Source of the DNA: Ochrobactrum teleogrylli
GTDB lineage: Bacteria > Pseudomonadota > Alphaproteobacteria > Rhizobiales > Rhizobiaceae
DNA: 64,000 bases
NCBI RefSeq assembly: GCF_006376685.1
Contig: NZ_VEWL01000006.1
Location: forward strand, 62,001 to 126,000
Reading direction: 5' to 3'
Part shown: positions 1 to 64,000 of the stretch, one piece after another
Layout of the letters: every line of letters begins with the position of its first letter
Numbering within the stretch: the stretch's first letter is position 1
Translations under genes and position numbers: made by a program
The notes under the pieces: generated by a model
What the model saw: only the letters and a program-made list of their open reading frames with translations
Databases searched by the model: none
What the model was told of the DNA's origin: nothing

Positions 1-45
1 TGCGACCATCATGGATAATGCCAGAAGAAAGATCATCATCGTCAT
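1..45 (-). CDS. 5' end of a gene running off the left edge, probably exported
   Basis: On the minus strand an AAAGGA ribosome-binding site is followed by ATG codons at 45, 39 and 36. The codons that remain encode a hydrophobic start (MTMMIFLLALSMMVA) typical of a signal peptide or first membrane segment. Spacing to AAAGGA favours the ATG at 39. Only about 15 codons lie in the window, so no function can be given. It is divergent from coaD. Confidence 0.4.
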   Translation of the reverse strand, partial: MTMMIFLLALSMMVA

Positions 46-233
46 ATCCTTTCGACATACATACGCTTCAGAAACGAAAAGGTTGCACCAAACTTGCGCC
101 TATTCTGGTAAATCGGTTGTGAACTTGCCGTGAAATCATCGTTCACATCGCGTTCAATTGGTTTCTTGGTTTCTATTTTCTTATCGTTCTGGTTCTTGTT
201 GAAAATCCTGTCAGAAAAGGCTAGCTGGAAGAA

Positions 234-728
234 ATGACAATCGCGATCTATGCGGGCTCCTTCGACCCGGTGACAAACGGCCATATGGATGTCCTGAAAG
301 GTGCTTTGCGCCTTGCCGATGAGGTTATTGTCGCCATTGGCATGCATCCCGGTAAGAAGCCGCTGTTCAGTTTTGAGGAACGCGTGGAACTGATCGGCCA
401 GAGCGCGAAAGCTGTTCTTGGCGGTGAAGCAGCGCGCGTTTCCGTTATCTCCTTTGATGGATTGGTGATCGACTCGGCGCGCAAGCATAAGGCGCAGCTG
501 ATGGTGCGCGGCCTGCGCGACGGCACCGATCTCGATTACGAAATGCAGATGGCGGGCATGAACGGCACTATGGCGCCGGAATTGCAGACCGTTTTCCTGC
601 CGGCCGATCCTGCCGTGCGCACCATTACCGCCACATTGGTTCGCCAGATTGCGTCCATGGGCGGCGATATCAGGCCTTTCGTACCGGCTGTTGTGGCCGC
701 TGCCCTTGAAGCAAAATTCAAATCCTGA
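234..728 (+). CDS. coaD: Phosphopantetheine adenylyltransferase
   Basis: This cytoplasmic enzyme transfers AMP from ATP to 4'-phosphopantetheine, giving dephospho-CoA, the penultimate step of CoA synthesis. The 164-residue length is normal for the family. The nucleotidyltransferase signature [10 protein letters not shown] (residues 8-17) carries the T/HxGH catalytic motif, and a TLVR stretch near residue 135 matches the second substrate-binding region. A GGAAGAA ribosome-binding site precedes the ATG. The next gene, a periplasmic cyclophilin, starts 20 bases after the stop, so the two are probably cotranscribed. Confidence 0.97.
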
Positions 729-748
729 GGTTTGGGAGTTTTTCGATC

Positions 749-1324
749 ATGAAATTTATCCGTTCGGCGCTTGCCGCTGCCGCGATTTTTACACTGTCTC
801 AAGGCGTGATGGCATCCATCGCCAATGCGGCGGACACGCTCGTTCTGAAGCTCAAGGACGGTGATGTCGCAATCCAGCTGCGTCCCGACCTCGCGCCGAA
901 GCATGTGGCCCAGATCGAGAAGCTGGCAAGCGAAGGCGCCTATGACGGCGTTGCCTTCCATCGTGTCATTCCGGGCTTCATGGCCCAGACCGGCGATGTC
1001 GAATTCGGCAATATGAACAAGGGCTTCGATGCATCGCGCGTTGGCACCGGCGGCTCCAAACTGCCTGATATCAAGGCTGAATTCTCGAAAGAACCTTTCG
1101 TGCGCGGCACTGTCGGCATGGCCCGCAGCCAGAGCCCGAATTCCGCCAATTCGCAGTTCTTCATCATGTTCGACGACGGTGCTTTCCTGAACGGCCAATA
1201 TACGGTTGTCGGCAAAGTTGTCAGCGGCATGGAAGCCGTGGACAAGATAAAGAAGGGCAGCGAATCCGATAATGGGTCCGTCGAAAACCCGGACAAGATC
1301 GTCAAGGCGACCATTCAGAAATAA
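749..1324 (+). CDS. ppiA: Periplasmic cyclophilin-type peptidyl-prolyl isomerase
   Basis: This is a cyclophilin that catalyses cis-trans isomerisation of prolyl bonds. The 191-residue product has a classic signal peptide (residues 1 to about 27, ending ANA-AD), so it should fold proteins in the periplasm. The cyclophilin core shows FHRVIPGFMAQTGD with the catalytic Arg, and NSANSQFFIMF. It sits 20 bases after coaD and 50 bases before a second cyclophilin without signal peptide. The pair probably arose by tandem duplication followed by a change of compartment. The symbol is by analogy with the exported enterobacterial paralogue. Confidence 0.93.
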   Translation: MKFIRSALAAAAIFTLSQGVMASIANAADTLVLKLKDGDVAIQLRPDLAPKHVAQIEKLASEGAYDGVAFHRVIPGFMAQTGDVEFGNMNKGFDASRVGTGGSKLPDIKAEFSKEPFVRGTVGMARSQSPNSANSQFFIMFDDGAFLNGQYTVVGKVVSGMEAVDKIKKGSESDNGSVENPDKIVKATIQK

Positions 1325-1374
1325 ATATCCAATACAACGCGTCTTATCGAACGCATTGAAACAGGAGAGGCCCA

Positions 1375-1881
1375 ATGGCTTACAAAGACCCCGAAAACAC
1401 GCTCGTTCTGGAAACCACCAAGGGCAATGTCGTGCTCGAACTCTATCCCGACCTGGCTCCGGGCCATGTCGAGCGCATCAAGGAACTGGCACGCGAAGGC
1501 GCTTATGATGGCGTCGTGTTCCACCGTGTCATTGACGGCTTCATGGCGCAGACCGGCGACGTGAAGTTCGGCAAGTCGGGCGGCGAACATTTCAACGGCT
1601 CGCGCGCTGGCATGGGCGGTTCGGACAAGCCGGACCTGAAGGCTGAGTTCTCCAACACCCAGCACAAGCGCGGCACGGCTTCGATGGCACGCAGCCAGAA
1701 CCCGAATTCTGCCAACTCGCAGTTCTTCATCTGCTTTACCGATGCTCCCTGGCTGGACCGCCAGTACACCGTATGGGGTCAGGTCATTGAAGGCATGGAC
1801 AATGTCGACAAGATCAAGCGCGGCGAGCCGGTCACCGACCCGGACAAGATCGTGTCTGCCCGCATCGCAGCCGACGCCTGA
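1375..1881 (+). CDS. ppiB: Cytoplasmic cyclophilin-type peptidyl-prolyl isomerase
   Basis: This 168-residue cyclophilin lacks a signal peptide and should act in the cytoplasm. It has the same catalytic segments as the preceding gene (FHRVIDGFMAQTGD and NSANSQFFICF). It also has a Trp in DAPWLDRQY, at the place where eukaryotic cyclophilins carry their cyclosporin-contacting Trp. A strong AGGAG ribosome-binding site lies just upstream of the ATG. It is in the same transcriptional direction as coaD-ppiA and queA-tgt. Confidence 0.95.
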   Translation: MAYKDPENTLVLETTKGNVVLELYPDLAPGHVERIKELAREGAYDGVVFHRVIDGFMAQTGDVKFGKSGGEHFNGSRAGMGGSDKPDLKAEFSNTQHKRGTASMARSQNPNSANSQFFICFTDAPWLDRQYTVWGQVIEGMDNVDKIKRGEPVTDPDKIVSARIAADA

Positions 1882-1949
1882 TCGACTATTTCCAATGAAA
1901 ATTGCGGCTCCGGTTCATACCGGGGCCACAGCTATGTACGAGGCCTATC

Positions 1950-3020
1950 ATGCGTGTTGATCTTTTCGATTTCGATCTGCCGGAAGAGCGTATTGCCCTG
2001 CGCCCAGCGGAGCCGCGCGACCATGCTAGGCTTTTGCGTGTTGTTCCGGGCAAGCCCTTCGAGGATCGTCACGTCTATGATCTGCCCGATCTGCTGCAGC
2101 CGGGCGATGCGCTTGTTTTCAATGATACCAAGGTGATACCGGCGCAACTTGAAGGTATGCGCGAACGCGACGGCAATATCAGCCAAGTCAGCGCAACCTT
2201 GCATATGCGGATGGGACCAGATCGCTGGGCGGCGTTTCTGCGCCCGGCCAAGCGCGTTAAGGAAGGCGACCGCATCCGCTTCGGTCATTCCGGTTCAAGC
2301 TGCTTTCTTGGCACCCTCGATGCAACCGTTGCCGAGAAAGGCGAGGCGGGCGAGGCGCTTCTCGTGTTCGATCTGTCCAGCGCGATGCTGGATGAAGCAA
2401 TCGCTGCTGTCGGACATATCCCGCTTCCACCTTATATCGCTTCGAAGCGCGCGGAAGACGACCGCGACCGCAGCGACTATCAAACCGTTTATGCCCGTGA
2501 GGAAGGCGCTGTCGCAGCCCCGACCGCCGGGCTCCATTTCACGCCCGACCTTCTGGAAAAGATCAAGGCCAAGGGCATTGAACAGCATTTCGTGACGCTG
2601 CATGTCGGGGCGGGGACTTTCCTGCCCGTCAAGGCCGACGACACCACCGACCACAAAATGCATTCCGAGATCGGCTATGTCTCGCAGAAGACTGCGGATG
2701 CGCTGAACGCCGTGCATGAGCGCGGTGGCCGCGTGGTTTGTGTCGGCACGACGTCGCTCCGGCTCATTGAAAGTGCTGCGGGCGAGGATGGTCTCATTCG
2801 TCCTTGGTCCGGCCCGACCGACATCTTCATCACGCCCGGCTATAAATTCCGCGCAGTCGACATGCTGATGACCAATTTCCACTTGCCGCGTTCGACGCTG
2901 TTCATGCTGGTTTCCGCCTTCAGCGGCCTCGACACCATGCGCGCTGCCTATGAACGCGCCATTGAAACCGGCTATCGCTTTTATTCCTACGGCGACGGCA
3001 GCTTGCTTGAACGCGCTTGA
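1950..3020 (+). CDS. queA: S-adenosylmethionine:tRNA ribosyltransferase-isomerase
   Basis: QueA transfers and isomerises the ribosyl moiety of SAM onto preQ1-modified tRNA, giving epoxyqueuosine at wobble position 34. The open frame extends upstream to 1902, but the ATG at 1950 ([19 protein letters not shown]) is the conserved family N-terminus and gives 356 residues. Family segments visible include [19 protein letters not shown] and [10 protein letters not shown]. The tgt gene starts 17 bases after the stop, so two steps of queuosine synthesis are paired in one operon. Confidence 0.96.
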
Positions 3021-3037
3021 CATAATAGACAACGGCC

Positions 3038-4171
3038 ATGACCAGCGAAAATTTTGAATTCAAAGTCCTCGCCCGCGACGGCGCGGCCCGTCAGGGTGAA
3101 ATTTCCATGCCGCGCGGCGTGGTGCGCACGCCTGCCTTCATGCCGGTTGGCACAGCCGGAACAGTCAAGGCCATGTATATGGACCAGGTGAAGGACCTTG
3201 GCGCGGATATCATCCTCGGCAATACCTATCATCTCATGCTGCGCCCCGGCGCAGAGCGTGTTGCCCGCCTTGGCGGATTGCACGAATTCGGCGGCTGGAA
3301 AGGCCCGATCCTGACCGATTCCGGTGGTTTTCAGGTCATGTCGCTGGCTCAATTGCGCAAGCTTGATGAGAAGGGCGTGACCTTCCGCTCGCATATCGAC
3401 GGCAAAGCCTATGAGATGACGCCGGAGCGTTCCATCGAAATTCAGGGCCTGCTGGATAGTGATATCCAGATGCAGCTCGATGAATGCGTGGCGTTGCCAT
3501 CGCCGGAAAAGAACACCGAGCGCGCGATGGAACTGTCGCTTCGCTGGGCCGAGCGTTGCAAGGTGGCCTTTGGCGACCAGCCGGGCAAGGCCATGTTCGG
3601 CATTGTGCAGGGCGGCGACAATGCTCGTCTGCGCGAGCGTTCAGCCGAAGCGCTGAAAGCCATGGACCTCAAGGGCTATTCGGTGGGTGGCCTTGCTGTC
3701 GGAGAGCCGCAGAACGTCATGCTGGACATGCTGGAAGTCGTCTGTCCGATCCTGCCCGCTGAAAAGCCGCGCTATCTGATGGGCGTCGGCACGCCGGACG
3801 ATATTTTAAAATCTGTCGCGCGCGGCATCGACATGTTCGACTGCGTCATGCCAACCCGCGCAGGGCGTCACGGTCTGGCCTTCACGCGTTTTGGCAAGGT
3901 CAATCTGCGCAATGCGCGCCATGCCGACGATCATCGTCCGCTCGATCCGGAATCCGATTGCCCGGCATCGCGCGACTACAGTCGCGCCTATCTGCACCAT
4001 CTGGTGAAGTCCGGTGAGGCACTCGGCGCCATGCTGCTGACCTGGAACAATCTGGCCTATTACCAGTATCTGATGAAGGGCATCCGCGCAGCGATTGCCG
4101 AAGGTCGTTTCAACGATTTTGCCGCTGAAACCACCGCTGGATGGGAACGCGGAGACATTCCGGCTCTGTGA
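3038..4171 (+). CDS. tgt: Queuine/preQ1 tRNA-guanine transglycosylase
   Basis: Tgt exchanges guanine-34 of GUN-anticodon tRNAs for preQ1, the step before QueA. The 377-residue protein has the substrate-binding DSGGFQV motif and the nucleophile region [12 protein letters not shown]. The C-terminal zinc site, normally CxCxxC plus His, reads S-D-C-P-A-S here, so two of the three cysteines are replaced. I recall similar replacement in rhizobial homologues, so it is probably lineage-specific rather than a defect. A strong terminator follows. Confidence 0.96.
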
Positions 4172-4188
4172 TTCGCAGGCTGTTAAAT

Positions 4189-4215
4189 AAAAGGGCGCTC
4201 GGCGCCCTTTTTTCT
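4189..4215 (+). terminator. Rho-independent terminator after tgt
   Basis: A GGGCGC/GCGCCC stem with a minimal loop is followed by TTTTTTCTT. It closes the coaD-to-tgt gene group and faces the convergent TetR gene. Confidence 0.85.
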
Positions 4216-4224
4216 TAAATACTG

Positions 4225-4806
4225 TCAGTTTTCTGTCAGCATGTTTTCCAAACGGCAGAGAACGGCACGCTGCTCTTCATCAGTGACAATCTCGCATTCC
4301 ATCAATTTGGAACACTCAAGCCCGGCCACGGCCAGATAGACGATCAGCGCCGTATCGGGGTCGGTCGTGTCTTTGATCATGCGGTCGAGAAATGTCCGAT
4401 GGTACTGGCGAACGGGCACCATGAAACCCGGATCTTCGGCGAGTGCCGCAAGAACGCCACAGGCAGGTGGTTCATCGTCGGCCTGAACGCGGTAAACATC
4501 CAGAAAAGCCCGCGCAACGCGGTTTTTATCGCCGGACTGGAGCGTTTCCTGAACCTCCATCGCGCGCTCATGTTCTTTCATATATTCTTCGACAACGCCC
4601 TCAAGCAGCTTTGCCTTGGTCGGAAAAGAATAAAGCAATCCGCCTTTCGACAGCCCGGCTCGGGCGGCAACGGCGTCAAGTGAAATATGAGCCGGCCCCA
4701 CTTCCCGGGCTAGCTCAACTGCCGCGCGTAAAATACGATCACGCGAAGAGACCTTCTTTTTAGCTAACAACTTCGCCGGGTCTCCTGACAGTTCATGAGT
4801 TGACAA
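4225..4806 (-). CDS. TetR-family repressor divergent from RND efflux operon
   Basis: This is a TetR/AcrR-type one-component repressor. An N-terminal helix-turn-helix (about residues 22-66, with ISLDAVAARAGLSKGGLLYSFPTKAKLL) is followed by a ligand-binding C-terminal domain. The 193-residue frame opens with TTG directly against the operator palindrome. A better ribosome-binding site (AGGAG) lies inside it, before a second TTG at 4770, so the true protein may be about 181 residues. It is divergent from the membrane fusion protein gene. By analogy with AcrR/MexR-type systems, it probably represses both itself and the pump. Confidence 0.88.
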   Translation of the reverse strand: MSTHELSGDPAKLLAKKKVSSRDRILRAAVELAREVGPAHISLDAVAARAGLSKGGLLYSFPTKAKLLEGVVEEYMKEHERAMEVQETLQSGDKNRVARAFLDVYRVQADDEPPACGVLAALAEDPGFMVPVRQYHRTFLDRMIKDTTDPDTALIVYLAVAGLECSKLMECEIVTDEEQRAVLCRLENMLTEN

Positions 4807-4822
4807 TACCGTCCAGACGGTA
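4807..4822. promoter_or_regulatory. TetR operator palindrome
   Basis: The site is a perfect inverted repeat, TACCGTC-CA-GACGGTA, placed between the divergent TetR and efflux genes. Size and symmetry fit a TetR dimer site. It touches the TTG of the longest TetR frame, which supports autorepression. The operator role is inferred from position. Confidence 0.65.
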
Positions 4823-4950
4823 CAGTTATTCGCTCCGCTAATTCAAGTAAAATACGCGCGACCTTTGTGTGATGGCCAAGGGATGCGCTCAACGTCCCCC
4901 CTCGACGCTTTTTAACAGCGTTCAGGGCGCCACCCCGGAGTACAACCGCA

Positions 4951-6138
4951 ATGATAAAGCGCCTAATTCTGGCAATCGTGTTCCTGGTGATCGTCGTCGG
5001 GGGGCTGGTCGGCTTCAATCTGTGGAGATCACAGTTCATCAAGAACATGTTCGCCAACATGCAGCAGCCTGCGCAGACGGTTTCCACCATGACGGTTGAG
5101 CCGGGTACATGGCAGCCGGGTGTTGAAGCCATCGGTACGGCCCACGCGCTGAACGGCGTTGACCTGACGGTTCAGCTCGACGGCATTGTGCAGAAGATCA
5201 ACTTCACCTCCAATCAGGACGTGAAGCAGGGCGATGTACTGCTTCAGCTGGAAGACAGCATCCAGAAGGCTGATCTTGTCGCCGCCGAGGCGCAAGCTGT
5301 CCTTGCCCAGCAGAATCTGAAGCGCGCCGATACGCTGCGGACGCGCGGCGTCGGTGCCGTTTCTAACGTCGATACGACGGCATCGGTCGCCAACGCCGCT
5401 GAAGCAGCGGTCGAAAAGATGCGCGCAACACTGGCGCAGAAGACGGTGAAGGCACCGTTTTCCGGCGTTATCGGTATCGCCAAGGTCGATATCGGTCAGT
5501 ATCTGACGCCCGGCACGGTAATTGCAACCTTGCAGGACACCAACATGATGCGCATCGATTTCACGGTGCCGGAACAGTCGCTGACCTCGATCAAGCTCGG
5601 CCAGACCGTCAAGGTCGGCTCCACGGCTGAAAACCTCGACTTCACCGGCACGATTGTCGGTATCGATCCGAAGATCGACCCGACCACACGCCTTGTTTCT
5701 GTGCGCGCCGAAGTCAAGAACCCGGATCACAAGCTGACGCCTGGTCAGTTCGTGCAGGTGCGCGTTGAACTGCCTGAAGAAAGCAATGTGTTCGCCATTG
5801 CGCAGACTTCGATCGTGTCGAGCCTTTATGGCGATTATGTCTATGCCGTTCGCCCGGAAAAGAAGGCCGAAGAGGGTAAGGCCAATGCGGAAGCAGCCAA
5901 GCCAGCCGAAGAGGCCAAGACACCTGCTGCCGATGCAAAGCCCGCAGAAGGCGAAAAGCTGGTCGCGCAGCAGGTCTTCGTCAAGCTTGGCCGTCGCTAC
6001 AATGGCGTGGTGGAAATCACCAGCGGCCTCAAGGCAGGCGACATCGTCATCACCGCTGGCCAGAACAGGCTTTCGCCCGGCGTTCCGGTGAACATCGACA
6101 ACGCGGTTAACCCGGCCAATCCGGCTGACAAGAAATAG
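4951..6138 (+). CDS. RND efflux periplasmic adaptor (membrane fusion protein)
   Basis: This adaptor links an inner-membrane RND pump to an outer-membrane channel. The 395-residue product is anchored by an N-terminal hydrophobic helix (residues 4-24) with no lipobox. A biotinyl-lipoyl half-motif (about 70-105), a helical hairpin (105-165) and the beta-barrel domain follow. Residues 302-337 are an unusual Ala/Lys/Glu/Pro-rich insertion in the membrane-proximal domain. The pump gene begins 8 bases downstream. It resembles MexH/BepD-type adaptors; the exact orthologue is not assigned. Confidence 0.92.
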   Translation: MIKRLILAIVFLVIVVGGLVGFNLWRSQFIKNMFANMQQPAQTVSTMTVEPGTWQPGVEAIGTAHALNGVDLTVQLDGIVQKINFTSNQDVKQGDVLLQLEDSIQKADLVAAEAQAVLAQQNLKRADTLRTRGVGAVSNVDTTASVANAAEAAVEKMRATLAQKTVKAPFSGVIGIAKVDIGQYLTPGTVIATLQDTNMMRIDFTVPEQSLTSIKLGQTVKVGSTAENLDFTGTIVGIDPKIDPTTRLVSVRAEVKNPDHKLTPGQFVQVRVELPEESNVFAIAQTSIVSSLYGDYVYAVRPEKKAEEGKANAEAAKPAEEAKTPAADAKPAEGEKLVAQQVFVKLGRRYNGVVEITSGLKAGDIVITAGQNRLSPGVPVNIDNAVNPANPADKK

Positions 6139-6146
6139 GCGAACCG

Positions 6147-9100
6147 ATGAGTTTTTCAGATATTTTCATTCGGCGACCCGTTCTTGCAACGGTGGTCGCC
6201 CTCATGATCATTCTCCTCGGCCTTCAGGGTATCGCGCAGCTTTCGGTGCGCGAATATCCGAAGGTTGACGAAACGGTCATCACCATCACCACCAACTATG
6301 CCGGTGCCAGCGCTGAACTCATTCAGGGCTTCATCACCGCGCCTATCGCTGAATCGGTCGCGACGACCGAAAACATTGACTATGTGACCTCGTCCAGCCG
6401 CCCATCGTCGAGCACGGTGACGGTGCAGATGAAGCTTGGCGCCAATCCGGATGCCGCGCTGACGGAAGTTATCGCCAAGGTCAATCAGGTTCGCGGCGAT
6501 CTGCCGGATGAATCCGATGATCCGATCATCGTCAAGGGGACGGGCCAGAGCTTCGCAACCATGTATCTGGCTGCGCAGAACCCGAACATGACCAGCGAGC
6601 AGATCACCGAATATCTGGAACGCGTCATCCAGCCGCGCATGTCCACCATTCAGGGCGTCGCCAAGGCTGAAATCCTCGGTGGTCAGGTCTATTCGATGCG
6701 CGTCTGGCTTGATCCGATCCAGCTGGCGGCGCGTCAGATCACAGCACCGGAAGTGCTGGCCGCAATCAATGCGTCGAACTTCCTGTCGGCCCCCGGCACG
6801 ACCAAAAACGAATATGTCGCGTCGGCGATCACGCTCAAATCCACGCTGCAAACACCGGAAGCCTTCGGCGCAATGCCGATCAAGACTTCGGGTGATGAAG
6901 TCGTGCGCCTGCGCGATGTGGCGAAGGTGGAACTGGCGGCCCAAAGCACGGACACCATCGTGTCGTTCAACGGCTCGGCTGGTACGTTCCTTGGCGTTTA
7001 TCCGACACCAGCGGCAAACCCGATCGACATGGCGGCTGCCGTCAACAAGGAACTGCCATCGATCCAGAACTCGCTCCCGGAAGGCATGTCTCTGGTTCTG
7101 GTCTATGACGCGACCGAACAGATCAGTTCGTCGATCAAGGAAGTGTTCACGACCATCGGCGAAGCTGTGGCCATTGTTATTCTGGTCATCATCGTCTTCC
7201 TTGGTTCGTTCCGTTCGGTTCTGATTCCGATTGTGACCATTCCGATCTCGCTGATCGGTGTGTGCTTCTTCCTGTTCGCGCTTGGTTTCTCGATCAATCT
7301 TCTCTCGCTGCTGGCCATGGTTCTGGCTATCGGCCTCGTGGTCGATGATGCCATCGTCGTTCTGGAGAATATTCACCGCCACATCGAAGAGGGCCTGCGT
7401 CCTATGGATGCCGCCTTCAAAGGTATGAAGGAAATCACCGGCTCGATCATCGCCATGACGATCACGCTGGCGGCCGTGTTTGCTCCGCTCGGTTTCACCG
7501 GCGGTCTGACCGGCGCGCTGTTCCGCGAATTCGCCTTCACGCTGGCGGGTGCCGTTATCATCTCCGGTGTGGCGGCCTTGACCATCTCTCCGATGATGTG
7601 CTCGCGCATGCTCAAGCATGGCAGCGAAACGCGGTTTCAGAAGTTCATCGACCGCACCTTCTCGCGTGTCGAGAAATGGTATCATCGCCGGGTCTCCAAC
7701 TCGCTGAACTATCGCGGCATTACGCTGATGATCGTCGTGGCGCTGATGGGCCTGACAGGCTTCCTGTTCATGAACACATCGAGCGAACTGGCTCCTGAAG
7801 AAGATTCGGGCGCGCTGTTCTCGATGTTCCAGGCGCCGCAATATGCGACTTCGGCCTATACGAACCTCTACGCCGAACAGATCGATGCGCTGACGAAGGA
7901 TTTGCCTGAGCAGAAGACCCGATTCCAGATCGTCGGTATGGATGGCGGCACGACTTCGGGCATCGCGCTGTGGGTGCTGAGCGACTGGAACGACCGTACC
8001 CGCTCGCAGAAGCAGATTCAGGAAGACCTCACCAATCGTCTGACCAAAGTTGCCGGCGTGCAGGCTTTCGTCTTCGCTCCACCATCGCTTCCGGGCACGG
8101 GCGGCGGTTTGCCGATCTCGATTGCCTTGCAGTCCACGGGCCCGGCGGACACGGTTTTCGAACTGGCAGAAGAGATCAAGAACGAAGCGCAGGCTTCGGG
8201 ACAGTTCATCATCGTGCAGAATTCGCTGTCCTTCAACGCGCCGGAAACGACGATCACCATCGACCGTGACCGCGCGGCAACACTTGGCGTGCAGGTCAGT
8301 GATATCGGTGCAACGCTCGGTCTTCTGACTGGCGGTGCGTCGATTGCCAAGTTCGACCGCGATTCGAACAGCTATGACATCATCACGCAGGTGCCTGATG
8401 CCTATCGTTCGAACCCCGAAAAGCTTGGTGAATTTTATGTCCGCAGCGTTTCGGGTTCGATGATCCCGCTATCATCAGTCATCACGATCACGCAGAACGC
8501 ATCGCCTGCCGCAATCGAGCAGTTCAACCAGCTCAATTCGGCGACGATTTCGGCGCTGCCTCTGCCGGGCGTCACCACGGGCCAGGGCCTGCAAACGCTT
8601 GTGGATCTGACCAAGGCGAAGATGCCGGAAGGCTTCTTCCTGGATTATTCCGGTCAGTCGCGTCTGGAAGTGGAGCAGGGCAACACCATCCTGATCGCCT
8701 TCGGCCTCGCCGTTATCGTGATCTATCTGGTTCTGGCTGCGCAGTTCGAAAGCTTCCGCGATCCGTTCATCATCATGATGTCGGTGCCGCTTTCGATCTT
8801 CGGCGCTATCGTGCCGCTCAATATCGGTCTCGGCACGCTGAACATCTACACGCAGGTTGGTCTCATCACCCTCGTCGGGCTGATAACCAAACACGGCATT
8901 CTGATGGTGGAATTCGCCAATCAGCAGCGCCGCCTGCACGGGCTTTCGCGTCGCGATGCAATCGTCGCCGCCGCTGAAACCCGTCTGCGCCCGATCCTGA
9001 TGACCACCGCGGCCATGGCGCTTGGCGTCGTTCCGCTGATCATTGCAACCGGCGCCGGTGCCGCAGCCCGTTATTCGATGGGTCTGGTGATTTTCACCGG

Positions 9101-9236
9101 TATCGTGATCGGTACGATGTTTACGCTGTTCGTGGTGCCAATGTTCTACACCTTCATCGCGAAGAAGGATGTGGAAGGCGAGTATGTGGCTTCGCCGGAA
9201 GAGGGGCATGACTCAGCCCCGGCACAACTACATTAA
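6147..9236 (+). CDS. RND-family multidrug efflux pump subunit
   Basis: This is a proton-driven inner-membrane RND transporter of the hydrophobe/amphiphile efflux family. The 1029 residues match the usual length. The N-terminal helix is followed by a large periplasmic loop, the TM2-TM6 block, a second periplasmic loop and the C-terminal TM block. The proton-relay Asp pair is present at residues 400-401 (GLVVDDAIVV). It forms an operon with the adaptor. No outer-membrane factor gene is nearby, so a shared TolC-like protein is presumably used. The substrate cannot be read from the sequence. Confidence 0.94.
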   Translation: MSFSDIFIRRPVLATVVALMIILLGLQGIAQLSVREYPKVDETVITITTNYAGASAELIQGFITAPIAESVATTENIDYVTSSSRPSSSTVTVQMKLGANPDAALTEVIAKVNQVRGDLPDESDDPIIVKGTGQSFATMYLAAQNPNMTSEQITEYLERVIQPRMSTIQGVAKAEILGGQVYSMRVWLDPIQLAARQITAPEVLAAINASNFLSAPGTTKNEYVASAITLKSTLQTPEAFGAMPIKTSGDEVVRLRDVAKVELAAQSTDTIVSFNGSAGTFLGVYPTPAANPIDMAAAVNKELPSIQNSLPEGMSLVLVYDATEQISSSIKEVFTTIGEAVAIVILVIIVFLGSFRSVLIPIVTIPISLIGVCFFLFALGFSINLLSLLAMVLAIGLVVDDAIVVLENIHRHIEEGLRPMDAAFKGMKEITGSIIAMTITLAAVFAPLGFTGGLTGALFREFAFTLAGAVIISGVAALTISPMMCSRMLKHGSETRFQKFIDRTFSRVEKWYHRRVSNSLNYRGITLMIVVALMGLTGFLFMNTSSELAPEEDSGALFSMFQAPQYATSAYTNLYAEQIDALTKDLPEQKTRFQIVGMDGGTTSGIALWVLSDWNDRTRSQKQIQEDLTNRLTKVAGVQAFVFAPPSLPGTGGGLPISIALQSTGPADTVFELAEEIKNEAQASGQFIIVQNSLSFNAPETTITIDRDRAATLGVQVSDIGATLGLLTGGASIAKFDRDSNSYDIITQVPDAYRSNPEKLGEFYVRSVSGSMIPLSSVITITQNASPAAIEQFNQLNSATISALPLPGVTTGQGLQTLVDLTKAKMPEGFFLDYSGQSRLEVEQGNTILIAFGLAVIVIYLVLAAQFESFRDPFIIMMSVPLSIFGAIVPLNIGLGTLNIYTQVGLITLVGLITKHGILMVEFANQQRRLHGLSRRDAIVAAAETRLRPILMTTAAMALGVVPLIIATGAGAAARYSMGLVIFTGIVIGTMFTLFVVPMFYTFIAKKDVEGEYVASPEEGHDSAPAQLH

Positions 9237-9271
9237 GATTGCTCGATCACTCTTAGTTGCTTTGAATTAAG

Positions 9272-9307
9272 TATAGGGCGCCCTATTTCTAGGGTGCCCT
9301 ATTTCTT
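9272..9307 (+). terminator. Terminator of the efflux operon
   Basis: The arms AGGGCGCCCTA and TAGGGTGCCCT pair around a short TTTC loop, with one G-T wobble, and are followed by TTTCTTT. Each arm is also nearly self-complementary. Confidence 0.8.
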
Positions 9308-9350
9308 TGCGGCAGTTGTAACTGCAGTATTCAAGCCCATATGAGCCAGC

Positions 9351-10334
9351 ATGATACCTTTATCCGTACTCGATCTTTCGCCCGTTCCCGATAACAGCGA
9401 TGCCGGACAGTCTCTGCGCAACACGCTTGAGCTTGCACAGCACGCGGAGAAACTTGGCTTTCATCGCTATTGGCTGGCCGAGCATCACAATATGCCCGGC
9501 ATTGCCAGTGCCGCCACATCGGTCGTGATCGGCTATGTCGCGAATGGCACTTCGACGATTCGCGTCGGCGCGGGTGGCATCATGCTGCCGAACCATTCGC
9601 CGCTGGTGATTGCCGAGCAGTTCGGCACGCTGGCGTCGCTCTTTCCTGGCCGTATCGATCTCGGCCTTGGCCGCGCACCCGGCACGGACCAGATCACGGC
9701 GCACGCCTTGCGGCGCAATCTCGACGGCGATGCCAGCGCATTCCCGCAGGACGTGGTTGAACTGCTCAATTATTTCAAACCGGCGGAACCCGCCCAGCGC
9801 GTCCGCGCCGTTCCGGGCGAGGGGCTTGAGGTTCCGGTCTGGATTCTAGGTTCAAGCCTGTTCGGCGCGCAGCTTGCGGCCATGCTGGGCCTGCCATACG
9901 CTTTTGCATCGCATTTTGCACCAGCGGAGATGGAACGCGCCATCGCGCTTTATCGCGAGCGTTTCGAGCCATCGGAATATATGCAGAAGCCTTACGTCAT
10001 GCTCGGCCTCAACGTGATTGCAGCAGATACCGACGAAGAGGCGCATTATCTCTTCACCTCGCAATTGCAGGCTTTCGTGAACTTGCGAAGCGGTCGTCCG
10101 GGTAAGCTTCCCGCCCCGGTAGAAGGCTATATGGAGCAACTCGACCCGCCAGCCCAGGCGCTTGTCCGCCAGATGCTGTCGTGCCGCGTGGTCGGCGGGC
10201 CTGAAACGGTGGCAAAGGGCATTCAGGCTTTTGCCGAAAGCACCGGCGCTGATGAGTTGATGATCACCGGCATGATCCACGATCACAAGAAGCGCCTGCG
10301 CTCCTACGAGATTGTCAGCAACTCGATTGCGTGA
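9351..10334 (+). CDS. Luciferase-like FMN/F420-type monooxygenase
   Basis: This 327-residue TIM-barrel protein belongs to the bacterial luciferase-like family, subgroup YhbW. It shows the N-terminal [10 protein letters not shown] strand, the [13 protein letters not shown] segment that shapes the flavin site, and [10 protein letters not shown]. The substrate is unknown. The ribosome-binding site before the ATG is weak. Its 3' end overlaps the convergent LysR gene by 31 bases, so the two transcripts must overlap. Confidence 0.88.
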
Positions 10335-11236
10335 GGATCGAATTCGCGATTGACTTCACCCAGAAGCCAATCGCGAAACGCATTGACTGCTGGCGTGTTT
10401 GCGCGCGCCTTCGGTGTGACGAAATAATAGCTGCTGGGGCTTTTGACCGTGTGCGGGTAGGCCACCACAAGCTGCCCGCTGTCGATTTCCGAGCGGATCA
10501 GAAAAAGCGGCATGAGGGCAACGCCCAGCCCCGCGATGCAAGCCTGCGACACATTGGAAAACTGTTCAAACCGCATGCCACCCGGCGCTGGCACGGTGAT
10601 ATCAAGGCTGCGGTACCAGTGATCCCACGCTCCCGGTCGCGAAGCCATGTTGAACAAGGGCAGCCGAAGAAGATCGGTGGGCGCTGACACCGGGTTCTCC
10701 TTCAAAAAAGCCGGGCTGCAAACCGGCGCAACCGTTTCATCCATCAAAAACACGCAATCGGCATTCGGCCAATCCGGCTGGCCGATGTGAATGGCCGCGT
10801 CCAGACCTTCACGGTCAAAGTCGAACTGGCCGATACGGGTCGCGAAATTCAGAATAATATCCGGAAATTGTGCCACAAAGCGCGGAATACGCGGAATGAG
10901 CCAGCGCGTGCCGAATGTGGGCAGAAAAGCGAGGTTTAATGTCTTGCCACGCATCTGCGACATGACCTGAAGCGAAGCGGCCCGAATAACCGAAAGGGCA
11001 GGCGCAACGGCATTGAAATAAGCGCGTCCCGCATCCGACAGCACGACGTGGCGGCTGGTGCGGTCGAAAAGTGCTGTGCCAAGCTGTTCTTCGAGCGTCG
11101 CGATCTGACGGCTGACCGCGCCTTGTGTCAGCGCGAGTTCTTCTGCAGCCGCAGAAAAGCTTGCAAGCCGCGCAACAGCGTCAAACGCCGCAAGCGCACT
11201 GGTGGAGGGAAGGAGCCGTCGCGAGAGTGTCGTCAT
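10304..11236 (-). CDS. gcdR: LysR-family regulator of glutarate degradation (GcdR-like)
   Basis: This is a 310-residue LysR-type activator of the GcvA subgroup, with a winged helix-turn-helix at about residues 14-73 ([27 protein letters not shown]) and a periplasmic-binding-like effector domain. It is divergent from glutaryl-CoA dehydrogenase, with a 25-bp palindrome abutting its start codon. The arrangement LysR / gcdH / CoA-transferase matches the Pseudomonas gcdR-gcdHG locus, so the effector is probably glutarate or a derivative. The gene name is by context only. Confidence 0.8.
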
Positions 11237-11261
11237 GATCTATTACTAAATGGAATAGATC
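11237..11261. promoter_or_regulatory. LysR-type operator between gcdR and gcdH
   Basis: There is a perfect inverted repeat GATCTATT-N9-AATAGATC. The 8-base arms and 25-bp span fit a LysR recognition site. It overlaps the region that would hold the regulator's own ribosome-binding site and lies about 80 bases before the gcdH start. This suggests autorepression plus activation of gcdH. Confidence 0.65.
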
Positions 11262-11337
11262 GATGAGTAAACATCGTTTGCAGCCTGACACCCTGCGGTT
11301 CATAGTCCGGTCAATTCTGAAATGAGGAGAATTTCTA

Positions 11338-12522
11338 ATGTCGCGTACGGCCTTTAACTGGGAAGATCCCTTTCTGCTCGACGAACAGCTGACCGAAGAC
11401 GAGCGCATGATCCGCGACTCCGCGAAGGCATTCGCGAGCGACGTTTTGCTGCCGCGTGTGGAAAAGGCCTATCTCGACGAAACCACCGACCCGGAACTGT
11501 TCCGCCTCATGGGCCAGTCTGGCCTTCTCGGCGTGACGCTGCCGGAAGAATATGGCGCGGCCAATGCCGGTTATGTTGCCTATGGCCTCGTAGCGCGCGA
11601 AGTCGAGCGCGTTGATTCCGGTTATCGTTCGATGATGAGCGTACAGTCCTCGCTCGTCATGTATCCGATCTACGCCTATGGCTCTGACGAACAGCGCAAG
11701 AAATATCTGCCGGGTCTCGTCTCCGGCGAGTTGATCGGCTGCTTCGGCTTGACCGAACCGGATGCCGGTTCCGACCCTGCAGGCATGAAGACCCGCGCCG
11801 AAAAGATCGACGGCGGCTATCGCCTGACCGGCTCAAAGATGTGGATTTCGAATTCGCCAATCGCGGACGTGTTCGTGGTGTGGGCCAAGTCCGCAGCCCA
11901 TGACAATGCCATTCGCGGCTTCGTGCTCGAAAAGGGTATGAAGGGCCTTTCCGCACCGAAGATCGGTGGCAAGCTGTCGCTACGCGCTTCGATCACCGGC
12001 GAAATCGTCATGGACGGCGTGGAAGTCTCGGAAGACGCTTTGCTGCCGAATGTTTCGGGTCTCAAGGGGCCATTCGGCTGCCTCAACCGTGCGCGCTACG
12101 GCATTTCGTGGGGCGTTCTGGGCGCCGCCGAAGATTGCTGGTTCCGCGCGCGTCAATACGGCCTCGACCGCAAGCAGTTCGACAAGCCGCTGGCTGGCAC
12201 GCAGCTTTACCAGAAGAAGCTCGCCGACATGCAGACCGAAATCACGCTCGGCCTTCAGGCATCGCTGCGCGTCGGTCGTCTGTTCGACGAAGGCAAAATG
12301 GCCCCGGAAATGATCTCCATCGTCAAGCGCAACAATTGCGGTAAGGCACTCGATATTGCCCGTCAGGCTCGCGACATGCATGGCGGCAACGGTATCCAGA
12401 TCGAATACCACGTCATGCGCCACGCGCAGAACCTCGAAACCGTGAATACCTATGAAGGCACGCATGACGTTCACGCGCTGATCCTCGGACGCGCGCAGAC
12501 CGGCATTCAGGCTTTCTTCTGA
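11338..12522 (+). CDS. gcdH: Glutaryl-CoA dehydrogenase
   Basis: GcdH is an FAD enzyme that oxidises and decarboxylates glutaryl-CoA to crotonyl-CoA in lysine/glutarate catabolism. The 394-residue protein has the acyl-CoA dehydrogenase fold, with [15 protein letters not shown] and WISNSP around the flavin. It carries the GCDH-type catalytic Glu373 in NTYEGTHD and ends IQAFF as typical GcdH does. A TGAGGAGAA ribosome-binding site precedes the ATG. A terminator separates it from the CoA-transferase gene, 79 bases away. Confidence 0.94.
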
Positions 12523-12549
12523 TCGTAACCGCCCGCACTACCCTCCCAA

Positions 12550-12581
12550 GGCCCGCTCGCTTCTCGCGGGCGGGCTTTTCT
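12550..12581 (+). terminator. Terminator between gcdH and the CoA-transferase gene
   Basis: The stem GCCCGCTCGC / GCGGGCGGGC is followed by TTTTCTACTTTTT. It should reduce readthrough from gcdH into the CoA-transferase gene. Confidence 0.75.
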
Positions 12582-12601
12582 ACTTTTTCGAGGTATCCGA
12601 A

Positions 12602-13741
12602 ATGCAGAACACACCGCTTGACGATTTGAAGGTGGTTGAACTGGCCCGTATTCTGGCAGGCCCGTGGGTCGGTCAGACGCTTTCCGATCTGGGAGCGGAC
12701 GTCATCAAGGTCGAAAGCCCGGAAGGCGACGACACGCGCAAATGGGGGCCTCCCTTTATTGAAGTCGAAGGCGAGAAGTCGGCTGCCTATTTCCATGCCT
12801 GCAATCGCGGCAAACGCTCGATTACAGCGGATTTCCGCTCGGAAGAAGGGCAAGAGCTGGTGCGCCGCCTCGTGGCCGATGCAGATATTGTCATCGAGAA
12901 TTTCAAGCTCGGCGGCCTCGATAAATATGGCCTTGATTATGAGAGCCTCAAGGCCGTCAATCCGCGCCTTATCTACTGCTCCATCACCGGATTCGGCCAT
13001 GATGGGCCCTATGCCGAACGGGCAGGTTATGACTTCATGATCCAGGGCATGGGCGGAATCATGGATCTGACTGGCGAGCCGGACCGTGAACCGCAGAAGA
13101 TCGGCGTGGCTTTTGCAGACATTTTCACCGGCCTTTATAGCGTGATTGCCATCCAGTCGGCGCTGATCATGCGCCAGCGCACGGGCAAGGGGCAGCACAT
13201 CGATATGGCGCTGTTCGACTGCATGTCAGCAGTCCTCGCCAATCAGGCCATGAACTATCTGGCCTCTGGGGTGTCACCGAAGCGCATGGGCAACGCACAT
13301 CCCAATATCGCGCCATATCAGACGCTGCCGGTTTCCGACGGCTATTTCATCATCGCTTGCGGCAATGACGGCCAGTTTGGCCGACTGGTCGGTCTCTTGG
13401 ACCTTGCAGAGCTTGCGAGCGACGAGCGCTTTGCCACCAATGCTGCCCGTGTCGCCAACCGGACCGCACTCACAGAACTGCTGGAAGAACGCACCCGGCA
13501 ATGGAAGCGCGACGACCTTCTGGCGCGCCTGGAAAAGATCGGCGTTCCGGCCGGGCCAATCAACTCGGTTGCCGATGTCTTTGCCGATCCGCAATTCATC
13601 GCACGCGGGATGAAGATCGATCCGCAGGGCGTACCGGGGTTGCGTACGCCGATCCGCTTCTCCGATGCAGAACTGAAAACCGACCATCGCTCACCCAATC
13701 TTGGGGAAAACAATTACGAAATATTCAATAAATTAAAATAG
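12602..13741 (+). CDS. gcdG: Class III CoA-transferase, probable glutarate CoA-transferase, with exchanged C-terminus
   Basis: This CaiB/BaiF-family enzyme probably moves CoA from succinyl-CoA to glutarate, feeding gcdH. The 379 residues include the N-terminal LARILAGPWVGQTLSDLGADVIKVE and the predicted catalytic Asp173 in FADIFTG. The C-terminus ends GENNYEIFNKLK. Two further copies of the gene's 3' end downstream (16595-16762 and 19112-19205) instead encode GEHSEMVRSELD, and they keep a stop codon and terminator. The present tail therefore looks like a replacement brought in with the accessory block. Function is inferred from the gcdR-gcdH context. Confidence 0.85.
   Translation: MQNTPLDDLKVVELARILAGPWVGQTLSDLGADVIKVESPEGDDTRKWGPPFIEVEGEKSAAYFHACNRGKRSITADFRSEEGQELVRRLVADADIVIENFKLGGLDKYGLDYESLKAVNPRLIYCSITGFGHDGPYAERAGYDFMIQGMGGIMDLTGEPDREPQKIGVAFADIFTGLYSVIAIQSALIMRQRTGKGQHIDMALFDCMSAVLANQAMNYLASGVSPKRMGNAHPNIAPYQTLPVSDGYFIIACGNDGQFGRLVGLLDLAELASDERFATNAARVANRTALTELLEERTRQWKRDDLLARLEKIGVPAGPINSVADVFADPQFIARGMKIDPQGVPGLRTPIRFSDAELKTDHRSPNLGENNYEIFNKLK
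13580..13712 (+). repeat. Copy A of the repeated gcdG 3' end
   Basis: This in-gene segment is about 95% identical by eye to copy B (16595 onward) up to the CGCTCACCCAAT core. After that the sequence becomes AT-rich and the copies diverge. This is the likely left junction of the accessory block. Confidence 0.8.
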
Positions 13742-13844
13742 TACAATATTATGATAAGACAGTAAATGTAGAGCGCTTTATATATTTATAGATTGAGTTC
13801 ATCGATCTTGTTATAATTATTATTAATAATATTAAGGTGACTTT

Positions 13845-16463
13845 ATGAGAATATCTAATTTACCTTTTTCTATTTTCCTGGGTTCGACATCTTTTTTGAC
13901 TGCGTCGACACTTCTCGCTACAGCAACAGACCTACCCGGGGGAATTCCGGGCATAAGTCAGATAAATAACAACGTCCGAGGGGGGACTGGAAACGGTTTT
14001 GGGGGCGGTAACGGGCTCGATGGTGTTAGCCCACCAAGCAATGGAAATGGTGGTGCCGGCTTACCCGGCGCCCAGGGTAGTCGATTAACCATCGGGGGAG
14101 CTGTCGGCGCGACGACAATTGATCCCACTGTGATGGTGATCCAAGGTAACGCTGGCGGAAATGACAATGGGGGAAGTGACTTTATTCCAGGAGGGCCGAC
14201 AGCTCGGGGGTCGGGCGGCGGTGGCGGAGGCGCCGGTGTTTATCTTGACGGTGTGACGGCAACAACGCATTCCGGCCTTGTTATAATTGGCGGAATCGGC
14301 GGTAGAGGTGGCGCAGCACGAACTAATTCTGGTATTGTCACCGACGCGTTATCTGGCGGCGGTGGTGCCGGTGTCGTCGTGAACGGCGGCTATTTTTCCA
14401 ATGTTGCAGGAGCGCTTATCGTTGGGGGCGCTGGCGGCAGCGGAGGGAATATTCAGGTCGCCGGTGTAGAGGGTGGTGGCGGCGGCGGCGATGGTGTTGT
14501 TGTTCAAAATGGAGCGACGTTTCTAAATGAGGGGCGGATAGAAGGGGGAACAGGCGGCTTGCCAGATCGTCTGGCTGCTCCATCCAATCTTTTTGGTGCC
14601 GGTGGTGCTGGTATTCGCGGTGGCAATAATGCTTATATAATCAATGCAGGCACGGCCAAAGCCGGCGATTCAAGGCGAACAACTCAGCCAGCTTCGGATG
14701 CAATCATGCTTGTGGGAAGCAACGGAACGCTGGAATTGCGAGCCGCATCGAACATAGACGGGCGGGCCACGGCAATATCCAATTCCAATAATCGTCTTGC
14801 TCTTGGGGGTGCAGTCGACGACCGTTTCGATGCGAATGAAACCGGCAGCAAATATGTCGGCTTCGATAGTATCCGCAAAATAGGAACAAGCCGTTGGGAT
14901 GTCAGCGGTGACACGAATACTTCGCCGTTTTCAGTAGAAGAAGGAACTATGGCTGTCAACGATACGCTGGGTGGCCCTTTGACGGCTTCAGGCGGCAGAC
15001 TGATAGGTTCGGGCAGCGTGGAATCTATCGTTGATCAGGCGGGTGGGACGGTAGCGCCCGGCGATAATAGCTTTGGAACTATGACTGTTCGGAAAAATTT
15101 TACAGCCCAAGGCGGAACGGTGGAAATAGCCACAGTGCTAGGTGGAGACCAGTCTGCGACAAGTCGCTTGCTTGTTGAAGGGAGTACGATTGGCAGTGGT
15201 TTCGTCCGAGTGATTAACAAAGGCGGATCGGGTGCACTGACTGAAAAAGGGATTACCGTAATAGCGATCCAAGGGCAGTCCGGGGCCTCTTTTGCTCTTG
15301 TAGGGGATGCCGTTGCAAATGATGGGAGATCTGCCGTCGTCGCAGGAGCGCATGCATATAAGATTCTTAATGATGGCGCTGCATCCAATGATCGCTGGTT
15401 TCTAAGCTCGCGCGACAAAGATGGCTCTCCCATCCTCAATCCAGGTGCTCCACTCCATGAAGGAGCGGTGCAGACAATGAGGTTGCTTAACCGTTTGCCT
15501 ACGCTGCAGCAACGTGTTGGTAACCGTTACTGGAGCGGAAGGGCAAATTCAATTGTCGAACAGGGAGACGGGCCAGGGGTAAATGATGGCGCACCTTCTC
15601 CTGAAGCCGGTTCAGCAATTGACGGCAATGGCATGTGGGCGAGTATAGGAGGAGACCATACGCATCTGAAGCCAGAGTGGTCGCCAACGGGCCTGAAACA
15701 GGAAACGAATATTTTTACACTTCGCGCCGGATTTGACGCGCTTCTTTATGAAAATGGAACAGGAAAACTGATCGGTGGCCTATTAGGTCAATATGACAAT
15801 GCCCGCTCAAAAATCAGAGCTACGCAATGGAACGGCCAGGTTGACACGCAAGGAGGCGGTGTTGGAGCCACATTGACCTAGTATAATTCTAATGGATTCT
15901 ACGTTGATGGTCAGGGGCAGATCAACTGGTACAATAACGACTTCTACTCTTCCAGTGCATCGCGATCAATTGCGGACGATAAGGATGCCAGAGGTTACTC
16001 CCTCAGCATTGAAACGGGACAGAAAATCGCCATCAGTGATCGTTGGTCGGTCATACCGCAATTACAGTTACTTTGGTCATCGCTTCGGGCTGATCGCTTT
16101 CGCGATGTCTGGAATGTGGACATAAATCTGTCAAAAGGACAATACTTAACAGGACGTGCCGGATTATCCCTTGATCACGGACGCTCATGGTATTCGCAGA
16201 ATGGCACTCTTAGTCGGGCTAGTGTAGCTGGAATCGTCAATATATATCAGGAAATGATAGACGATTCGGTAGTTCGTATTTCAGATATTAAGCTTGATAC
16301 CAAAACAGACCGTACCTGGGGCGGGATTGGGATCAATGGAAACTATTCCTGGAGAGACGATAAATATTCCGTATATGCCAACAGCGGAATAGATACGTCA
16401 CTTAACAACTTTTCAGACAGCTATTCATTCAATGGCGCACTTGGCTTCCGAGCAAAATGGTGA
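13845..16463 (+). pseudogene. Autotransporter adhesin interrupted by an in-frame TAG
   Basis: This was a type V secretion protein of 872 codons. It has an N-terminal signal sequence (about residues 1-27), a Gly-rich passenger with many GGGGGAG-type runs (residues 30-250), and a beta-helix-like passenger. A C-terminal autotransporter barrel ends in aromatic RAKW. Codon 679 (15879-15881) is TAG within an otherwise intact frame. Downstream residues resume family sequence (GFYVDGQGQINWY) with no frameshift. The family usually has Trp or Tyr at this place, so one base change explains the stop. Without readthrough, the truncated 678-residue product lacks most of the barrel and could not be exported. 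It is the cargo of the first islet, with AT-rich flanks. Confidence 0.85.
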
Positions 16464-16594
16464 GCTGTAACCCAACGCAAGCTTAGCTCTGCAGCAGCAT
16501 GATTTGTATTGGAATTTCCACAGCCAACATCTCGATTACGATTGTACCAGGGTGTTGACAAGCATGACATTCAGCTATTCTCGGGAATCTACAT

Positions 16595-16762
16595 TTTGCC
16601 CATCCGCAGTCCATCGTACGCGGGATGAAGATCGACCCGCAGGGCGTACCGGGGTTGCGTACGCCGATCCGCTTCTCCGATGCAGAATTGAAAACCGACC
16701 ATCGCTCACCCAATCTGGGCGAACATAGCGAAATGGTCCGGTCTGAACTGGATCGAAAATGA
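16595..16762 (+). repeat. Copy B of the gcdG 3' end, with original stop codon
   Basis: This segment is near-identical to 13580-13712. In the gcdG frame it continues past the divergence point to encode GEHSEMVRSELDRK and a TGA. It has no start and is a detached gene tail marking the right border of the autotransporter islet. Confidence 0.85.
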
Positions 16763-16769
16763 AGTGATC

Positions 16770-16795
16770 AACCCCGCTCCCGCGGGGTTTTCTTT
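16770..16795 (+). terminator. Terminator attached to gcdG tail copy B
   Basis: The stem CCCCGC/GCGGGG is followed by TTTTCTTTG. It resembles the terminator after copy C, so the tail and its terminator seem to have moved together. Confidence 0.75.
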
Positions 16796-16804
16796 GTGTG
16801 GCAT

Positions 16805-16948
16805 CGTTACTTGAATCTGAGCGCAAAGCCACGCCACGAAAATGCCGCTCCCCTTGATAAAGATGACCGCCTAAACCAAATACCACTCGTTGCCTAGGCT
16901 TGGCGTTCGCCGGCGGATCTTGCTGGTATAGGCGCGCCCAAACTTATT
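16805..16948 (-). pseudogene. IS6-family transposase remnant
   Basis: The minus strand encodes KFGRAYTSKIRRRTP then LGNEWYL. This matches the IS6/IS26-type pattern K-F-G-x-A-Y-x3-[IL]-R-R-R-x-P-x2-G-[DN]-x-W-x-L, which normally continues DEV with the catalytic Asp. Here that place reads V-stop-A-V, followed by VIFIKG, so the fragment is degraded and inactive. Both ends of the element are missing. It lies at the left end of the second islet. Confidence 0.6.
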
Positions 16949-17149
16949 GACGTTAAATAAGACAGACCACCCAATGCCTGCTTGGCAATGCTCAAAATTT
17001 TTTTTCACCCTAATGTATTAACAGAATTTCATTCAGTTATCTGAACGAGTATACGATGAAAATAACCTCAGGAATTCAAAAATAGTTCTTGAGATAGTTT
17101 TTTAACGCAAAAATTCATGAACGAATTTTTATGCTTATCGAGCTCAATT
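16949..17149. other. AT-rich intergenic stretch in second islet
   Basis: No gene is seen here. AAAAATTC (17109-17116) and GAATTTTT (17123-17130) form a weak AT-only inverted repeat just past the stop of the minus-strand gene and may serve as its terminator. Confidence 0.4.
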
Positions 17150-18202
17150 TCAAGCCGTATTCTCGCAACTGTCGGATTTGTTATTAGAAGAATCATCATC
17201 AAGCATTCCCAGAATCATTTCGGAGAGCAGGTCCTGCGTTCCCTTCAATGCATCTGCCAAATCCTCGTCGGTTGGGAATACCAGTTCAGCAGCGACATTG
17301 TCCTGCACAATCCTGGCGAGATTGTCCAAAGCTACATAAATGTAATCGTCCGGCGTTTGCGCGGTTGGCAAATCAATGAGGTGTGTATCGACCTGCTTTG
17401 GGTTCATGAAATCACGGATGATGATTGAGTTTTGATTCAATACAGACGTCGTCCAGATCGATAGAACTACAACATATAGATTCTTCCAGTGCCGGTCGCC
17501 AATTTCCTTCTTCCATCGCTCCAAGGTTTGGCTAACGCCTTTAATCTGCGCATCTGCAGCAAACCGCATGTTCGTACTTATGTTGTCGTGGATGCTAGCG
17601 GTGAATTTTTTGAATTCCTTGATCGAAATTTGCCCGGATTCAATCGTCTTATCGATATAGCCAACTCCAGCTTTGATAATTTTCCGGCTGGATATCTCCA
17701 GTTCATCAGGAATATCAGCGCTCCGAAGTTGACGCTTGGCGGTCTGAAGCGTTCTTGAAAACTCAGACAGCTTGGCGACCCAATCCGTGGTGTCCGATCC
17801 ATTAAGGTAAGGGGCTATCAGTGTGAATATTCCCAATGGGACATGTGCAACCGATTTCGCCAACTCGAAAGTCACAGCGATGGGATGGAGCGTCTCCCTT
17901 TTGCCATTAAATATCAGCGTGTACTCTCCACCCTTCGCATCGTTGTTCACGATGATCACCGGCGAAAGATGATTGATGAGCTCGGCTTTCAACGCAGCAT
18001 AGTTATGCTGCATGTCGGTATCGATCTGAATGATCGCATTGCGGCCTCTGACCCGTTCGCTCGACCAGAACTCCGTCATGTCCAGATCATGCGGATCAAT
18101 GTCTTTTGACCTGCGATGATGAGAGCGCGACCGTGTACTCTGGCTGATTGGCTGGCGGCCCGCGCCGTGTTTGACCGGGCATGCTTGCTTGTGCTGTTCC
18201 AT
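17150..18202 (-). CDS. Unknown 350-residue protein of the second islet
   Basis: I do not recognise this protein. The N-terminus (residues 1-45) is rich in His, Arg, Ser and Lys and probably disordered. A central region (about 95-130) has a moderately hydrophobic stretch, VAHVPLGIFTLIAPYL. Residues 135-235 look mainly helical, and the C-terminal 40 residues are acidic. A second hydrophobic patch, KNLYVVVLSIWTTSVL (about 243-258), could be a membrane helix. It lies 100 bases downstream of a cysteine hydrolase gene on the same strand, so the two may be cotranscribed. It is between detached gcdG tails and is probably horizontally acquired. Confidence 0.65.
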   Translation of the reverse strand: MEQHKQACPVKHGAGRQPISQSTRSRSHHRRSKDIDPHDLDMTEFWSSERVRGRNAIIQIDTDMQHNYAALKAELINHLSPVIIVNNDAKGGEYTLIFNGKRETLHPIAVTFELAKSVAHVPLGIFTLIAPYLNGSDTTDWVAKLSEFSRTLQTAKRQLRSADIPDELEISSRKIIKAGVGYIDKTIESGQISIKEFKKFTASIHDNISTNMRFAADAQIKGVSQTLERWKKEIGDRHWKNLYVVVLSIWTTSVLNQNSIIIRDFMNPKQVDTHLIDLPTAQTPDDYIYVALDNLARIVQDNVAAELVFPTDEDLADALKGTQDLLSEMILGMLDDDSSNNKSDSCENTA

Positions 18203-18302
18203 GATTCAATTTGTTCCCCTTGTTTGTAATGAAGGCACCACGGATACCCCGTTTTCTTGTTGGCACGGCAATGACTAGTGCCAACAAGATGCGCCTGTTT
18301 CT

Positions 18303-18893
18303 TTATCCGAGTTCGTCAACGCTCGGAACGACTACACCGTAGAGATCGGCAATAGTTGCCAATGCGCTGTGATGCAGTTGTTCTGATGAAACTTCGGTAA
18401 GATTGATTTGCAACGGCCGCGTGGCACATGCATTGGCAACAATGGTTGGTTTCTTCCCCTCCAAGAAAGCCCTTGCCGTCGTGAACAACACACACATATG
18501 GGTCATGAAACCCGCGACGATGACGTTATCGTGGCTTGCGCTGTTCAGAAGATCCGCCAAGTTCGTCCCCACGAATGCATCGGGGGCGGTTTTGACAACG
18601 ACGGCTTCGCTTTCGATCGGGGCCACATGGGAGTGAATCTGCCCAATCTCTGCATGGGTGTCGTATGGAGTGCCAACTCCACCGTCATTGACGATGTGGA
18701 TCACCGTTGCACCCGCTTCGCGCGCGCGCTTCAACAACTTGGCAGCGGAATCGAGCGCCTGTTGCCAGCCATCGAGTTCCATAACACCCTGAGTGTAAGT
18801 GTTCTGGAAATCGATCATGATTAACGTCGAGTCCCCCAAATGAGCAGGGGTCTCGTCAAAGCCATTGAGTTGACGGAGTGTTGTACGTGCCAT
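18303..18893 (-). CDS. Isochorismatase-like cysteine hydrolase
   Basis: This 196-residue protein has the isochorismatase/nicotinamidase-like alpha/beta fold. The catalytic triad is visible as Asp28 (IMIDFQN), Lys101 (VVKTAPDAF) and Cys134 (THMCV), with the preceding cis-peptide region GFMTH. Such enzymes hydrolyse amides or N-carbamoyl groups; the substrate cannot be told. It is the upstream gene of a two-gene unit with the unknown 350-residue protein and is cargo of the second islet. Confidence 0.85.
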   Translation of the reverse strand: MARTTLRQLNGFDETPAHLGDSTLIMIDFQNTYTQGVMELDGWQQALDSAAKLLKRAREAGATVIHIVNDGGVGTPYDTHAEIGQIHSHVAPIESEAVVVKTAPDAFVGTNLADLLNSASHDNVIVAGFMTHMCVLFTTARAFLEGKKPTIVANACATRPLQINLTEVSSEQLHHSALATIADLYGVVVPSVDELG

Positions 18894-19111
18894 AGCCTAC
18901 CCTTCCTGAATCTACAGGTTTAAGAGCCCAACTGAAAATTAAGTTGCGCGATTTCAGCAATTTGCGATTCCCTGTTTGTTGAAACCGGAAGATCACATGG
19001 ATTGGACTGAAACCGCTCGCAAAGACCATGACCTGAGAACCCTACCATTTGCAACTGACAGTACCGACAGGTTGGTAGCCGAGTAAGAAGGGAACAACTG
19101 AGATTACCGTC

Positions 19112-19205
19112 CCGCTTCTCCGATGCCGAGCTTAAAATCGACCACCGCTCACCCAATTTGGGAGAGCATAGCGAAATGGTTCGATCGGAGCTGGACAAGG
19201 CATGA
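19112..19205 (+). repeat. Copy C of the gcdG 3' end, with stop codon
   Basis: This encodes, without any start, FSDAELKIDHRSPNLGEHSEMV and RSELDKA then TGA, the same tail as copy B. By eye it is more diverged in DNA than A and B are from each other. Homology begins abruptly at CGCTTCTCCGATGC. It marks the right border of the second islet. Confidence 0.85.
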
Positions 19206-19210
19206 ATCAA

Positions 19211-19236
19211 AAATCCCGCTCAGGCGGGGCTTTTCT
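19211..19236 (+). terminator. Terminator attached to gcdG tail copy C
   Basis: The hairpin CCCGCTCAGGCGGG is followed by CTTTTCTTTG. It has the same layout as the terminator of copy B and is probably the ancestral gcdG terminator. Confidence 0.7.
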
Positions 19237-19432
19237 TTGCTGATATGCCGTTGGTGCAGTCTTCCACGGCAACCATGACGCTGAACGCCTTGACGACGGC
19301 ATAAGCCGTGCCGCCAACAGCAAGATGCAGTTCGTCAACAGCTTCATTGGTGATCCGCTCCCACTGGTCGTCCCGAAGTGAGTCGCAATCCATCGCAGAT
19401 CTCCAAAAATCAGCATTGAACCTGATTTGCAC
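19220..19432 (-). pseudogene. Possible IS5-family transposase N-terminal fragment
   Basis: A 70-codon minus-strand frame contains MDCDSLRDDQWERI (about 19393-19352), which resembles the start of many IS5/IS427-group transposases. After it the sequence no longer follows the family. No inverted repeats or DDE residues are seen. This is a relic at best, and resemblance by chance over 14 residues is possible. Confidence 0.35.
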
Positions 19433-19542
19433 GTCCGGGGGAATCCCAAAACATTAAATCGTCACCACAGCCTAGCACAGCCATCTAAGAGAAGGAGAAT
19501 ATCGAGAGTCGGAGCTGAAACTGTTTATAGCAGAGCTTGGAA

Positions 19543-19570
19543 AAACAAAAACGCCCGAAAGGGCGTTTGC
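19543..19570 (-). terminator. Terminator of tRNA-Leu(GAG)
   Basis: The hairpin AACGCCC-GAAA-GGGCGTT is followed on the minus strand by TTTGTTTTT. It lies about 37 bases past the tRNA 3' end. Confidence 0.75.
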
Positions 19571-19606
19571 TTAAAATCTAACGATTTCAACTCTCTATAA
19601 AGAGAA

Positions 19607-19691
19607 TGGTGCGGTCGAGAAGACTCGAACTTCCACGGGTTGCCCCACAGCGACCTCAACGCTGCGCGTCTACCAATTCCGCCACGACCGC
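19607..19691 (-). tRNA. tRNA-Leu (anticodon GAG)
   Basis: This 85-base tRNA has a 5' GCGGTCG acceptor strand pairing with CGACCGC, an encoded CCA, and a long variable arm typical of tRNA-Leu. The anticodon loop TTGAGGT gives GAG, reading CUC/CUU. Its 3' end faces the gcdG accessory block, a usual orientation for an integration hotspot. No duplicated tRNA 3' end was found. Confidence 0.95.
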
Positions 19692-19996
19692 CCGTGGTAG
19701 AAGCCGAATTGCTCCGGCGAGTGGGCATTTAGCAAATCACCTTGGGGTGTACAAGCCCCATCTGCATCATCAGCCAATCTTTTTCGAAAAGAATGTGCAA
19801 AACCGCAGCACGGTCATCTCCTTAAATGCCAGGAAGCCATATTTTGCGGGCTTTTTCAAAGACTTCCCTCGGATGATATTTTTTCAGAAAAACTTCACAG
19901 AGCTACTCGCCCACACGTCAAAAAGGCATGACGCGACCGGAATAGCCGGCAAACTCGCGAATCCTCGCTCCAGAAGATTCGTGAAAAACTGAAAAA
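19692..19996. other. Intergenic region between tRNA-Leu(GAG) and the patatin-like gene
   Basis: I see no supportable gene here. It should contain the tRNA promoter just right of 19691. Confidence 0.5.
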
Positions 19997-20953
19997 TCAG
20001 CCCGCTATGCCCTGAAGACGCCGGATATCCTCCAGACGTTTGATCGTTTCGACATATCCGGCATCGATTGCCTCGGAAGCGCGGTGAAAATCTGCAAGGC
20101 CAATCTGGCCAACCACAGGCATCAGCGAAAGGTCTGGTGGATCGCCCGCCATACGCGCACGGGAAATGCGGTCCTGAATGATGTTGAAGGCGTCCATCAT
20201 CACGCCGGTGATTCCCAGACGCGCTTCCTTTTCACCATGGATCGCGCCGGGCAGACTTTCCTGACGCATCTGCGCGTGTTTGATGACCGCCGCGCGGCCA
20301 TACTGATCGTAATGAAGGTTGACCGCCAGAACGAGCCGCTGCTCATAGGCGCGGCAAACGGAAACCGGCACAGGATTGACGAGCGCACCATCGACCAGCA
20401 CGCGCTCGTCCCAGCGCACGGGTTCAAACACGCCGGGCAGAGCATAGGAAGCCCGCATGGCATCCACAAGCGGCCCCGACGACAGCCATATCTCATGGCC
20501 GGTACGCAGTTCGGTACAGACCGCCACAAAGGGCCGGGTGAGTTCTTCTATCCGCAGGCCATCGAGATGTTCACGAAGGCGTCCATCGAGCTTCATGCCG
20601 CCGAAAAGACCGCTGCCGCGAAAGGTAATGTCGAGGAGATTGAACATGCGGCGTCGGGTCAGGCTGCGGGCGAATTCTTCCAGCTCGTCCAGCTTGCCCG
20701 CCAGATAACAGCCCCCGACAAGCGCGCCGATGGATGTGCCGGCAATCATTTCGATTTTGATATTGGCCTCGTCCAGCGCGCGCAGCACACCGATATGCGA
20801 CCAGCCGCGTGCAGCACCGCCGCCAAGCGCCAGCGCTATCTTGCGCGGCTCACGCTTGATTTCAGGCTTCTCAATGACTTCCTGAGCAGGTGCTTCGACG
20901 TCTACACTGACAGTCCTGCGCCTTACCCCCCAGTTAAGCATCACCACGGACAC
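19997..20953 (-). CDS. Patatin-like phospholipase (RssA/NTE type)
   Basis: This 318-residue serine hydrolase of the patatin family probably has phospholipase or lysophospholipase activity. The oxyanion loop GGGAARG is at residues 44-50, the nucleophile elbow GTSIG has Ser74, and the dyad Asp188 sits in DGA. A 38-residue N-terminal extension, rich in charged residues, precedes the fold. A GTTTCG-N10-CGAAAC inverted repeat lies just upstream (20960-20981) and may be a regulatory site. Confidence 0.88.
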   Translation of the reverse strand: MSVVMLNWGVRRRTVSVDVEAPAQEVIEKPEIKREPRKIALALGGGAARGWSHIGVLRALDEANIKIEMIAGTSIGALVGGCYLAGKLDELEEFARSLTRRRMFNLLDITFRGSGLFGGMKLDGRLREHLDGLRIEELTRPFVAVCTELRTGHEIWLSSGPLVDAMRASYALPGVFEPVRWDERVLVDGALVNPVPVSVCRAYEQRLVLAVNLHYDQYGRAAVIKHAQMRQESLPGAIHGEKEARLGITGVMMDAFNIIQDRISRARMAGDPPDLSLMPVVGQIGLADFHRASEAIDAGYVETIKRLEDIRRLQGIAG

Positions 20954-21056
20954 CTCATCGTTTCGTTCAGACTAGCGAAACTTGGTATCCAAAGAATAAA
21001 TGCTGCAAATTAATGACGCGAGACCTATTCGCGTCATCACATCGAATTGAAAACGA

Positions 21057-21488
21057 TCAATGATCGTGATCGCAAGCGCCGTCGGCTTCCATTTCCAGCG
21101 TCGTTTCACCGTTCTCGGTAACCACCTGCCGGTAGAAGCAGGACCGGCGTCCGGTGTGGCAAGTGGGACCGTCACCAGCGACGCGCACCTTCAGCCACAA
21201 GGCGTCCTGATCGCAATCGGTGTGCAATTCGATGACGCTTTGCAGATTACCGGACGTTTCACCCTTTTTCCAAAGTGTGTTGCGCGAGCGTGACCAGTAA
21301 TGCGCGATGCCCGTTTCCAGCGTCAGGCGCAGCGCTTCCGCATTCATATGAGCCACCATCAAAAGCACGCCGTCCCGTTCATCGGTGACGACAGCCGTGA
21401 TGAGGCCGGAAGCGTCGAAGCGCGGCATGAATACCGCACCTTCTTCTATCGTCTTTTTATCAGAGGGCTGGGCAGGGAAGGTCGTCAT
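21057..21488 (-). CDS. hisI: Phosphoribosyl-AMP cyclohydrolase
   Basis: HisI opens the adenine ring of PR-AMP in histidine synthesis. The frame opens at 21566, but the ATG at 21488 ([11 protein letters not shown]) gives the standard 143 residues. Conserved segments include [34 protein letters not shown] and the metal-binding cysteines in [13 protein letters not shown]. The C-terminus is Asp/His-rich (ACDHDH). It stands alone here, without other his genes. Confidence 0.95.
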
Positions 21489-21599
21489 TGTCTCGCCTGA
21501 AACGGATAAGAGGCACGGGCTTTCTACCACGTGCCTCGAAATATTTGAAAAACGTCGGTCATGCATGCCCGAAAAGCCGAAACCTTTCGGGACAGTGCA

Positions 21600-22247
21600 T
21601 TATTTGCTGCGCGAGAGGGTCATGAAGCGCACCTGTTCATCCACCTTGGTCTTCATCTCACCGGTGAAGGTGGTGGTGATGGTGGTCGAACCCTGCTTGC
21701 GGATACCGCGCATGGCCATGCACATATGCTCGGCCTCGATCATCACGGCAACGCCGCGTGGCTTCAGAATGGTCTGAATGCTGTCGGCGATCTGGGCGGT
21801 GATGCTTTCCTGCGTCTGCAGGCGATGCGCGAAAATATCGACCACGCGGGCGATCTTCGACAGGCCGACAACCTTGTGGTCGGGCAGATAGGCGACATGC
21901 GCCTTGCCGATGATCGGAACCATATGGTGTTCGCAATGCGAGAAGAAGGAAATGTCCTTCACCAGCACCATATCGTTATAACCGGCGACTTCTTCGAACA
22001 CGGTGCCAAGCACTTCTTCGGGGCTTTCCGCATAACCGGAAAAAAGCTCCTTATAGGCTTTGGCAACACGCTTTGGCGTTTCCAGAAGGCCTTCGCGGTC
22101 CGGATTATCGCCAGCCCACAGCAAAAGCGTGCGGACTGCCGCTTCCGCGTCGGCCTGCGTTGGCGTGCCGTGCAACGGGGTTACATTTGCCTGCTTCTTC
22201 GAAGGCAGGCCGGATTCGTCATCTTCTTTGAGGATGCGCGCGTCCAT
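21600..22247 (-). CDS. folE: GTP cyclohydrolase I (type IA)
   Basis: FolE converts GTP to dihydroneopterin triphosphate, the first step of folate synthesis. The start at 22247 ([10 protein letters not shown]) has a GGAGAA ribosome-binding site and gives 215 residues. Zinc ligands are visible in HCEHH and near [11 protein letters not shown], and the [12 protein letters not shown] segment is typical. A stem-loop lies in the leader close to the ribosome-binding site. Confidence 0.96.
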
Positions 22248-22262
22248 CAGTATTCTCCAGTA

Positions 22263-22282
22263 GTCTCCTTCGGGGAGGAGAC
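22263..22282 (-). promoter_or_regulatory. Stem-loop in folE leader, possible THF-II riboswitch element
   Basis: Inverted repeat GTCTCC/GGAGAC lies about 15 bases before the folE start, close to the GGAGAA ribosome-binding site. Alphaproteobacterial folE genes are known to carry class II tetrahydrofolate riboswitches in this position. I could not confirm the consensus by eye, so the riboswitch identity is tentative. Confidence 0.35.
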
Positions 22283-22758
22283 GAGTTAAACGGACAATAC
22301 AACGATACGCTTTGCGAGCGGGCGATGTATTGATCCGGCGGTTAGGCCCACCGGACAGGTTTTCATGCCGCCACCACGGCGTTGTGCTAAAACATGATAC
22401 CTGAAAGCACAAAGGCTTTTTTATACGTTATCATGCTCTAAAACACACTATCAGAACGTTCAACAATAGTTTTAAGTCCAACGTCCTGACACCATCCAAA
22501 GTGCAGGCATTACTTGCCTAATATATAGGGAGTAAATTGCAACTTCAAACTGCCGTCGAAAAACATTTTTTTGTTTTTTCTCAGGCTGGTGTCACCATTG
22601 TGAAATTCGTATCATTTCGGCGCAATGAAAAGCGGCAGGGGCAGGATTCGAAATCAGCTGAATCTGGCGCTATCTACGGATTTGAAGTTCCTGACTGCTG
22701 GCACCATGTAAGAACATGAGGCTGCATAGCCAGCATACCGGGCGGAAGGCTCACGCAT
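22283..22758. other. Intergenic region between divergent folE and Fe-S scaffold gene
   Basis: This is about 475 bases without a convincing gene. It must hold the promoters of both divergent genes. A 60-codon plus-strand frame at 22537-22719 has no recognisable features and no good ribosome-binding site. Confidence 0.5.
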
Positions 22759-23199
22759 ATGATCGACGACATTTACAACAAGCGCATTCTGGAATTTGCG
22801 GGCAATATGGAACGTATCGGTCGGTTGGCCGAGCCTGATGCCGTCGCAACGATGCATTCCAAACTGTGCGGTTCGACGGTCACCGTCTATCTCAAGATGG
22901 CCAATGGTGTCGTCACCGATTTTGCGCATGAGGTGAAGGCGTGTGCACTGGGGCAGGCGTCCTCGTCGGTCATGGCGCGCAATATCATTGGCGCGACCGC
23001 CGACGAACTGAAAGCCGTCCGCGGTGCAATGTATGCCATGCTCAAGGAAAACGCCCCGGCTCCGGAAGGACGATTCGAAGACCTCAAATATTTCGAGCCG
23101 GTGCGCGAATACAGGGCCCGCCATGCATCGACGCTTCTGACCTTCGATGCTGTTGTCGATTGCATTCGCCAGATCGAAGACAAAGCCAAGGCCGCCTGA
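22759..23199 (+). CDS. NifU/IscU N-terminal-like iron-sulfur scaffold protein
   Basis: This is a 146-residue protein of the NifU-N/IscU fold. The three cysteines expected of the cluster site appear in SKLCGS, VKACALGQAS and VVDCIRQ, which suggests that a Fe-S cluster can be assembled or carried. A GGCGGAAGG stretch lies upstream of the ATG. yidD starts 4 bases after its stop, so the two are translationally linked. Confidence 0.85.
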   Translation: MIDDIYNKRILEFAGNMERIGRLAEPDAVATMHSKLCGSTVTVYLKMANGVVTDFAHEVKACALGQASSSVMARNIIGATADELKAVRGAMYAMLKENAPAPEGRFEDLKYFEPVREYRARHASTLLTFDAVVDCIRQIEDKAKAA

Positions 23200-23203
23200 C
23201 GCC

Positions 23204-23575
23204 ATGTGTTCCTGTGGTAAAGACCACACGGCTGATACGCCGCCTCAGGCAAAGCGATACAGCCGCAACTTCACCGATGGCTGGCGCAAAACGCCGGGGA
23301 GGGTGTTCGGCACGGCATTCGTTCGACTCTATCAGCTGACGCTGTCGTCGCTGATCGGCAACTCCTGCCGCCATATGCCGACCTGTTCCGAATATGCCTA
23401 TGAGGCAATCGCCCGCCACGGCCTGTGGAGCGGCGGTTGGATGGGGCTTTTTCGCGTCATGCGCTGTGGCCCGTTCGGCACCCATGGTTTCGATCCGGTG
23501 CCGCGCGAACTGGCGGGCGACCTCAAATGGTATTTGCCCTGGCGCTACTGGCGCTGTTCGGCTCCTCACGACTAA
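23204..23575 (+). CDS. yidD: Membrane protein insertion efficiency factor YidD
   Basis: YidD is a small membrane-associated protein that assists YidC-dependent insertion. The ATG at 23204 (MCSCGKDHTADTPP) gives 123 residues. The family core is clear: LTLSSLIGNSCRHMPTCSEY with its paired Cys, then AIARHGLWSGGWMGLFR and RCGPFGTHGFDPVP. The N-terminal CSC motif is unusual. Its coupling to the Fe-S scaffold gene is conserved in related genomes as far as I recall. Confidence 0.93.
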   Translation: MCSCGKDHTADTPPQAKRYSRNFTDGWRKTPGRVFGTAFVRLYQLTLSSLIGNSCRHMPTCSEYAYEAIARHGLWSGGWMGLFRVMRCGPFGTHGFDPVPRELAGDLKWYLPWRYWRCSAPHD

Positions 23576-23719
23576 ATACCCATGTTTTTACGCGATGCTT
23601 AGAATTCATTAACGATATCAATGTTTCTTAGGGAATAAGAATTGAGGCATCGTTATGGTCTTTTTCAGGCCGCAATTTGCCTGCACATCCAGCTAGCAAT
23701 TCCATATCCGCGAGCCATC

Positions 23720-24919
23720 ATGCTAACATTGCCGTCCCGTTTCGCACGTTTCGTTGCTTCCGTAGCGTTTGGAGCCACCGTTCTGTGTGCCTCCACAGCA
23801 TTGGCGAAGCCGTCGTGGGTCGTGTTCGACGCTGATAGCAACCGAATACTCGGTCAGGACGACGCGAATCTCCAGCGCGCACCGGCCTCGCTCGCCAAGA
23901 TGATGACGCTCTACATCACATTCGAAGCGCTGAAGACGGGTCGTCTCCATTGGGATGACGAGATGCCCGTCTCCAAAAATGCCGCTGCGAAAGTCCGCAT
24001 GAAGCTCTGGCTCAAGCCGGAGCAAACCATTTCCGTGCGCGACACCGTCAATGCAATGATCATCATCTCGGCCAATGATGCTGCCACTGTGATGGGCGAA
24101 TATATCGGCGGGTCCGAAGCGGCCTTCGGGCGTTTGATGACACAGCGCGCACGCCAGATCGGCATGAAGAGCACTTTCTTCGTCAATCCGTCAGGACTGA
24201 CCGCCAATATGACGCAGCTCACCACAGCACGCGACATGGCGGTGCTTGGCATGGCGCTGCGCCGTGATTTCCCGGAACAATATGCGCTGTTTTCCCAGCG
24301 CTCCTTCACCTATCGCGGCCGGGTTTATAACGGCCACAACAATCTGATGTACCGTTATGGCGGCGTCGATGGAATCAAGACGGGCTATACGAATGTATCC
24401 GGCTACAATCTTGTTTCGTCTGCGATCATTGATGGCAAGCATCTTGTCGGCGTTGTTCTGGGCGCCGGGTCGGCAGGCGAGCGGGACGGCCAGATGGCCA
24501 AGCTTCTGACCCGCTATGGCAATGCCAGCGGCGAGGGCACGGCTGTGGCTATGGCAAAGCCGGTCGCTTTTGCGCCAGCGCAAAAAGCAGCTCCGAAAAG
24601 AGATTCGGTTGCGGACTTGATCGACGATTCCCAGATCGAACAGGGTGACGGCGGTTATCTCGTCGCATCGGCAGGCGCGGCGTGGCGCATTCAGCTTGCC
24701 GCAACACCCACGCGTGCCGGAGCCAACGAACTTCAGGAAAAGTTCCGTCCCGCGGTGGATCAGGTCGCTCATGGGCTGAAGGGCGAGATTTCGCCGGACG
24801 GCAAGCGCCGCAAGGTCTATCGCGTCTGGTTTGGCGGCTTCAAGGATTCCGCTTCCGCCGAAAAGGCCTGCGCCAAGTTGAAAAAGCAGAATATCGACTG
24901 CTTGCCTATCAAGGGCTGA
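23720..24919 (+). CDS. D-alanyl-D-alanine carboxypeptidase with C-terminal SPOR domain
   Basis: This is a penicillin-binding protein of the S11 family that trims pentapeptides in peptidoglycan. The ATG at 23720 gives 399 residues with a signal peptide (about 1-29). Active-site motifs are Ser57-x-x-Lys60 (SLAK), Ser117-Ala-Asn119 and KTG at 220-222. Residues about 320-399 form a SPOR domain (WRIQLAATPTRAGANEL onward) that binds denuded septal glycan, so it probably acts at the division site or pole. Confidence 0.92.
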   Translation: MLTLPSRFARFVASVAFGATVLCASTALAKPSWVVFDADSNRILGQDDANLQRAPASLAKMMTLYITFEALKTGRLHWDDEMPVSKNAAAKVRMKLWLKPEQTISVRDTVNAMIIISANDAATVMGEYIGGSEAAFGRLMTQRARQIGMKSTFFVNPSGLTANMTQLTTARDMAVLGMALRRDFPEQYALFSQRSFTYRGRVYNGHNNLMYRYGGVDGIKTGYTNVSGYNLVSSAIIDGKHLVGVVLGAGSAGERDGQMAKLLTRYGNASGEGTAVAMAKPVAFAPAQKAAPKRDSVADLIDDSQIEQGDGGYLVASAGAAWRIQLAATPTRAGANELQEKFRPAVDQVAHGLKGEISPDGKRRKVYRVWFGGFKDSASAEKACAKLKKQNIDCLPIKG

Positions 24920-24945
24920 CATCCCATTTACAAATTGGCTTATAA

Positions 24946-24971
24946 ATCCCGACAAATAGCCCTGTCGGGAT
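24946..24971. repeat. Inverted repeat in the thrS leader
   Basis: ATCCCGACA and TGTCGGGAT pair as a 9-bp stem with an 8-base loop, 107 bases before thrS and 27 bases after the carboxypeptidase stop. No T-tract follows, so it is either a weak terminator or a leader structure. Confidence 0.5.
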
Positions 24972-25078
24972 GCCGTGCTTTACTGGCCGGACAAAAAATA
25001 TTAGAAGCCTCACGATACAAGCACGCATGATCATGAACCACCCGCAATCGTTGGCGGGACTGGATAAGGACGAATAGA

Positions 25079-27058
25079 ATGTCGAATACCGTTTCCATGC
25101 AATTCCCCGATGGTTCCGTACGGGACTATGATGCGTCGACCACCGGCGCTGCACTCGCGGAATCAATCTCCAAATCTCTCGCAAAAAAGGCGGTGGCCTA
25201 TGCCGTCGACGGCACCGTGCGCGATCTTTCCGATCCGCTTGGCGCTTCCGGCAAGATCGAGATTCTGACCCGCGAAGATCCGCGCGCGCTCGAACTGATC
25301 CGCCACGACACGGCACACGTTCTGGCGGAAGCCGTTCAGGAGCTTTTCCCCGGCACTCAGGTTACGATTGGCCCCGTCATCGAAAACGGCTTCTATTACG
25401 ACTTTGCGCGCAATGAACCGTTTACCCCGGACGACCTTCCGGTGATTGAAAAGAAGATGCGCGAGATCATTCAGCGCAACAAGCCGTTCACCAAGGAAAT
25501 CTGGTCGCGCGACAAGGCCAGGCAGGTTTTTGCCGACAAGGGCGAAGCCTATAAGGTCGAACTCGTCGATGCGATTCCGGAAGGTCAGGACCTCAAAATC
25601 TATTACCAGGGCGACTGGTTCGATCTTTGCCGTGGTCCGCATATGGCTTCCACCGGCCAGATCGGCAATTCCTTCAAGCTGATGAAGGTTGCCGGTGCTT
25701 ACTGGCGCGGTGATTCCAATAATCCGATGCTCACCCGCATCTACGGCACCGCTTTCGCAAACGACAACGACCTTCAGGCCTACCTGCATATGCTTGAAGA
25801 GGCCGAAAAGCGCGATCACCGTCGTCTTGGCCGCGAAATGGATCTGTTCCATTTTCAGGAAGAAGGTCCGGGCGTTGTGTTCTGGCATGCCAAGGGCTGG
25901 AAAATGTTCCAGAATCTGGTGAGCTATATGCGCCGTCGCCTCGACAGCCACGGCTATCAGGAGGTCAACGCGCCGCAGGTGCTGGACAAGTCGCTCTGGG
26001 AAACCTCCGGTCACTGGGGCTGGTATCGCGACAACATGTTCAAGGTGACGGTTGCCGGTGACGATACCGACGACGACCGCGTCTTTGCATTGAAGCCGAT
26101 GAACTGCCCAGGTCACGTGCAGATTTTCAAGCACGGCCTGAAATCCTATCGCGATCTGCCGATCAAGCTTGCCGAGTTCGGCAACGTCCATCGTTACGAG
26201 CCGTCCGGCGCTCTGCACGGCCTGATGCGCGTGCGCGGCTTCACGCAGGACGACGCGCACATCTTCTGCACCGAAGAGCAGATGGCGGCGGAATGCCTGC
26301 GCATCAACGATCTCATTTTGTCGGTTTATAAGGATTTCGGCTTCGAAGGGATCACCATCAAGCTCTCGACCCGACCTGAAAAGCGCGTCGGTTCCGACGA
26401 GCTGTGGGATCGCGCTGAGAGCGTGATGATGAAGGTTCTGGAAGAAATCGAACAGCAGTCAGACGACATCAAGACCGGCATTCTGCCGGGCGAGGGTGCC
26501 TTCTACGGACCGAAGTTCGAGTATACGCTGAAAGACGCCATTGGCCGTGAATGGCAGTGCGGCACCACGCAGGTCGATTTCAACCTGCCGGAACGTTTTG
26601 GCGCGTTCTACATCGACAAGGAATCCGACAAGCGCCAGCCGGTCATGATCCATCGCGCCATCTGCGGTTCGATGGAGCGCTTCCTCGGTATTCTGATCGA
26701 GAACTTCTCCGGTCACATGCCGCTCTGGTTCGCGCCGGTTCAGGTCGTGGTGACGACGATCACTTCGGATGCGGATGATTATGCGGTCGAAACAGCCGCC
26801 AAGCTGAAGGCTGCCGGTTTGCAGGTCGTCACCGATCTGCGCAACGAGAAGATCAACTACAAGGTTCGCGAACATTCGCTCCAGAAGGTTCCGGTCATTC
26901 TCGTTTGCGGCAAGCGTGAAGCGGAAGAACAGACAGTCAATATGCGCCGCCTCGGCTCTCGTGATCAGGAATCGATGACGCTTGATGAGGCTATTGCCCG
27001 TCTTACCGAAGAGGCCACCCCGCCGGATTTGATCCGCCTCAAGAATGGCGGCAGATAA
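25079..27058 (+). CDS. thrS: Threonine-tRNA ligase
   Basis: This class II synthetase charges tRNA-Thr. The 659 residues contain an N-terminal TGS domain (1-60), an editing domain with [17 protein letters not shown], and the catalytic core with [12 protein letters not shown] holding zinc ligands. The C-terminal anticodon-binding domain follows. An AAGGACGAA ribosome-binding site precedes the ATG. A terminator follows. Confidence 0.98.
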
Positions 27059-27079
27059 CAAACGCCTCGCTCCAAACAA

Positions 27080-27112
27080 AAAGACCGCGCCTTGGCGCGG
27101 TCTTTTCTATTT
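27080..27112 (+). terminator. Terminator after thrS
   Basis: Stem AAAAGACCGCGCC/GGCGCGGTCTTTT with a minimal loop and TTTTCTATTTT. It is A-rich on the left, so it can also stop the convergent small gene. Confidence 0.85.
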
Positions 27113-27328
27113 TCACGATTCTATACAAAACGGCCACCACGGTATGAATCTGCATTCCTTTGCGGGAATCAGCCGTTTAGCTGGAACTGGGAGGCATCCG
27201 GTCCCAAATTCCGTACATTGAACCGAAGCCATGCCCTGGTTCGCACTATTTACACTCAATTCCGCAGCTCCTGCATAGACTTGTGAAGCAACAAGAACGC
27301 TAAATGTCAAAACAATAAGCTTTTTCAT
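27113..27328 (-). CDS. Small secreted cysteine-containing protein
   Basis: The minus-strand ATG at 27328 follows an AAGG site and encodes 71 residues. A signal peptide (MKKLIVLTFSVLVASQVYA) should be cleaved to leave about 52 residues with three cysteines and a Trp-Trp pair (RFIPWWPFC). No family is recognised. The gene is AT-rich compared with its neighbours and lies between thrS and an exported protein gene. Confidence 0.55.
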   Translation of the reverse strand: MKKLIVLTFSVLVASQVYAGAAELSVNSANQGMASVQCTEFGTGCLPVPAKRLIPAKECRFIPWWPFCIES

Positions 27329-27497
27329 TCGAATACCTTGAAGAAATATTAAAGGGACGAATGTAAGTTTATTTGAAAAATAAAAATTCAAAATGCCAAT
27401 ATCGCGCTATGGATAATTGTCTAATTAAAAATTGTCATTGTTTGTATTGACGCTCATCTCTTCCGAAAAAAAAATACATGTCTTTTCGGGGTTATCT

Positions 27498-28514
27498 CTA
27501 ATCAAGAGAGTCGTCAGATGCCTCAGATTCCTTGTTGGCAATGACTTCGACTTCCTCATTTTTTCCGGACGTAACCTTGAAATCCCGTTGATAGATGCGG
27601 TCTTTGTTCTTTGCGACGGCGACATAATCGCCTTCGATCAGAACCAGCGAGGAATAGGCGCCCACACTTTCGCGCACCACATCGCCCGAGGCGTTGAGAA
27701 CGGACCACGACGTGTCGGCCAGCGCTTCACCGCCCCGTTCGCGCACGAGCTTGAGGGTCATTTCCGCAGCACGATGCTCGACCGTGGCTTCGGTGAGTTT
27801 GCCTGCTTCGACACGAATATCGGCACGGATGATCGCATTGGCCGAACCATAATTGGAAACGACGTGGTAGGTGCCGCTATTGAGCCTGATGATCGCATTG
27901 GGCTTCACATCGGGAACGATCAAGGAACGATCACTATTGTCTTCGTCCGCATAGATCGAGAACCGCAGCAGATCATTGTTAATCTTGCTTTTGTCGGGCA
28001 GAACCGCACTCAGCTTCATCCCGCCCGCATCGAGCATCATGAGTTCCTGTCGGGCGTTGCCACCAAGCGTAATGCGCTTGGTTGCGCCAGCGCGCCCATA
28101 GGCCACGTGAACGAGGTAACTTCCCTCCGGCAGATTGAAGACAGCGCTTCCGCCCTGTGCACTGGCGATCAGCGGCAATTGTCCGTCTGGCCCGACATTG
28201 GGAGAGAAAACGCGCCAGACCAAACCCGTTGGTATGTCGCTGCCATCATCCACGAGGCGTGCCTTGAGATCCAGTTCACTGGTTTTCATCAAGGGATTGT
28301 TTTCCGGGCTCGTCGGTGACGCATAGGGGCTGAGCGTTGGCAGATCGAGCGGCGGTTCAGGCAGGTTCAATCCACTGCTTGCCTCGGCAGCAGGATCGAG
28401 ACCCTGCGCCCATGCGGGTACACCCGGAATCGCGGATAGCAGTGCGACAGCAACCCATTTGCCGCGAAAGTATCGGGATATTTGAACGCAAGGCAGAAGT
28501 TTGAAAACCGACAT
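27498..28514 (-). CDS. Exported protein with repeated beta-sandwich-like segments
   Basis: This 338-residue protein has a long N-region and a signal peptide ending AWAQ (about residue 37). A Pro-rich linker (residues 45-70) follows. Three successive segments then share the pattern G-x-Y-x-V and a following charged strand (EGSYLVHVAYG, SGTYHVVSNYG, EGDYVAVAKNK). Each resembles the carboxypeptidase-regulatory/PEGA-type beta-sandwich. The C-terminus is acidic. Its role is unknown; a periplasmic binding or scaffold role is possible. Confidence 0.75.
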   Translation of the reverse strand: MSVFKLLPCVQISRYFRGKWVAVALLSAIPGVPAWAQGLDPAAEASSGLNLPEPPLDLPTLSPYASPTSPENNPLMKTSELDLKARLVDDGSDIPTGLVWRVFSPNVGPDGQLPLIASAQGGSAVFNLPEGSYLVHVAYGRAGATKRITLGGNARQELMMLDAGGMKLSAVLPDKSKINNDLLRFSIYADEDNSDRSLIVPDVKPNAIIRLNSGTYHVVSNYGSANAIIRADIRVEAGKLTEATVEHRAAEMTLKLVRERGGEALADTSWSVLNASGDVVRESVGAYSSLVLIEGDYVAVAKNKDRIYQRDFKVTSGKNEEVEVIANKESEASDDSLD

Positions 28515-28710
28515 AGCTTTTTTGATCCCATGCCGGTGTCGAATTCAAGGCCAAATCGTTTCTGCCACCGGCATTTTTTTAACCATGGCTGTGCTGCGGT
28601 TTGCCAGAGTTTTGACTTTACACCGCCCCTGTGACGGGCGAGAAGAGGCGGCCCTCTCTAAACCGGAGTGGCAGTTCAGGTTTTAGCAAGTTCCAGTCGT
28701 GAGGTTTCCC

Positions 28711-29295
28711 GTGGCGCATCCGGTGTTCGATTTTCTAGCTCAGCGTAGTTCCACGCCGATTTCCGCAATCGGCGCTCCCGCACCGGAAGGTGAAGAACTG
28801 GCCGAACTGCTCAAGGTCGCGGCCCGCGTTCCCGATCATGGCCGCCTCACGCCCTGGCGCTTCATTTTGTACCGCGGCGATGCTCGCAAACGGGTAGGGG
28901 AGTTGCTGGTCAAGCGCGCCGAAGAGCGCGAAGGCCCACTGCCGGAAGGCCGCAAGGAGCAGGAATTGACCCGATTCTCGCGCGCGCCGCTGGTGATCGG
29001 CATCATATCGTCCCCAGTGGGACATGAGCGCATCCCGGAATGGGAGCAGTTTCTGTCAGCTGGCGCCGTTGCGATGAACCTCTGCATTGCTGCCAATGCG
29101 CTCGGCTATGCCACCAACTGGATCACCAACTGGTATTCAAATGACGCGCCGTCCCGCGCGTTTCTCGGTCTCGCGCCGAATGAACGCGTGGCTGGTTTCG
29201 TTCATATTGGTACAGCCGAAAACAAGATGCCAGAGCGCCCCCGCGCTGATATGGACAAGATTGTTTCCGACTATTCCGGCCCGTGGGCGGGATAA
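28711..29295 (+). CDS. Nitroreductase-family flavoprotein
   Basis: This 194-residue FMN enzyme of the nitroreductase family probably reduces nitro or quinone compounds with NAD(P)H. The GTG at 28711 has GAGG six bases upstream and gives the family start MAHPVFDFL; another GTG at 28699 is less likely. FMN-contact regions include RVPDHGRLTPWRF and the C-terminal GFVHIGTAE. The flavin-binding protein gene 41 bases downstream is likely in the same operon. Confidence 0.87.
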   Translation: MAHPVFDFLAQRSSTPISAIGAPAPEGEELAELLKVAARVPDHGRLTPWRFILYRGDARKRVGELLVKRAEEREGPLPEGRKEQELTRFSRAPLVIGIISSPVGHERIPEWEQFLSAGAVAMNLCIAANALGYATNWITNWYSNDAPSRAFLGLAPNERVAGFVHIGTAENKMPERPRADMDKIVSDYSGPWAG

Positions 29296-29336
29296 GTTAT
29301 CGCCTTAAAATCATTTCCTAACACAAGGAAATATCG

Positions 29337-29945
29337 ATGTTTTATGAGCCGAAAGAGGGGCATCCGCTGCCCCATAATCCCTTCAAGGCAATTGTCGCGC
29401 CGCGTCCGATCGGCTGGATCGGCACCTGTTCGAAGGACGGAGCAGTCAATCTCGCTCCATACTCGTTCTTTAACGCGATCTGCGACACGCCGCCGATGGT
29501 GATGTTTTCGTCCAGTGGCATCAAGGACAGCGTGACGTTTATCGAAGAAACGGGCGAGTTCACGGCCAATCTGGTGAGCGACCATCTCAAGACGCATATG
29601 AATGCGTCATCCGTCGACGCGCCGCGTGGTGTCAGCGAGTTCGACTATGCCGGATTGACCCGCGCATCGTCGAAAATCATTGCCGCTCCGCGTGTCAAGG
29701 AAGCCTACGCGTCACTGGAATGTGTCGCCGTGGACATCCGGCGATTGCAGGACAAGGAAGGCCAGACGACCAATAACTATATGGTCATCGGGGAAGTCGT
29801 CGGCGTCCATATCGATGAAAACATTCTGACTGACGGCCTTGTCGATATCGCCAAGGTAAAACCGGTAACCCGGCTTGGTTATATGGATTACGCCACGACG
29901 GAGAGCGTCTATCAGATGTTCCGGCCGAAATGGAAAGATCAGTAA
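29337..29945 (+). CDS. Flavin reductase-like FMN-binding protein
   Basis: This 202-residue split-barrel flavoprotein shows the family start (NPFKAIVAPRPIGWIGT), NLAPYSFFNAICDTPP, and a phosphate-binding FSSSGIKDS stretch. Family members bind FMN and often supply reduced flavin or act as oxidoreductases; the partner is unknown. It follows the nitroreductase gene closely. Confidence 0.87.
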   Translation: MFYEPKEGHPLPHNPFKAIVAPRPIGWIGTCSKDGAVNLAPYSFFNAICDTPPMVMFSSSGIKDSVTFIEETGEFTANLVSDHLKTHMNASSVDAPRGVSEFDYAGLTRASSKIIAAPRVKEAYASLECVAVDIRRLQDKEGQTTNNYMVIGEVVGVHIDENILTDGLVDIAKVKPVTRLGYMDYATTESVYQMFRPKWKDQ

Positions 29946-29971
29946 GAGGGGCTTGTTAAAGCCCCTTTTTC
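29946..29971. terminator. Bidirectional terminator overlapping the mazG stop codon
   Basis: AGGGGCTT/AAGCCCCT pairs with TTTTT to the right. The hairpin contains the TAA of the convergent mazG gene (29956-29958). Confidence 0.75.
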
Positions 29972-30780
29972 TTGGCTTCGGTCCAGATATCTTCCATTTC
30001 CTCAAGGCTTGCTGAATCGAGGCTGTTTCCTGCCTCATCCAGCGTCTTTTCGATGAAATGGAAGCGCCGCTTGAACTTCTCATTGGCAGAAATCAGCGCC
30101 GTTTCTGCGTCAATCTCAAGGTGACGGCCCAGATTGACCATGGCGAAGAGCAGGTCGCCATATTCTTCCGCGATATTGGCTTTGTCCTGTGCGGCCATCG
30201 CTTCCTTCAGCTCGGCGGTTTCTTCCGAAATCTTGTCGAGAATCGGTGCCGCCTCAGACCAGTCAAAGCCAACTTTTGCTGCTTTCTGCTGCAATTTCAA
30301 AGCGCGGACGAGGGCAGGGAAGGCATTCGGAACATCGTCAAGAAAACCGTTGCTCTCGCTCGTATCAAGCCCGAGATTGGCGCGGCGTTCCGCCCGCTCC
30401 GCCTTCTCTTCCGCCTTGATCCGGTTCCACGACCCCTTGGCCATACCGGCGCTTCGGGCTTGCGCATCGCCAAAAACATGCGGGTGGCGGCGGATCATCT
30501 TGTGCGTAATCGCCTGCACAACGTCGCCGAAGGCAAAACTGCCCTGTTCCTCGGCCATCCGCGCATGGAAAACCACTTGCAGCAGAAGATCGCCCAGTTC
30601 CTCGCGCAGATCGTCCATATCGTCGCGCTCGATGGCGTCGAGAACCTCATAGGCTTCTTCCAGCGTATATGGCATGATCGAGCGGAAGTTCTGCTCCACA
30701 TCCCAGGGGCAGCCGGTTTCCGGATTTCGAAGGGCGGCCATAATTTCGAGCAGGCGGTCGATATTGCGGGAAGGGGTCAT
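29956..30780 (-). CDS. mazG: Nucleoside triphosphate pyrophosphohydrolase
   Basis: MazG hydrolyses (d)NTPs to NMP and pyrophosphate, a house-cleaning role. The ATG at 30780 (MTPSRNIDRLLEIMAAL) has a GGAG site and gives 274 residues. The N-terminal domain carries the metal-binding EEAYE...EELGDLLLQVVFHA pattern. The C-terminal half repeats it as EETAEL...EEYGDLLFAMVN, the usual two-domain layout. Confidence 0.94.
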   Translation of the reverse strand: MTPSRNIDRLLEIMAALRNPETGCPWDVEQNFRSIMPYTLEEAYEVLDAIERDDMDDLREELGDLLLQVVFHARMAEEQGSFAFGDVVQAITHKMIRRHPHVFGDAQARSAGMAKGSWNRIKAEEKAERAERRANLGLDTSESNGFLDDVPNAFPALVRALKLQQKAAKVGFDWSEAAPILDKISEETAELKEAMAAQDKANIAEEYGDLLFAMVNLGRHLEIDAETALISANEKFKRRFHFIEKTLDEAGNSLDSASLEEMEDIWTEAKKKGL

Positions 30781-30925
30781 CTGCGCTCCATCGAACTTCG
30801 TTAATACCGTTGCCAGTTGCTCCCAAAGAATCATCTGGAACGGGTTGAAGTCCGTTGCCGATTTTGCATAGTCAGCTCGGGATCGCACATCGGGGCGGCA
30901 TGTTCAACAAGTGGATACTTGATCA

Positions 30926-31933
30926 ATGACAATTCTTGTGACTGGCGGTGCCGGCTATATCGGCTCTCATACCTGCGTTCAGCTGATCGAGGCAGGCCAT
31001 GAAGTGGTCGTGGTCGACAATTTCGACAACAGTAACCCGGAAGCCCTTCACCGGATCGAAAAAATCACCGGTCGCGCGCCCATTCGCGAGCCGGGCGACA
31101 TTCGCGATCGCGCGCTTCTGGAGCAGATCATCACCCGTCACAAATGCACGGCGGTGATCCATTTTGCGGGCCTGAAGGCTGTCGGAGAATCAAATGAGAA
31201 GCCGCTGCATTATTATGACTGCAATGTGCTGGGCACGCTGCGGCTGTTGCAGGCGATGGAGGCCACCGGCGTCAAAACGCTGGTCTTCTCATCCTCCGCC
31301 ACCGTCTATGGCGATCCGCAAAAGCTGCCGATCACCGAAGACCAGCAGCTTTCCGCGACCAATCCCTATGGCCGTACCAAGCTGATCATCGAAGAAATGC
31401 TGCGCGATCTCTATAACAGCGACAACAGCTGGAGGATCGCCATTCTGCGTTACTTCAATCCCGTCGGCGCGCATGAAAGCGGCCTGATTGGCGAAGACCC
31501 GAAAGGCATTCCGAACAATCTGATGCCGATCATCGCCCAGGTTGCAACTGGACGCCGGGAAAAGCTCAACATCTGGGGCAATGACTATGCGACACCGGAT
31601 GGCACGGGCGTCCGCGATTACATCCACGTGGTCGATCTGGCCGCTGGACACCTCAAGGCTCTGAAAAAGCTGGACGAGCCGAAATGCTTCGCCGTCAATC
31701 TCGGCACAGGGCAGGGCTACAGCGTCCTCGATGTCGTCAAGGCGTTCGAGCATGTCTCCAACCGCCAGATCAATTACGAAATCGCACCGCGTCGTCCGGG
31801 CGACGTTGCCGAATGCTACGCCGATCCAACTTTTGCCAATGATTTCCTCGACTGGTCGGCTGAAAAGAACTTGCGCGAGATGTGTCAGGACATGTGGAAC
31901 TGGCAGGCAAAAAATCCCAATGGTTACGAATAG
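30926..31933 (+). CDS. galE: UDP-glucose 4-epimerase
   Basis: This extended short-chain dehydrogenase interconverts UDP-glucose and UDP-galactose for envelope polysaccharides. The 335 residues show the NAD site VTGGAGYIGSHT (4-15), SSSATVYG with the catalytic Ser, and YGRTK with the catalytic Tyr and Lys. It is divergent from mazG with 145 bases between them. No other nucleotide-sugar genes are adjacent. Confidence 0.95.
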   Translation: MTILVTGGAGYIGSHTCVQLIEAGHEVVVVDNFDNSNPEALHRIEKITGRAPIREPGDIRDRALLEQIITRHKCTAVIHFAGLKAVGESNEKPLHYYDCNVLGTLRLLQAMEATGVKTLVFSSSATVYGDPQKLPITEDQQLSATNPYGRTKLIIEEMLRDLYNSDNSWRIAILRYFNPVGAHESGLIGEDPKGIPNNLMPIIAQVATGRREKLNIWGNDYATPDGTGVRDYIHVVDLAAGHLKALKKLDEPKCFAVNLGTGQGYSVLDVVKAFEHVSNRQINYEIAPRRPGDVAECYADPTFANDFLDWSAEKNLREMCQDMWNWQAKNPNGYE

Positions 31934-32141
31934 GTCGGCGTCACGCGCTCATCGCAAGTAAATCCCGGAAAAGTGAAGCAGACGGGTCTGTTTTCGATCC
32001 ACCAATGGTTGAAAACAGGCCCGATGCGTTTAATAAACAGGCCCCGCAAAATGGGCTTATGTCCCTGAATATCCCTGTTTCATGGATACGAAACGGCGCC
32101 CAATTTCCTAAAAGGCGCGCCGAACAAGATTGGACGAAAGA

Positions 32142-33098
32142 ATGCGCTTCCTGCCGGATAAATTCACCACAATGTTGATCGCCACAATTCTGCTGGCATC
32201 GGTGCTCCCGGTACAGGGCGAGTTTGCCGAATGGTTCGGCATGGCGACAAAAGTGGCCGTCGGTCTTCTTTTCTTCCTGCATGGAGCGCGGTTGTCGCGC
32301 GAAGCCGTTATTTCAGGCATCACCCACTGGAAGCTGCATCTCGTGGTCTTCCTGTCCACTTTCGTGCTGTTTCCGATTCTGGGCCTCACAGCGGGATGGG
32401 TTATTCCGGGCCTCGCACAATCGGCCTTCTATACCGGCATTCTCTACATCTGCGTTCTGCCTTCGACGGTCCAGTCATCCATCGCATTCACATCGATGGC
32501 GGGTGGCAATGTGTCCGCGGCGATTGTCTCGGCTTCTGCGTCGAATATTTTCGGCATGTTTCTGACGCCACTGCTGGTGGGCTTGCTTTTTGCGGTGCAA
32601 AGCGGAGGAGGCGGCATCTCTCTCGATGCGTTTGAATCTATTCTGCTGCAATTGCTGCTGCCCTTCGTTCTGGGTCAAACCCTGCAGCCCTGGATCGGCA
32701 ATTTCATGCGGCGCAACAGCAAGCCGCTCAGCTTCGTGGATCGCGGTTCGATCCTGATGGTCGTCTATCTGGCTTTCAGCGAAGCCATCGTGGAAGGCCT
32801 TTGGAAATCGGTCTCCTGGGACGATCTGGTGATGATGCTCGGTGTCAACATCGTGCTGCTGATTGCCGTCTTGTTGATTACCTGGTACGGCAGCAAGCGA
32901 CTGGGCTTCAATCGCGCTGATTGCATAACCATCCTGTTTTGCGGCTCCAAGAAAAGCCTTGCCAGTGGTGCGCCGATGGCTAGTGCCATTTTCGCGAGCG
33001 CCAATGTCGGCAGTATTGTGCTACCATTGATGCTGTTTCATCAGATACAGCTTATGGCTTGCGCGGTGATTGCGCGAAAACTGGCCGATCATAAATAA
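32142..33098 (+). CDS. Bile acid:sodium symporter-family (YfeH-like) transporter
   Basis: This membrane protein of about 318 residues has some nine to ten predicted helices and the SBF-family signatures GLLFFLHGARLSREA, YICVLPSTVQSSIAFTSMAGGN and FCGSKKSLASGAPMA. It probably cotransports an organic anion with sodium. The ATG at 32142 is preferred over a TTG 12 bases upstream. Confidence 0.88.
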   Translation: MRFLPDKFTTMLIATILLASVLPVQGEFAEWFGMATKVAVGLLFFLHGARLSREAVISGITHWKLHLVVFLSTFVLFPILGLTAGWVIPGLAQSAFYTGILYICVLPSTVQSSIAFTSMAGGNVSAAIVSASASNIFGMFLTPLLVGLLFAVQSGGGGISLDAFESILLQLLLPFVLGQTLQPWIGNFMRRNSKPLSFVDRGSILMVVYLAFSEAIVEGLWKSVSWDDLVMMLGVNIVLLIAVLLITWYGSKRLGFNRADCITILFCGSKKSLASGAPMASAIFASANVGSIVLPLMLFHQIQLMACAVIARKLADHK

Positions 33099-33136
33099 GC
33101 TGCACGACCATCAGACTTTGAAAAGGCATTACGACA

Positions 33137-33967
33137 ATGGCGCAGACCGACGACAAATCCTTCGATGAGGACGCTCTGGCGGAAGCCTATGATCGTGCGC
33201 TTGCGCTTGAAAAGGCTGGCGATTTCGACGGCGCTGCTAAGGCCTATGAAGAAGTTCTGGCCATCGATCCCGACGATCATGGCGGCGCTACCGTGCGGCT
33301 TGCCAGCATGGGACGCGGCGCAGTTCCGCTGAAAGCGCCAGATGCTTATGTGGCGACGTTGTTCGACCAGCATGCCGAAATGTTCGACACAATTCTCGTG
33401 GACCAGCTCGGTTACGACGTGCCGCTGCAATTGCGCGAAATATTGCTGGAGATCGACGACGAGTTTCATCGTGATCGTATGCTTGATCTTGGTTGCGGCA
33501 CGGGCCTTTCCGCCGATGCACTCGACGACATGGCGACGCACAAGACGGGCGTGGACATTTCTGAAAACATGATCGAAGTCGCTTTTGAAAAAGGTGATTA
33601 CGACGCGCTGTTCGTCGGCGAAGCGGTACGCTTTCTGGAAACCACCGCCGAGGACAATTGGGACCTCATCGTGGCAACCGACGTGCTGCCTTATATGGGC
33701 GAACTGGATCGGTTCTTTGCAGGCGTGGCGACGCAACTGGAGCCGGACGGCTATTTTGGCTTCTCCAGTGAAACGCAGGACGATACGCGCTTTGCGGGCC
33801 GGGCGTTTATGGTCGGCGATTATCAGCGTTTCGCGCATGCAAAATCATACGTGACAGCAATGCTGGATGCGCACGGCATGGACTGCATCCGCTGTGAAAA
33901 CATCACCGTGCGCAGCGAACAAGGATCGCCGGTTCCCGGACATCTTTACGTCGCGCGACGTCGCTGA
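33137..33967 (+). CDS. SAM-dependent methyltransferase with N-terminal TPR
   Basis: This 276-residue protein begins with one tetratricopeptide-like repeat (AYDRALALEKAGDFDGAAKAYEEVLAIDPDD, about residues 16-46, with one partial repeat after it). A class I methyltransferase domain follows with the SAM motif MLDLGCGTGLSA and VDISENMIEVA. The substrate is unknown. The gene starts 38 bases after the transporter gene on the same strand. Confidence 0.87.
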   Translation: MAQTDDKSFDEDALAEAYDRALALEKAGDFDGAAKAYEEVLAIDPDDHGGATVRLASMGRGAVPLKAPDAYVATLFDQHAEMFDTILVDQLGYDVPLQLREILLEIDDEFHRDRMLDLGCGTGLSADALDDMATHKTGVDISENMIEVAFEKGDYDALFVGEAVRFLETTAEDNWDLIVATDVLPYMGELDRFFAGVATQLEPDGYFGFSSETQDDTRFAGRAFMVGDYQRFAHAKSYVTAMLDAHGMDCIRCENITVRSEQGSPVPGHLYVARRR

Positions 33968-33973
33968 CATTTC

Positions 33974-34007
33974 GATCCAGCGTGGTTGAACTGAACCACG
34001 CTAGATC
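33974..34007. repeat. Long inverted repeat after the methyltransferase gene
   Basis: CGATC-C-AGCGTGGTT pairs with AACCACGCT-A-GATCG around a 6-base loop, a nearly perfect 15-bp stem. No T-tract follows. It may be a processed 3' end or a repeat-family palindrome. Confidence 0.6.
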
Positions 34008-34264
34008 GCTTGATGACGGTTGGCGTAATTGTCTGGTTCATCGAATAGTCGTGGAGCTGGACGTGCTTTCACATCGCCGTTTCATGAACATGATTGTTCC
34101 ATAATCTATCTTATGTGATCGACATATATAACAGGGGTGGGTTCTAGCTTGAAGTGCGACCGACCTACGATGGCCATACCGATCTGACCTGCGATATGGG
34201 CCTGACACCAATGGCGTATCGTTCCCTTCGAAACGCGAGAAACCATCATTGCTCGTGCCTTCAC

Positions 34265-35377
34265 TCACTTCGCCGCGCCGAGATATTTAGTCCTCAGCTT
34301 TGCGATCTCCTCGCTTTCATGCAGGCTGATGATGGCTACGCTGGCTGGTTGGACGAGTTCGCTGTGACGCGGAAATGCAAATCCGTATTTGTCCGGGCTG
34401 AATGCACCGCCGACAAGATCGAGCGGCTGATCGGTATGCTGATGCATATAATATTCCAGCACGGGACCGTCTGCGACGATTGCCGCTATCTCGTCATTGA
34501 CGAGCGCGGTAACGGCTTCCGGCAAATGATCGAACGAAACTGTGGCGATGGACCGGGATTTCAGAAACTGTTCTGCAACGCTGCCAGTTCGCACACCAAC
34601 GGATTTTCTCTGCAGGTCGCTCAGGTTCGATATCCTGTTGTCGATATGCGCCACGGTCATCACGCTGGTGATCGATGATGTGACATAGGCGATAATGGCG
34701 ATGCCGAAGACCATCCAGAAGGTTTGCCAGATACGTCCAATCCAACCGAACAGATTTTTGCGTGAGGTTTTGCCGGAAGTGGCAATCGAAACCACATGAT
34801 GGAAGCTCTCCGCCAGCCCTTCCCGCCACCGTTTCGGAAAACTTTCATCAAAACGCCTGTCGAACAGTGTCAGAAGCACCGTTGCCGCAAGCAGAATTCC
34901 CAGAATCCAGACATAGGTGGTCAGATGGCCAGCGCGGCCGAGGTGTCCGACAAGGTCACCCCAGCCGGTACCGGCCTGGGTATGCACCATGATACGCAGA
35001 CCAGCATCGAACCATGGATAGGTAAAATCGGCGACCTCAGCCCGACTTTCGGTGATAGTCAGATTGGTAACGGCTGCATCGACTTTGCCCTCGGAAACGG
35101 CCCTCATCAACGCGCCGTAGTTTTGAAATTCCACATAATGCGATGCAATATTCAGGCGTTCAGCGATGTTCTGCCAGATGTCGATCGCCATGCCGGAGTA
35201 ACTATTGCCCTCATTGTTGACGAAAGGTTCGCTGACATAAACGCCAACTTGCACAGGCTTTGGGGCTTGTGTCGGCCCCTGCGCATTAGCAGTTGCGCAA
35301 ATCGTCAACAGAAACAAAACGAAAAAAAGAATGGATATTAGTCGATAATATAAATTATAGAATAATAATATAATCAT
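34265..35377 (-). CDS. Prokaryotic ionotropic glutamate receptor-like channel
   Basis: This 370-residue protein interrupts a periplasmic amino-acid-binding fold with a pore module. After a signal/anchor (1-32), lobe S1 (40-140) carries the ligand-type Arg in TITESRAEVADFTYPW (Arg112). TM1 (153-172), a re-entrant segment (185-205) and TM2 (213-241, ending YVTSSITSVMTV) follow. Lobe S2 (250-365) contains VADGPVLEYY. The S1-TM-P-TM-S2 order is that of GluR0-type channels. The TVGYG potassium filter is absent, so selectivity is unknown. It is not followed by permease genes, unlike an ABC-type binding protein. Confidence 0.8.
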   Translation of the reverse strand: MIILLFYNLYYRLISILFFVLFLLTICATANAQGPTQAPKPVQVGVYVSEPFVNNEGNSYSGMAIDIWQNIAERLNIASHYVEFQNYGALMRAVSEGKVDAAVTNLTITESRAEVADFTYPWFDAGLRIMVHTQAGTGWGDLVGHLGRAGHLTTYVWILGILLAATVLLTLFDRRFDESFPKRWREGLAESFHHVVSIATSGKTSRKNLFGWIGRIWQTFWMVFGIAIIAYVTSSITSVMTVAHIDNRISNLSDLQRKSVGVRTGSVAEQFLKSRSIATVSFDHLPEAVTALVNDEIAAIVADGPVLEYYMHQHTDQPLDLVGGAFSPDKYGFAFPRHSELVQPASVAIISLHESEEIAKLRTKYLGAAK

Positions 35378-35797
35378 ATCCCCCGCCCCGTTATCAATTT
35401 AATATGATGCATTGAAATGTAAATTGCAAAATATATTTGTTTTATTGTTGAATAAATATAAGTAATATCTAATTATATTAAGATAACAAACACAAAAAAC
35501 GTGACCGGCCCGACGCTTAAAGCGTGACTGATCAGGCGTTTCATCTCATCTGTGATTGACAAAATCGGCGGTTGATTAAAATCATTTCCTCACTGCGCGC
35601 ATCATGAGAATGACTGAAAAGTGTATGGAGCCTGGAACGGTCTAAGACCAAAGCAGCATGTATTCGTCGTGTACATGTTGTATGACCCGACATGGGTTCC
35701 AGCGCTCGCGTTCCTGACCGGCATTTGTGGGTCTTGACGCATATTAAACGGGCATTCCCGGCCCGCTGGCTGGATGGGATAGAAGGTAGAGTTATAG
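35378..35797. other. AT-rich intergenic region between divergent channel and CoA-transferase genes
   Basis: The left half (35378-35500) is strongly AT-rich and probably holds the promoter of the channel gene. No supportable gene was found. The right half leads into the CoA-transferase gene, whose ribosome-binding site is weak (AGGTAGAGTT). Confidence 0.5.
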
Positions 35798-37291
35798 ATG
35801 TTGGAAGCACGTATTCGAAACGCTTCGCTGCGAGAAAAGATCATCACGCCGGAGCAGGCGGCCAGCCTCATTAAGGATGGCATGATCGTCGGCATGAGCG
35901 GCTTTACCCGCGCCGGTGACGCCAAGGCAGTTCCGGTTGCCATGGCAGCGCGTGCGGCAACCGATCCTTTTCAGATCACGCTGATTACCGGCGCTTCGCT
36001 TGGACATGACGTCGACAAGATCCTGACCGAAGCCCATGTGCTTGCGCGCCGTATGCCATTTCAGGTCGACCGTACCCTGCGTTCCGCGATCAATCGCGGT
36101 GAGGTCATGTTCATCGACCAGCATCTGTCTGAAACGGTCGAGCAGTTGCGTTCCAACCAGATCGGTCCGATCGATTATGCTGTTGTCGAGGCGCTGGCGA
36201 TCACCGAAAGCGGTGGCATCATTCCGACCACGTCGGTCGGCAATTCGGCAAGCTTTGCCATCCTGGCCGAGAAGGTGATCGTCGAGGTCAATCTCAATCA
36301 GCCTATGGCGCTTGAAGGCCTGCACGACATCTATATTCCGACGAAGCGCCCTACCCGCGACCCCATCCCGGTCACGGCCTGCGACAGCCGCGTCGGCCTG
36401 CCCTACATTCCGATTCCGGTCGAGAAAATTGCCGGTATCGTCATTACGCAGGAAAACGACAGCGCCTCGACGGTCGAACCTGCCGACAGCGAAACCGTTG
36501 CCATTGCCACCCACCTGATCAATTTTCTTAAGCAGGAAGTGGAGCATGGCCGTCTCGATCTGACACTGAACCCGCTTCAGGCCGGCATTGGCACCATTGC
36601 AAACGCTGTGCTCAACGGTTTTGCCGATAGCCCTTTCCACAATCTGCGTATGTATAGCGAAGTGCTGCAGGACAGCACCTTCGAGCTTTTCGATGCTGGA
36701 AAGCTGGACTACGCCTCCGGTGCATCGATCACGCTCAGCCCCGCCGTCGGCGAGCGCGTCTTCAACAATATCGACCGCTATCGCGACAAGCTGATCCTGC
36801 GCCCGCAGGAAATCAGCAACCACCCGGAAGTCATTCGCCGCCTCGGCATTATCGGCATCAACACCGCGCTTGAGTTCGATATTTATGGCAATGTGAATTC
36901 CACCCATGTCGATGGCACACATATGATGAACGGTATTGGCGGCTCGGGCGATTTTGCGCGCAATGCTTATATCTCGATCTTCGTCAGCAAGTCCGAAGCC
37001 AAAAATGGCGCCATTTCATCCATCGTTCCGATGGTCACCCATGTGGACCATACGGAACATGACGTCGATATTCTGGTGACCGAACAGGGCCTTGCCGATT
37101 TGCGCGGCCTCGCCCCGCGTGAGCGCGCCCGTGTGATCATCGACAATTGCGCGCATCCGGATTATCGGGACCAGCTCAATGATTATTTCGAGCGCGCCTG
37201 CGCGCGTGGCGGCCACACGCCACACCTTCTGGAAGAAGCTTTCAGCTGGCACACACGCCGTCGCGAAAGCGGCACCATGAAGCAGGGATAA
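35798..37291 (+). CDS. Succinate/acetyl-CoA CoA-transferase (class I, acetyl-CoA hydrolase family)
   Basis: This 497-residue cytoplasmic enzyme is closest in pattern to the SucC/AarC/Cat1 group, which moves CoA between succinyl-CoA and acetate. The diagnostic segment is present as NTALEFDIYGNVNSTHVDGT then NGIGGSGDFARNAY, with the catalytic Glu in LEFD. The N-terminal KIITPEQAASLIKDGMIVGMSGFT is also typical. It may act in acetate overflow or assimilation. It stands alone. Confidence 0.92.
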   Translation: MLEARIRNASLREKIITPEQAASLIKDGMIVGMSGFTRAGDAKAVPVAMAARAATDPFQITLITGASLGHDVDKILTEAHVLARRMPFQVDRTLRSAINRGEVMFIDQHLSETVEQLRSNQIGPIDYAVVEALAITESGGIIPTTSVGNSASFAILAEKVIVEVNLNQPMALEGLHDIYIPTKRPTRDPIPVTACDSRVGLPYIPIPVEKIAGIVITQENDSASTVEPADSETVAIATHLINFLKQEVEHGRLDLTLNPLQAGIGTIANAVLNGFADSPFHNLRMYSEVLQDSTFELFDAGKLDYASGASITLSPAVGERVFNNIDRYRDKLILRPQEISNHPEVIRRLGIIGINTALEFDIYGNVNSTHVDGTHMMNGIGGSGDFARNAYISIFVSKSEAKNGAISSIVPMVTHVDHTEHDVDILVTEQGLADLRGLAPRERARVIIDNCAHPDYRDQLNDYFERACARGGHTPHLLEEAFSWHTRRRESGTMKQG

Positions 37292-37358
37292 TATTCTTCT
37301 GCGGGTGGCGGTAGTTCAAATCCAGCCACCCTTCGCCCTTCCCGCTCGCAGTTCCAGC

Positions 37359-37383
37359 GGAACTTTCTCTACGTCGAAACGTT
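37359..37383 (+). promoter_or_regulatory. EcfG-type general stress promoter
   Basis: The sequence GGAAC-N16-CGTT matches the alphaproteobacterial EcfG sigma factor consensus exactly. It lies about 155 bases before the 53-residue membrane protein gene. Match to consensus is seen; use in vivo is inferred. Confidence 0.6.
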
Positions 37384-37539
37384 ATCCGGCATATCGTTTT
37401 CCAACGGGAGACGAGAATGCTGCGAAAGGACTTGGGCTCTTGCACCAGCCTTTTCGCTTAACGTTCAGTCTGACGTTCTGGAGGAGCGGCGGTCAGACGG
37501 TAAGAACAATGCGCCGTTCCAGTAAGGGTCAGAACAGCT

Positions 37540-37701
37540 ATGTCCATCCTCATCGGCCTTCTGATAACAATTCTTGTTATCTTCCTCGTTCTTTATCTCA
37601 TCAACATGCTGCCACTGGATGCGAAGGTGAAACAGATCGCTCAAGTTATCGTGATCATCATCGGCATCATCTCGCTTCTGAAATACCTCGCTGTCTTCTG
37701 A
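37540..37701 (+). CDS. Tiny two-helix membrane protein
   Basis: This 53-residue protein has an AAGGGT ribosome-binding site. Residues 2-22 and 34-50 form two hydrophobic helices joined by a short loop with LPLDAKVKQ. It resembles the small Thivi_2564-type membrane proteins common in proteobacteria, whose function is not established. A consensus EcfG promoter upstream suggests induction in general stress. Confidence 0.7.
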   Translation: MSILIGLLITILVIFLVLYLINMLPLDAKVKQIAQVIVIIIGIISLLKYLAVF

Positions 37702-38216
37702 CGACCACCGCCTTACCGGTTCACAACCGGAAATCTCCAAACGTTATGCACTGCCCGGATAAGACGAGTTCTTTCGAAGCGTCCTTGCCATCTGTACGCC
37801 TCGGAAGGCTCGTCTTCGTCGCTTGAGCATGGTTCGAAAAGCACGAAGCTGTTTCGGATAAGATGTGGGCAAAAGCCAAAGATTATAGGGATTACGGTGA
37901 TTCAACTTTCGCTGAAACTGCTCCGGGCGGTTGTTTCCGTCCCTTGCTTATGTTAGCCATTTCAAAGCGAATATATCCTTCGAAAATCCCGATACCTCCC
38001 CCGCTCTTGTTGTCTTTTTGCTTGCCCGCACGAGGACAACTAAAACCTTAAATTGTGTCTTTCGGGGTACGCTTCTTGGAAAAGTTGCATTCGGGCTTTT
38101 TGGTATCTTTTCCTTACGAGCAGTTGCTCTTATAAGCCGTTCAATCAATTGCTCCCTTAACGTAAGGTTTCGAGTGGCAAACAGATAATCCTGATCCGGG
38201 GACGGGGAGTAAGGAA
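37702..38216. other. Intergenic region upstream of the diguanylate cyclase
   Basis: Apart from the palindromic repeat at 37825-37870, no gene or clear motif is seen. A GGGGAGTAAGGAA ribosome-binding site ends the region. Confidence 0.5.
37825..37870. repeat. Rhizobial-type intergenic repeat, GAGCATG class
   Basis: The sequence starts GAGCATGGTTCGAAAAGCA and continues CGAAGCTGTTTCGGATAAGATG. It follows the dispersed intergenic repeat that I know from Rhizobiales genomes (GAGCATG..CGAAAAG..TTTTCGG). Only one copy is in this window. Confidence 0.5.
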
Positions 38217-39005
38217 ATGAAGGCAGCTTTATGGAAAGCAGGAGTGATAACCCTTTCTGTCGTGCTGTTTTCTGTCACGCTGACCTGGACTGCTGCCGCC
38301 CTGTCTGGTGAAAGACCTGGGATTGTGGCGCTGGCGCTCAGCTCTGGAATTCCCTTTGCCACGGCTTTTCCGTCACTCGCTTATATTTTCCGGCAGCATA
38401 ACAGGCTGAAAGACGCCTATACCCAGCTTGAGAAAGCGCATGTTGAATTGCAGGCGCGCGCGCGCGTCGATCACATGACGGGATTGCTCAATCGCGAAGC
38501 GCTTTTCGACGCCATGAAAGTCAGCCGGTCGCGTATTGAAACAGGTGTACTGATGGTGATCGATGCCGACCACTTCAAAGCCATCAACGATACGTTCGGC
38601 CACAGCGCCGGCGACCGTGCTTTAAAGCTGATTGCTTTTGCCCTGCAAAACGTGACGCGTAAAGGCGATCTGGTCGGGCGCATCGGCGGCGAGGAATTCT
38701 GCGTCTTCCTGCCGGGCGCGAGCAGCGAAACCGGCGTGCGCGTAGCGCAGCGCATCCGTACGGAAGTGGAAGGCACGCCCTTTCACTCGACCGAATATCA
38801 GGTCTATCCGCTGACGATCAGCATCGGCGTGGCTTCCGCTCCAAAAACCGAAACCAATTCGCAAGTGATGAGCCGCGCCGACCGCTGCCTGTATATGGCC
38901 AAGCAACGCGGACGCAATTGCGTGGTGCTGGATGAAGAAAGCGCTCGACTGGCGAGCGCTTCAGTTGTCTCTATCAACAGTGGTCGCGAAATAGCGCGCA
39001 GCTGA
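38217..39005 (+). CDS. Membrane-bound diguanylate cyclase
   Basis: This protein makes cyclic di-GMP. The 262 residues start with two transmembrane helices (about 7-28 and 36-58) and a short coiled linker. A GGDEF domain follows with active-site GGEEF. An RxxD inhibitory site (RKGD) stands five residues upstream, so product feedback is expected. No sensory domain other than the membrane segment is present. Confidence 0.93.
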   Translation: MKAALWKAGVITLSVVLFSVTLTWTAAALSGERPGIVALALSSGIPFATAFPSLAYIFRQHNRLKDAYTQLEKAHVELQARARVDHMTGLLNREALFDAMKVSRSRIETGVLMVIDADHFKAINDTFGHSAGDRALKLIAFALQNVTRKGDLVGRIGGEEFCVFLPGASSETGVRVAQRIRTEVEGTPFHSTEYQVYPLTISIGVASAPKTETNSQVMSRADRCLYMAKQRGRNCVVLDEESARLASASVVSINSGREIARS

Positions 39006-39016
39006 TATTCGGTGAG

Positions 39017-39541
39017 CTATTCAACCCAAGGGATAACTTCTTCCTCCGACCAGCCGACCGGAACAAAACCCATCTTCTGATAGAGCTGCAAAGCGCGCGG
39101 GCTGTCGAGCGTATTGGTATGGATCGCAATTTTCTGCGGCCCGTGCGCCCAGGCCGCCGAGATTGCTTCACTGAGAAAGAACTTGCCAAGCCCCCGCCCC
39201 TGAAAATCGGGTATCAGGCCAAAATAGAGGATTTCTGCCGTTTCCGGCATGGCTGTCAGATCGAGTTCCACAAAACCGGCTGGATTGCCATCGGCATAAA
39301 GCACGTGAATTTCACTCGTATCGGCGTGGATAATGTCGGCCACTTCCGCATCGCTCTGCAGGCGGCGCATCATCCAGTGATGCTGCCGCCCCACCTGCTC
39401 GTAAAGATAGCGATAGAAATGCACCGGCATGCCGCTCGCCCGCATTATGGCGAGCCGCAAACCAGAGGGAACCGGCACGGAAATCGCCGGTCGCGTCTGC
39501 ATTTCCAGATGCGTAATGCGGGCTTTCAGCTTTTCGACCAT
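39017..39541 (-). CDS. GNAT-family acetyltransferase
   Basis: This 174-residue N-acetyltransferase has the acetyl-CoA pyrophosphate loop in LIPDFQGRGLGKFF (Q/RxxGxG/A) and the C-terminal HTNTLDSPRALQLYQKMGF. The acceptor is unknown. It starts 2 bases after the sseA stop and is the last gene of a four-gene unit that begins with cysteine synthase. Confidence 0.9.
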   Translation of the reverse strand: MVEKLKARITHLEMQTRPAISVPVPSGLRLAIMRASGMPVHFYRYLYEQVGRQHHWMMRRLQSDAEVADIIHADTSEIHVLYADGNPAGFVELDLTAMPETAEILYFGLIPDFQGRGLGKFFLSEAISAAWAHGPQKIAIHTNTLDSPRALQLYQKMGFVPVGWSEEEVIPWVE

Positions 39542-39543
39542 GA

Positions 39544-40398
39544 TCAGTCGGCTTCGCCCGTCACTACCGGGGTATCCTGCCTGCTACCCCATTCGCTCCA
39601 GGAACCGTCATAAAGCCGGTTATCCTTATGGCCGAGCGAGGCCAGCGCCAGCATGATGACCGCCGCCGTGACACCAGAGCCGCAGCTTGTGACGACAGGC
39701 TTGGTGAGATCGACGCCAGCCTTGTCGAAAATTGCGCGCAGACTATCCAGATCCTTCAGCTCGCCGTTCTCCGACAGCGTCCCGACTGGAACATTACGCG
39801 CGCCCGGCATGTGACCAGAGCGCATGCCCGCGCGCGGTTCGGCGTCGCGACCGGTAAAACGTCCGGCAGCGCGTGCATCGGCAATCTGCGAACGGCGCTC
39901 ATCGACGATTTCCCGCATTTCGGCAAAATCGACGACGCCAGCCGGATCGAAAGCAGGCGTGAACAGCGTCGCCGCAATTTTCGTCGGTTCGTCGGTCACA
40001 GGATATCCTGCTGCCTTCCAGCCATCGAAACCGCCATCGAGAACGAAGACGTTTTTAACGCCCATGATGCGGAACATCCACCAGACACGCGGTGCTGCAA
40101 ACATGCCGGGCCCATCATAGACCACCACGGTTTCATCTGCCGTGATGCCCATGGCGCCGACATGCTGCGCGAAGAGTTCGGGCGATGGCAAAGTGTGCGG
40201 CAGGCCGGAATCCTTGTCGGCGATCACGTCCTGATCGAAGAACACTGCGCCCGGAATGTGTGAGGCATTATATTCTTCAAGGCCATTGCGTCCCGCCGCA
40301 GGCAGATACCAGGATGCATCCACAATGGCGATGCCGGGCTTTTTCAGCCGCTCCTTCAACCAGTCGCGCGATACGACAAATGCGCTTTTCTCAACCAT
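39544..40398 (-). CDS. sseA: 3-mercaptopyruvate sulfurtransferase
   Basis: SseA transfers sulfur from 3-mercaptopyruvate to thiols or cyanide. The ATG at 40398 (MVEKSAFVVSRDWL) gives 284 residues in two rhodanese domains. The C-terminal one carries the active loop CGSGVT, the mercaptopyruvate-type signature, rather than the CRxGxR loop of thiosulfate enzymes. It lies 19 bases after alaX. Confidence 0.94.
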   Translation of the reverse strand: MVEKSAFVVSRDWLKERLKKPGIAIVDASWYLPAAGRNGLEEYNASHIPGAVFFDQDVIADKDSGLPHTLPSPELFAQHVGAMGITADETVVVYDGPGMFAAPRVWWMFRIMGVKNVFVLDGGFDGWKAAGYPVTDEPTKIAATLFTPAFDPAGVVDFAEMREIVDERRSQIADARAAGRFTGRDAEPRAGMRSGHMPGARNVPVGTLSENGELKDLDSLRAIFDKAGVDLTKPVVTSCGSGVTAAVIMLALASLGHKDNRLYDGSWSEWGSRQDTPVVTGEAD

Positions 40399-40417
40399 AG
40401 TCAAAACTCCTGTATGC

Positions 40418-41161
40418 TCACGCGTCCGGCAAAGCACCGAAGCGGATACGAAAACGGCGGTTTTCCTTGCCCTTTTTCTCGATCTTGCCGATATGGATTT
40501 CGCCCACTTCCTGCGTTTCGGACACATGGGTGCCGCCGCATGGCTGGGAATCGACTGCGCCATTTTCACCAATGGCGACAAGCCGGATACGTCCGAGCCC
40601 GACAGGCGGACGGACATTCTTCGATTTCACAATATCGGGGTTGGCGAGAAATTCTTCATCGCTGATCCAGTTGATCGAAACTGGATCATTGGCCTTGACC
40701 AGTTCCATGATCTTTTCGGTCACGAATTCCTTCGTGTAGGTCGGATCGGGCAGATCGAAATCGACACGGCTTTCATCCTCGCCCACCGCAGCACCGGTGA
40801 TCGGGAACGGACAGGCGACCGACAACAGATGGCAGGCAGTGTGCATGCGCATCAGCTTATAGCGGCGCGGCCAGTCGATATGCAGGACGAGTGTTTCACC
40901 GACTGTCGGCACGGCCTGACCTTCGCCGGGCACATGGACGATTTCATTCTTGTTTTCGCCGGTAACGGTCGCAGTAATCTCGATCCGCGATCCATCGGCG
41001 CGCTCGAAAAAGCCGATATCCCCCGGCTGTCCGCCGGAGGTGGCATAGAAATTGGTCTGGTCCAGAATAATGCCGCCGGTGTCGGTAATGGCGAGAACCT
41101 TGCCCTCCGCCGTTGAAAGATAGGAATCTTCACGGAAAAGAGCATCGGTCTCATAGGCCAT
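40418..41161 (-). CDS. Alanyl-tRNA editing protein AlaX
   Basis: AlaX is a free-standing editing domain that deacylates Ser-tRNA(Ala) or Gly-tRNA(Ala). The 247 residues show the zinc motif HxxxH (HTACH) and the second pair in CGGTH. An N-terminal barrel has QTNFYATSGGQPGD, as in the AlaRS editing region. It starts 4 bases after the cysteine synthase stop, so mischarged-tRNA clearance is coupled to serine-derived cysteine synthesis. Confidence 0.92.
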   Translation of the reverse strand: MAYETDALFREDSYLSTAEGKVLAITDTGGIILDQTNFYATSGGQPGDIGFFERADGSRIEITATVTGENKNEIVHVPGEGQAVPTVGETLVLHIDWPRRYKLMRMHTACHLLSVACPFPITGAAVGEDESRVDFDLPDPTYTKEFVTEKIMELVKANDPVSINWISDEEFLANPDIVKSKNVRPPVGLGRIRLVAIGENGAVDSQPCGGTHVSETQEVGEIHIGKIEKKGKENRRFRIRFGALPDA

Positions 41162-41165
41162 TGTT

Positions 41166-42203
41166 TTATTCCTCGAACGGTATGTCTATCTCGGTTTTTG
41201 TTTCCAGCCAGCCCGGCACCGGCAGGTTCTTGCCGCGCAGGAAGGATGGATTGAACATTTTCGATTGGTAACGATTACCATAGTCGCAAAGCACCGTCAC
41301 AATTGTGTGGCCCGGACCGAGATCTTTTGCAAGCCGGATCGCACCGGCGATGTTGATGCCAGAAGAACCGCCAAGGCAAAGCCCCTCATTCTCCACGAGA
41401 TCGAACACAACGTCGAGCGCGTCGGCATCCGCAACGCGATAGGAAAAATCAGGTGTGAACCCTTCCAGATTGGCCGTGATACGCCCCTGCCCGATGCCTT
41501 CGGTGATCGAATCGCCCTCGGCTTTCAATTCGCCGGTCGTGTAATAGGAGTAAAGTGCCGCGCCATAAGGATCAGCGAGCGCGATCTTGATGTCGCGATT
41601 GTGTTCCTTCAAACCAATGGCCGTCCCGACGAGCGTACCGCCCGATCCGACCGCCGCCACGAAACCGTCGACCTTGCCATTGGTATCGCGCCAGATCTCC
41701 GGCGCAGTGGTTTCGATATGCGCCTGACGATTGATTGGATTATCGAACTGGTTGGCCCAGATCGCGCCATTCGGTTCGGTTTTGGCCAGCTGCTCTGCCA
41801 GCCGCCCTGACAGTCGTACATAATTGTTGGGATTGCGATAAGGCGCTGCCGGAACTTCGATGAGTTCCGCTCCGAGCAGACGCAGCGCATCCTTCTTTTC
41901 CTGGCTCTGCGTTTCCGGAATGACGATGACCGTGCGATAGCCGAGCGCCTTGGCAACGAGCGTCAGGCCAATGCCGGTATTGCCTGCCGTGCCCTCAACA
42001 ATGACACCGCCGGGGCGAAGCAGGCCGCGCTTTTCGGCGTCACGGATAATGTAGAGCGCCGCGCGGTCCTTGACCGACTGTCCCGGATTGAGGAATTCAG
42101 CCTTGCCGTAAATCTCGCAACCCGTAATTTCGGAAGCCTTCTTGAGACGAATCAATGGCGTGTTACCGATTGCGTCGAGGACCGATTGGAGCATAGCTTC
42201 CAT
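41166..42203 (-). CDS. Cysteine synthase (O-acetylserine sulfhydrylase) family
   Basis: This PLP enzyme makes cysteine from O-acetylserine and sulfide, or belongs to a close relative. PLP Lys45 sits in NPGQSVKDRAA, the substrate loop is EGTAGNTGIG, and the phosphate loop is GSGGT. The 345 residues are longer than CysK because of a C-terminal extension (residues 310-345). Frames starting at 42194 (MLQSVLD) are also possible. It is the first gene of the unit with AlaX, SseA and GNAT. Confidence 0.92.
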   Translation of the reverse strand: MEAMLQSVLDAIGNTPLIRLKKASEITGCEIYGKAEFLNPGQSVKDRAALYIIRDAEKRGLLRPGGVIVEGTAGNTGIGLTLVAKALGYRTVIVIPETQSQEKKDALRLLGAELIEVPAAPYRNPNNYVRLSGRLAEQLAKTEPNGAIWANQFDNPINRQAHIETTAPEIWRDTNGKVDGFVAAVGSGGTLVGTAIGLKEHNRDIKIALADPYGAALYSYYTTGELKAEGDSITEGIGQGRITANLEGFTPDFSYRVADADALDVVFDLVENEGLCLGGSSGINIAGAIRLAKDLGPGHTIVTVLCDYGNRYQSKMFNPSFLRGKNLPVPGWLETKTEIDIPFEE

Positions 42204-42324
42204 CCTTCATCTTGGGCCGAATTGTTTGCCCGGAAAGTATGAGGAACTGCCCTGCCCTTCAAGGAAGGATGGAATAATTTTCCACGCGAACCGGCAAACT
42301 CAATCCACAAAAAGCCATCCCAAA

Positions 42325-42355
42325 AGAAAAAGCCGCCCGAAATGGGCGGCTTTTG
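42325..42355 (-). terminator. Terminator of the DEAD-box helicase gene
   Basis: Stem AAAGCCGCCC/GGGCGGCTTT followed on the minus strand by TTTTTCTTTTGG. It is symmetrical enough to work in both directions. Confidence 0.8.
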
Positions 42356-42377
42356 TAAAAGATGTTCCGAAAGACGG

Positions 42378-43781
42378 TTACGCAGCGCGCTGACCACCGC
42401 CGCCATTGCCTGTGCGGCGCTTGCGGCGGAATGGGCGCTTTGCCTTCGGTGCAGCTTCGCCAGTCGCATTGGCATGGCCACCTGCGGAAGCGTGGTTGCC
42501 CCCACGATGTTCGCCCGGCTTCTGCGCTGGGCGACGATGCTGCTGCGGCGACGGGCCCTTGCGGTGCTGCGTCTTCTGCGGTTTGTCTTCGCCCACAATC
42601 GAAATGCGCGGCGCTGCTGCTGGCGCCGGAGCAAGCTTGACCGGAGCCTCCTTGATCGGAAGCTTGGTGCGGGTCACACGTTCTACTGCACGCAGCTTCG
42701 AATCCTCGGTCGCCTGATCGTACAGGGTGATCGAAGCGCCGCTTGCGCCATTGCGCCCGGTGCGACCGATACGATGCACGTAAGTTTCCGGCTCGTCAGG
42801 AAGGTCGTAGTTGACGACATGGCTGATGCCGGGAACATCAATACCGCGCGCGGCGATGTCGGTCGCAACCAGAATGCGTAAAGTGCCATCGCGGAAACCG
42901 TTCAGCGCGCGCTGGCGGGCATTCTGCGACTTGTTGCCGTGAATGGCCGCAACGTCGAACTTGTCGCGCTCAAGGTGGCGCACAACCGCATCCGCACCAT
43001 GCTTGGTGCGGGTGAAGACGATGACCGAGCGCATGTTCTTGTCGGCCAGCAGAGCGGAAAGAAGACGACGCTTTTCCTTGGTCGGCACAGGATGCACAAC
43101 CTGGGTGATTTCGGCAGCCGTCGTGCCCTGCGGCGCAACTTCCACACGAACCGGATCACGAAGCAGGCTACCCGCAAGCGCCGCGATTTCCTTCGGCATG
43201 GTGGCCGAGAAAAGCGCAGTCTGACGGTCGGCATGGGTTGCCTTGGCAATACGCTTCACATCGTTGATGAAGCCCATATCGAGCATGCGATCGGCTTCAT
43301 CGAGCACCAGCCAGCGGGTCTGCGAAAGGTCAACCAGACCTTCGCGCATCAGATCCGTCAGACGGCCCGGCGTTGCGATCAGCACGTCAATGCCGGGCGC
43401 GATACGCTTGATCTGCGTCAGCTTCGATACGCCACCGAGCACGAGCGCAGTCGAGATATGCGCACTCTTGGAAACATTGCGGATCGTCTGTTCAATCTGG
43501 ACTGCCAGCTCGCGGGTCGGTGCGAGGACAAGCGCACGCGCCGTCTTCGGGCGGCGCTTATCGCCCAGACCGATGATCTTTTGCAGGATCGGCAGGCTGA
43601 AAGCCGCGGTCTTGCCCGAGCCGGTCTGCGCAATGCCGAGAATGTCCTTGCCTTCCAACTGCGGCGGGATGGCCTGCGTCTGGATCGGCTTCGGTTCGGT
43701 CATGCCAGCAGCTTCGACACCTTTAAGCAAAACGCCGGTGACGCCAAGAGCGGCAAAGCCGCTCGTATTTTCATTTGTCAA
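42378..43781 (-). CDS. rhlE: DEAD-box RNA helicase, RhlE type
   Basis: This ATP-dependent RNA helicase may act in ribosome assembly or cold adaptation. The open frame runs from 43925, but the TTG at 43781 behind AAAGAGA matches the family start (TNENTSGFAALGV) and gives 467 residues. The Q-motif, AQTGSGKT, PTREL, VLDEADRML, FSATMP and HRIGRTGR are all present. The last 90 residues are a basic, disordered tail rich in His, Gly, Arg and Pro, likely to bind RNA. Confidence 0.92.
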   Translation of the reverse strand: MTNENTSGFAALGVTGVLLKGVEAAGMTEPKPIQTQAIPPQLEGKDILGIAQTGSGKTAAFSLPILQKIIGLGDKRRPKTARALVLAPTRELAVQIEQTIRNVSKSAHISTALVLGGVSKLTQIKRIAPGIDVLIATPGRLTDLMREGLVDLSQTRWLVLDEADRMLDMGFINDVKRIAKATHADRQTALFSATMPKEIAALAGSLLRDPVRVEVAPQGTTAAEITQVVHPVPTKEKRRLLSALLADKNMRSVIVFTRTKHGADAVVRHLERDKFDVAAIHGNKSQNARQRALNGFRDGTLRILVATDIAARGIDVPGISHVVNYDLPDEPETYVHRIGRTGRNGASGASITLYDQATEDSKLRAVERVTRTKLPIKEAPVKLAPAPAAAPRISIVGEDKPQKTQHRKGPSPQQHRRPAQKPGEHRGGNHASAGGHANATGEAAPKAKRPFRRKRRTGNGGGGQRAA

Positions 43782-44229
43782 TTCAATCTCTTTCGGCGGC
43801 ACCGCACATCTGCGGTCCGCTTTCAATGCCGGGAAAGCGCAACTTGCCCGAGCCAAATCTGTTTTTATGATAACGACGGGACGCCGGGAAAACCCCTGGC
43901 GACTTGCGCAGCCGTGCCCGAGCAAATCTCAGGTCCCCTCCGTTTCCAGACCATTCCGGAAGACAAAGGTGTGACGCAACAAGTCCAATGCCGGGAAAGC
44001 CGACAACTAACGTCGGCCCATGCGCCTGCCGCCCATATGGGGTGGTTTGAGCAAAAAAGCAAATGATTTCGTTTTCGCCTCTGATCCAAAAGCCATCATG
44101 CCGGTCTGCAAATGGCAATTTCTGCGCTTCCGGTGCTCACGTACGTTCAAGTACGCTGCGCTCCGGTTCTCGAAATCACCATTTTCGCCGTGGCCTGTCG
44201 CCTTTTTGATTCAGACGCTTAGCTCCGGT
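43782..44229. other. Intergenic region between helicase and threonine dehydratase
   Basis: It should contain the helicase promoter on the right of 43781. An inverted repeat CGTAC-GTTCAA-GTACG is at 44140-44155 in a segment that resembles dispersed rhizobial repeats. No gene was supported. Confidence 0.4.
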
Positions 44230-45486
44230 TCAAATGATGAAATCAGCCAGAACCTGATTATCCGTAATGTCCTGATAAGCCCAACCGGCTTCACCGAATT
44301 TCTTTTCCAGAAGCTTGAAATTCGCGGCATCCTTCGTTTCGATGCCGATCAGCACCGAGCCGAAATTGCGCGCCGATTTCTTCAGATATTCGAAGCGGGC
44401 AATATCGTCTTCCGGCCCCAGCAGATCGAGGAACGAGCGCAACGCGCCCGGACGCTGCGGGAAGCGGAAAATGAAGTATTTCTTCAGACCTTCAAAGCGA
44501 AGCGCCCTTTCGCGCACATCCGGCAGGCGTTCGAAATCGAAATTGCCGCCAGAAACGACAATCACGATGCGCTTGCCCTTGATTTCGCTTTTCTTGAAAT
44601 CCTTCAGCGCGTCTATGCCCAAAGCGCCCGCTGGCTCCAGCACCACGCCCTCAATATTGAGCATTTCGATGATGGTCGCGCAGAGACGGTTTTCCGGAAC
44701 CGTTATGACAGACTTTGCGTCGAAGCCTTTGAGAAGCTTGAAGTTTTCTTTGCCGATCTCGGCAACCGCCGCCCCGTCAACAAAATTATCGACATGGGCA
44801 AGCTTGATGCGCTTGCCGGCCTCAAGGCTGCCTTTCAGGCTTGCGGCGCCCTTCGGTTCGACAAAGCGAAACGCGGTTTTCCAGCCGAGATCGGAAATAT
44901 ACTGCGTCACACCACCGGAAAGCCCGCCGCCGCCCACCGGCAGCAGAACCAGATCGGGCTTTTGGCCCTCCGGTAGCTGCCTTTCGATTTCCAAAGCGAC
45001 GGTTGCCTGTCCTTCCACGATACCCGGATGGTCGAATGGCGGCACCATGACACCGTTGTTGCTGGCCGCAAATTCCTGCGAAGCGGCATAACAAACGTCG
45101 AAAATATCGCCGACCAGCTTGATTTCAATGAATTCAGCACCGAAAGCGCGGGTCTTGTCGATTTTCTGCTGCGGCGTGGTCACCGGCATGAAAACAACAC
45201 CCTTGCGACCGAAATGGCGGCAAACGAAAGCGAAACCCTGCGCGTGATTGCCTGCCGAAGCGCAGACGAACACCGCGTTCTCATCAGTCGTTTTCACTGC
45301 CTTGGAAATGAAATTGAAAGCGCCGCGAATCTTGTAGGAGCGCACCGGCGTCAGATCTTCGCGCTTCAACCAAATCTCCGCACCATATTTGCGGGAGAGA
45401 TAATCGTTGAGCTGCAATTGTGTCTCGGGGAAAAGCGCACGCATTGCCTTTTCGGCCTGAGCCACGGATTTGACGAAGGCGGTCAT
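44230..45486 (-). CDS. ilvA: Threonine ammonia-lyase (short form)
   Basis: IlvA deaminates threonine to 2-oxobutanoate, the first step toward isoleucine. PLP Lys52 is in SYKIRGA, the substrate loop is ASAGNHAQG, and the PLP-phosphate loop is GGGGLSGG. At 418 residues it has one C-terminal ACT-like regulatory domain (about 335-418), compared with two in E. coli IlvA. Confidence 0.93.
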   Translation of the reverse strand: MTAFVKSVAQAEKAMRALFPETQLQLNDYLSRKYGAEIWLKREDLTPVRSYKIRGAFNFISKAVKTTDENAVFVCASAGNHAQGFAFVCRHFGRKGVVFMPVTTPQQKIDKTRAFGAEFIEIKLVGDIFDVCYAASQEFAASNNGVMVPPFDHPGIVEGQATVALEIERQLPEGQKPDLVLLPVGGGGLSGGVTQYISDLGWKTAFRFVEPKGAASLKGSLEAGKRIKLAHVDNFVDGAAVAEIGKENFKLLKGFDAKSVITVPENRLCATIIEMLNIEGVVLEPAGALGIDALKDFKKSEIKGKRIVIVVSGGNFDFERLPDVRERALRFEGLKKYFIFRFPQRPGALRSFLDLLGPEDDIARFEYLKKSARNFGSVLIGIETKDAANFKLLEKKFGEAGWAYQDITDNQVLADFII

Positions 45487-45569
45487 ACTGAAACTTTCTT
45501 CATTCCTACTCGATAGGGCTTATCGCTATACGGGTTTGCCCATGCAAACAAGGATGAAGGGAAACGTCT

Positions 45570-45851
45570 CTAACCAACGTAATAAATATTGACGATCTTG
45601 CGGTCTCCAAAGACCACCAGCGGACCGTCATTCAAAAGTTCGAACAGAACGGCTTCGTTAATTGGAAGCGGGATCGTTATTTCTTCCAGGTAAAGCGCCT
45701 GCCACGAAACAGACCGTTCCCTCTGTATCTCGCGATGCATCAAACGAAGTGCTGCCTCGGCTTCTGCGCGCTGGTCCTGGCGGAAAAATCCGCCACACCA
45801 ATCCTGAACATGATCATAGGTGATTGTGTAATAGGTTACAGTGTCTGTCAT
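45570..45851 (-). CDS. Conserved small protein of unknown function
   Basis: The ATG at 45851 (MTDTVTYYTITYDHV) gives 93 residues. There is no signal peptide or membrane segment. The sequence has many aromatic residues and reads as a compact alpha/beta fold. I do not recognise a family. It lies upstream of ilvA on the same strand, 83 bases away. Confidence 0.6.
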   Translation of the reverse strand: MTDTVTYYTITYDHVQDWCGGFFRQDQRAEAEAALRLMHREIQRERSVSWQALYLEEITIPLPINEAVLFELLNDGPLVVFGDRKIVNIYYVG

Positions 45852-46323
45852 ACCGGCCACACCCAAAAGCACTCTCGCGGTACGCCCCCGCGTTGTGCCC
45901 TTCGATCTTTGGTGATCAGGGTGTTAGTACACCGTGTTGCCAGCGGCCCCACGACCTTTAGCTTCAGAGAAGCCTGGACATACGTCGCAGGCACCCTGAC
46001 CATAAAGGACGAAGGTTGGGTGTCTTTAGGCGACACCAGCCAAGGTAACAGGGGGTACTAATCCCCGGACCGCCGCGTAGCGGTCCATCCGTAGGCGTAG
46101 ACCATTCCCGGCGGCTTGTCACATCGAAAATTCGGAGGACAACAGGCTTTTGCGGGAATGCCTCGTTATGCGCGAACCGATCAAATCCATGGCCGGGAAA
46201 GCATGTCGATTATACTGCTTTTCTATTTTAGAACATGCAGATATTCGGAAATTCGCTGTTATTGCTGACAAGCTTTCTGTCTTGAAATCATCGCGCAAAT
46301 CATGACATAGAAATCCAGTCGCT
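45852..46323. other. Unexplained hairpin-rich region before tRNA-Leu(UAA)
   Basis: No convincing gene is seen; frames on both strands overlap without good ribosome-binding sites. Two clear hairpins occur, GGTGTC-TTTAGGC-GACACC and GGACCGC-CGCGTA-GCGGTCC. The last 120 bases are AT-rich and hold the tRNA promoter. Confidence 0.4.
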
Positions 46324-46409
46324 GCGGTCGTGGCGAAATTGGTATACGCAACGGACTTAAAATCCGTCGCCTTTTAGGCTTGCGGGTTCAAGTCCCGCCG
46401 ACCGCACCA
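46324..46409 (+). tRNA. tRNA-Leu (anticodon UAA)
   Basis: This 86-base tRNA has GCGGTCG pairing with CGACCGC, an encoded CCA, a long variable arm and the T-loop GTTCAAGTC. The anticodon loop CTTAAAA gives UAA, reading UUA/UUG. Its 3' side borders an accessory AT-rich islet with an FRG-domain gene. Confidence 0.96.
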
Positions 46410-47089
46410 CAGCTTTTTGGAGAATGTTGCATTTAAAACAATTTAATTATTTCAAAGGACCAGCGAAGCACTAACGCCCGTGTCCAACAGCAATATAGTA
46501 AGCAGTGTTATTGTAAAATTTCGGGGTAGAATGTGCCAATGTTGAAAACTTCAACGAGTTGAACAGGCTGTAATAACAGGTGCTGCAAACTCATCGGGAG
46601 TAGAAATACAAGCAGTTTTCAACTAACACGCAGAAGGCTGCCTGTTTTCATTTCATGAGAAGAAAACCCTCGCCTCTGGCGAAGGATTGGAAGAGTTTTA
46701 CGCAGCATAAAAGAAACCTCCGGTTTGAGCCACGAAGTGGTCAAAGACCGGAGGTTACAAAGGAAATTGAAGGATACGCTGCCCCTTTATGTTGCCAATA
46801 AATTAGCACGGAATCGCCAGAACTGCAGCCATCAGTTTTTGTAGCCGCAAGATGCTTCGTCAAGTCCATCGGTTACGATGAACAGGTCGTTAGACGTTAT
46901 ATCCGTGATCAAAAAGGCCGACGAGGCTTCAAGCATGTCGACCTTTTAAGAATTCCCACTACGGCATAACAAAACCACTTCTAGTGGTTCAAACGTAGCA
47001 TCCCAAACCTCCATCTCTTGTGGAGGTCATGACTTCACCATTACGGACAAGTCACCAAATGAAGTGCCGGCGTCTTCTTAACGTATCGT
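46410..47089. other. Gene-poor accessory stretch with five inverted repeats
   Basis: No recognised gene is present. Inverted repeats occur at 46715-46756 (10-bp stem AACCTCCGGT/ACCGGAGGTT plus an inner TTGA/TCAA and CCAC/GTGG stem), 46912-46947, 46973-46989, 47008-47026 and 47032-47065. The second is followed by TTTT and may be a terminator. Confidence 0.55.
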
Positions 47090-47932
47090 CTAACGAGGTT
47101 TATAATGACGGCGCAACCATGAGCAGAGCCCTTCAACCCCCGGAAAAAGCAAACGTTCATTAATATTCGATTGATCAAGTTTGTCACGCACCTCCCATTT
47201 TAAATCTTTCGGAATAATAATCATTCTAGACCTAACAACCTTCGGAATATCACCACTAAGCAACCAGTCCGTCATCTTCATTGTGTCATCGCTCAAAGCT
47301 GAAAAATATGCGAACTGATTCGTTATTCTTCCATCAATTGACGGAGGCTCGAAGAATATTGCCAACGGCGTTTTACTAATGGGAGTATTAACTGTTTGTT
47401 CTGCAAATTTTTCGAGCGTTGGAAATGCATTTGCTAATGATTCAAATGTGAAAACGCTGCTTCCTGTTTCTCGCAGAAATTTTTTATGCTCATCCTTCAA
47501 CAACGAATGAACATCTTTGAAATTAGCTTTCCAAATCACACCATCATCATCATAATTTTCTAGACTTGAGGTTGCAAAATGCAGCGCAACCTGTGGAGAA
47601 TAAGACCAGTCCAGTAAACGTGTTGGTAACCCATAATGCTGGCCGATGCTGAGCGTTCGCCACGGGTTGCCATCCAATCGAATTACTTCACCAGCGTACT
47701 TCTCGAACTGTTTGACGATATTAAGCTCCATACCGTCATAAGGTTTACCTAGACGGGATAGACTTGTGACGGCTTCCCAATTGGAGGACGACATCCCACG
47801 ATAAGCGTAGGTTGATCTGTGCCTTTGGATACCAACATCAAAAGTATCTTCATGGAGCAAATCCATTAAATGAGACCAATTTTTTGCCGTCACTCTTTCG
47901 TGTTTTTCTTTCGATCCATCAGTAAGAAGCAT
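47090..47932 (-). CDS. FRG-domain protein in tRNA-linked islet
   Basis: This 280-residue protein contains an FRG domain. The Y-x-[YF]-R-G motif (YAYRG, 42-46) and the hallmark GQHYGLPTRLLDWS (97-110), followed by SPQVALHFA, are clear. FRG proteins are poorly understood; they occur often in accessory and defence-type islands. The gene is AT-rich, lies 3' of tRNA-Leu(UAA) and is alone, so it is probably horizontally acquired. Confidence 0.85.
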   Translation of the reverse strand: MLLTDGSKEKHERVTAKNWSHLMDLLHEDTFDVGIQRHRSTYAYRGMSSSNWEAVTSLSRLGKPYDGMELNIVKQFEKYAGEVIRLDGNPWRTLSIGQHYGLPTRLLDWSYSPQVALHFATSSLENYDDDGVIWKANFKDVHSLLKDEHKKFLRETGSSVFTFESLANAFPTLEKFAEQTVNTPISKTPLAIFFEPPSIDGRITNQFAYFSALSDDTMKMTDWLLSGDIPKVVRSRMIIIPKDLKWEVRDKLDQSNINERLLFPGVEGLCSWLRRHYKPR

Positions 47933-48241
47933 TTATACCCACTATATTATTATATACTAAAATTAGTATCGCAAATATTCCTATAATATTTGTTAAAATT
48001 CCAAATCCATGATTGCCACTCATAAAAATTGATATTGTTTTAATTATATTGATAAATATAAAATATTAAACTCATTTATGAAATAATATATTGATAAATA
48101 TATTAAAAAAATTCGTATTTTAAAATAATAAAATAGAAATAATGAAGTAAAAAACTCCATAGATACCCCAAAAAAAATTAATCTTTTTCATTTACATATG
48201 TTAATTACGGCATTGTGCTATTTGCCGTTCTTTTCATGCGC
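47933..48241. other. Extremely AT-rich intergenic region upstream of the FRG gene
   Basis: This contains long A/T runs with very little G or C, far from the GC-rich core around it. It carries the FRG gene promoter region. No gene is seen. Such composition suits foreign DNA bound by xenogeneic silencers. Confidence 0.65.
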
Positions 48242-48273
48242 AAAAGCCGCCGTGTTTTCCCGGCGGCTTTTGT
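48242..48273. terminator. Terminator after wrbA
   Basis: AAAAGCCGCCG/CGGCGGCTTTT stem with a 9-base loop. It restores the GC-rich core composition and ends the wrbA transcript on the minus strand. Confidence 0.7.
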
Positions 48274-48287
48274 TTTACTCAGATATC

Positions 48288-48887
48288 TCAGCCGTGCAGC
48301 TTGGCGGTGATTTCTGCAACACGCTTGCCCTGAAAACGCGCGCCTTCCAGTTCCTGTTCGGATGGTTGGCGCGAGCCGTCGCCGTCCGCCGTCGTCGTCA
48401 TGCCATAGGGCGCCCCGCCGCGCACGACATCATTGCCCATCTGCCCCTGATAGGCATAGGAAAGCGGCACGATGATCATGCCATGATGCTGCAACTGCCA
48501 CTGCGCCGAAATCAGCGCGAGTTCCGCGCCGCCATGTTGCGTCGCCGTTGAAACCATCACCGAGCCAACCTTGTTGAGCAGCGCGCCCTTTGCCCACAGA
48601 CCACCGGTCTGATCGAGAAAATTCTTCATCTGCGAGGCCATCATGCCATAGCGGGTCGCCGTGCCCAATATAATGGCGTCATATTCGACCAGATCGTTCG
48701 GCGATGCGATGGGTGCGTCCTGATCGACCTTGTAATGCGAGGCCTTGGCGACTTCGAGCGGCACCAGTTCGGGCACCCGTTTGATCGTGACCTCTGCGCC
48801 GCCTTCGCGCGCACCTTCTGCCGCAGCCTTGGCCATCTGCTCCATATGTCCATAGGACGAATAGTACAGCACCAGAACCTTTACCAT
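48288..48887 (-). CDS. wrbA: NAD(P)H:quinone oxidoreductase WrbA
   Basis: WrbA is an FMN-dependent two-electron quinone reductase that limits oxidative stress. The 199-residue flavodoxin-like protein has the phosphate loop [12 protein letters not shown], the [24 protein letters not shown] segment, and STATQHGG. It stands alone. Confidence 0.95.
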
Positions 48888-49061
48888 CTGACGTCTCCGT
48901 TTTCGATTTTACGGAACCCCTTTTCCGCATTCACTCAACTAGAGAGCATTTTCATTTTGGAAAGATGGACCAAGGGAGGAACATTTTGCCTTTTGCGAAA
49001 ACCGGTTGCGGCTGGGTGCGGCTGAGGCTTAACTGTCGCCAGATTGAAATGGAGTCTGGGT

Positions 49062-49820
49062 ATGACCGACACTTCGCAGCAGGCCGTAAGGGCTGCAATG
49101 CTCGCCATTGGCGACGAACTTCTTTCCGGGCGCACCAAGGATAAGAATATCGGGCATCTCGCCGATCTGCTGACGGCTGCGGGCATTGACCTCAAGGAAG
49201 TGCGGATCGTGCCGGACGAGGAAGACGCCATCGTTGCCGCCCTCAATGCCCTGCGTGCGAACTATGATTATGTCTTTACGTCTGGCGGCATCGGCCCCAC
49301 CCATGACGACATCACCGCCGACGCTGTATCAAAAGCCTTTGGCGTGCCCTGCATCTATGATGAAAAAGCCATGAAGCTTCTCGGCGACAATTATGCGCGG
49401 CGCGGTCTGGAATTCACCGATTCCCGCAAGCGCATGGCCCGCATGCCAGAGGGTTCGGAACATATCGACAATCCGGTTTCTGCCGCACCGGGCTTTCATA
49501 TCGGCAATGTTTATGTGATGGCGGGCGTGCCGTCCGTGTTTCAGGCCATGCTCGACAATGTTCTCCCTACGCTGCGGACCGGGCGCAAGCTGTTGTCGCG
49601 CGCGGTGCATTGCCCGTTCGGCGAAGGCGTCATCGGCGCGCCACTGGCCGAAATCCAGAAGCAGAACCCTGATACGATCATCGGTTCCTATCCGAAATTC
49701 GAAGGCGGGCGCTTCAGCACCGAACTCGTGGTGCGCGGCAGCGATCCGCAAAAGATTGATGCGGCAGTTGTCGAAATTGAAGCCATGATTGCCGGGCTGG
49801 TGGCTTCTGGCGCAAGCTGA
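49062..49820 (+). CDS. CinA-like molybdopterin-binding domain protein
   Basis: This 252-residue protein contains a MoaB/Mog-like domain (about 10-175), with MLAIGDELLSGRTKDKN and FTSGGIGPTHDDITADA. It lacks the C-terminal deamidase domain of full CinA. The ATG at 49062 has GGAG upstream; a TTG at 49044 is less likely. Homologues are annotated as competence/damage-inducible protein A, and the true reaction is not known. Confidence 0.88.
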   Translation: MTDTSQQAVRAAMLAIGDELLSGRTKDKNIGHLADLLTAAGIDLKEVRIVPDEEDAIVAALNALRANYDYVFTSGGIGPTHDDITADAVSKAFGVPCIYDEKAMKLLGDNYARRGLEFTDSRKRMARMPEGSEHIDNPVSAAPGFHIGNVYVMAGVPSVFQAMLDNVLPTLRTGRKLLSRAVHCPFGEGVIGAPLAEIQKQNPDTIIGSYPKFEGGRFSTELVVRGSDPQKIDAAVVEIEAMIAGLVASGAS

Positions 49821-49906
49821 CAACTCTTTATGCCTTGCAACCTTTTGCCTACGCAACGCGTTGCTTTCTATGCTAAAATGGAAACACAGCTGGAAGGAGA
49901 TCGGTC

Positions 49907-50752
49907 ATGACCTACAAAACGGTGGTTGCCTATTCCCGGAGCGAGGCTGAACTGAAGCGGGTTCTGTCCGCCGTCGCGCTTTTAATGCGAAAAGTGCCCG
50001 ACCTTCATGTCATCGGCCTCTATTCCATCCCCTCTCCCATCGTCTATGCCGATCCCAACGGCTTTATCGATCCCGGCATGTTCGAGCTGCACGACAAGCA
50101 GCACAAGGAACTCTCCGAGCGGCTGAAACACGTCTTTGAAGAAGAAATGCGCCGTCAGGATGCGCATTTCGAATTTCGTATCACCCGCTCGGAAACCGGC
50201 ACCGCCGCTGATGGCGTGTTGACCTCCTGTCTCGGCGCGGAATTGCTGGTCGCGGGCCAGCCGGACCCCGATGATCCGGCTACCAATGACGAAACCGCCG
50301 ACACGATTGTCTTCAATGCAAGCTGCCCTGTGCTGCTCGTGCCCTACGCACCCGTCTTGCCGCAATTGTCGCTTGACCGGATCGTCGTTGCCTTCAACGG
50401 CAAAAGAGAGGCCGCGCGCGCCGCTTTCGATGCGCTGCCCTTGATGAAACAGGCTGGACGGACGGAAATCGTCTGGGTCGATCCGCCTGAAGCCGAGGGC
50501 GAGGACGAAGCGCTCGCCGGAACCGAATTGGCCGAATCCATCGCCCGCCATGGCATTGAAGTCAACGTGACGCCGCTCGCCTCGCATGGGCGCTATGCGC
50601 AGGATGCGCTGCGGGAGCACATCGTTGCGGAACGTGCCGATCTGCTCGTCATGGGCGCCTATAGCCATTCGCGCCTGCGCGAGCTTGTTTTCGGTGGAGT
50701 GACGCGATCCATGCTGAATGACCTCCCCGTCCTGACACTGTTTTCTCGGTGA
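49907..50752 (+). CDS. Two-domain universal stress protein
   Basis: This 281-residue protein has two UspA-like halves. The first is degenerate (residues 1-147). The second (about 155-281) ends with the ATP-type loop MGAYSHSRLRELVFGGVTRSML, matching G-x2-G-x9-G-[ST]. It may bind nucleotides in stress. It has an AAGGAGATCGGTC ribosome-binding site. Confidence 0.9.
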   Translation: MTYKTVVAYSRSEAELKRVLSAVALLMRKVPDLHVIGLYSIPSPIVYADPNGFIDPGMFELHDKQHKELSERLKHVFEEEMRRQDAHFEFRITRSETGTAADGVLTSCLGAELLVAGQPDPDDPATNDETADTIVFNASCPVLLVPYAPVLPQLSLDRIVVAFNGKREAARAAFDALPLMKQAGRTEIVWVDPPEAEGEDEALAGTELAESIARHGIEVNVTPLASHGRYAQDALREHIVAERADLLVMGAYSHSRLRELVFGGVTRSMLNDLPVLTLFSR

Positions 50753-51040
50753 CATGTCCGCTCATTCAGAGCGGGCAATTATCCCCAATTGGTGGCAATG
50801 AACGCCTTCAAGCCATAACAGACTTGCAAGATCGGTGTTTTTGCGGTTATCAGCACTACCCGGCGCTGACTGTGCCGGGTTGAAGAAACCTTTTCATCGT
50901 ATTGCAGCCCCTATTATGGTGGGCGCAGATGGCGAAAGCGAAGGTCTACACAGTTCAGCGCGCTTGACGGTGGTCATCGCGCATTTTTGGTTTAGCCAGT
51001 CTGTGGCCACAGCCCACGGACTGTTCCATGGAGCGTTTCG

Positions 51041-51538
51041 ATGTCCTTGCCCGATAAAGCCTTTCCCGTATCCTGGGATCAGTTCCACCGCGATGCCCGC
51101 GCGCTTGCCTGGCGCATTTCCGGCATGGGGCACGATTGGCGTGCGATCGTCGCCATTACGCGCGGCGGTCTGGTGCCTGCGGCCATTATCTGCCGTGAAC
51201 TTGGCATCCGCCTGATCGAAACCGTCTGCATTGCCTCCTATCACGACTACACGTCGCAGGGCGAAATGCAAATTCTGAAGGGTATCGGCGACCAGCTTCT
51301 GGAAAATGGCGGCGAAGGCGTGATCGTCGTCGACGACCTCACCGATACCGGCAAGACGGCCGCAATCGTGCGCGAGATGATGCCCAAGGCACATTTCGCA
51401 ACGGTTTATGCCAAGCCGAAAGGCCGTCCGCTGGTCGATACATTCGTGACCGAAGTATCGCAGGACACCTGGATCTATTTCCCGTGGGATATGGGCTACA
51501 CCTATCTGGAACCGATTGCAGGCGACAAGCGCGGATAG
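51041..51538 (+). CDS. gpt: Xanthine-guanine phosphoribosyltransferase
   Basis: This enzyme salvages xanthine and guanine with PRPP. The 165 residues have the PRPP motif [14 protein letters not shown] and [12 protein letters not shown] near the N-terminus. The length fits bacterial Gpt. A terminator follows about 130 bases downstream. Confidence 0.94.
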
Positions 51539-51550
51539 TCTTCGTTTAGC

Positions 51551-51650
51551 GCGCGCCCCGAAAAGGGTGAAACGGATTTCGGACATAAGGCGCGTTATGA
51601 CAAACTGTTAGAGTGCCGATCTGATCCAATCAGATTGAAACGCGCTCTAA
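51551..51650. repeat. Rhizobial-type composite palindromic repeat
   Basis: Two palindromic modules are adjacent. The first (51551-51594) starts GCGCG and ends GGCGCG around CCGAAAAG..TTTCGG. The second (51608-51650) pairs TTAGAG..GC with GCGCTCTAA around CGATCTGAT/ATCAGATTG. Both follow dispersed intergenic repeats known in Rhizobiales. Confidence 0.6.
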
Positions 51651-51668
51651 CGCCCGATAGTAAATTCT

Positions 51669-51698
51669 AAATGCCAGCCTTACCGGCTGGCATTTTTT
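51669..51698 (+). terminator. Terminator downstream of gpt
   Basis: AATGCCAGCC/GGCTGGCATT stem with a TTACC-type loop and TTTTTTATT. Confidence 0.8.
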
Positions 51699-52022
51699 AT
51701 TGTCCGTCACTGTTATCGCCCCAAGACCATTCAGAATGGAGGGATTTCTCAAAAAACCACGAAAGTTTTCAAGGACGTGCGAAAACGAAAAAAAGCGAAA
51801 ACAAAAAAATGATATTTTTGCCGTATTCACGTGCTATAGAAAGCACATGAAATGACGCTGATCACGCTCAGGTTCGGCGTTCGAAAACGATACGCCTCTC
51901 CTGTATTTTAATAGTGGCTTTTAAATAAAGGGCTTTTTTCCCCTTTGTAAGAACTGTTGCGTATTTGATCAGTTGTTATTTTGGCGAATCGTTCCATTTT
52001 AAGGAAAAGAGGGAAACCAGCA
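51699..52022. other. Intergenic region before the Nudix gene
   Basis: An A-rich stretch (51770-51815) is followed by a region ending in GAGGGAAACC, the ribosome-binding site of the Nudix gene. No gene is seen. Confidence 0.45.
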
Positions 52023-52511
52023 GTGAAGACGGCAGCCAAACAACTTATCGCAACGGAAAAGCGTATTCTTACGCCTTCTGGCCGTTTGCAGCAGGTTGCA
52101 GCCCTTGTCTACCGCCGCGAAATGGATACCCTTCAGGTTCTCGTTATCACAAGCCGTGGCACGGGCCGCTGGATCATCCCCAAAGGTTGGCCGCAAGTCG
52201 GTCGCACGCTTGCGGAAACAGCCTTGCGCGAAGCCTTCGAAGAAGCAGGCATACGCGGCGATGTCTCCCCGGAACCCATTGGCAGCTATAATTACTGCAA
52301 GATGGATATGCCGCCAGAGCGGATCAACCAGTTTTCGGTGGCCGTTTACGCCGTCCGTTTCACCGGCCAGGAAAAAAGCTGGCCAGAACGGGATCAGCGC
52401 ATCTGCGAATGGGTTTGCCCGGATGAAGCTGCCCGGCGCGTCGAAGAGACAGAGTTGAAGCAGATTCTTCTCCGTTTCGGTGATTCGGGTATGGTCGTCG
52501 CCGCCGAATAG
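52023..52511 (+). CDS. Nudix hydrolase of the diphosphoinositol-polyphosphatase-like group
   Basis: The GTG at 52023 gives 162 residues, with GAGG ten bases upstream; a TTG at 51981 would add 14. The Nudix box is GWPQVGRTLAETA followed by LREAFEEAGI. The REUxEExGU core is intact, but the first Glu of GX5E is Arg, as in the KGWP-type alphaproteobacterial subgroup. It may hydrolyse a nucleoside polyphosphate or a diphosphoinositol-like phosphate. The substrate is unknown. Confidence 0.88.
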   Translation: MKTAAKQLIATEKRILTPSGRLQQVAALVYRREMDTLQVLVITSRGTGRWIIPKGWPQVGRTLAETALREAFEEAGIRGDVSPEPIGSYNYCKMDMPPERINQFSVAVYAVRFTGQEKSWPERDQRICEWVCPDEAARRVEETELKQILLRFGDSGMVVAAE

Positions 52512-52858
52512 CAGCGTCGTTTCCCCCTCAACGCTTTTTATCCATCGTCATTCGGCTTTGATGCGGCGTTTCCTGCGGCTATTCCAGCCATAGAGCCGTA
52601 TGATCCCCGTGGGCATCACGCTGACGGTGAAAATCGCGAGCGTCCAACGGCGGCATTTTTCGGCAATTGCAGCGTGAATGGCGGGGCCGGAAGAGGCATT
52701 TTGCTCAAAGCTTGCATTAGCAAGCGGCTTGATCCTGCTGATTTTGCAAAATAATTGCCCTCCATATTTGGTTAAAAAGAGGTAAAAGCGTTTTAGCCGG
52801 CTTCGTTCACAAAAGCTTCTCTTCTCCCCGTTATCCACATTCGCCCCCAGCGACTGAC

Positions 52859-52874
52859 GCACAATATCTAGCGT
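52859..52874. promoter_or_regulatory. Candidate NrdR box 1
   Basis: GCACAATATCTAGCGT matches about 13 of 16 positions of the NrdR consensus (ACAC-W-ATAT-A-T-W-GTGT as I recall it), including the central core. It lies 535 bases before nrdJ. NrdR represses ribonucleotide reductase genes. Confidence 0.4.
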
Positions 52875-53116
52875 TAGACGCCTTACAACAAACCAATGCT
52901 TGACGCTCGCAGCCGAGTCGTTTTTTATGAACTTATCGTTGCGTAAGTGGCGTGGCCGGGCGTCTGAATAGCCGGTCTTTCTTTCAGGTTAGTCAAGTTC
53001 TGGAACGGGCGTTGCGCTTATTCAGCGTAGTTGTCGCTCCGGGCTTCGTCGTGCCCGAATTCCGGGTCGGACCGCCTTTGGAGAAGCAGATGCAGCCACA
53101 TGACGAAAGAGCGTTA

Positions 53117-53132
53117 ACACTAGATTTAGTAT
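53117..53132. promoter_or_regulatory. Candidate NrdR box 2
   Basis: ACACTAGATTTAGTAT is a nearly symmetric site (ACTA/TAGT) matching about 13 of 16 NrdR consensus positions. The two boxes are 258 bases apart, wider than the usual tandem pair, which lowers confidence. Confidence 0.4.
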
Positions 53133-53408
53133 TTGCGCTCATGCTTCTTACAAGATAGAGTATTTTTCGATCTGCTGATTTGTTGGTTTGCAATGCCCTG
53201 ACGAGGATGGTTTCGACTGCCTTGGGGTGTTTTGTTGCGAGCCGGATACGGCAGAAGCAGGATTTTGGGGCCCCGGATATCTGCCGGTGTCCTCACCAAG
53301 AAGCCCTTCCCCGCAGTTGGGCTTTCGAAACAGAGACGCGGTACAGACAGCACGTGGCAGGCCATGGTGGAAACTCACCCTTGGGGCTACTATATATAGA
53401 ACGTTTGG

Positions 53409-56400
53409 ATGGAAAAGATGAAGATCGAACGCCGTTTCACGAAAGAGAATCAGTCGGCCTATGCGGACATCGCGTTTCGGACTGCGACCAGCGAGATCAA
53501 GAATCCCGATGGATCCATCGTATTCCGCCTGGAAAACATCAATGTACCGGCTCAGTTCAGTCAGGTTGCGGCCGATATTCTTGCGCAGAAATATTTCCGC
53601 AAGGCTGGCGTGCCTGCCCATCTGAAGAAAGTCGAAGAAAACGACGTTCCGTCGTGGCTGTGGCGCTCGGTCGCCGATGAGGATGCGCTGGCGTCGCTGC
53701 CGCAGAACGAGCGTTATGGCTCCGAAATGGATGCCTGTCAGGTTTTCGACCGTCTCGCTGGCACCTGGACCTATTGGGGCTGGAAGGGCGGCTATTTCGG
53801 TTCGGAAGAAGACGCTCTCGCCTTCCGCGATGAGCTTGCCTATATGCTCGCCACACAACGCGTCGCGCCGAACAGCCCGCAATGGTTCAACACCGGCCTG
53901 CATTGGGCTTATGGCATTGACGGCCCCGGCCAGGGCCATTTCTATGTCGACTGGCAGACCGGCAAGCTGACCAAATCCAAGTCGTCCTATGAACACCCGC
54001 AGCCGCATGCCTGCTTCATCCAGTCCGTCGCTGACGATCTGGTCAATGAAGGCGGCATCATGGATCTGTGGGTGCGTGAAGCGCGCCTGTTCAAATACGG
54101 TTCCGGCACGGGTTCGAACTTCAGCCACCTGCGCGGCGAAGGCGAAAAGCTTTCCGGCGGCGGCAAGTCCTCCGGCCTGATGAGCTTTCTCAAGATTGGT
54201 GACCGCGCTGCCGGCGCCATCAAGTCGGGCGGTACGACGCGCCGCGCTGCAAAGATGGTCGTGGTCGACATCGACCATCCGGATATCGAGGAATATATCG
54301 ACTGGAAGGTGAAGGAAGAGCAGAAGGTTGCTTCGCTCGTCACCGGTTCCAAGATCGTCAAGCAGCATCTGGCTGCAATCATGAAAGCCTGCGTCAACTG
54401 CGAAGCAGATAATGACGATTGCTTCGACCCATCGAAGAACCCTGCCCTGAAGCGCGAAATTAAGGCCGCGAAGAAGAACCAGGTGCCGGAAAACTACGTC
54501 AAGCGCGTGATCCAGTTCGCGCGTCAGGGCTATACGGACATTCAGTTCAAGACCTATGACACGGACTGGGATTCGGAAGCTTATCTTACCGTTTCGGGCC
54601 AGAACTCGAACAATTCCGTCTCGCTGAAGGATGAATTCCTGCGCGCCGTCGAAAACGACAGCGACTGGAACCTGACCGCACGCAAGGACGGCAAGGTCAT
54701 GAAGACGCTCAAGGCGCGCGATCTTTGGGAAAAGATCGGTTATGCCGCATGGGCGTCCGCTGATCCGGGTCTGCACTACAACACCACCATGAACGACTGG
54801 CACACCTGCCCGGTCGCAGGTCCGATCCGCGCCTCCAATCCGTGCTCGGAATATATGTTCCTTGACGATACGGCCTGTAATCTGGCGTCGATCAACCTGC
54901 TCACCTATCGCAACAAGGACGGTTCGTTCGACATTGCAGCTTACGAGCATACGGCCCGCCTGTGGACCATCGTTCTCGAAATCTCGGTGATGATGGCGCA
55001 GTTCCCATCCAAGGAAATTGCCCGCCTCTCCTACGAATACCGCACGCTCGGCCTCGGCTATGCCAATATTGGCGGCCTGCTGATGACCTCCGGTATTCCT
55101 TATGACTCCGATGAAGGCCGCGCCATCTGCGGCGCGCTGACCGCGATCATGACCGGTATTGCCTATGCAACCTCCGCTGAAATGGCGAAGGAACTGGGCA
55201 CCTTCCCAAGCTACGAGCCGAATGCGGAACATATGCTGCGCGTCATCCGCAACCATCGTCTGGCCGCTCATGGCAAGACGGAAGGTTATGAAGGCCTCGC
55301 CGTCAACCCGGTGGCGCTGATTGCCGAAGACTGCCCGGATCAGGATCTGATCACCCATGCTCGCGCGGCCTGGGACAAGGCGCTGGAACTTGGCGAAAAG
55401 CATGGCTACCGCAACGCCCAGTCCACCGTTATCGCGCCAACAGGCACGATCGGCCTCGTCATGGACTGCGACACGACCGGCATCGAGCCTGACTTTGCAC
55501 TGGTGAAGTTCAAGAAGCTGGCCGGTGGCGGCTACTTCAAGATCATCAACCGCGCCGTGCCGGAAGCACTCCGCACGCTCGGTTATTCGGAAAGCCAGAT
55601 CGCCGAAATCGAAGCCTATGCTGTCGGTCACGGCAACATCAATCAGGCACCGGGCGTCAATCCTTCGTCGCTGCGCGGCAAAGGCTTCACCGATGAGAAG
55701 ATCGAAGCCCTGAATGCTGCGCTCAAGAGCGCCTTCGACATCAAGTTCGCTTTCAACAAGTGGACGCTGGGCGAAGATTTCTGCAAGGATGTGCTGAAAC
55801 TCACCGATGAACAGCTGAACGATTTCTCGTTCGAGATGCTGCCAGCCCTCGGTTTCTCCAAGAAGGACATCGAAGCCGCCAACATTCACGTTTGCGGTGC
55901 AATGACCCTCGAAGGCGCACCGTTCCTCAAGGAAGAGCATTACGCGGTGTTCGATTGCGCCAATCCATGCGGCAAGATCGGCAAGCGTTACCTGTCGGTG
56001 GATAGCCACATCCGCATGATGGCTGCCGCGCAGCCGTTCATTTCGGGCGCGATCTCCAAAACGATCAACATGCCGAATGATGCGACCGTCGAAGACTGCA
56101 AGAACGCTTACATGCTGTCCTGGAAGCTGGCTCTGAAGGCCAATGCGCTTTACCGCGATGGTTCCAAGCTCTCGCAGCCGCTCAACGCAGCGCTGATCTC
56201 GGATGATGAAGACGAAGATGATGCAGTCGAAGCGCTGATCGAAGCACCGGCAGCCGCTCGTGCCGTTCAGGTGACGGAGCGTATCGTCGAGAAGGTGATC
56301 GAGAAGATCGTGCATGAGCGCGAAAAGCTTCCGAACCGTCGTCAGGGCTATACCCAGAAGGCCGTCGTCGGCGGACACAAGGTCTATCTGCGCACCGGCG

Positions 56401-57203
56401 AGTTCGGTGACGGGCGCCTCGGCGAAATCTTCATCGATATGCACAAGGAAGGCGCTGCTTTCCGTGCGATGATGAACAACTTCGCCATCGCCGTGTCGCT
56501 CGGCCTGCAATATGGCGTGCCGCTGGAAGAATATGTGGAGGCATTCACCTTCACCAAGTTCGAACCGGCTGGCATCGTCATCGGCAATGACGCGATCAAG
56601 ACCGCAACGTCGATCATCGACTATGTGTTCCGCGAACTGGCCGTGTCCTATCTGGGCCGCAACGATCTCGCCCATGTTGACACGAGCGATTTCTCGAACA
56701 CAGCGCTTGGCAAGGGCATCAAGGAAGGCAAGACCAATCTGGTCTCGACCGGCTGGACGCGCGGCTACAAGCCGACCCTGGTGACCAACACGGCACCGGG
56801 CGGCAGCGAAGCCAAGGGTTCGGCTGCATCGGCGCCGCAGGCTTCGAATGTCACGACCTTGAAGTCGAGTGCTACCCCGGCTGGTCGCCCTGCGACCATC
56901 GGTCTGGTGACGGAAGGTGCAACGGCTTTCAAGCGTGAGTTCGAAGAACAGGCCGCTCCGGTACAGCAGCAGGAAACCTCGGCTGCAACGGAACTGTTCT
57001 CCGACAAGGCTGCTGCCGATGCTGCTTCGGCCCGCGCTGAAAGCGCCAACTCGGCAAAGAAGCTCGAAGCGGACCGCCGCATCAAGTCGATGATGCAGGG
57101 TTACACCGGCGACAGCTGCACGGAGTGCCAGAACTTCACCATGGTGCGTAACGGCACCTGCCTGAAGTGCGACACCTGCGGCGCGACAAGCGGCTGCAGC
57201 TGA
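53409..57203 (+). CDS. nrdJ: Adenosylcobalamin-dependent ribonucleotide reductase (class II)
   Basis: NrdJ reduces ribonucleotides to deoxyribonucleotides using an adenosylcobalamin radical, with or without oxygen. The frame encodes 1264 residues; a start at 53418 (MKIERRF, with GGA upstream) is more likely and gives 1261. The catalytic barrel is recognisable from [21 protein letters not shown] and [20 protein letters not shown]. The C-terminal tail ends with [18 protein letters not shown], a zinc-ribbon-like, redox-active cysteine cluster. No nrdAB genes are in the window. Confidence 0.96.
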
Positions 57204-57244
57204 TCGAATGACGGCGAGAAACCGCGAGCATTTTTATTGAGATA

Positions 57245-57274
57245 AAAGAGCGCCCTTCCGGGCGCTCTTTCTAT
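57245..57274 (+). terminator. Terminator after nrdJ
   Basis: AAAGAGCGCCC/GGGCGCTCTTT stem around TTCC, followed by CTATTT. Confidence 0.85.
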
Positions 57275-57387
57275 TTGTGATGAGCGAAAACAAGCCGTAC
57301 ATTCCGTTTCGAAAACAAATGATCTTCGATAATTTGTCGGCTCACTTCCAGGGTCGACCCATCCCAATCCAGTTCTGTGAGGACGCG

Positions 57388-58419
57388 ATGAAAGCGATTG
57401 TCATCCACGCCGCAAAGGACTTGCGTATTGATGAGCGCGAGCTCGAGATGGCCGGTCCCGGCGAGGTTGAAATCCGTCTCGCGGCTGGCGGCATATGCGG
57501 CTCGGACCTGCATTATTATAATCACGGCGGCTTTGGCACCGTGCGCGTCAAGGAACCGATGATCCTAGGACACGAGGTTTCCGGCCATATTGCTGCACTG
57601 GGCGAAGGGGTTTCGGGGCTTGCCGTTGGCGATCTGGTCGCCATATCGCCGTCCCGCCCCTGCGGACACTGCGAATATTGCCACAAGGGGCTGCCCAATC
57701 ATTGCTTCAACATGCGCTTTTACGGATCGGCTATGCCCTTCCCGCATATTCAAGGCGCGTTCCGCGAAAGGCTTATCGCAAAAGCCAGCCAATGCGTGAA
57801 AGCCGACGGCCTCAGCGCCGGTGAAGCGGCAATGGCAGAACCGCTCTCGGTCACCCTGCACGCCACCCGCCGCGCAGGCGAGATATTGGGCAAGCGCGTG
57901 CTGGTGACAGGTTGCGGCCCCATCGGCACGCTTTCGATCCTCTCGGCCCGCCGCGCAGGCGCGGCTGAAATCGTCGCAGCGGATATTTCCGGGCCAGCGC
58001 TTGAATTTGCCCGCAAGGTCGGCGCGGACCGCACCGTCAACCTATCGGAGAACCCGGATGGTCTGGCGGAATACGCTCAGAACAAGGGTTCATTCGACAT
58101 TTTGTACGAATGCTCCGGTGCAGCATCCGCCCTTGTGGCGGGCATACATGCCATGAGGCCGCGCGGCGTTATCGTGCAGCTTGGCATGGGCGGCGAAATG
58201 AACCTGCCGATCATGACGATCACAGCCAAAGAACTCGATCTGCGCGGCTCCTTCCGCTTCCACGAGGAATTCGCCATCGCGGTCAAGCTCATGCAGGATG
58301 GCCTGATCAACGTCAACCCCCTCATCACGCAGACGCTGCCCCTTTCCGATGCGCTGCGCGCCTTCGACATTGCGTCGGATAAAACGCAGTCGATGAAAAC
58401 CCAGATCGCATTCAGCTAG
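57388..58419 (+). CDS. idnD: L-idonate 5-dehydrogenase-like zinc alcohol dehydrogenase
   Basis: This 343-residue medium-chain dehydrogenase probably oxidises L-idonate to 5-keto-gluconate. The catalytic zinc site is in GGICGSDLHYY and GHEVSGH, the structural zinc in CGHCEYCHKGLPNHC, and the nucleotide loop in TGCGPIGTLS. The ATG at 57388 follows GAGG; the open frame reaches further upstream. A gluconate 5-dehydrogenase-like gene follows, with a palindromic repeat between them. Confidence 0.85.
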   Translation: MKAIVIHAAKDLRIDERELEMAGPGEVEIRLAAGGICGSDLHYYNHGGFGTVRVKEPMILGHEVSGHIAALGEGVSGLAVGDLVAISPSRPCGHCEYCHKGLPNHCFNMRFYGSAMPFPHIQGAFRERLIAKASQCVKADGLSAGEAAMAEPLSVTLHATRRAGEILGKRVLVTGCGPIGTLSILSARRAGAAEIVAADISGPALEFARKVGADRTVNLSENPDGLAEYAQNKGSFDILYECSGAASALVAGIHAMRPRGVIVQLGMGGEMNLPIMTITAKELDLRGSFRFHEEFAIAVKLMQDGLINVNPLITQTLPLSDALRAFDIASDKTQSMKTQIAFS

Positions 58420-58521
58420 AGCATTTCCAGCAAAAGTGCGTAGCGGTTTTGCGTGGGATAATGTGTAAAAACAAATAGATAGATCGGTCCCACGATTCCG
58501 TACTAACCGGAACCGCTCTAA
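58417..58521. repeat. Rhizobial-type intergenic repeat between idnD and idnO
   Basis: TAGAGCATTTCCAG at the start and CCGCTCTA at the end pair as outer arms, with AAAAGTGCGTAGCGGTTTTG inside. It follows a dispersed repeat known in rhizobia. It begins exactly at the idnD stop codon (TAG at 58417-58419). Confidence 0.6.
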
Positions 58522-58539
58522 AGAATTTCAGGAGAAGAT

Positions 58540-59295
58540 ATGAGCGTCCAACTCTTCGATCTGACAGGCAAACGCGCGCTTGTTACCGGCTCGTCTCAGG
58601 GGATCGGCTATGCGCTGGCAAAAGGTCTCGCCGCCGCCGGTGCCGACGTCATCCTCAACGGTCGCGATGAGGCAAAGTTGAAAGTCGCTGCCGACAGCCT
58701 CAGCGTAAAGCACATGCTGGCCTTCGACGCGACGGATCACGACACCGTCCGCTCGGCAGTAGATGGGTTCGAAGCAGATGTCGGCGCCATCGACATTCTC
58801 GTCAACAATGCGGGCATGCAACATCGCACCCCGCTTGAAGACTTTCCAGCCGATGCCTTTGAGCACTTGCTGAAAGCCAACGTGTCTACCGTGTTCAATG
58901 TCGGACAGGCGGTCGCCAGACATATGATCAAGCGCGGAACGGGCAAGATCATCAACATTGCCAGCGTTCAGACCGCGCTCGCAAGGCCCGGCATCGCGCC
59001 TTATACCGCGACCAAAGGTGCCGTTGGCAATCTGACCAAGGGTATGGCCACCGACTGGGCGAGATATGGCTTGCAATGCAACGCCATTGCTCCGGGATAT
59101 TTCGACACGCCGCTCAACGCCGCGCTCGTTTCAGACCCGGCTTTCTCAAGCTGGCTTGAAAAACGCACGCCTGCGGGCCGCTGGGGAAAGGTTGACGAAC
59201 TCGTTGGCGCCTGCATTTTCCTTGCGTCTGGCGCGTCCTCTTTCGTCAACGGCCATGTGCTTTATGTCGATGGCGGCATCACCGCATCCCTTTGA
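58540..59295 (+). CDS. idnO: Gluconate 5-dehydrogenase-like short-chain reductase
   Basis: This 251-residue SDR probably reduces 5-keto-gluconate to gluconate. It has the cofactor motif TGSSQGIG, NNAG (NNAGMQHRTP), the catalytic Ser in INIASVQ, and Y-x3-K in PYTATKGA. The FDTPLNAALVSDPAF segment is typical of the Ga5DH group. An AGGAGAAG ribosome-binding site precedes the ATG. It pairs with idnD to give a 5-keto-gluconate branch of sugar acid catabolism. Confidence 0.87.
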   Translation: MSVQLFDLTGKRALVTGSSQGIGYALAKGLAAAGADVILNGRDEAKLKVAADSLSVKHMLAFDATDHDTVRSAVDGFEADVGAIDILVNNAGMQHRTPLEDFPADAFEHLLKANVSTVFNVGQAVARHMIKRGTGKIINIASVQTALARPGIAPYTATKGAVGNLTKGMATDWARYGLQCNAIAPGYFDTPLNAALVSDPAFSSWLEKRTPAGRWGKVDELVGACIFLASGASSFVNGHVLYVDGGITASL

Positions 59296-59504
59296 AGGTC
59301 AAAGACTGTAGCTATCCGCAACGGAATTCCGATCTGTGAACAATTCAACCGGATCGGCATCTGCTAAAAAACACTCTCTGCGGTTGATTTGCGAGCCACA
59401 CCACATTATTTCGCAATAGATCTCGATGATACAATCATCAAAACTGTATCAGTCTTTGAACGGCGTCCATCAAAACGCACGAAAACTCGTTTCGGGAAAA
59501 TCTA

Positions 59505-60746
59505 TTGTCGGAATTCTTTGTTAAATATCCGTGGGCGGAGACGCTCACGGCACTCGGCGGATTGTTTCTCTCCGCATTCATCGCAAATTTTCTGATCAAG
59601 GCGATCCTGCTCAAGCTGCTCGACCGGCTCGTTCAGAAGACTTCATTCGGTCAGGATGAAGAACTGAAACGCCACAGCGTCATCAGCCGTCTGGCCAATA
59701 TCGTTCCGGCCTTGATCATTTCTTCAGGCATTCTGGCGATACCGGGGTTGCCGGATACGGCAATCACCATCATTCGCAATGTCGCGATCGCCTTCATCAT
59801 TCTGACGCTCGCCCTCGCGATCAATTCAGCGTTGGGTGTGGTAGACACGCTTTATCATCGCCGCCCAGAGGCCCGTTATCGGCCCATGAAGGGCTATATT
59901 CAGGTCGGCAAGCTGGTCGTCTATATCATCGCCGCCGTCCTCATCATTGCAACCCTGCTCGACAAGTCGCCGGTTATTCTGCTGTCCGGTGTGGGTGCCA
60001 TGGCTGCGGTACTGATACTCGTTTTTCAGGACACATTGCTCTCACTGGTCGCCAGTATGCAGATCGCCTCTTCCAACATGGTTCGTGTGGGCGACTGGAT
60101 CGAGATGAAAAATCTCGACGCCAATGGCGATGTGACCGAAATCGCGCTTTATACGGTCAAGGTGCAGAATTTCGACAGAACAATCACCACGATTCCGATC
60201 CGCAAGCTCATCACCGAACCGATGAAGAACTATCGCGGCATGCAGGAATCGGGCGGCCGCCGCATCAAGCGCGCGCTCTTTATCGACCAGAATTCAATCC
60301 GCTTCCTGACCGACGACGAACGCGCGAAAATGGCGTCAGTGGACTGGCTGGCCGACTATCTGCCAAAAAAGGCGAAGGAAATCGCCGAATGGAACGACAA
60401 GCTGGGTGACCGCGCCAAAAACCCGGTCAATACGCGTCGTTTCACCAATATCGGCACTTTCCGCGCCTATGTGGAAAACTATCTGCGCAACTATCCCGGC
60501 ATCCATAAGGGCATGACGCTGCTGGTGCGCCAGATGGACCCGACCCCGGCAGGCTTGCCACTCGAAATCTACTGCTTCACCAACACCACCGTCTGGGCCT
60601 CATTCGAGCAGATACAATCCGATATTTTCGACCACCTTTATGCGGTGCTGCCGGAATTCGGCTTGAGCGCTTTCCAGAACCCGAGCGGCAAGGATTTCCG
60701 CAAGCTGGGGGTGGCTGAACCAGGTTCTAACGAAGAGCTTCGATGA
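59505..60746 (+). CDS. Mechanosensitive channel, YbdG-like MscS family
   Basis: This 413-residue inner-membrane protein has five transmembrane helices in its first 175 residues. The pore/beta-domain junction follows with LILVFQDTLLSLVASMQIASSNMVRVGDWIEMKN, the MscS signature, and a cytoplasmic domain of the YbdG type. It should open under osmotic downshock. The TTG start at 59505 follows GGGAAAATC. The 3' end overlaps the convergent hydrolase gene by 20 bases. Confidence 0.9.
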   Translation: MSEFFVKYPWAETLTALGGLFLSAFIANFLIKAILLKLLDRLVQKTSFGQDEELKRHSVISRLANIVPALIISSGILAIPGLPDTAITIIRNVAIAFIILTLALAINSALGVVDTLYHRRPEARYRPMKGYIQVGKLVVYIIAAVLIIATLLDKSPVILLSGVGAMAAVLILVFQDTLLSLVASMQIASSNMVRVGDWIEMKNLDANGDVTEIALYTVKVQNFDRTITTIPIRKLITEPMKNYRGMQESGGRRIKRALFIDQNSIRFLTDDERAKMASVDWLADYLPKKAKEIAEWNDKLGDRAKNPVNTRRFTNIGTFRAYVENYLRNYPGIHKGMTLLVRQMDPTPAGLPLEIYCFTNTTVWASFEQIQSDIFDHLYAVLPEFGLSAFQNPSGKDFRKLGVAEPGSNEELR

Positions 60747-62064
60747 TCTGCGCGTCGAGGTTCTGAACGCTATAGCCGGAGCGGGATGGCGTAAGTCCCA
60801 GACGCACCACAGAAAGATGCATGGACGGTACGATCATGACGGTTTGACCGTCATGGCCGGACATCCAAAAAGCATCATCGGGAATGCCATCCTCGCCCGC
60901 TTTGGCACCGCCGGACTGCAACCAGACCTGCGCAGAACCGTAACGGCCATCCGAGGCCGCTGACGGTGTGCGCATGAACGCCACGAAATCAGCTGGCAGA
61001 ACCTGCCTTCCATCGAGCTTCCCGCCCTCTGCCAGAAACGCTCCGAGACGGGCCCAATCGCGCGCGGTCGCGTACATATAGGACGACCCGGCAAAGACGC
61101 CCGACGCGTCGGTTTCCAATAGGGCGCTGCTCATGCCGAGCGGTTCGAACAAGGCGATGCGCGGATAGGCCAAAGCCGCATTCCGGCTGTCGAAACTATC
61201 CATGAACAGCTTGGAGAGAATATTCGCGGTCCCGCTCGAATAGTTGAATTTCGTTCCAGGTGCCGCTTCCAGTGGCAGCGAAGCGGCAAATCCCGCCATG
61301 TCCTTTTCCAGAAACAGCATGCGGGTGACATCTGCCACAGCACCATAATTCTCGTTGAAGCGCAGCCCGCTTTCCATCGCCATCAGATTGGCGATGGTGA
61401 TTCTGGCGCGCTCATCGTTCTGCCATTCCGGCAGAAGATCGCTTTTGGCCAGATCCATGCGGTTTTCCGCAATGCGCATCCCAATCAGCGTCGCCATGAC
61501 CGATTTTGTCATCGACCAACCAAGCAGTGGCGTGTCGGCATTGAAGCCCTCGCCATAGGTTTCGGCGATGAGTTGACCGTTGTGAATGACCGCGATGGCC
61601 CGCATGCCGGGGCCTGCCAGTTCCTTATCCTCGATAACGCTCTGCACCTTATCTGAGATCGCCACGTTCAGCGGTTGCGATGACGCTTGTGCAGCTTCAT
61701 CGCTGGCGACGCTGCGGCTATCCGTCGATTGAACATTGGCGCAACCCTGACCGGGGAGAAACACAGCCTTGCTGGGGGCAAAAAAGCCGAAAATCCGGAC
61801 AGTTACGGTGTCAGTGTCATCATCAACGGCCACATTGAGGAATTTCAGCAGCGGGTTTCCCGGTGCCTGAACATCGTCTGCGAGTACCGCATCGGCGTCT
61901 CGTTTGGCGATAAAGACATTGGAACACACGATCTTGGCCGCATAACCCGTGCCCACCCGCAAAAGCTCCGGCGGGTTGAAACCGAGCCATGATGCCGCGC
62001 CGACTAACAGTAGAACAACCAAACCGACGAGAAACGTGAGAAATCGCTTCAAAAACTTCGACAT
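60727..62064 (-). CDS. Serine beta-lactamase-fold hydrolase, exported or membrane-anchored
   Basis: This 445-residue protein of the beta-lactamase/class C fold resembles 6-aminohexanoate-dimer hydrolases and esterases. The start at 62064 gives an N-terminal hydrophobic helix (residues 8-28). Ser-x-x-Lys is in GWSMTKSV and the second motif Tyr is in FNYSSGTAN. The C-terminal HDGQT matches the third motif (HxG). The substrate is unknown. Confidence 0.88.
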   Translation of the reverse strand: MSKFLKRFLTFLVGLVVLLLVGAASWLGFNPPELLRVGTGYAAKIVCSNVFIAKRDADAVLADDVQAPGNPLLKFLNVAVDDDTDTVTVRIFGFFAPSKAVFLPGQGCANVQSTDSRSVASDEAAQASSQPLNVAISDKVQSVIEDKELAGPGMRAIAVIHNGQLIAETYGEGFNADTPLLGWSMTKSVMATLIGMRIAENRMDLAKSDLLPEWQNDERARITIANLMAMESGLRFNENYGAVADVTRMLFLEKDMAGFAASLPLEAAPGTKFNYSSGTANILSKLFMDSFDSRNAALAYPRIALFEPLGMSSALLETDASGVFAGSSYMYATARDWARLGAFLAEGGKLDGRQVLPADFVAFMRTPSAASDGRYGSAQVWLQSGGAKAGEDGIPDDAFWMSGHDGQTVMIVPSMHLSVVRLGLTPSRSGYSVQNLDAQIIEALR

Positions 62065-62183
62065 GAAATACCGTTTTCTTTCAGGGCAAACCTGCCCGAG
62101 CAGGGCAATATCCAAATCTCAATCTTGCGGTATGTTTCTGTGAAACGCGATTGCAGTCAATTACCATCCGACAACAGACCAAC

Positions 62184-62209
62184 TAAAAAGGGGCGCTGCT
62201 GCGCCCCTG
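62184..62209 (-). terminator. Terminator of the His/Arg-rich protein gene
   Basis: On the minus strand GGGGCGC-AGCA-GCGCCCC is followed by TTTTTAGTT. Confidence 0.85.
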
Positions 62210-62212
62210 ATT

Positions 62213-62539
62213 CTATCGATTGGAACTGGCCGGACCATTCCACCGGCTGCTGTGATGCCGGTAATGCCCGCGATAGTAATCGCGCTTGTAGTGACGGTGC
62301 GACCGCCAGCGATGATCGCGGTAATGGCGACGATCAGACCGCCAATGGTCCCTTCTGTGGTAATGCCGCTTCTTCCAGTGCTTACGCGAATGGTAGCCGC
62401 GATGATCGCGAACCTGTTCCACATTGGAGGTTACGCCGGGCTTAGCGAGATTTGCCACTGGTGCGGCGGAAGCCGCGCCAGCTCCCACCAACAAGCCAAC
62501 ACCAACAATACCTGCAATAAGTCCACTAAAGAGCTTCAT
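62213..62539 (-). CDS. Small secreted His/Arg/Tyr-rich protein
   Basis: This 108-residue protein has a signal peptide (MKLFSGLIAGIVGVGLLVGA, ending ASA about residue 25). The mature chain from residue 45 on consists mostly of His, Arg, Tyr, Lys and Trp in repeated H-R/K-x-[HYR] units (RDHRGYHSRKHW and similar). The high His content suggests metal or polyanion binding. It resembles small basic secreted proteins common in Brucella and rhizobia. Function is not known. Confidence 0.75.
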   Translation of the reverse strand: MKLFSGLIAGIVGVGLLVGAGAASAAPVANLAKPGVTSNVEQVRDHRGYHSRKHWKKRHYHRRDHWRSDRRHYRDHRWRSHRHYKRDYYRGHYRHHSSRWNGPASSNR

Positions 62540-63146
62540 TCTGTGTACTCCTCTTGATGGGAAGCATCATGAAACCTAGCGCATGAACTCAAAATGAACA
62601 GATTGAACTTTTCAAACATCTGTGATGATCTTAAAAGCCGTTCAATTTATTCTTCAAGAATTTTTTACACCGATAATAATTGGTTATCGCAGCGGAAAAA
62701 CCGTGAAATTTCCAGCAACCAAACGTTACAAAACTTCGATTGAGATGAAATCAGACCACGGTAAATTGTTTCGTGGCGGTCCAAGCATCCGCCGGCTGGA
62801 AGACATACCAGTCTGTTAATTTGCGTGTTGCCCCCAATTAGCACGCAATTGACACGGGAGACGCCACGCTGCCCTTGTTGCGCGTCTCCCGCTCCACTCT
62901 TCGGTGCAACCTCTACGGGTTCATTTTTCTGCCGTCTTTATGCAATCATGTCCGCAGGCGCTTCGCTGCATTAGCGTTGAAGCGCCCCCGGCGTCATTAT
63001 GCACCAAACACAAACGTCGGGGTTTCTCCTGTCTGATTCCCCTCCCCGCACATCAGGTCATCACGCGCCTTGGCATCAAAACGATGAACAATCCTGCCGC
63101 TCGTGCGTTAGTTACCTGTTCCCAATGTAAAACGGAGGAAATCCCG
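62540..63146. other. Intergenic region with three strong hairpins
   Basis: Successive inverted repeats are at 62821-62848 (TTGCGTG/CACGCAA), 62856-62890 (GGGAGACGC/GCGTCTCCC) and 62957-62986 (GGCGCTTC/GAAGCGCC with inner CGCT/AGCG). They may be a long csbD leader or a separate small RNA. No gene is supported; a 65-codon frame at 62622-62819 has no features. Confidence 0.5.
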
Positions 63147-63356
63147 ATGGACTGGAATCGTGTTGAAGGCAACTGGAAACAGGTCAAAGGTAAGATCCAG
63201 GAACAATGGGGCAAGCTGACAGACGATGATCTCGACCAGATCAGCGGTCGCCGCGAACAGCTTGAGGGTAAGATTCAGGAGCGGTACGGAGTCGCGAAAG
63301 ACCGCGCCAAATCCGAAATTGATGACTGGTATAATCGACAGCAATGGCTGTCATGA
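63147..63356 (+). CDS. CsbD-family stress protein
   Basis: This 69-residue protein has the CsbD pattern MDWNRVEGNWKQVKGKIQEQ onward, W-G-x-L-T-D-D-D and GRREQLEGKIQERYG. It is highly charged and helical. Its role is unknown, but the family is induced in general stress. A GGAGG ribosome-binding site (ACGGAGGAA) is present and the start is unambiguous. No EcfG consensus was found directly upstream. Confidence 0.92.
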   Translation: MDWNRVEGNWKQVKGKIQEQWGKLTDDDLDQISGRREQLEGKIQERYGVAKDRAKSEIDDWYNRQQWLS

Positions 63357-63359
63357 ATG

Positions 63360-63386
63360 AAACCCCGCCACGGCGGGGTTTTTCTT
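63360..63386 (+). terminator. Terminator after csbD
   Basis: AACCCCGCC/GGCGGGGTT stem with minimal loop and TTTTCTTGG. Confidence 0.85.
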
Positions 63387-63506
63387 GGGCTACACTTTTG
63401 CGCACGGACGCAACACTGTTCTGCATGCGCCCGACTTGAGCCCGCCCGACTTTCCCGGTATCCAAGAGCTGAGACTGTTCGATGTTCTGCTGCGCAGGGG
63501 TTTTAA

Positions 63507-63941
63507 ATGTCGCATAAACTGAATGTTGCTGCTTGTGCATTGGCGCTTCCTGCGCTGGCATCCTGCACGTCGCCTTCAGCCAGCGTCAATCCGCCGAAGC
63601 CGCCAGTCGATCCGACACCTATCCTCGGCACCTGGTGCAGCAATAATGACAAGCGCTTCACAATTTCGCAGGAGCGCTTCGACAGCCGCGACATGCAGTG
63701 TACCGTCATGAAGCTCGACAATTACAAGGGAACGTTCACGCTCAATCTGGTTTGCGAAAACGACCAACAGCAGGCCAGTGAAAACGTGACCATCACGCCG
63801 ATTGGTGACGCAGTGGAAATCGTATTCCTGTCGAAAGGCGTGCGCCACACGCGGGCCAACCGTTGCGGGCCTGCCCCTTCTGCGCCTGTTGTGGCGCCTA
63901 CGCCATCCGAGCCCACCCCGGCCTCTCCGGTCGTACAATAA
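63507..63941 (+). CDS. Putative lipoprotein with protease-inhibitor-like size
   Basis: This 144-residue protein begins with a lipoprotein signal (lipobox LASC at about residue 20), so it should be anchored in the envelope. The mature part has a Pro-rich linker, a small domain with Cys residues (GTWCSNNDKRF, MQCTVMKL, NLVCEND and RANRCG), and a Pro/Ala-rich C-terminal tail. No family is recognised. Four Cys residues in the domain suggest disulfides. Confidence 0.8.
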   Translation: MSHKLNVAACALALPALASCTSPSASVNPPKPPVDPTPILGTWCSNNDKRFTISQERFDSRDMQCTVMKLDNYKGTFTLNLVCENDQQQASENVTITPIGDAVEIVFLSKGVRHTRANRCGPAPSAPVVAPTPSEPTPASPVVQ

Positions 63942-64000
63942 AAGATAGCCAGCACGACACCTCTGCACGGTTGAGAATTCCGGGCTTGCTCGGAGTTTCG

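Follow-up and report, generated by a model that had tools for sequence, protein, structure and literature searches.

Integration that restores the 3' end of its target gene has parallels in the prophage e14 in icd and in tandem CIMEs (fda). One-sided, or homology-facilitated illegitimate, recombination (HFIR) in competent species leaves illegitimate junctions mostly with 3–10 bp of microhomology (PMC3240628); in E. coli, the junctions of three of four clones lacked homology, and HFIR is rare. According to PMC4729917, the Brucella phage BiPBO1 adjoins a lysine tRNA rather than the leucine tRNA considered here. In the 64-kb stretch of the Ochrobactrum teleogrylli genome that we analysed (the window), the site of interest lies between gcdG and tRNA-Leu(GAG) (19607–19691, minus strand), the latter being an integration hotspot of the genus, where insertions that carry an integrase occur in G033, G011, the L213 contig, and G013 (in G013, the integrase scores below the Pfam cut-off). 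We consider it reasonably probable that this interval is a patchwork, in which an eroded tRNA-Leu island was overwritten by one-sided recombination and a second piece of cargo (islet 1) entered separately. Under this reading, the strain would carry the traces of at least three events at the hotspot.

The resident gcdG, encoding a CoA-transferase III, is an intact open reading frame of 379 aa (12602–13741, plus strand; 381 aa in the nearest relatives), but its last codons have been replaced by the ending GENNYEIFNKLK and its own terminator is lost. The original prediction that the tail of this gene is present three times holds: the copies align at 13580–13708 (tail A, within the gcdG frame), 16595–16762 (tail B), and 19112–19205 (tail C), and a search with gcdG against the whole genome recovers tail B at E 2.7e-50 and tail C at E 2.2e-10. 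Chance repeats were rejected as the source of the tails on the basis of these values and of a scan of the window for direct repeats of at least 60 nt (seed 11), which found others at 834–1772 only. The GENNYEIFNKLK ending, which had been proposed to be a novelty lacking the terminator, indeed looks new. It is missing from all 33 other genomes of the genus in which the end of gcdG was shown (the gene of the 34th, G002, is frameshifted early) and from all 120 listed cluster representatives out of 122 hits, each representative standing for a 90% cluster whose members were not displayed. An exact search of viral_contigs with a 24-mer from the end of tail A gave no match; a pattern hit in that collection, L210, was taken as chance, as it had no blastn match to the window at E <= 1e-5. 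The AT-rich DNA that supplies the new end and the upstream region of the following autotransporter gene (13709–13844, plus strand) is not gcdG sequence and is without a counterpart among the other fetched loci.

What the end of this gene looks like without cargo can be read from the near relative L211, which was recovered as a prophage contig and whose gcdG is 96.4% identical and ends in SELDRK. In L211, the gene with its B-type end and terminator is followed by a spacer of the G024 type and then by the tRNA-Leu(GAG) end fused to the prophage; neither an islet nor tail C nor a mop gene intervenes. The GENNYEIFNKLK ending, for which cargo-free strains had been singled out as the critical comparison, is missing from L211. 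G024 likewise carries a B-type end directly before the tRNA gene, and it too lacks tail C and mop. The suggestion that the B-like end is the usual one of the lineage is supported. Tail B (16595–16796, plus strand; gcdG similarity at 16595–16762) comprises this SELDRK end, the stop codon, and the terminator, and it looks like the normal end of the lineage in displaced position; we take it as native because L211 has such an end, uncargoed, directly before the tRNA-Leu(GAG) end. As the sole near relative found, L211 may instead be the strain that has changed. The differences between its gcdG and that of the window are clustered, with 15 within 150 bp (783–927), a density equalled in 4 of 2000 permutations. 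That the gcdG body was acquired from another species was considered and dropped, as none of eight other species compared shares the patch and the region is more variable in all of them.

Tails A and B form a direct repeat of 129 bp with eight differences, which flanks islet 1, and both share with L211 an ACC codon (ELKTD) that is missing in G024, G028, G007, and G005. The cargo of the islet is an autotransporter gene (13845–16463, plus strand) interrupted by an in-frame TAG at 15879–15881 that is not read through. Neither flank (13742–13844 and 16464–16594) has a match in the 34 other genomes of the genus or in the other fetched loci. Of the five changes private to B, four fall at the left edge of the repeat (985–1001), and the two private to A fall at its right edge (1101 and 1104). 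Such edge clustering would be expected of a single crossover in which homology tapers off, the pattern comprising only seven changes and having been spotted post hoc. Autotransporter-bearing DNA may have entered the end of gcdG across the 129-bp repeat in an event of its own, either through end displacement or as a circular molecule that recombined in a single crossover. This would have replaced the last codons of gcdG and pushed the native end B downstream.

Islet 2, which follows tail B, carries on the minus strand a 350-aa protein of no known family (17150–18202) and an isochorismatase/cysteine hydrolase (18303–18893). Relatives of the 350-aa protein reach 78% identity, with distant ones in three other genomes among 297 of the family and no match in the phage collection, and the order and orientation of the pair are kept in Streptomyces clavuligerus. 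The left flank of the islet matched nothing in the other fetched loci and gave a single weak hit in the 34 other genomes of the genus (71% in G007, E 1.7e-4). On the right, the cargo adjoins a 5' relic of an IS5-family insertion sequence (18917–19063, plus strand, right limit approximate), followed by a 49-bp relic of a tyrosine integrase at 19071–19119 (plus strand), so the earlier view that no integrase is visible was mistaken. The relic is identical to the L213 integrase at 39 of 49 positions and to those of L193 and L194 at 40 of 49, all three of which adjoin tRNA-Leu(GAG), and its orientation matches that of the tRNA-Leu prophages. Across 211 other fetched loci (2.45 Mb), these three were its only matches at E <= 1e-3; the integrase of G013, also beside tRNA-Leu(GAG), did not match it. 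As a control, 300 random 49-mers from the window reached at most 29 of 49 identities to the L213 integrase. A looser control with 400 random 150-mers gave six matches to L213 at E <= 1e-3, the best of the five listed at 1.5e-6 compared with 4e-8 for the relic. An integrase of the tRNA-Leu(GAG) family was thus probably once present and is now dead. We infer that islet 2 belonged to the same element, which would have targeted tRNA-Leu(GAG) and left behind the islet, the IS5-family relic, and the integrase relic. It is not classed as a member of the tRNA-Leu(GAG) elements, because the repeat of the tRNA 3' end is absent from its left side: AATGGTGCGGTCGAGAAGA occurs once only, at the tRNA itself (up to three mismatches allowed).

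The last eight bases of the relic (19112–19119, plus strand), CCGCTTCT, are common to integrase and gcdG and mark the join to tail C; the gcdG-like bases immediately 5' of 19112 are part of the integrase relic, not of gcdG. Tail C (19112–19238, plus strand; gcdG similarity at 19112–19205) consists of a gcdG end, a stop codon, and a terminator of the type found in G028, G007, and G005. Tails B and C had been described as sharing a C-terminus, a stop codon, and a similar terminator; both do have the stop codon and a terminator, B ends in SELDRK and C in SELDKA, and C belongs to another allele lineage than A and B. Tail C differs from B at 21 of 99 positions and from each of G028, G007, and G005 at 7–11 of 99, a distance that places the donor outside the sampled genomes. 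The same affinity extends to a truncated mop gene (molybdenum-pterin binding), of which the 3' part is present at 19220–19355 (minus strand), and to a spacer at 19481–19545. Between these two, at 19356–19480, an alignment places a fragment of a dispersed repeat that replaces the start of mop and recurs in four other genomes of the genus and 95 plasmid records, where no annotation lies beneath the plasmid rows displayed; it is presumably a second insertion-sequence relic. From the G028 type, the sequence switches to the native type at about 19541–19555, a stretch with few diagnostic sites.

Judged from these alleles, tail C is indicated to be the end of another lineage's gcdG, probably DNA of another species, and the idea that it is a former tail of the resident gene was rejected by the allele comparison and the structure of L211. 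The original prediction had cast C as the oldest displaced tail, whereas its nearest counterparts belong to other species and it is joined at its 5' edge to the integrase relic through a microhomology. DNA of a related species, comprising this gcdG end, mop, and the spacer, may have overwritten the integrase end of the element, joining by homology on the right near the tRNA gene and illegitimately on the left at the 8-bp microhomology, in the manner of HFIR. This would have destroyed the integrase and left tail C in place. Homologous recombination with other strains, one of three mechanisms put forward at the outset, comes close to this account. The order and the enzymology of the individual steps are those that we infer. 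Polarised flank sites place the window outside G024 plus the clade (115 sites versus 46 and 44). As the window nevertheless resembles G024 in its native-type end, the exchange must have been more complex than the three events proposed.

The competing proposal that the gcdG 3' end twice received, by successive site-specific integrations, integrase-less or trans-mobilised cassettes with gene-restoring tails is unlikely in our estimate. The A/B pair does have the topology of attL and attR with a gene-restoring attP, including a 129-bp repeat, divergence at the outer edges, and an in-frame new end of similar length, and to this pair alone the idea of an insertion displacing an older tail applies. 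It fails for C, which belongs to another allele lineage and begins at the integrase microhomology instead of a shared core; the integrase relic, moreover, is of the tRNA-Leu(GAG) family. Nor do relatives show two like events at one 3'-end target: L211 and G024 lack C, and the tail is duplicated in none of the 34 other genomes of the genus and, apart from one 23-bp match, within the flank of none of 80 further loci, which come in part from genomes already in that set. Short terminator-stem matches beginning at or after the stop codon were not scored as tails; G022 has a 32-bp copy of the stem about 7.4 kb downstream. A family-wide tail search found matches in 327 of 394 genomes, and among the matches listed, two frames fell below 300 aa: the window's own tail B at 64 aa and a frame of 124 aa in G122. 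As a genus-wide habit, site-specific insertion at the end of gcdG was rejected on the counts for the 34 genomes and the wider loci. A narrower version, in which the non-conserved last codons of gcdG serve as a landing site for such cassettes, islet 1 being one of them, and the tRNA-Leu island represents a second mechanism of entry within the same 6-kb interval, is hardly more credible.

Of the other explanations, end displacement at both islets is the least improbable, although still doubtful. Linear DNA anchored in gcdG would bring in a tail and cargo and join the resident tail illegitimately. The displaced order of A and B is correct for this, the word TTTGCC at the left edge of tail B occurs as in gcdG, and the same mechanism is invoked in a study of Vibrio cholerae (PMC5361080). 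For islet 1, this proposal overlaps with the patchwork that we favour, but the few edge-clustered A/B differences would favour a single crossover, and the homologous side of C is the right one, not gcdG, with the left join inside the integrase. A deletion in cis is rather unlikely: a second gcdG, with tail C as its end, would have stood downstream, and a microhomology deletion would have removed its start together with the integrase end. An 8-bp microhomology is equally expected from a simple deletion, yet this route presupposes that a gcdG from another lineage already stood beside the tRNA gene as a second copy, an arrangement seen in none of the 34 other genomes of the genus, and L211 has the B-type end alone before the tRNA. 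That the assembly joined several loci is highly improbable: nothing was found in its favour, the whole window comes from a single contig, the genome is listed as 99.99% complete and 0.09% contaminated, and the sequence differences among the three tails disfavour one locus repeated by mistake.

If the patchwork reading is true, the locus is a natural, base-resolved record of an island losing its integrase, with DNA of a foreign lineage fused to it at eight shared bases. Repeated gene ends at a hotspot are then not necessarily successive displaced targets, as the alleles indicate that one of the ends came from another species, and should joins of this kind be common, islets without an integrase at tRNA hotspots could be explained without trans-mobilisation. 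As described in PMC3240628 and PMC2884548, HFIR combines one homologous side with one illegitimate join at a short microhomology and replaces resident DNA, as proposed here for tail C, one join of which shows an 8-bp microhomology. HFIR is known from experiments, whereas here a natural locus with a relic is concerned, for which the donor and the size of the deletion are reconstructed, and the segment of about 0.43 kb is shorter than the roughly 1 kb that PMC3240628 gives as an average. The Rhs/T6SS effector arrays described in PMC5361080 also stack older 3' ends behind a resident gene and have been explained by HFIR; here, the gene is a metabolic CoA-transferase, its ends come without an immunity gene, and the displaced order applies to A and B only. 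With tRNA-targeted prophages and islands, the locus shares the tRNA-Leu(GAG) hotspot, the L213-type integrase orientation, the insertion-sequence relics, and horizontally shared cargo, but its integrase end has been replaced by a foreign gcdG end and mop, and there is no attL repeat. The system in PMC5635113 is likewise flanked by core genes, varies in content, and is exchanged between lineages although no integrase is active; the present locus differs from it in that only one of its two joins looks homologous, the other illegitimate. Set beside these systems, the interval is a largely ordinary product of known recombination processes and an instructive example of them.

The CoA-transferase III gene gcdG is intact (12602–13741, 379 aa), and its 3' end, here tail A (13580–13708), recurs as tails B (16595–16762) and C (19112–19205) on the way to tRNA-Leu(GAG) (19607–19691, minus strand). 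The three tails of the original prediction are real, as a match of gcdG against the whole genome recovered both B (E 2.7e-50) and C (E 2.2e-10), but the single explanation offered for all of them falls, because C has the allele of another lineage and is joined to an integrase remnant. The best account of these look-alike ends is two different processes plus another species' allele. Besides the gcdG tails, direct repeats of at least 60 nt occur in the window only at 834–1772, as two pairs (74%, spacing about 565 bp).

The genome sits in the GTDB genus Brucella, on the Ochrobactrum side, and gcdG was matched in each of the 35 genomes of the genus that were searched, including that of the window. 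In 26 of the 34 others, at most about 0.45 kb separates the gcdG stop from tRNA-Leu(GAG); for G002 (L132), the distance was taken from the end of the gcdG match, as its gcdG is apparently frameshifted (open for 92 aa before a stop). The gap is 1.8 kb in G029, 9.8 kb in G013, 14.7 kb in G027, and 67 kb in G033, the interval is split by contig ends in G011, G023, and G010, and in G021 (L124) the gcdG-tRNA-Leu/patatin stretch is rearranged, with the tRNA side 22.5 kb off and inverted. A tyrosine integrase adjoins tRNA-Leu(GAG) in G033 and G011, as does an integrase with a Pfam match below the cut-off in G013; together with the variable gaps, this identifies the tRNA-Leu(GAG) end as an integration hotspot. 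A tandem pair of tRNA-Leu(GAG), about 300 bp apart, is found at this locus in 10 of the 34 genomes (L133, L134, L138–L141, L143, L144, L147, and L149). No second tail of gcdG turned up in any of the 34, whether across the genome (with 12 candidates scored in each) or in the downstream stretch examined (0.7 to about 12 kb each), and 80 further loci, some from the same genomes, yielded one 23-bp match only. Since gcdG ends at 373–374 aa in 12 of the 34, change of its last codons seems tolerable.

Tails A and B are separated by 8 differences in 129 positions, and both carry ACC at a codon that is ATC in Ochrobactrum sp. Q0168 (G024), isolate AFS001111 (G028), B. haematophila (G007), and G005. B is nearest to G024 (9 differences over 99 positions) and C to G028, G007, and G005 (7, 7, and 11 over 99), with 21 of 99 positions differing between B and C. 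The C terminator, the truncated molybdenum-pterin binding gene mop, and the spacer behind it are all of G028/G007/G005 type; a dispersed-repeat fragment, taken for an insertion-sequence relic, stands in place of the mop start. In the 1-kb flanks, these four genomes are about equidistant from the window, and polarised sites place the window outside G024 and the G028/G007/G005 clade (115 sites vs. 46 and 44). This conflict between tails and flanks argues for exchange between lineages at the gcdG-tRNA spot.

The locus is uncargoed in a near relative, represented by a prophage contig (IMGVR_UViG_2844225640_000006, L211) found by a pattern scan of viral_contigs. Its gcdG (96.4% identity over 1107 bp) has the ACC codon, ends in SELDRK, and is followed by a B-type terminator, a G024-like spacer, and a tRNA end fused to the prophage; at the contig's other end, the prophage integrase is accompanied by a complete tRNA-Leu(GAG) and the neighbouring patatin gene. 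No islet, tail C, or mop lies between gcdG and the tRNA end of this contig (18 of 72.5 kb examined), and the G024-type spacer was not found in the window. From this locus, we read B as the end native to the lineage and C, together with mop, as of foreign origin, provided that L211 is not itself the strain that changed.

Islet 2, between B and C, carries genes for a 350-aa protein that belongs to no known family and for an isochorismatase/cysteine hydrolase (17150–18893). These two genes also sit together, with order and orientation conserved, on Streptomyces clavuligerus pSCL4 (about 70% identical at the DNA level in the third that matches), and relatives of the 350-aa protein are also found in Paraburkholderia, Burkholderia, and Lysobacter. 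No integrase had been visible at first, but 19071–19119, directly downstream of the 5' part of an IS5-family element, is an integrase relic, identical at 39 of 49 bases to the integrase of L213, a locus of the window's relative, and at 40 of 49 to the integrases at the corresponding position in G033 and G011 (L193, L194). Against the L213 integrase, 300 random 49-mers from the window reached at most 29 identities (mean 23.1, SD 1.4); when longer random segments served as a less stringent control, L213 was hit at E <= 1e-3 by 6 of 400 150-mers, with 1.5e-6 as the lowest value among the matches listed, compared to 4e-8 for the relic. In a comparison with 211 other loci (2.45 Mb in total), the relic matched only L213, L193, and L194 at E <= 1e-3, and the G013 integrase gave no match at this threshold. 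The integrases of these three loci have identical protein sequences, as printed; one phage family may have spread recently through G033, G011, and the window's relative, as their sequences suggest. The relic has the orientation of a tRNA-Leu(GAG) element, its frame W*PSKKGTTEITVPLL aligns to WQPSKKGSSEVTVPLL, and it passes into tail C through CCGCTTCT, which is common to integrase and gcdG; by our own arithmetic, at least 8 bp would be shared at a random join about once in 10^4. On the right side, native-type sequence resumes between about 19541 and 19555.

The simplest account of islet 2 and C is an overwritten element. It would once have resided in tRNA-Leu(GAG) and been overwritten from the tRNA side by about 0.43 kb of a related species' DNA, recombining homologously close to the tRNA and joining illegitimately, at microhomology, inside the integrase; its cargo, the relic of an insertion sequence, and 49 bp of its integrase would be what remains. 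The matching position in the L213 integrase lies about 0.4 kb from the tRNA, so that the insertion and the inferred deletion would be of like size. According to PMC3240628, homology-facilitated illegitimate recombination (HFIR) in competent species couples an insertion to a deletion of comparable length (averaging about 1 kb), usually with 3–10 bp of microhomology, though three of four HFIR clones from E. coli conjugation were without microhomology. A deletion in cis as the origin of tail C would leave microhomology too, but requires that another lineage's gcdG was present as an additional copy on the right. For the overwritten element, we infer from adjacency that it comprised both islet 2 and the integrase; the tRNA-end repeat was not found at the left border of islet 2, which this reading leaves unexplained.

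Islet 1, between A and B, carries an autotransporter gene (13845–16463) broken by an in-frame TAG at 15879–15881, the first part of which is 54% identical to its best relative. In the 129-bp repeat, four of the five B-private changes lie within 985–1001, the two that are private to A are at 1101 and 1104, and at the A/B difference at 1020 the B base is shared with G028, G007, and G005. Such edge-clustered changes are expected if gcdG recombined by a single crossover with incoming DNA whose homology tapered off, a route by which islet 1 may have entered through either RecA or an integrase. The main rival for islet 1 is end displacement by HFIR, as proposed in PMC5361080 for Vibrio cholerae T6SS arrays and Rhs loci. 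Overall, the locus preserves a recombination history of a known kind in unusually readable form.
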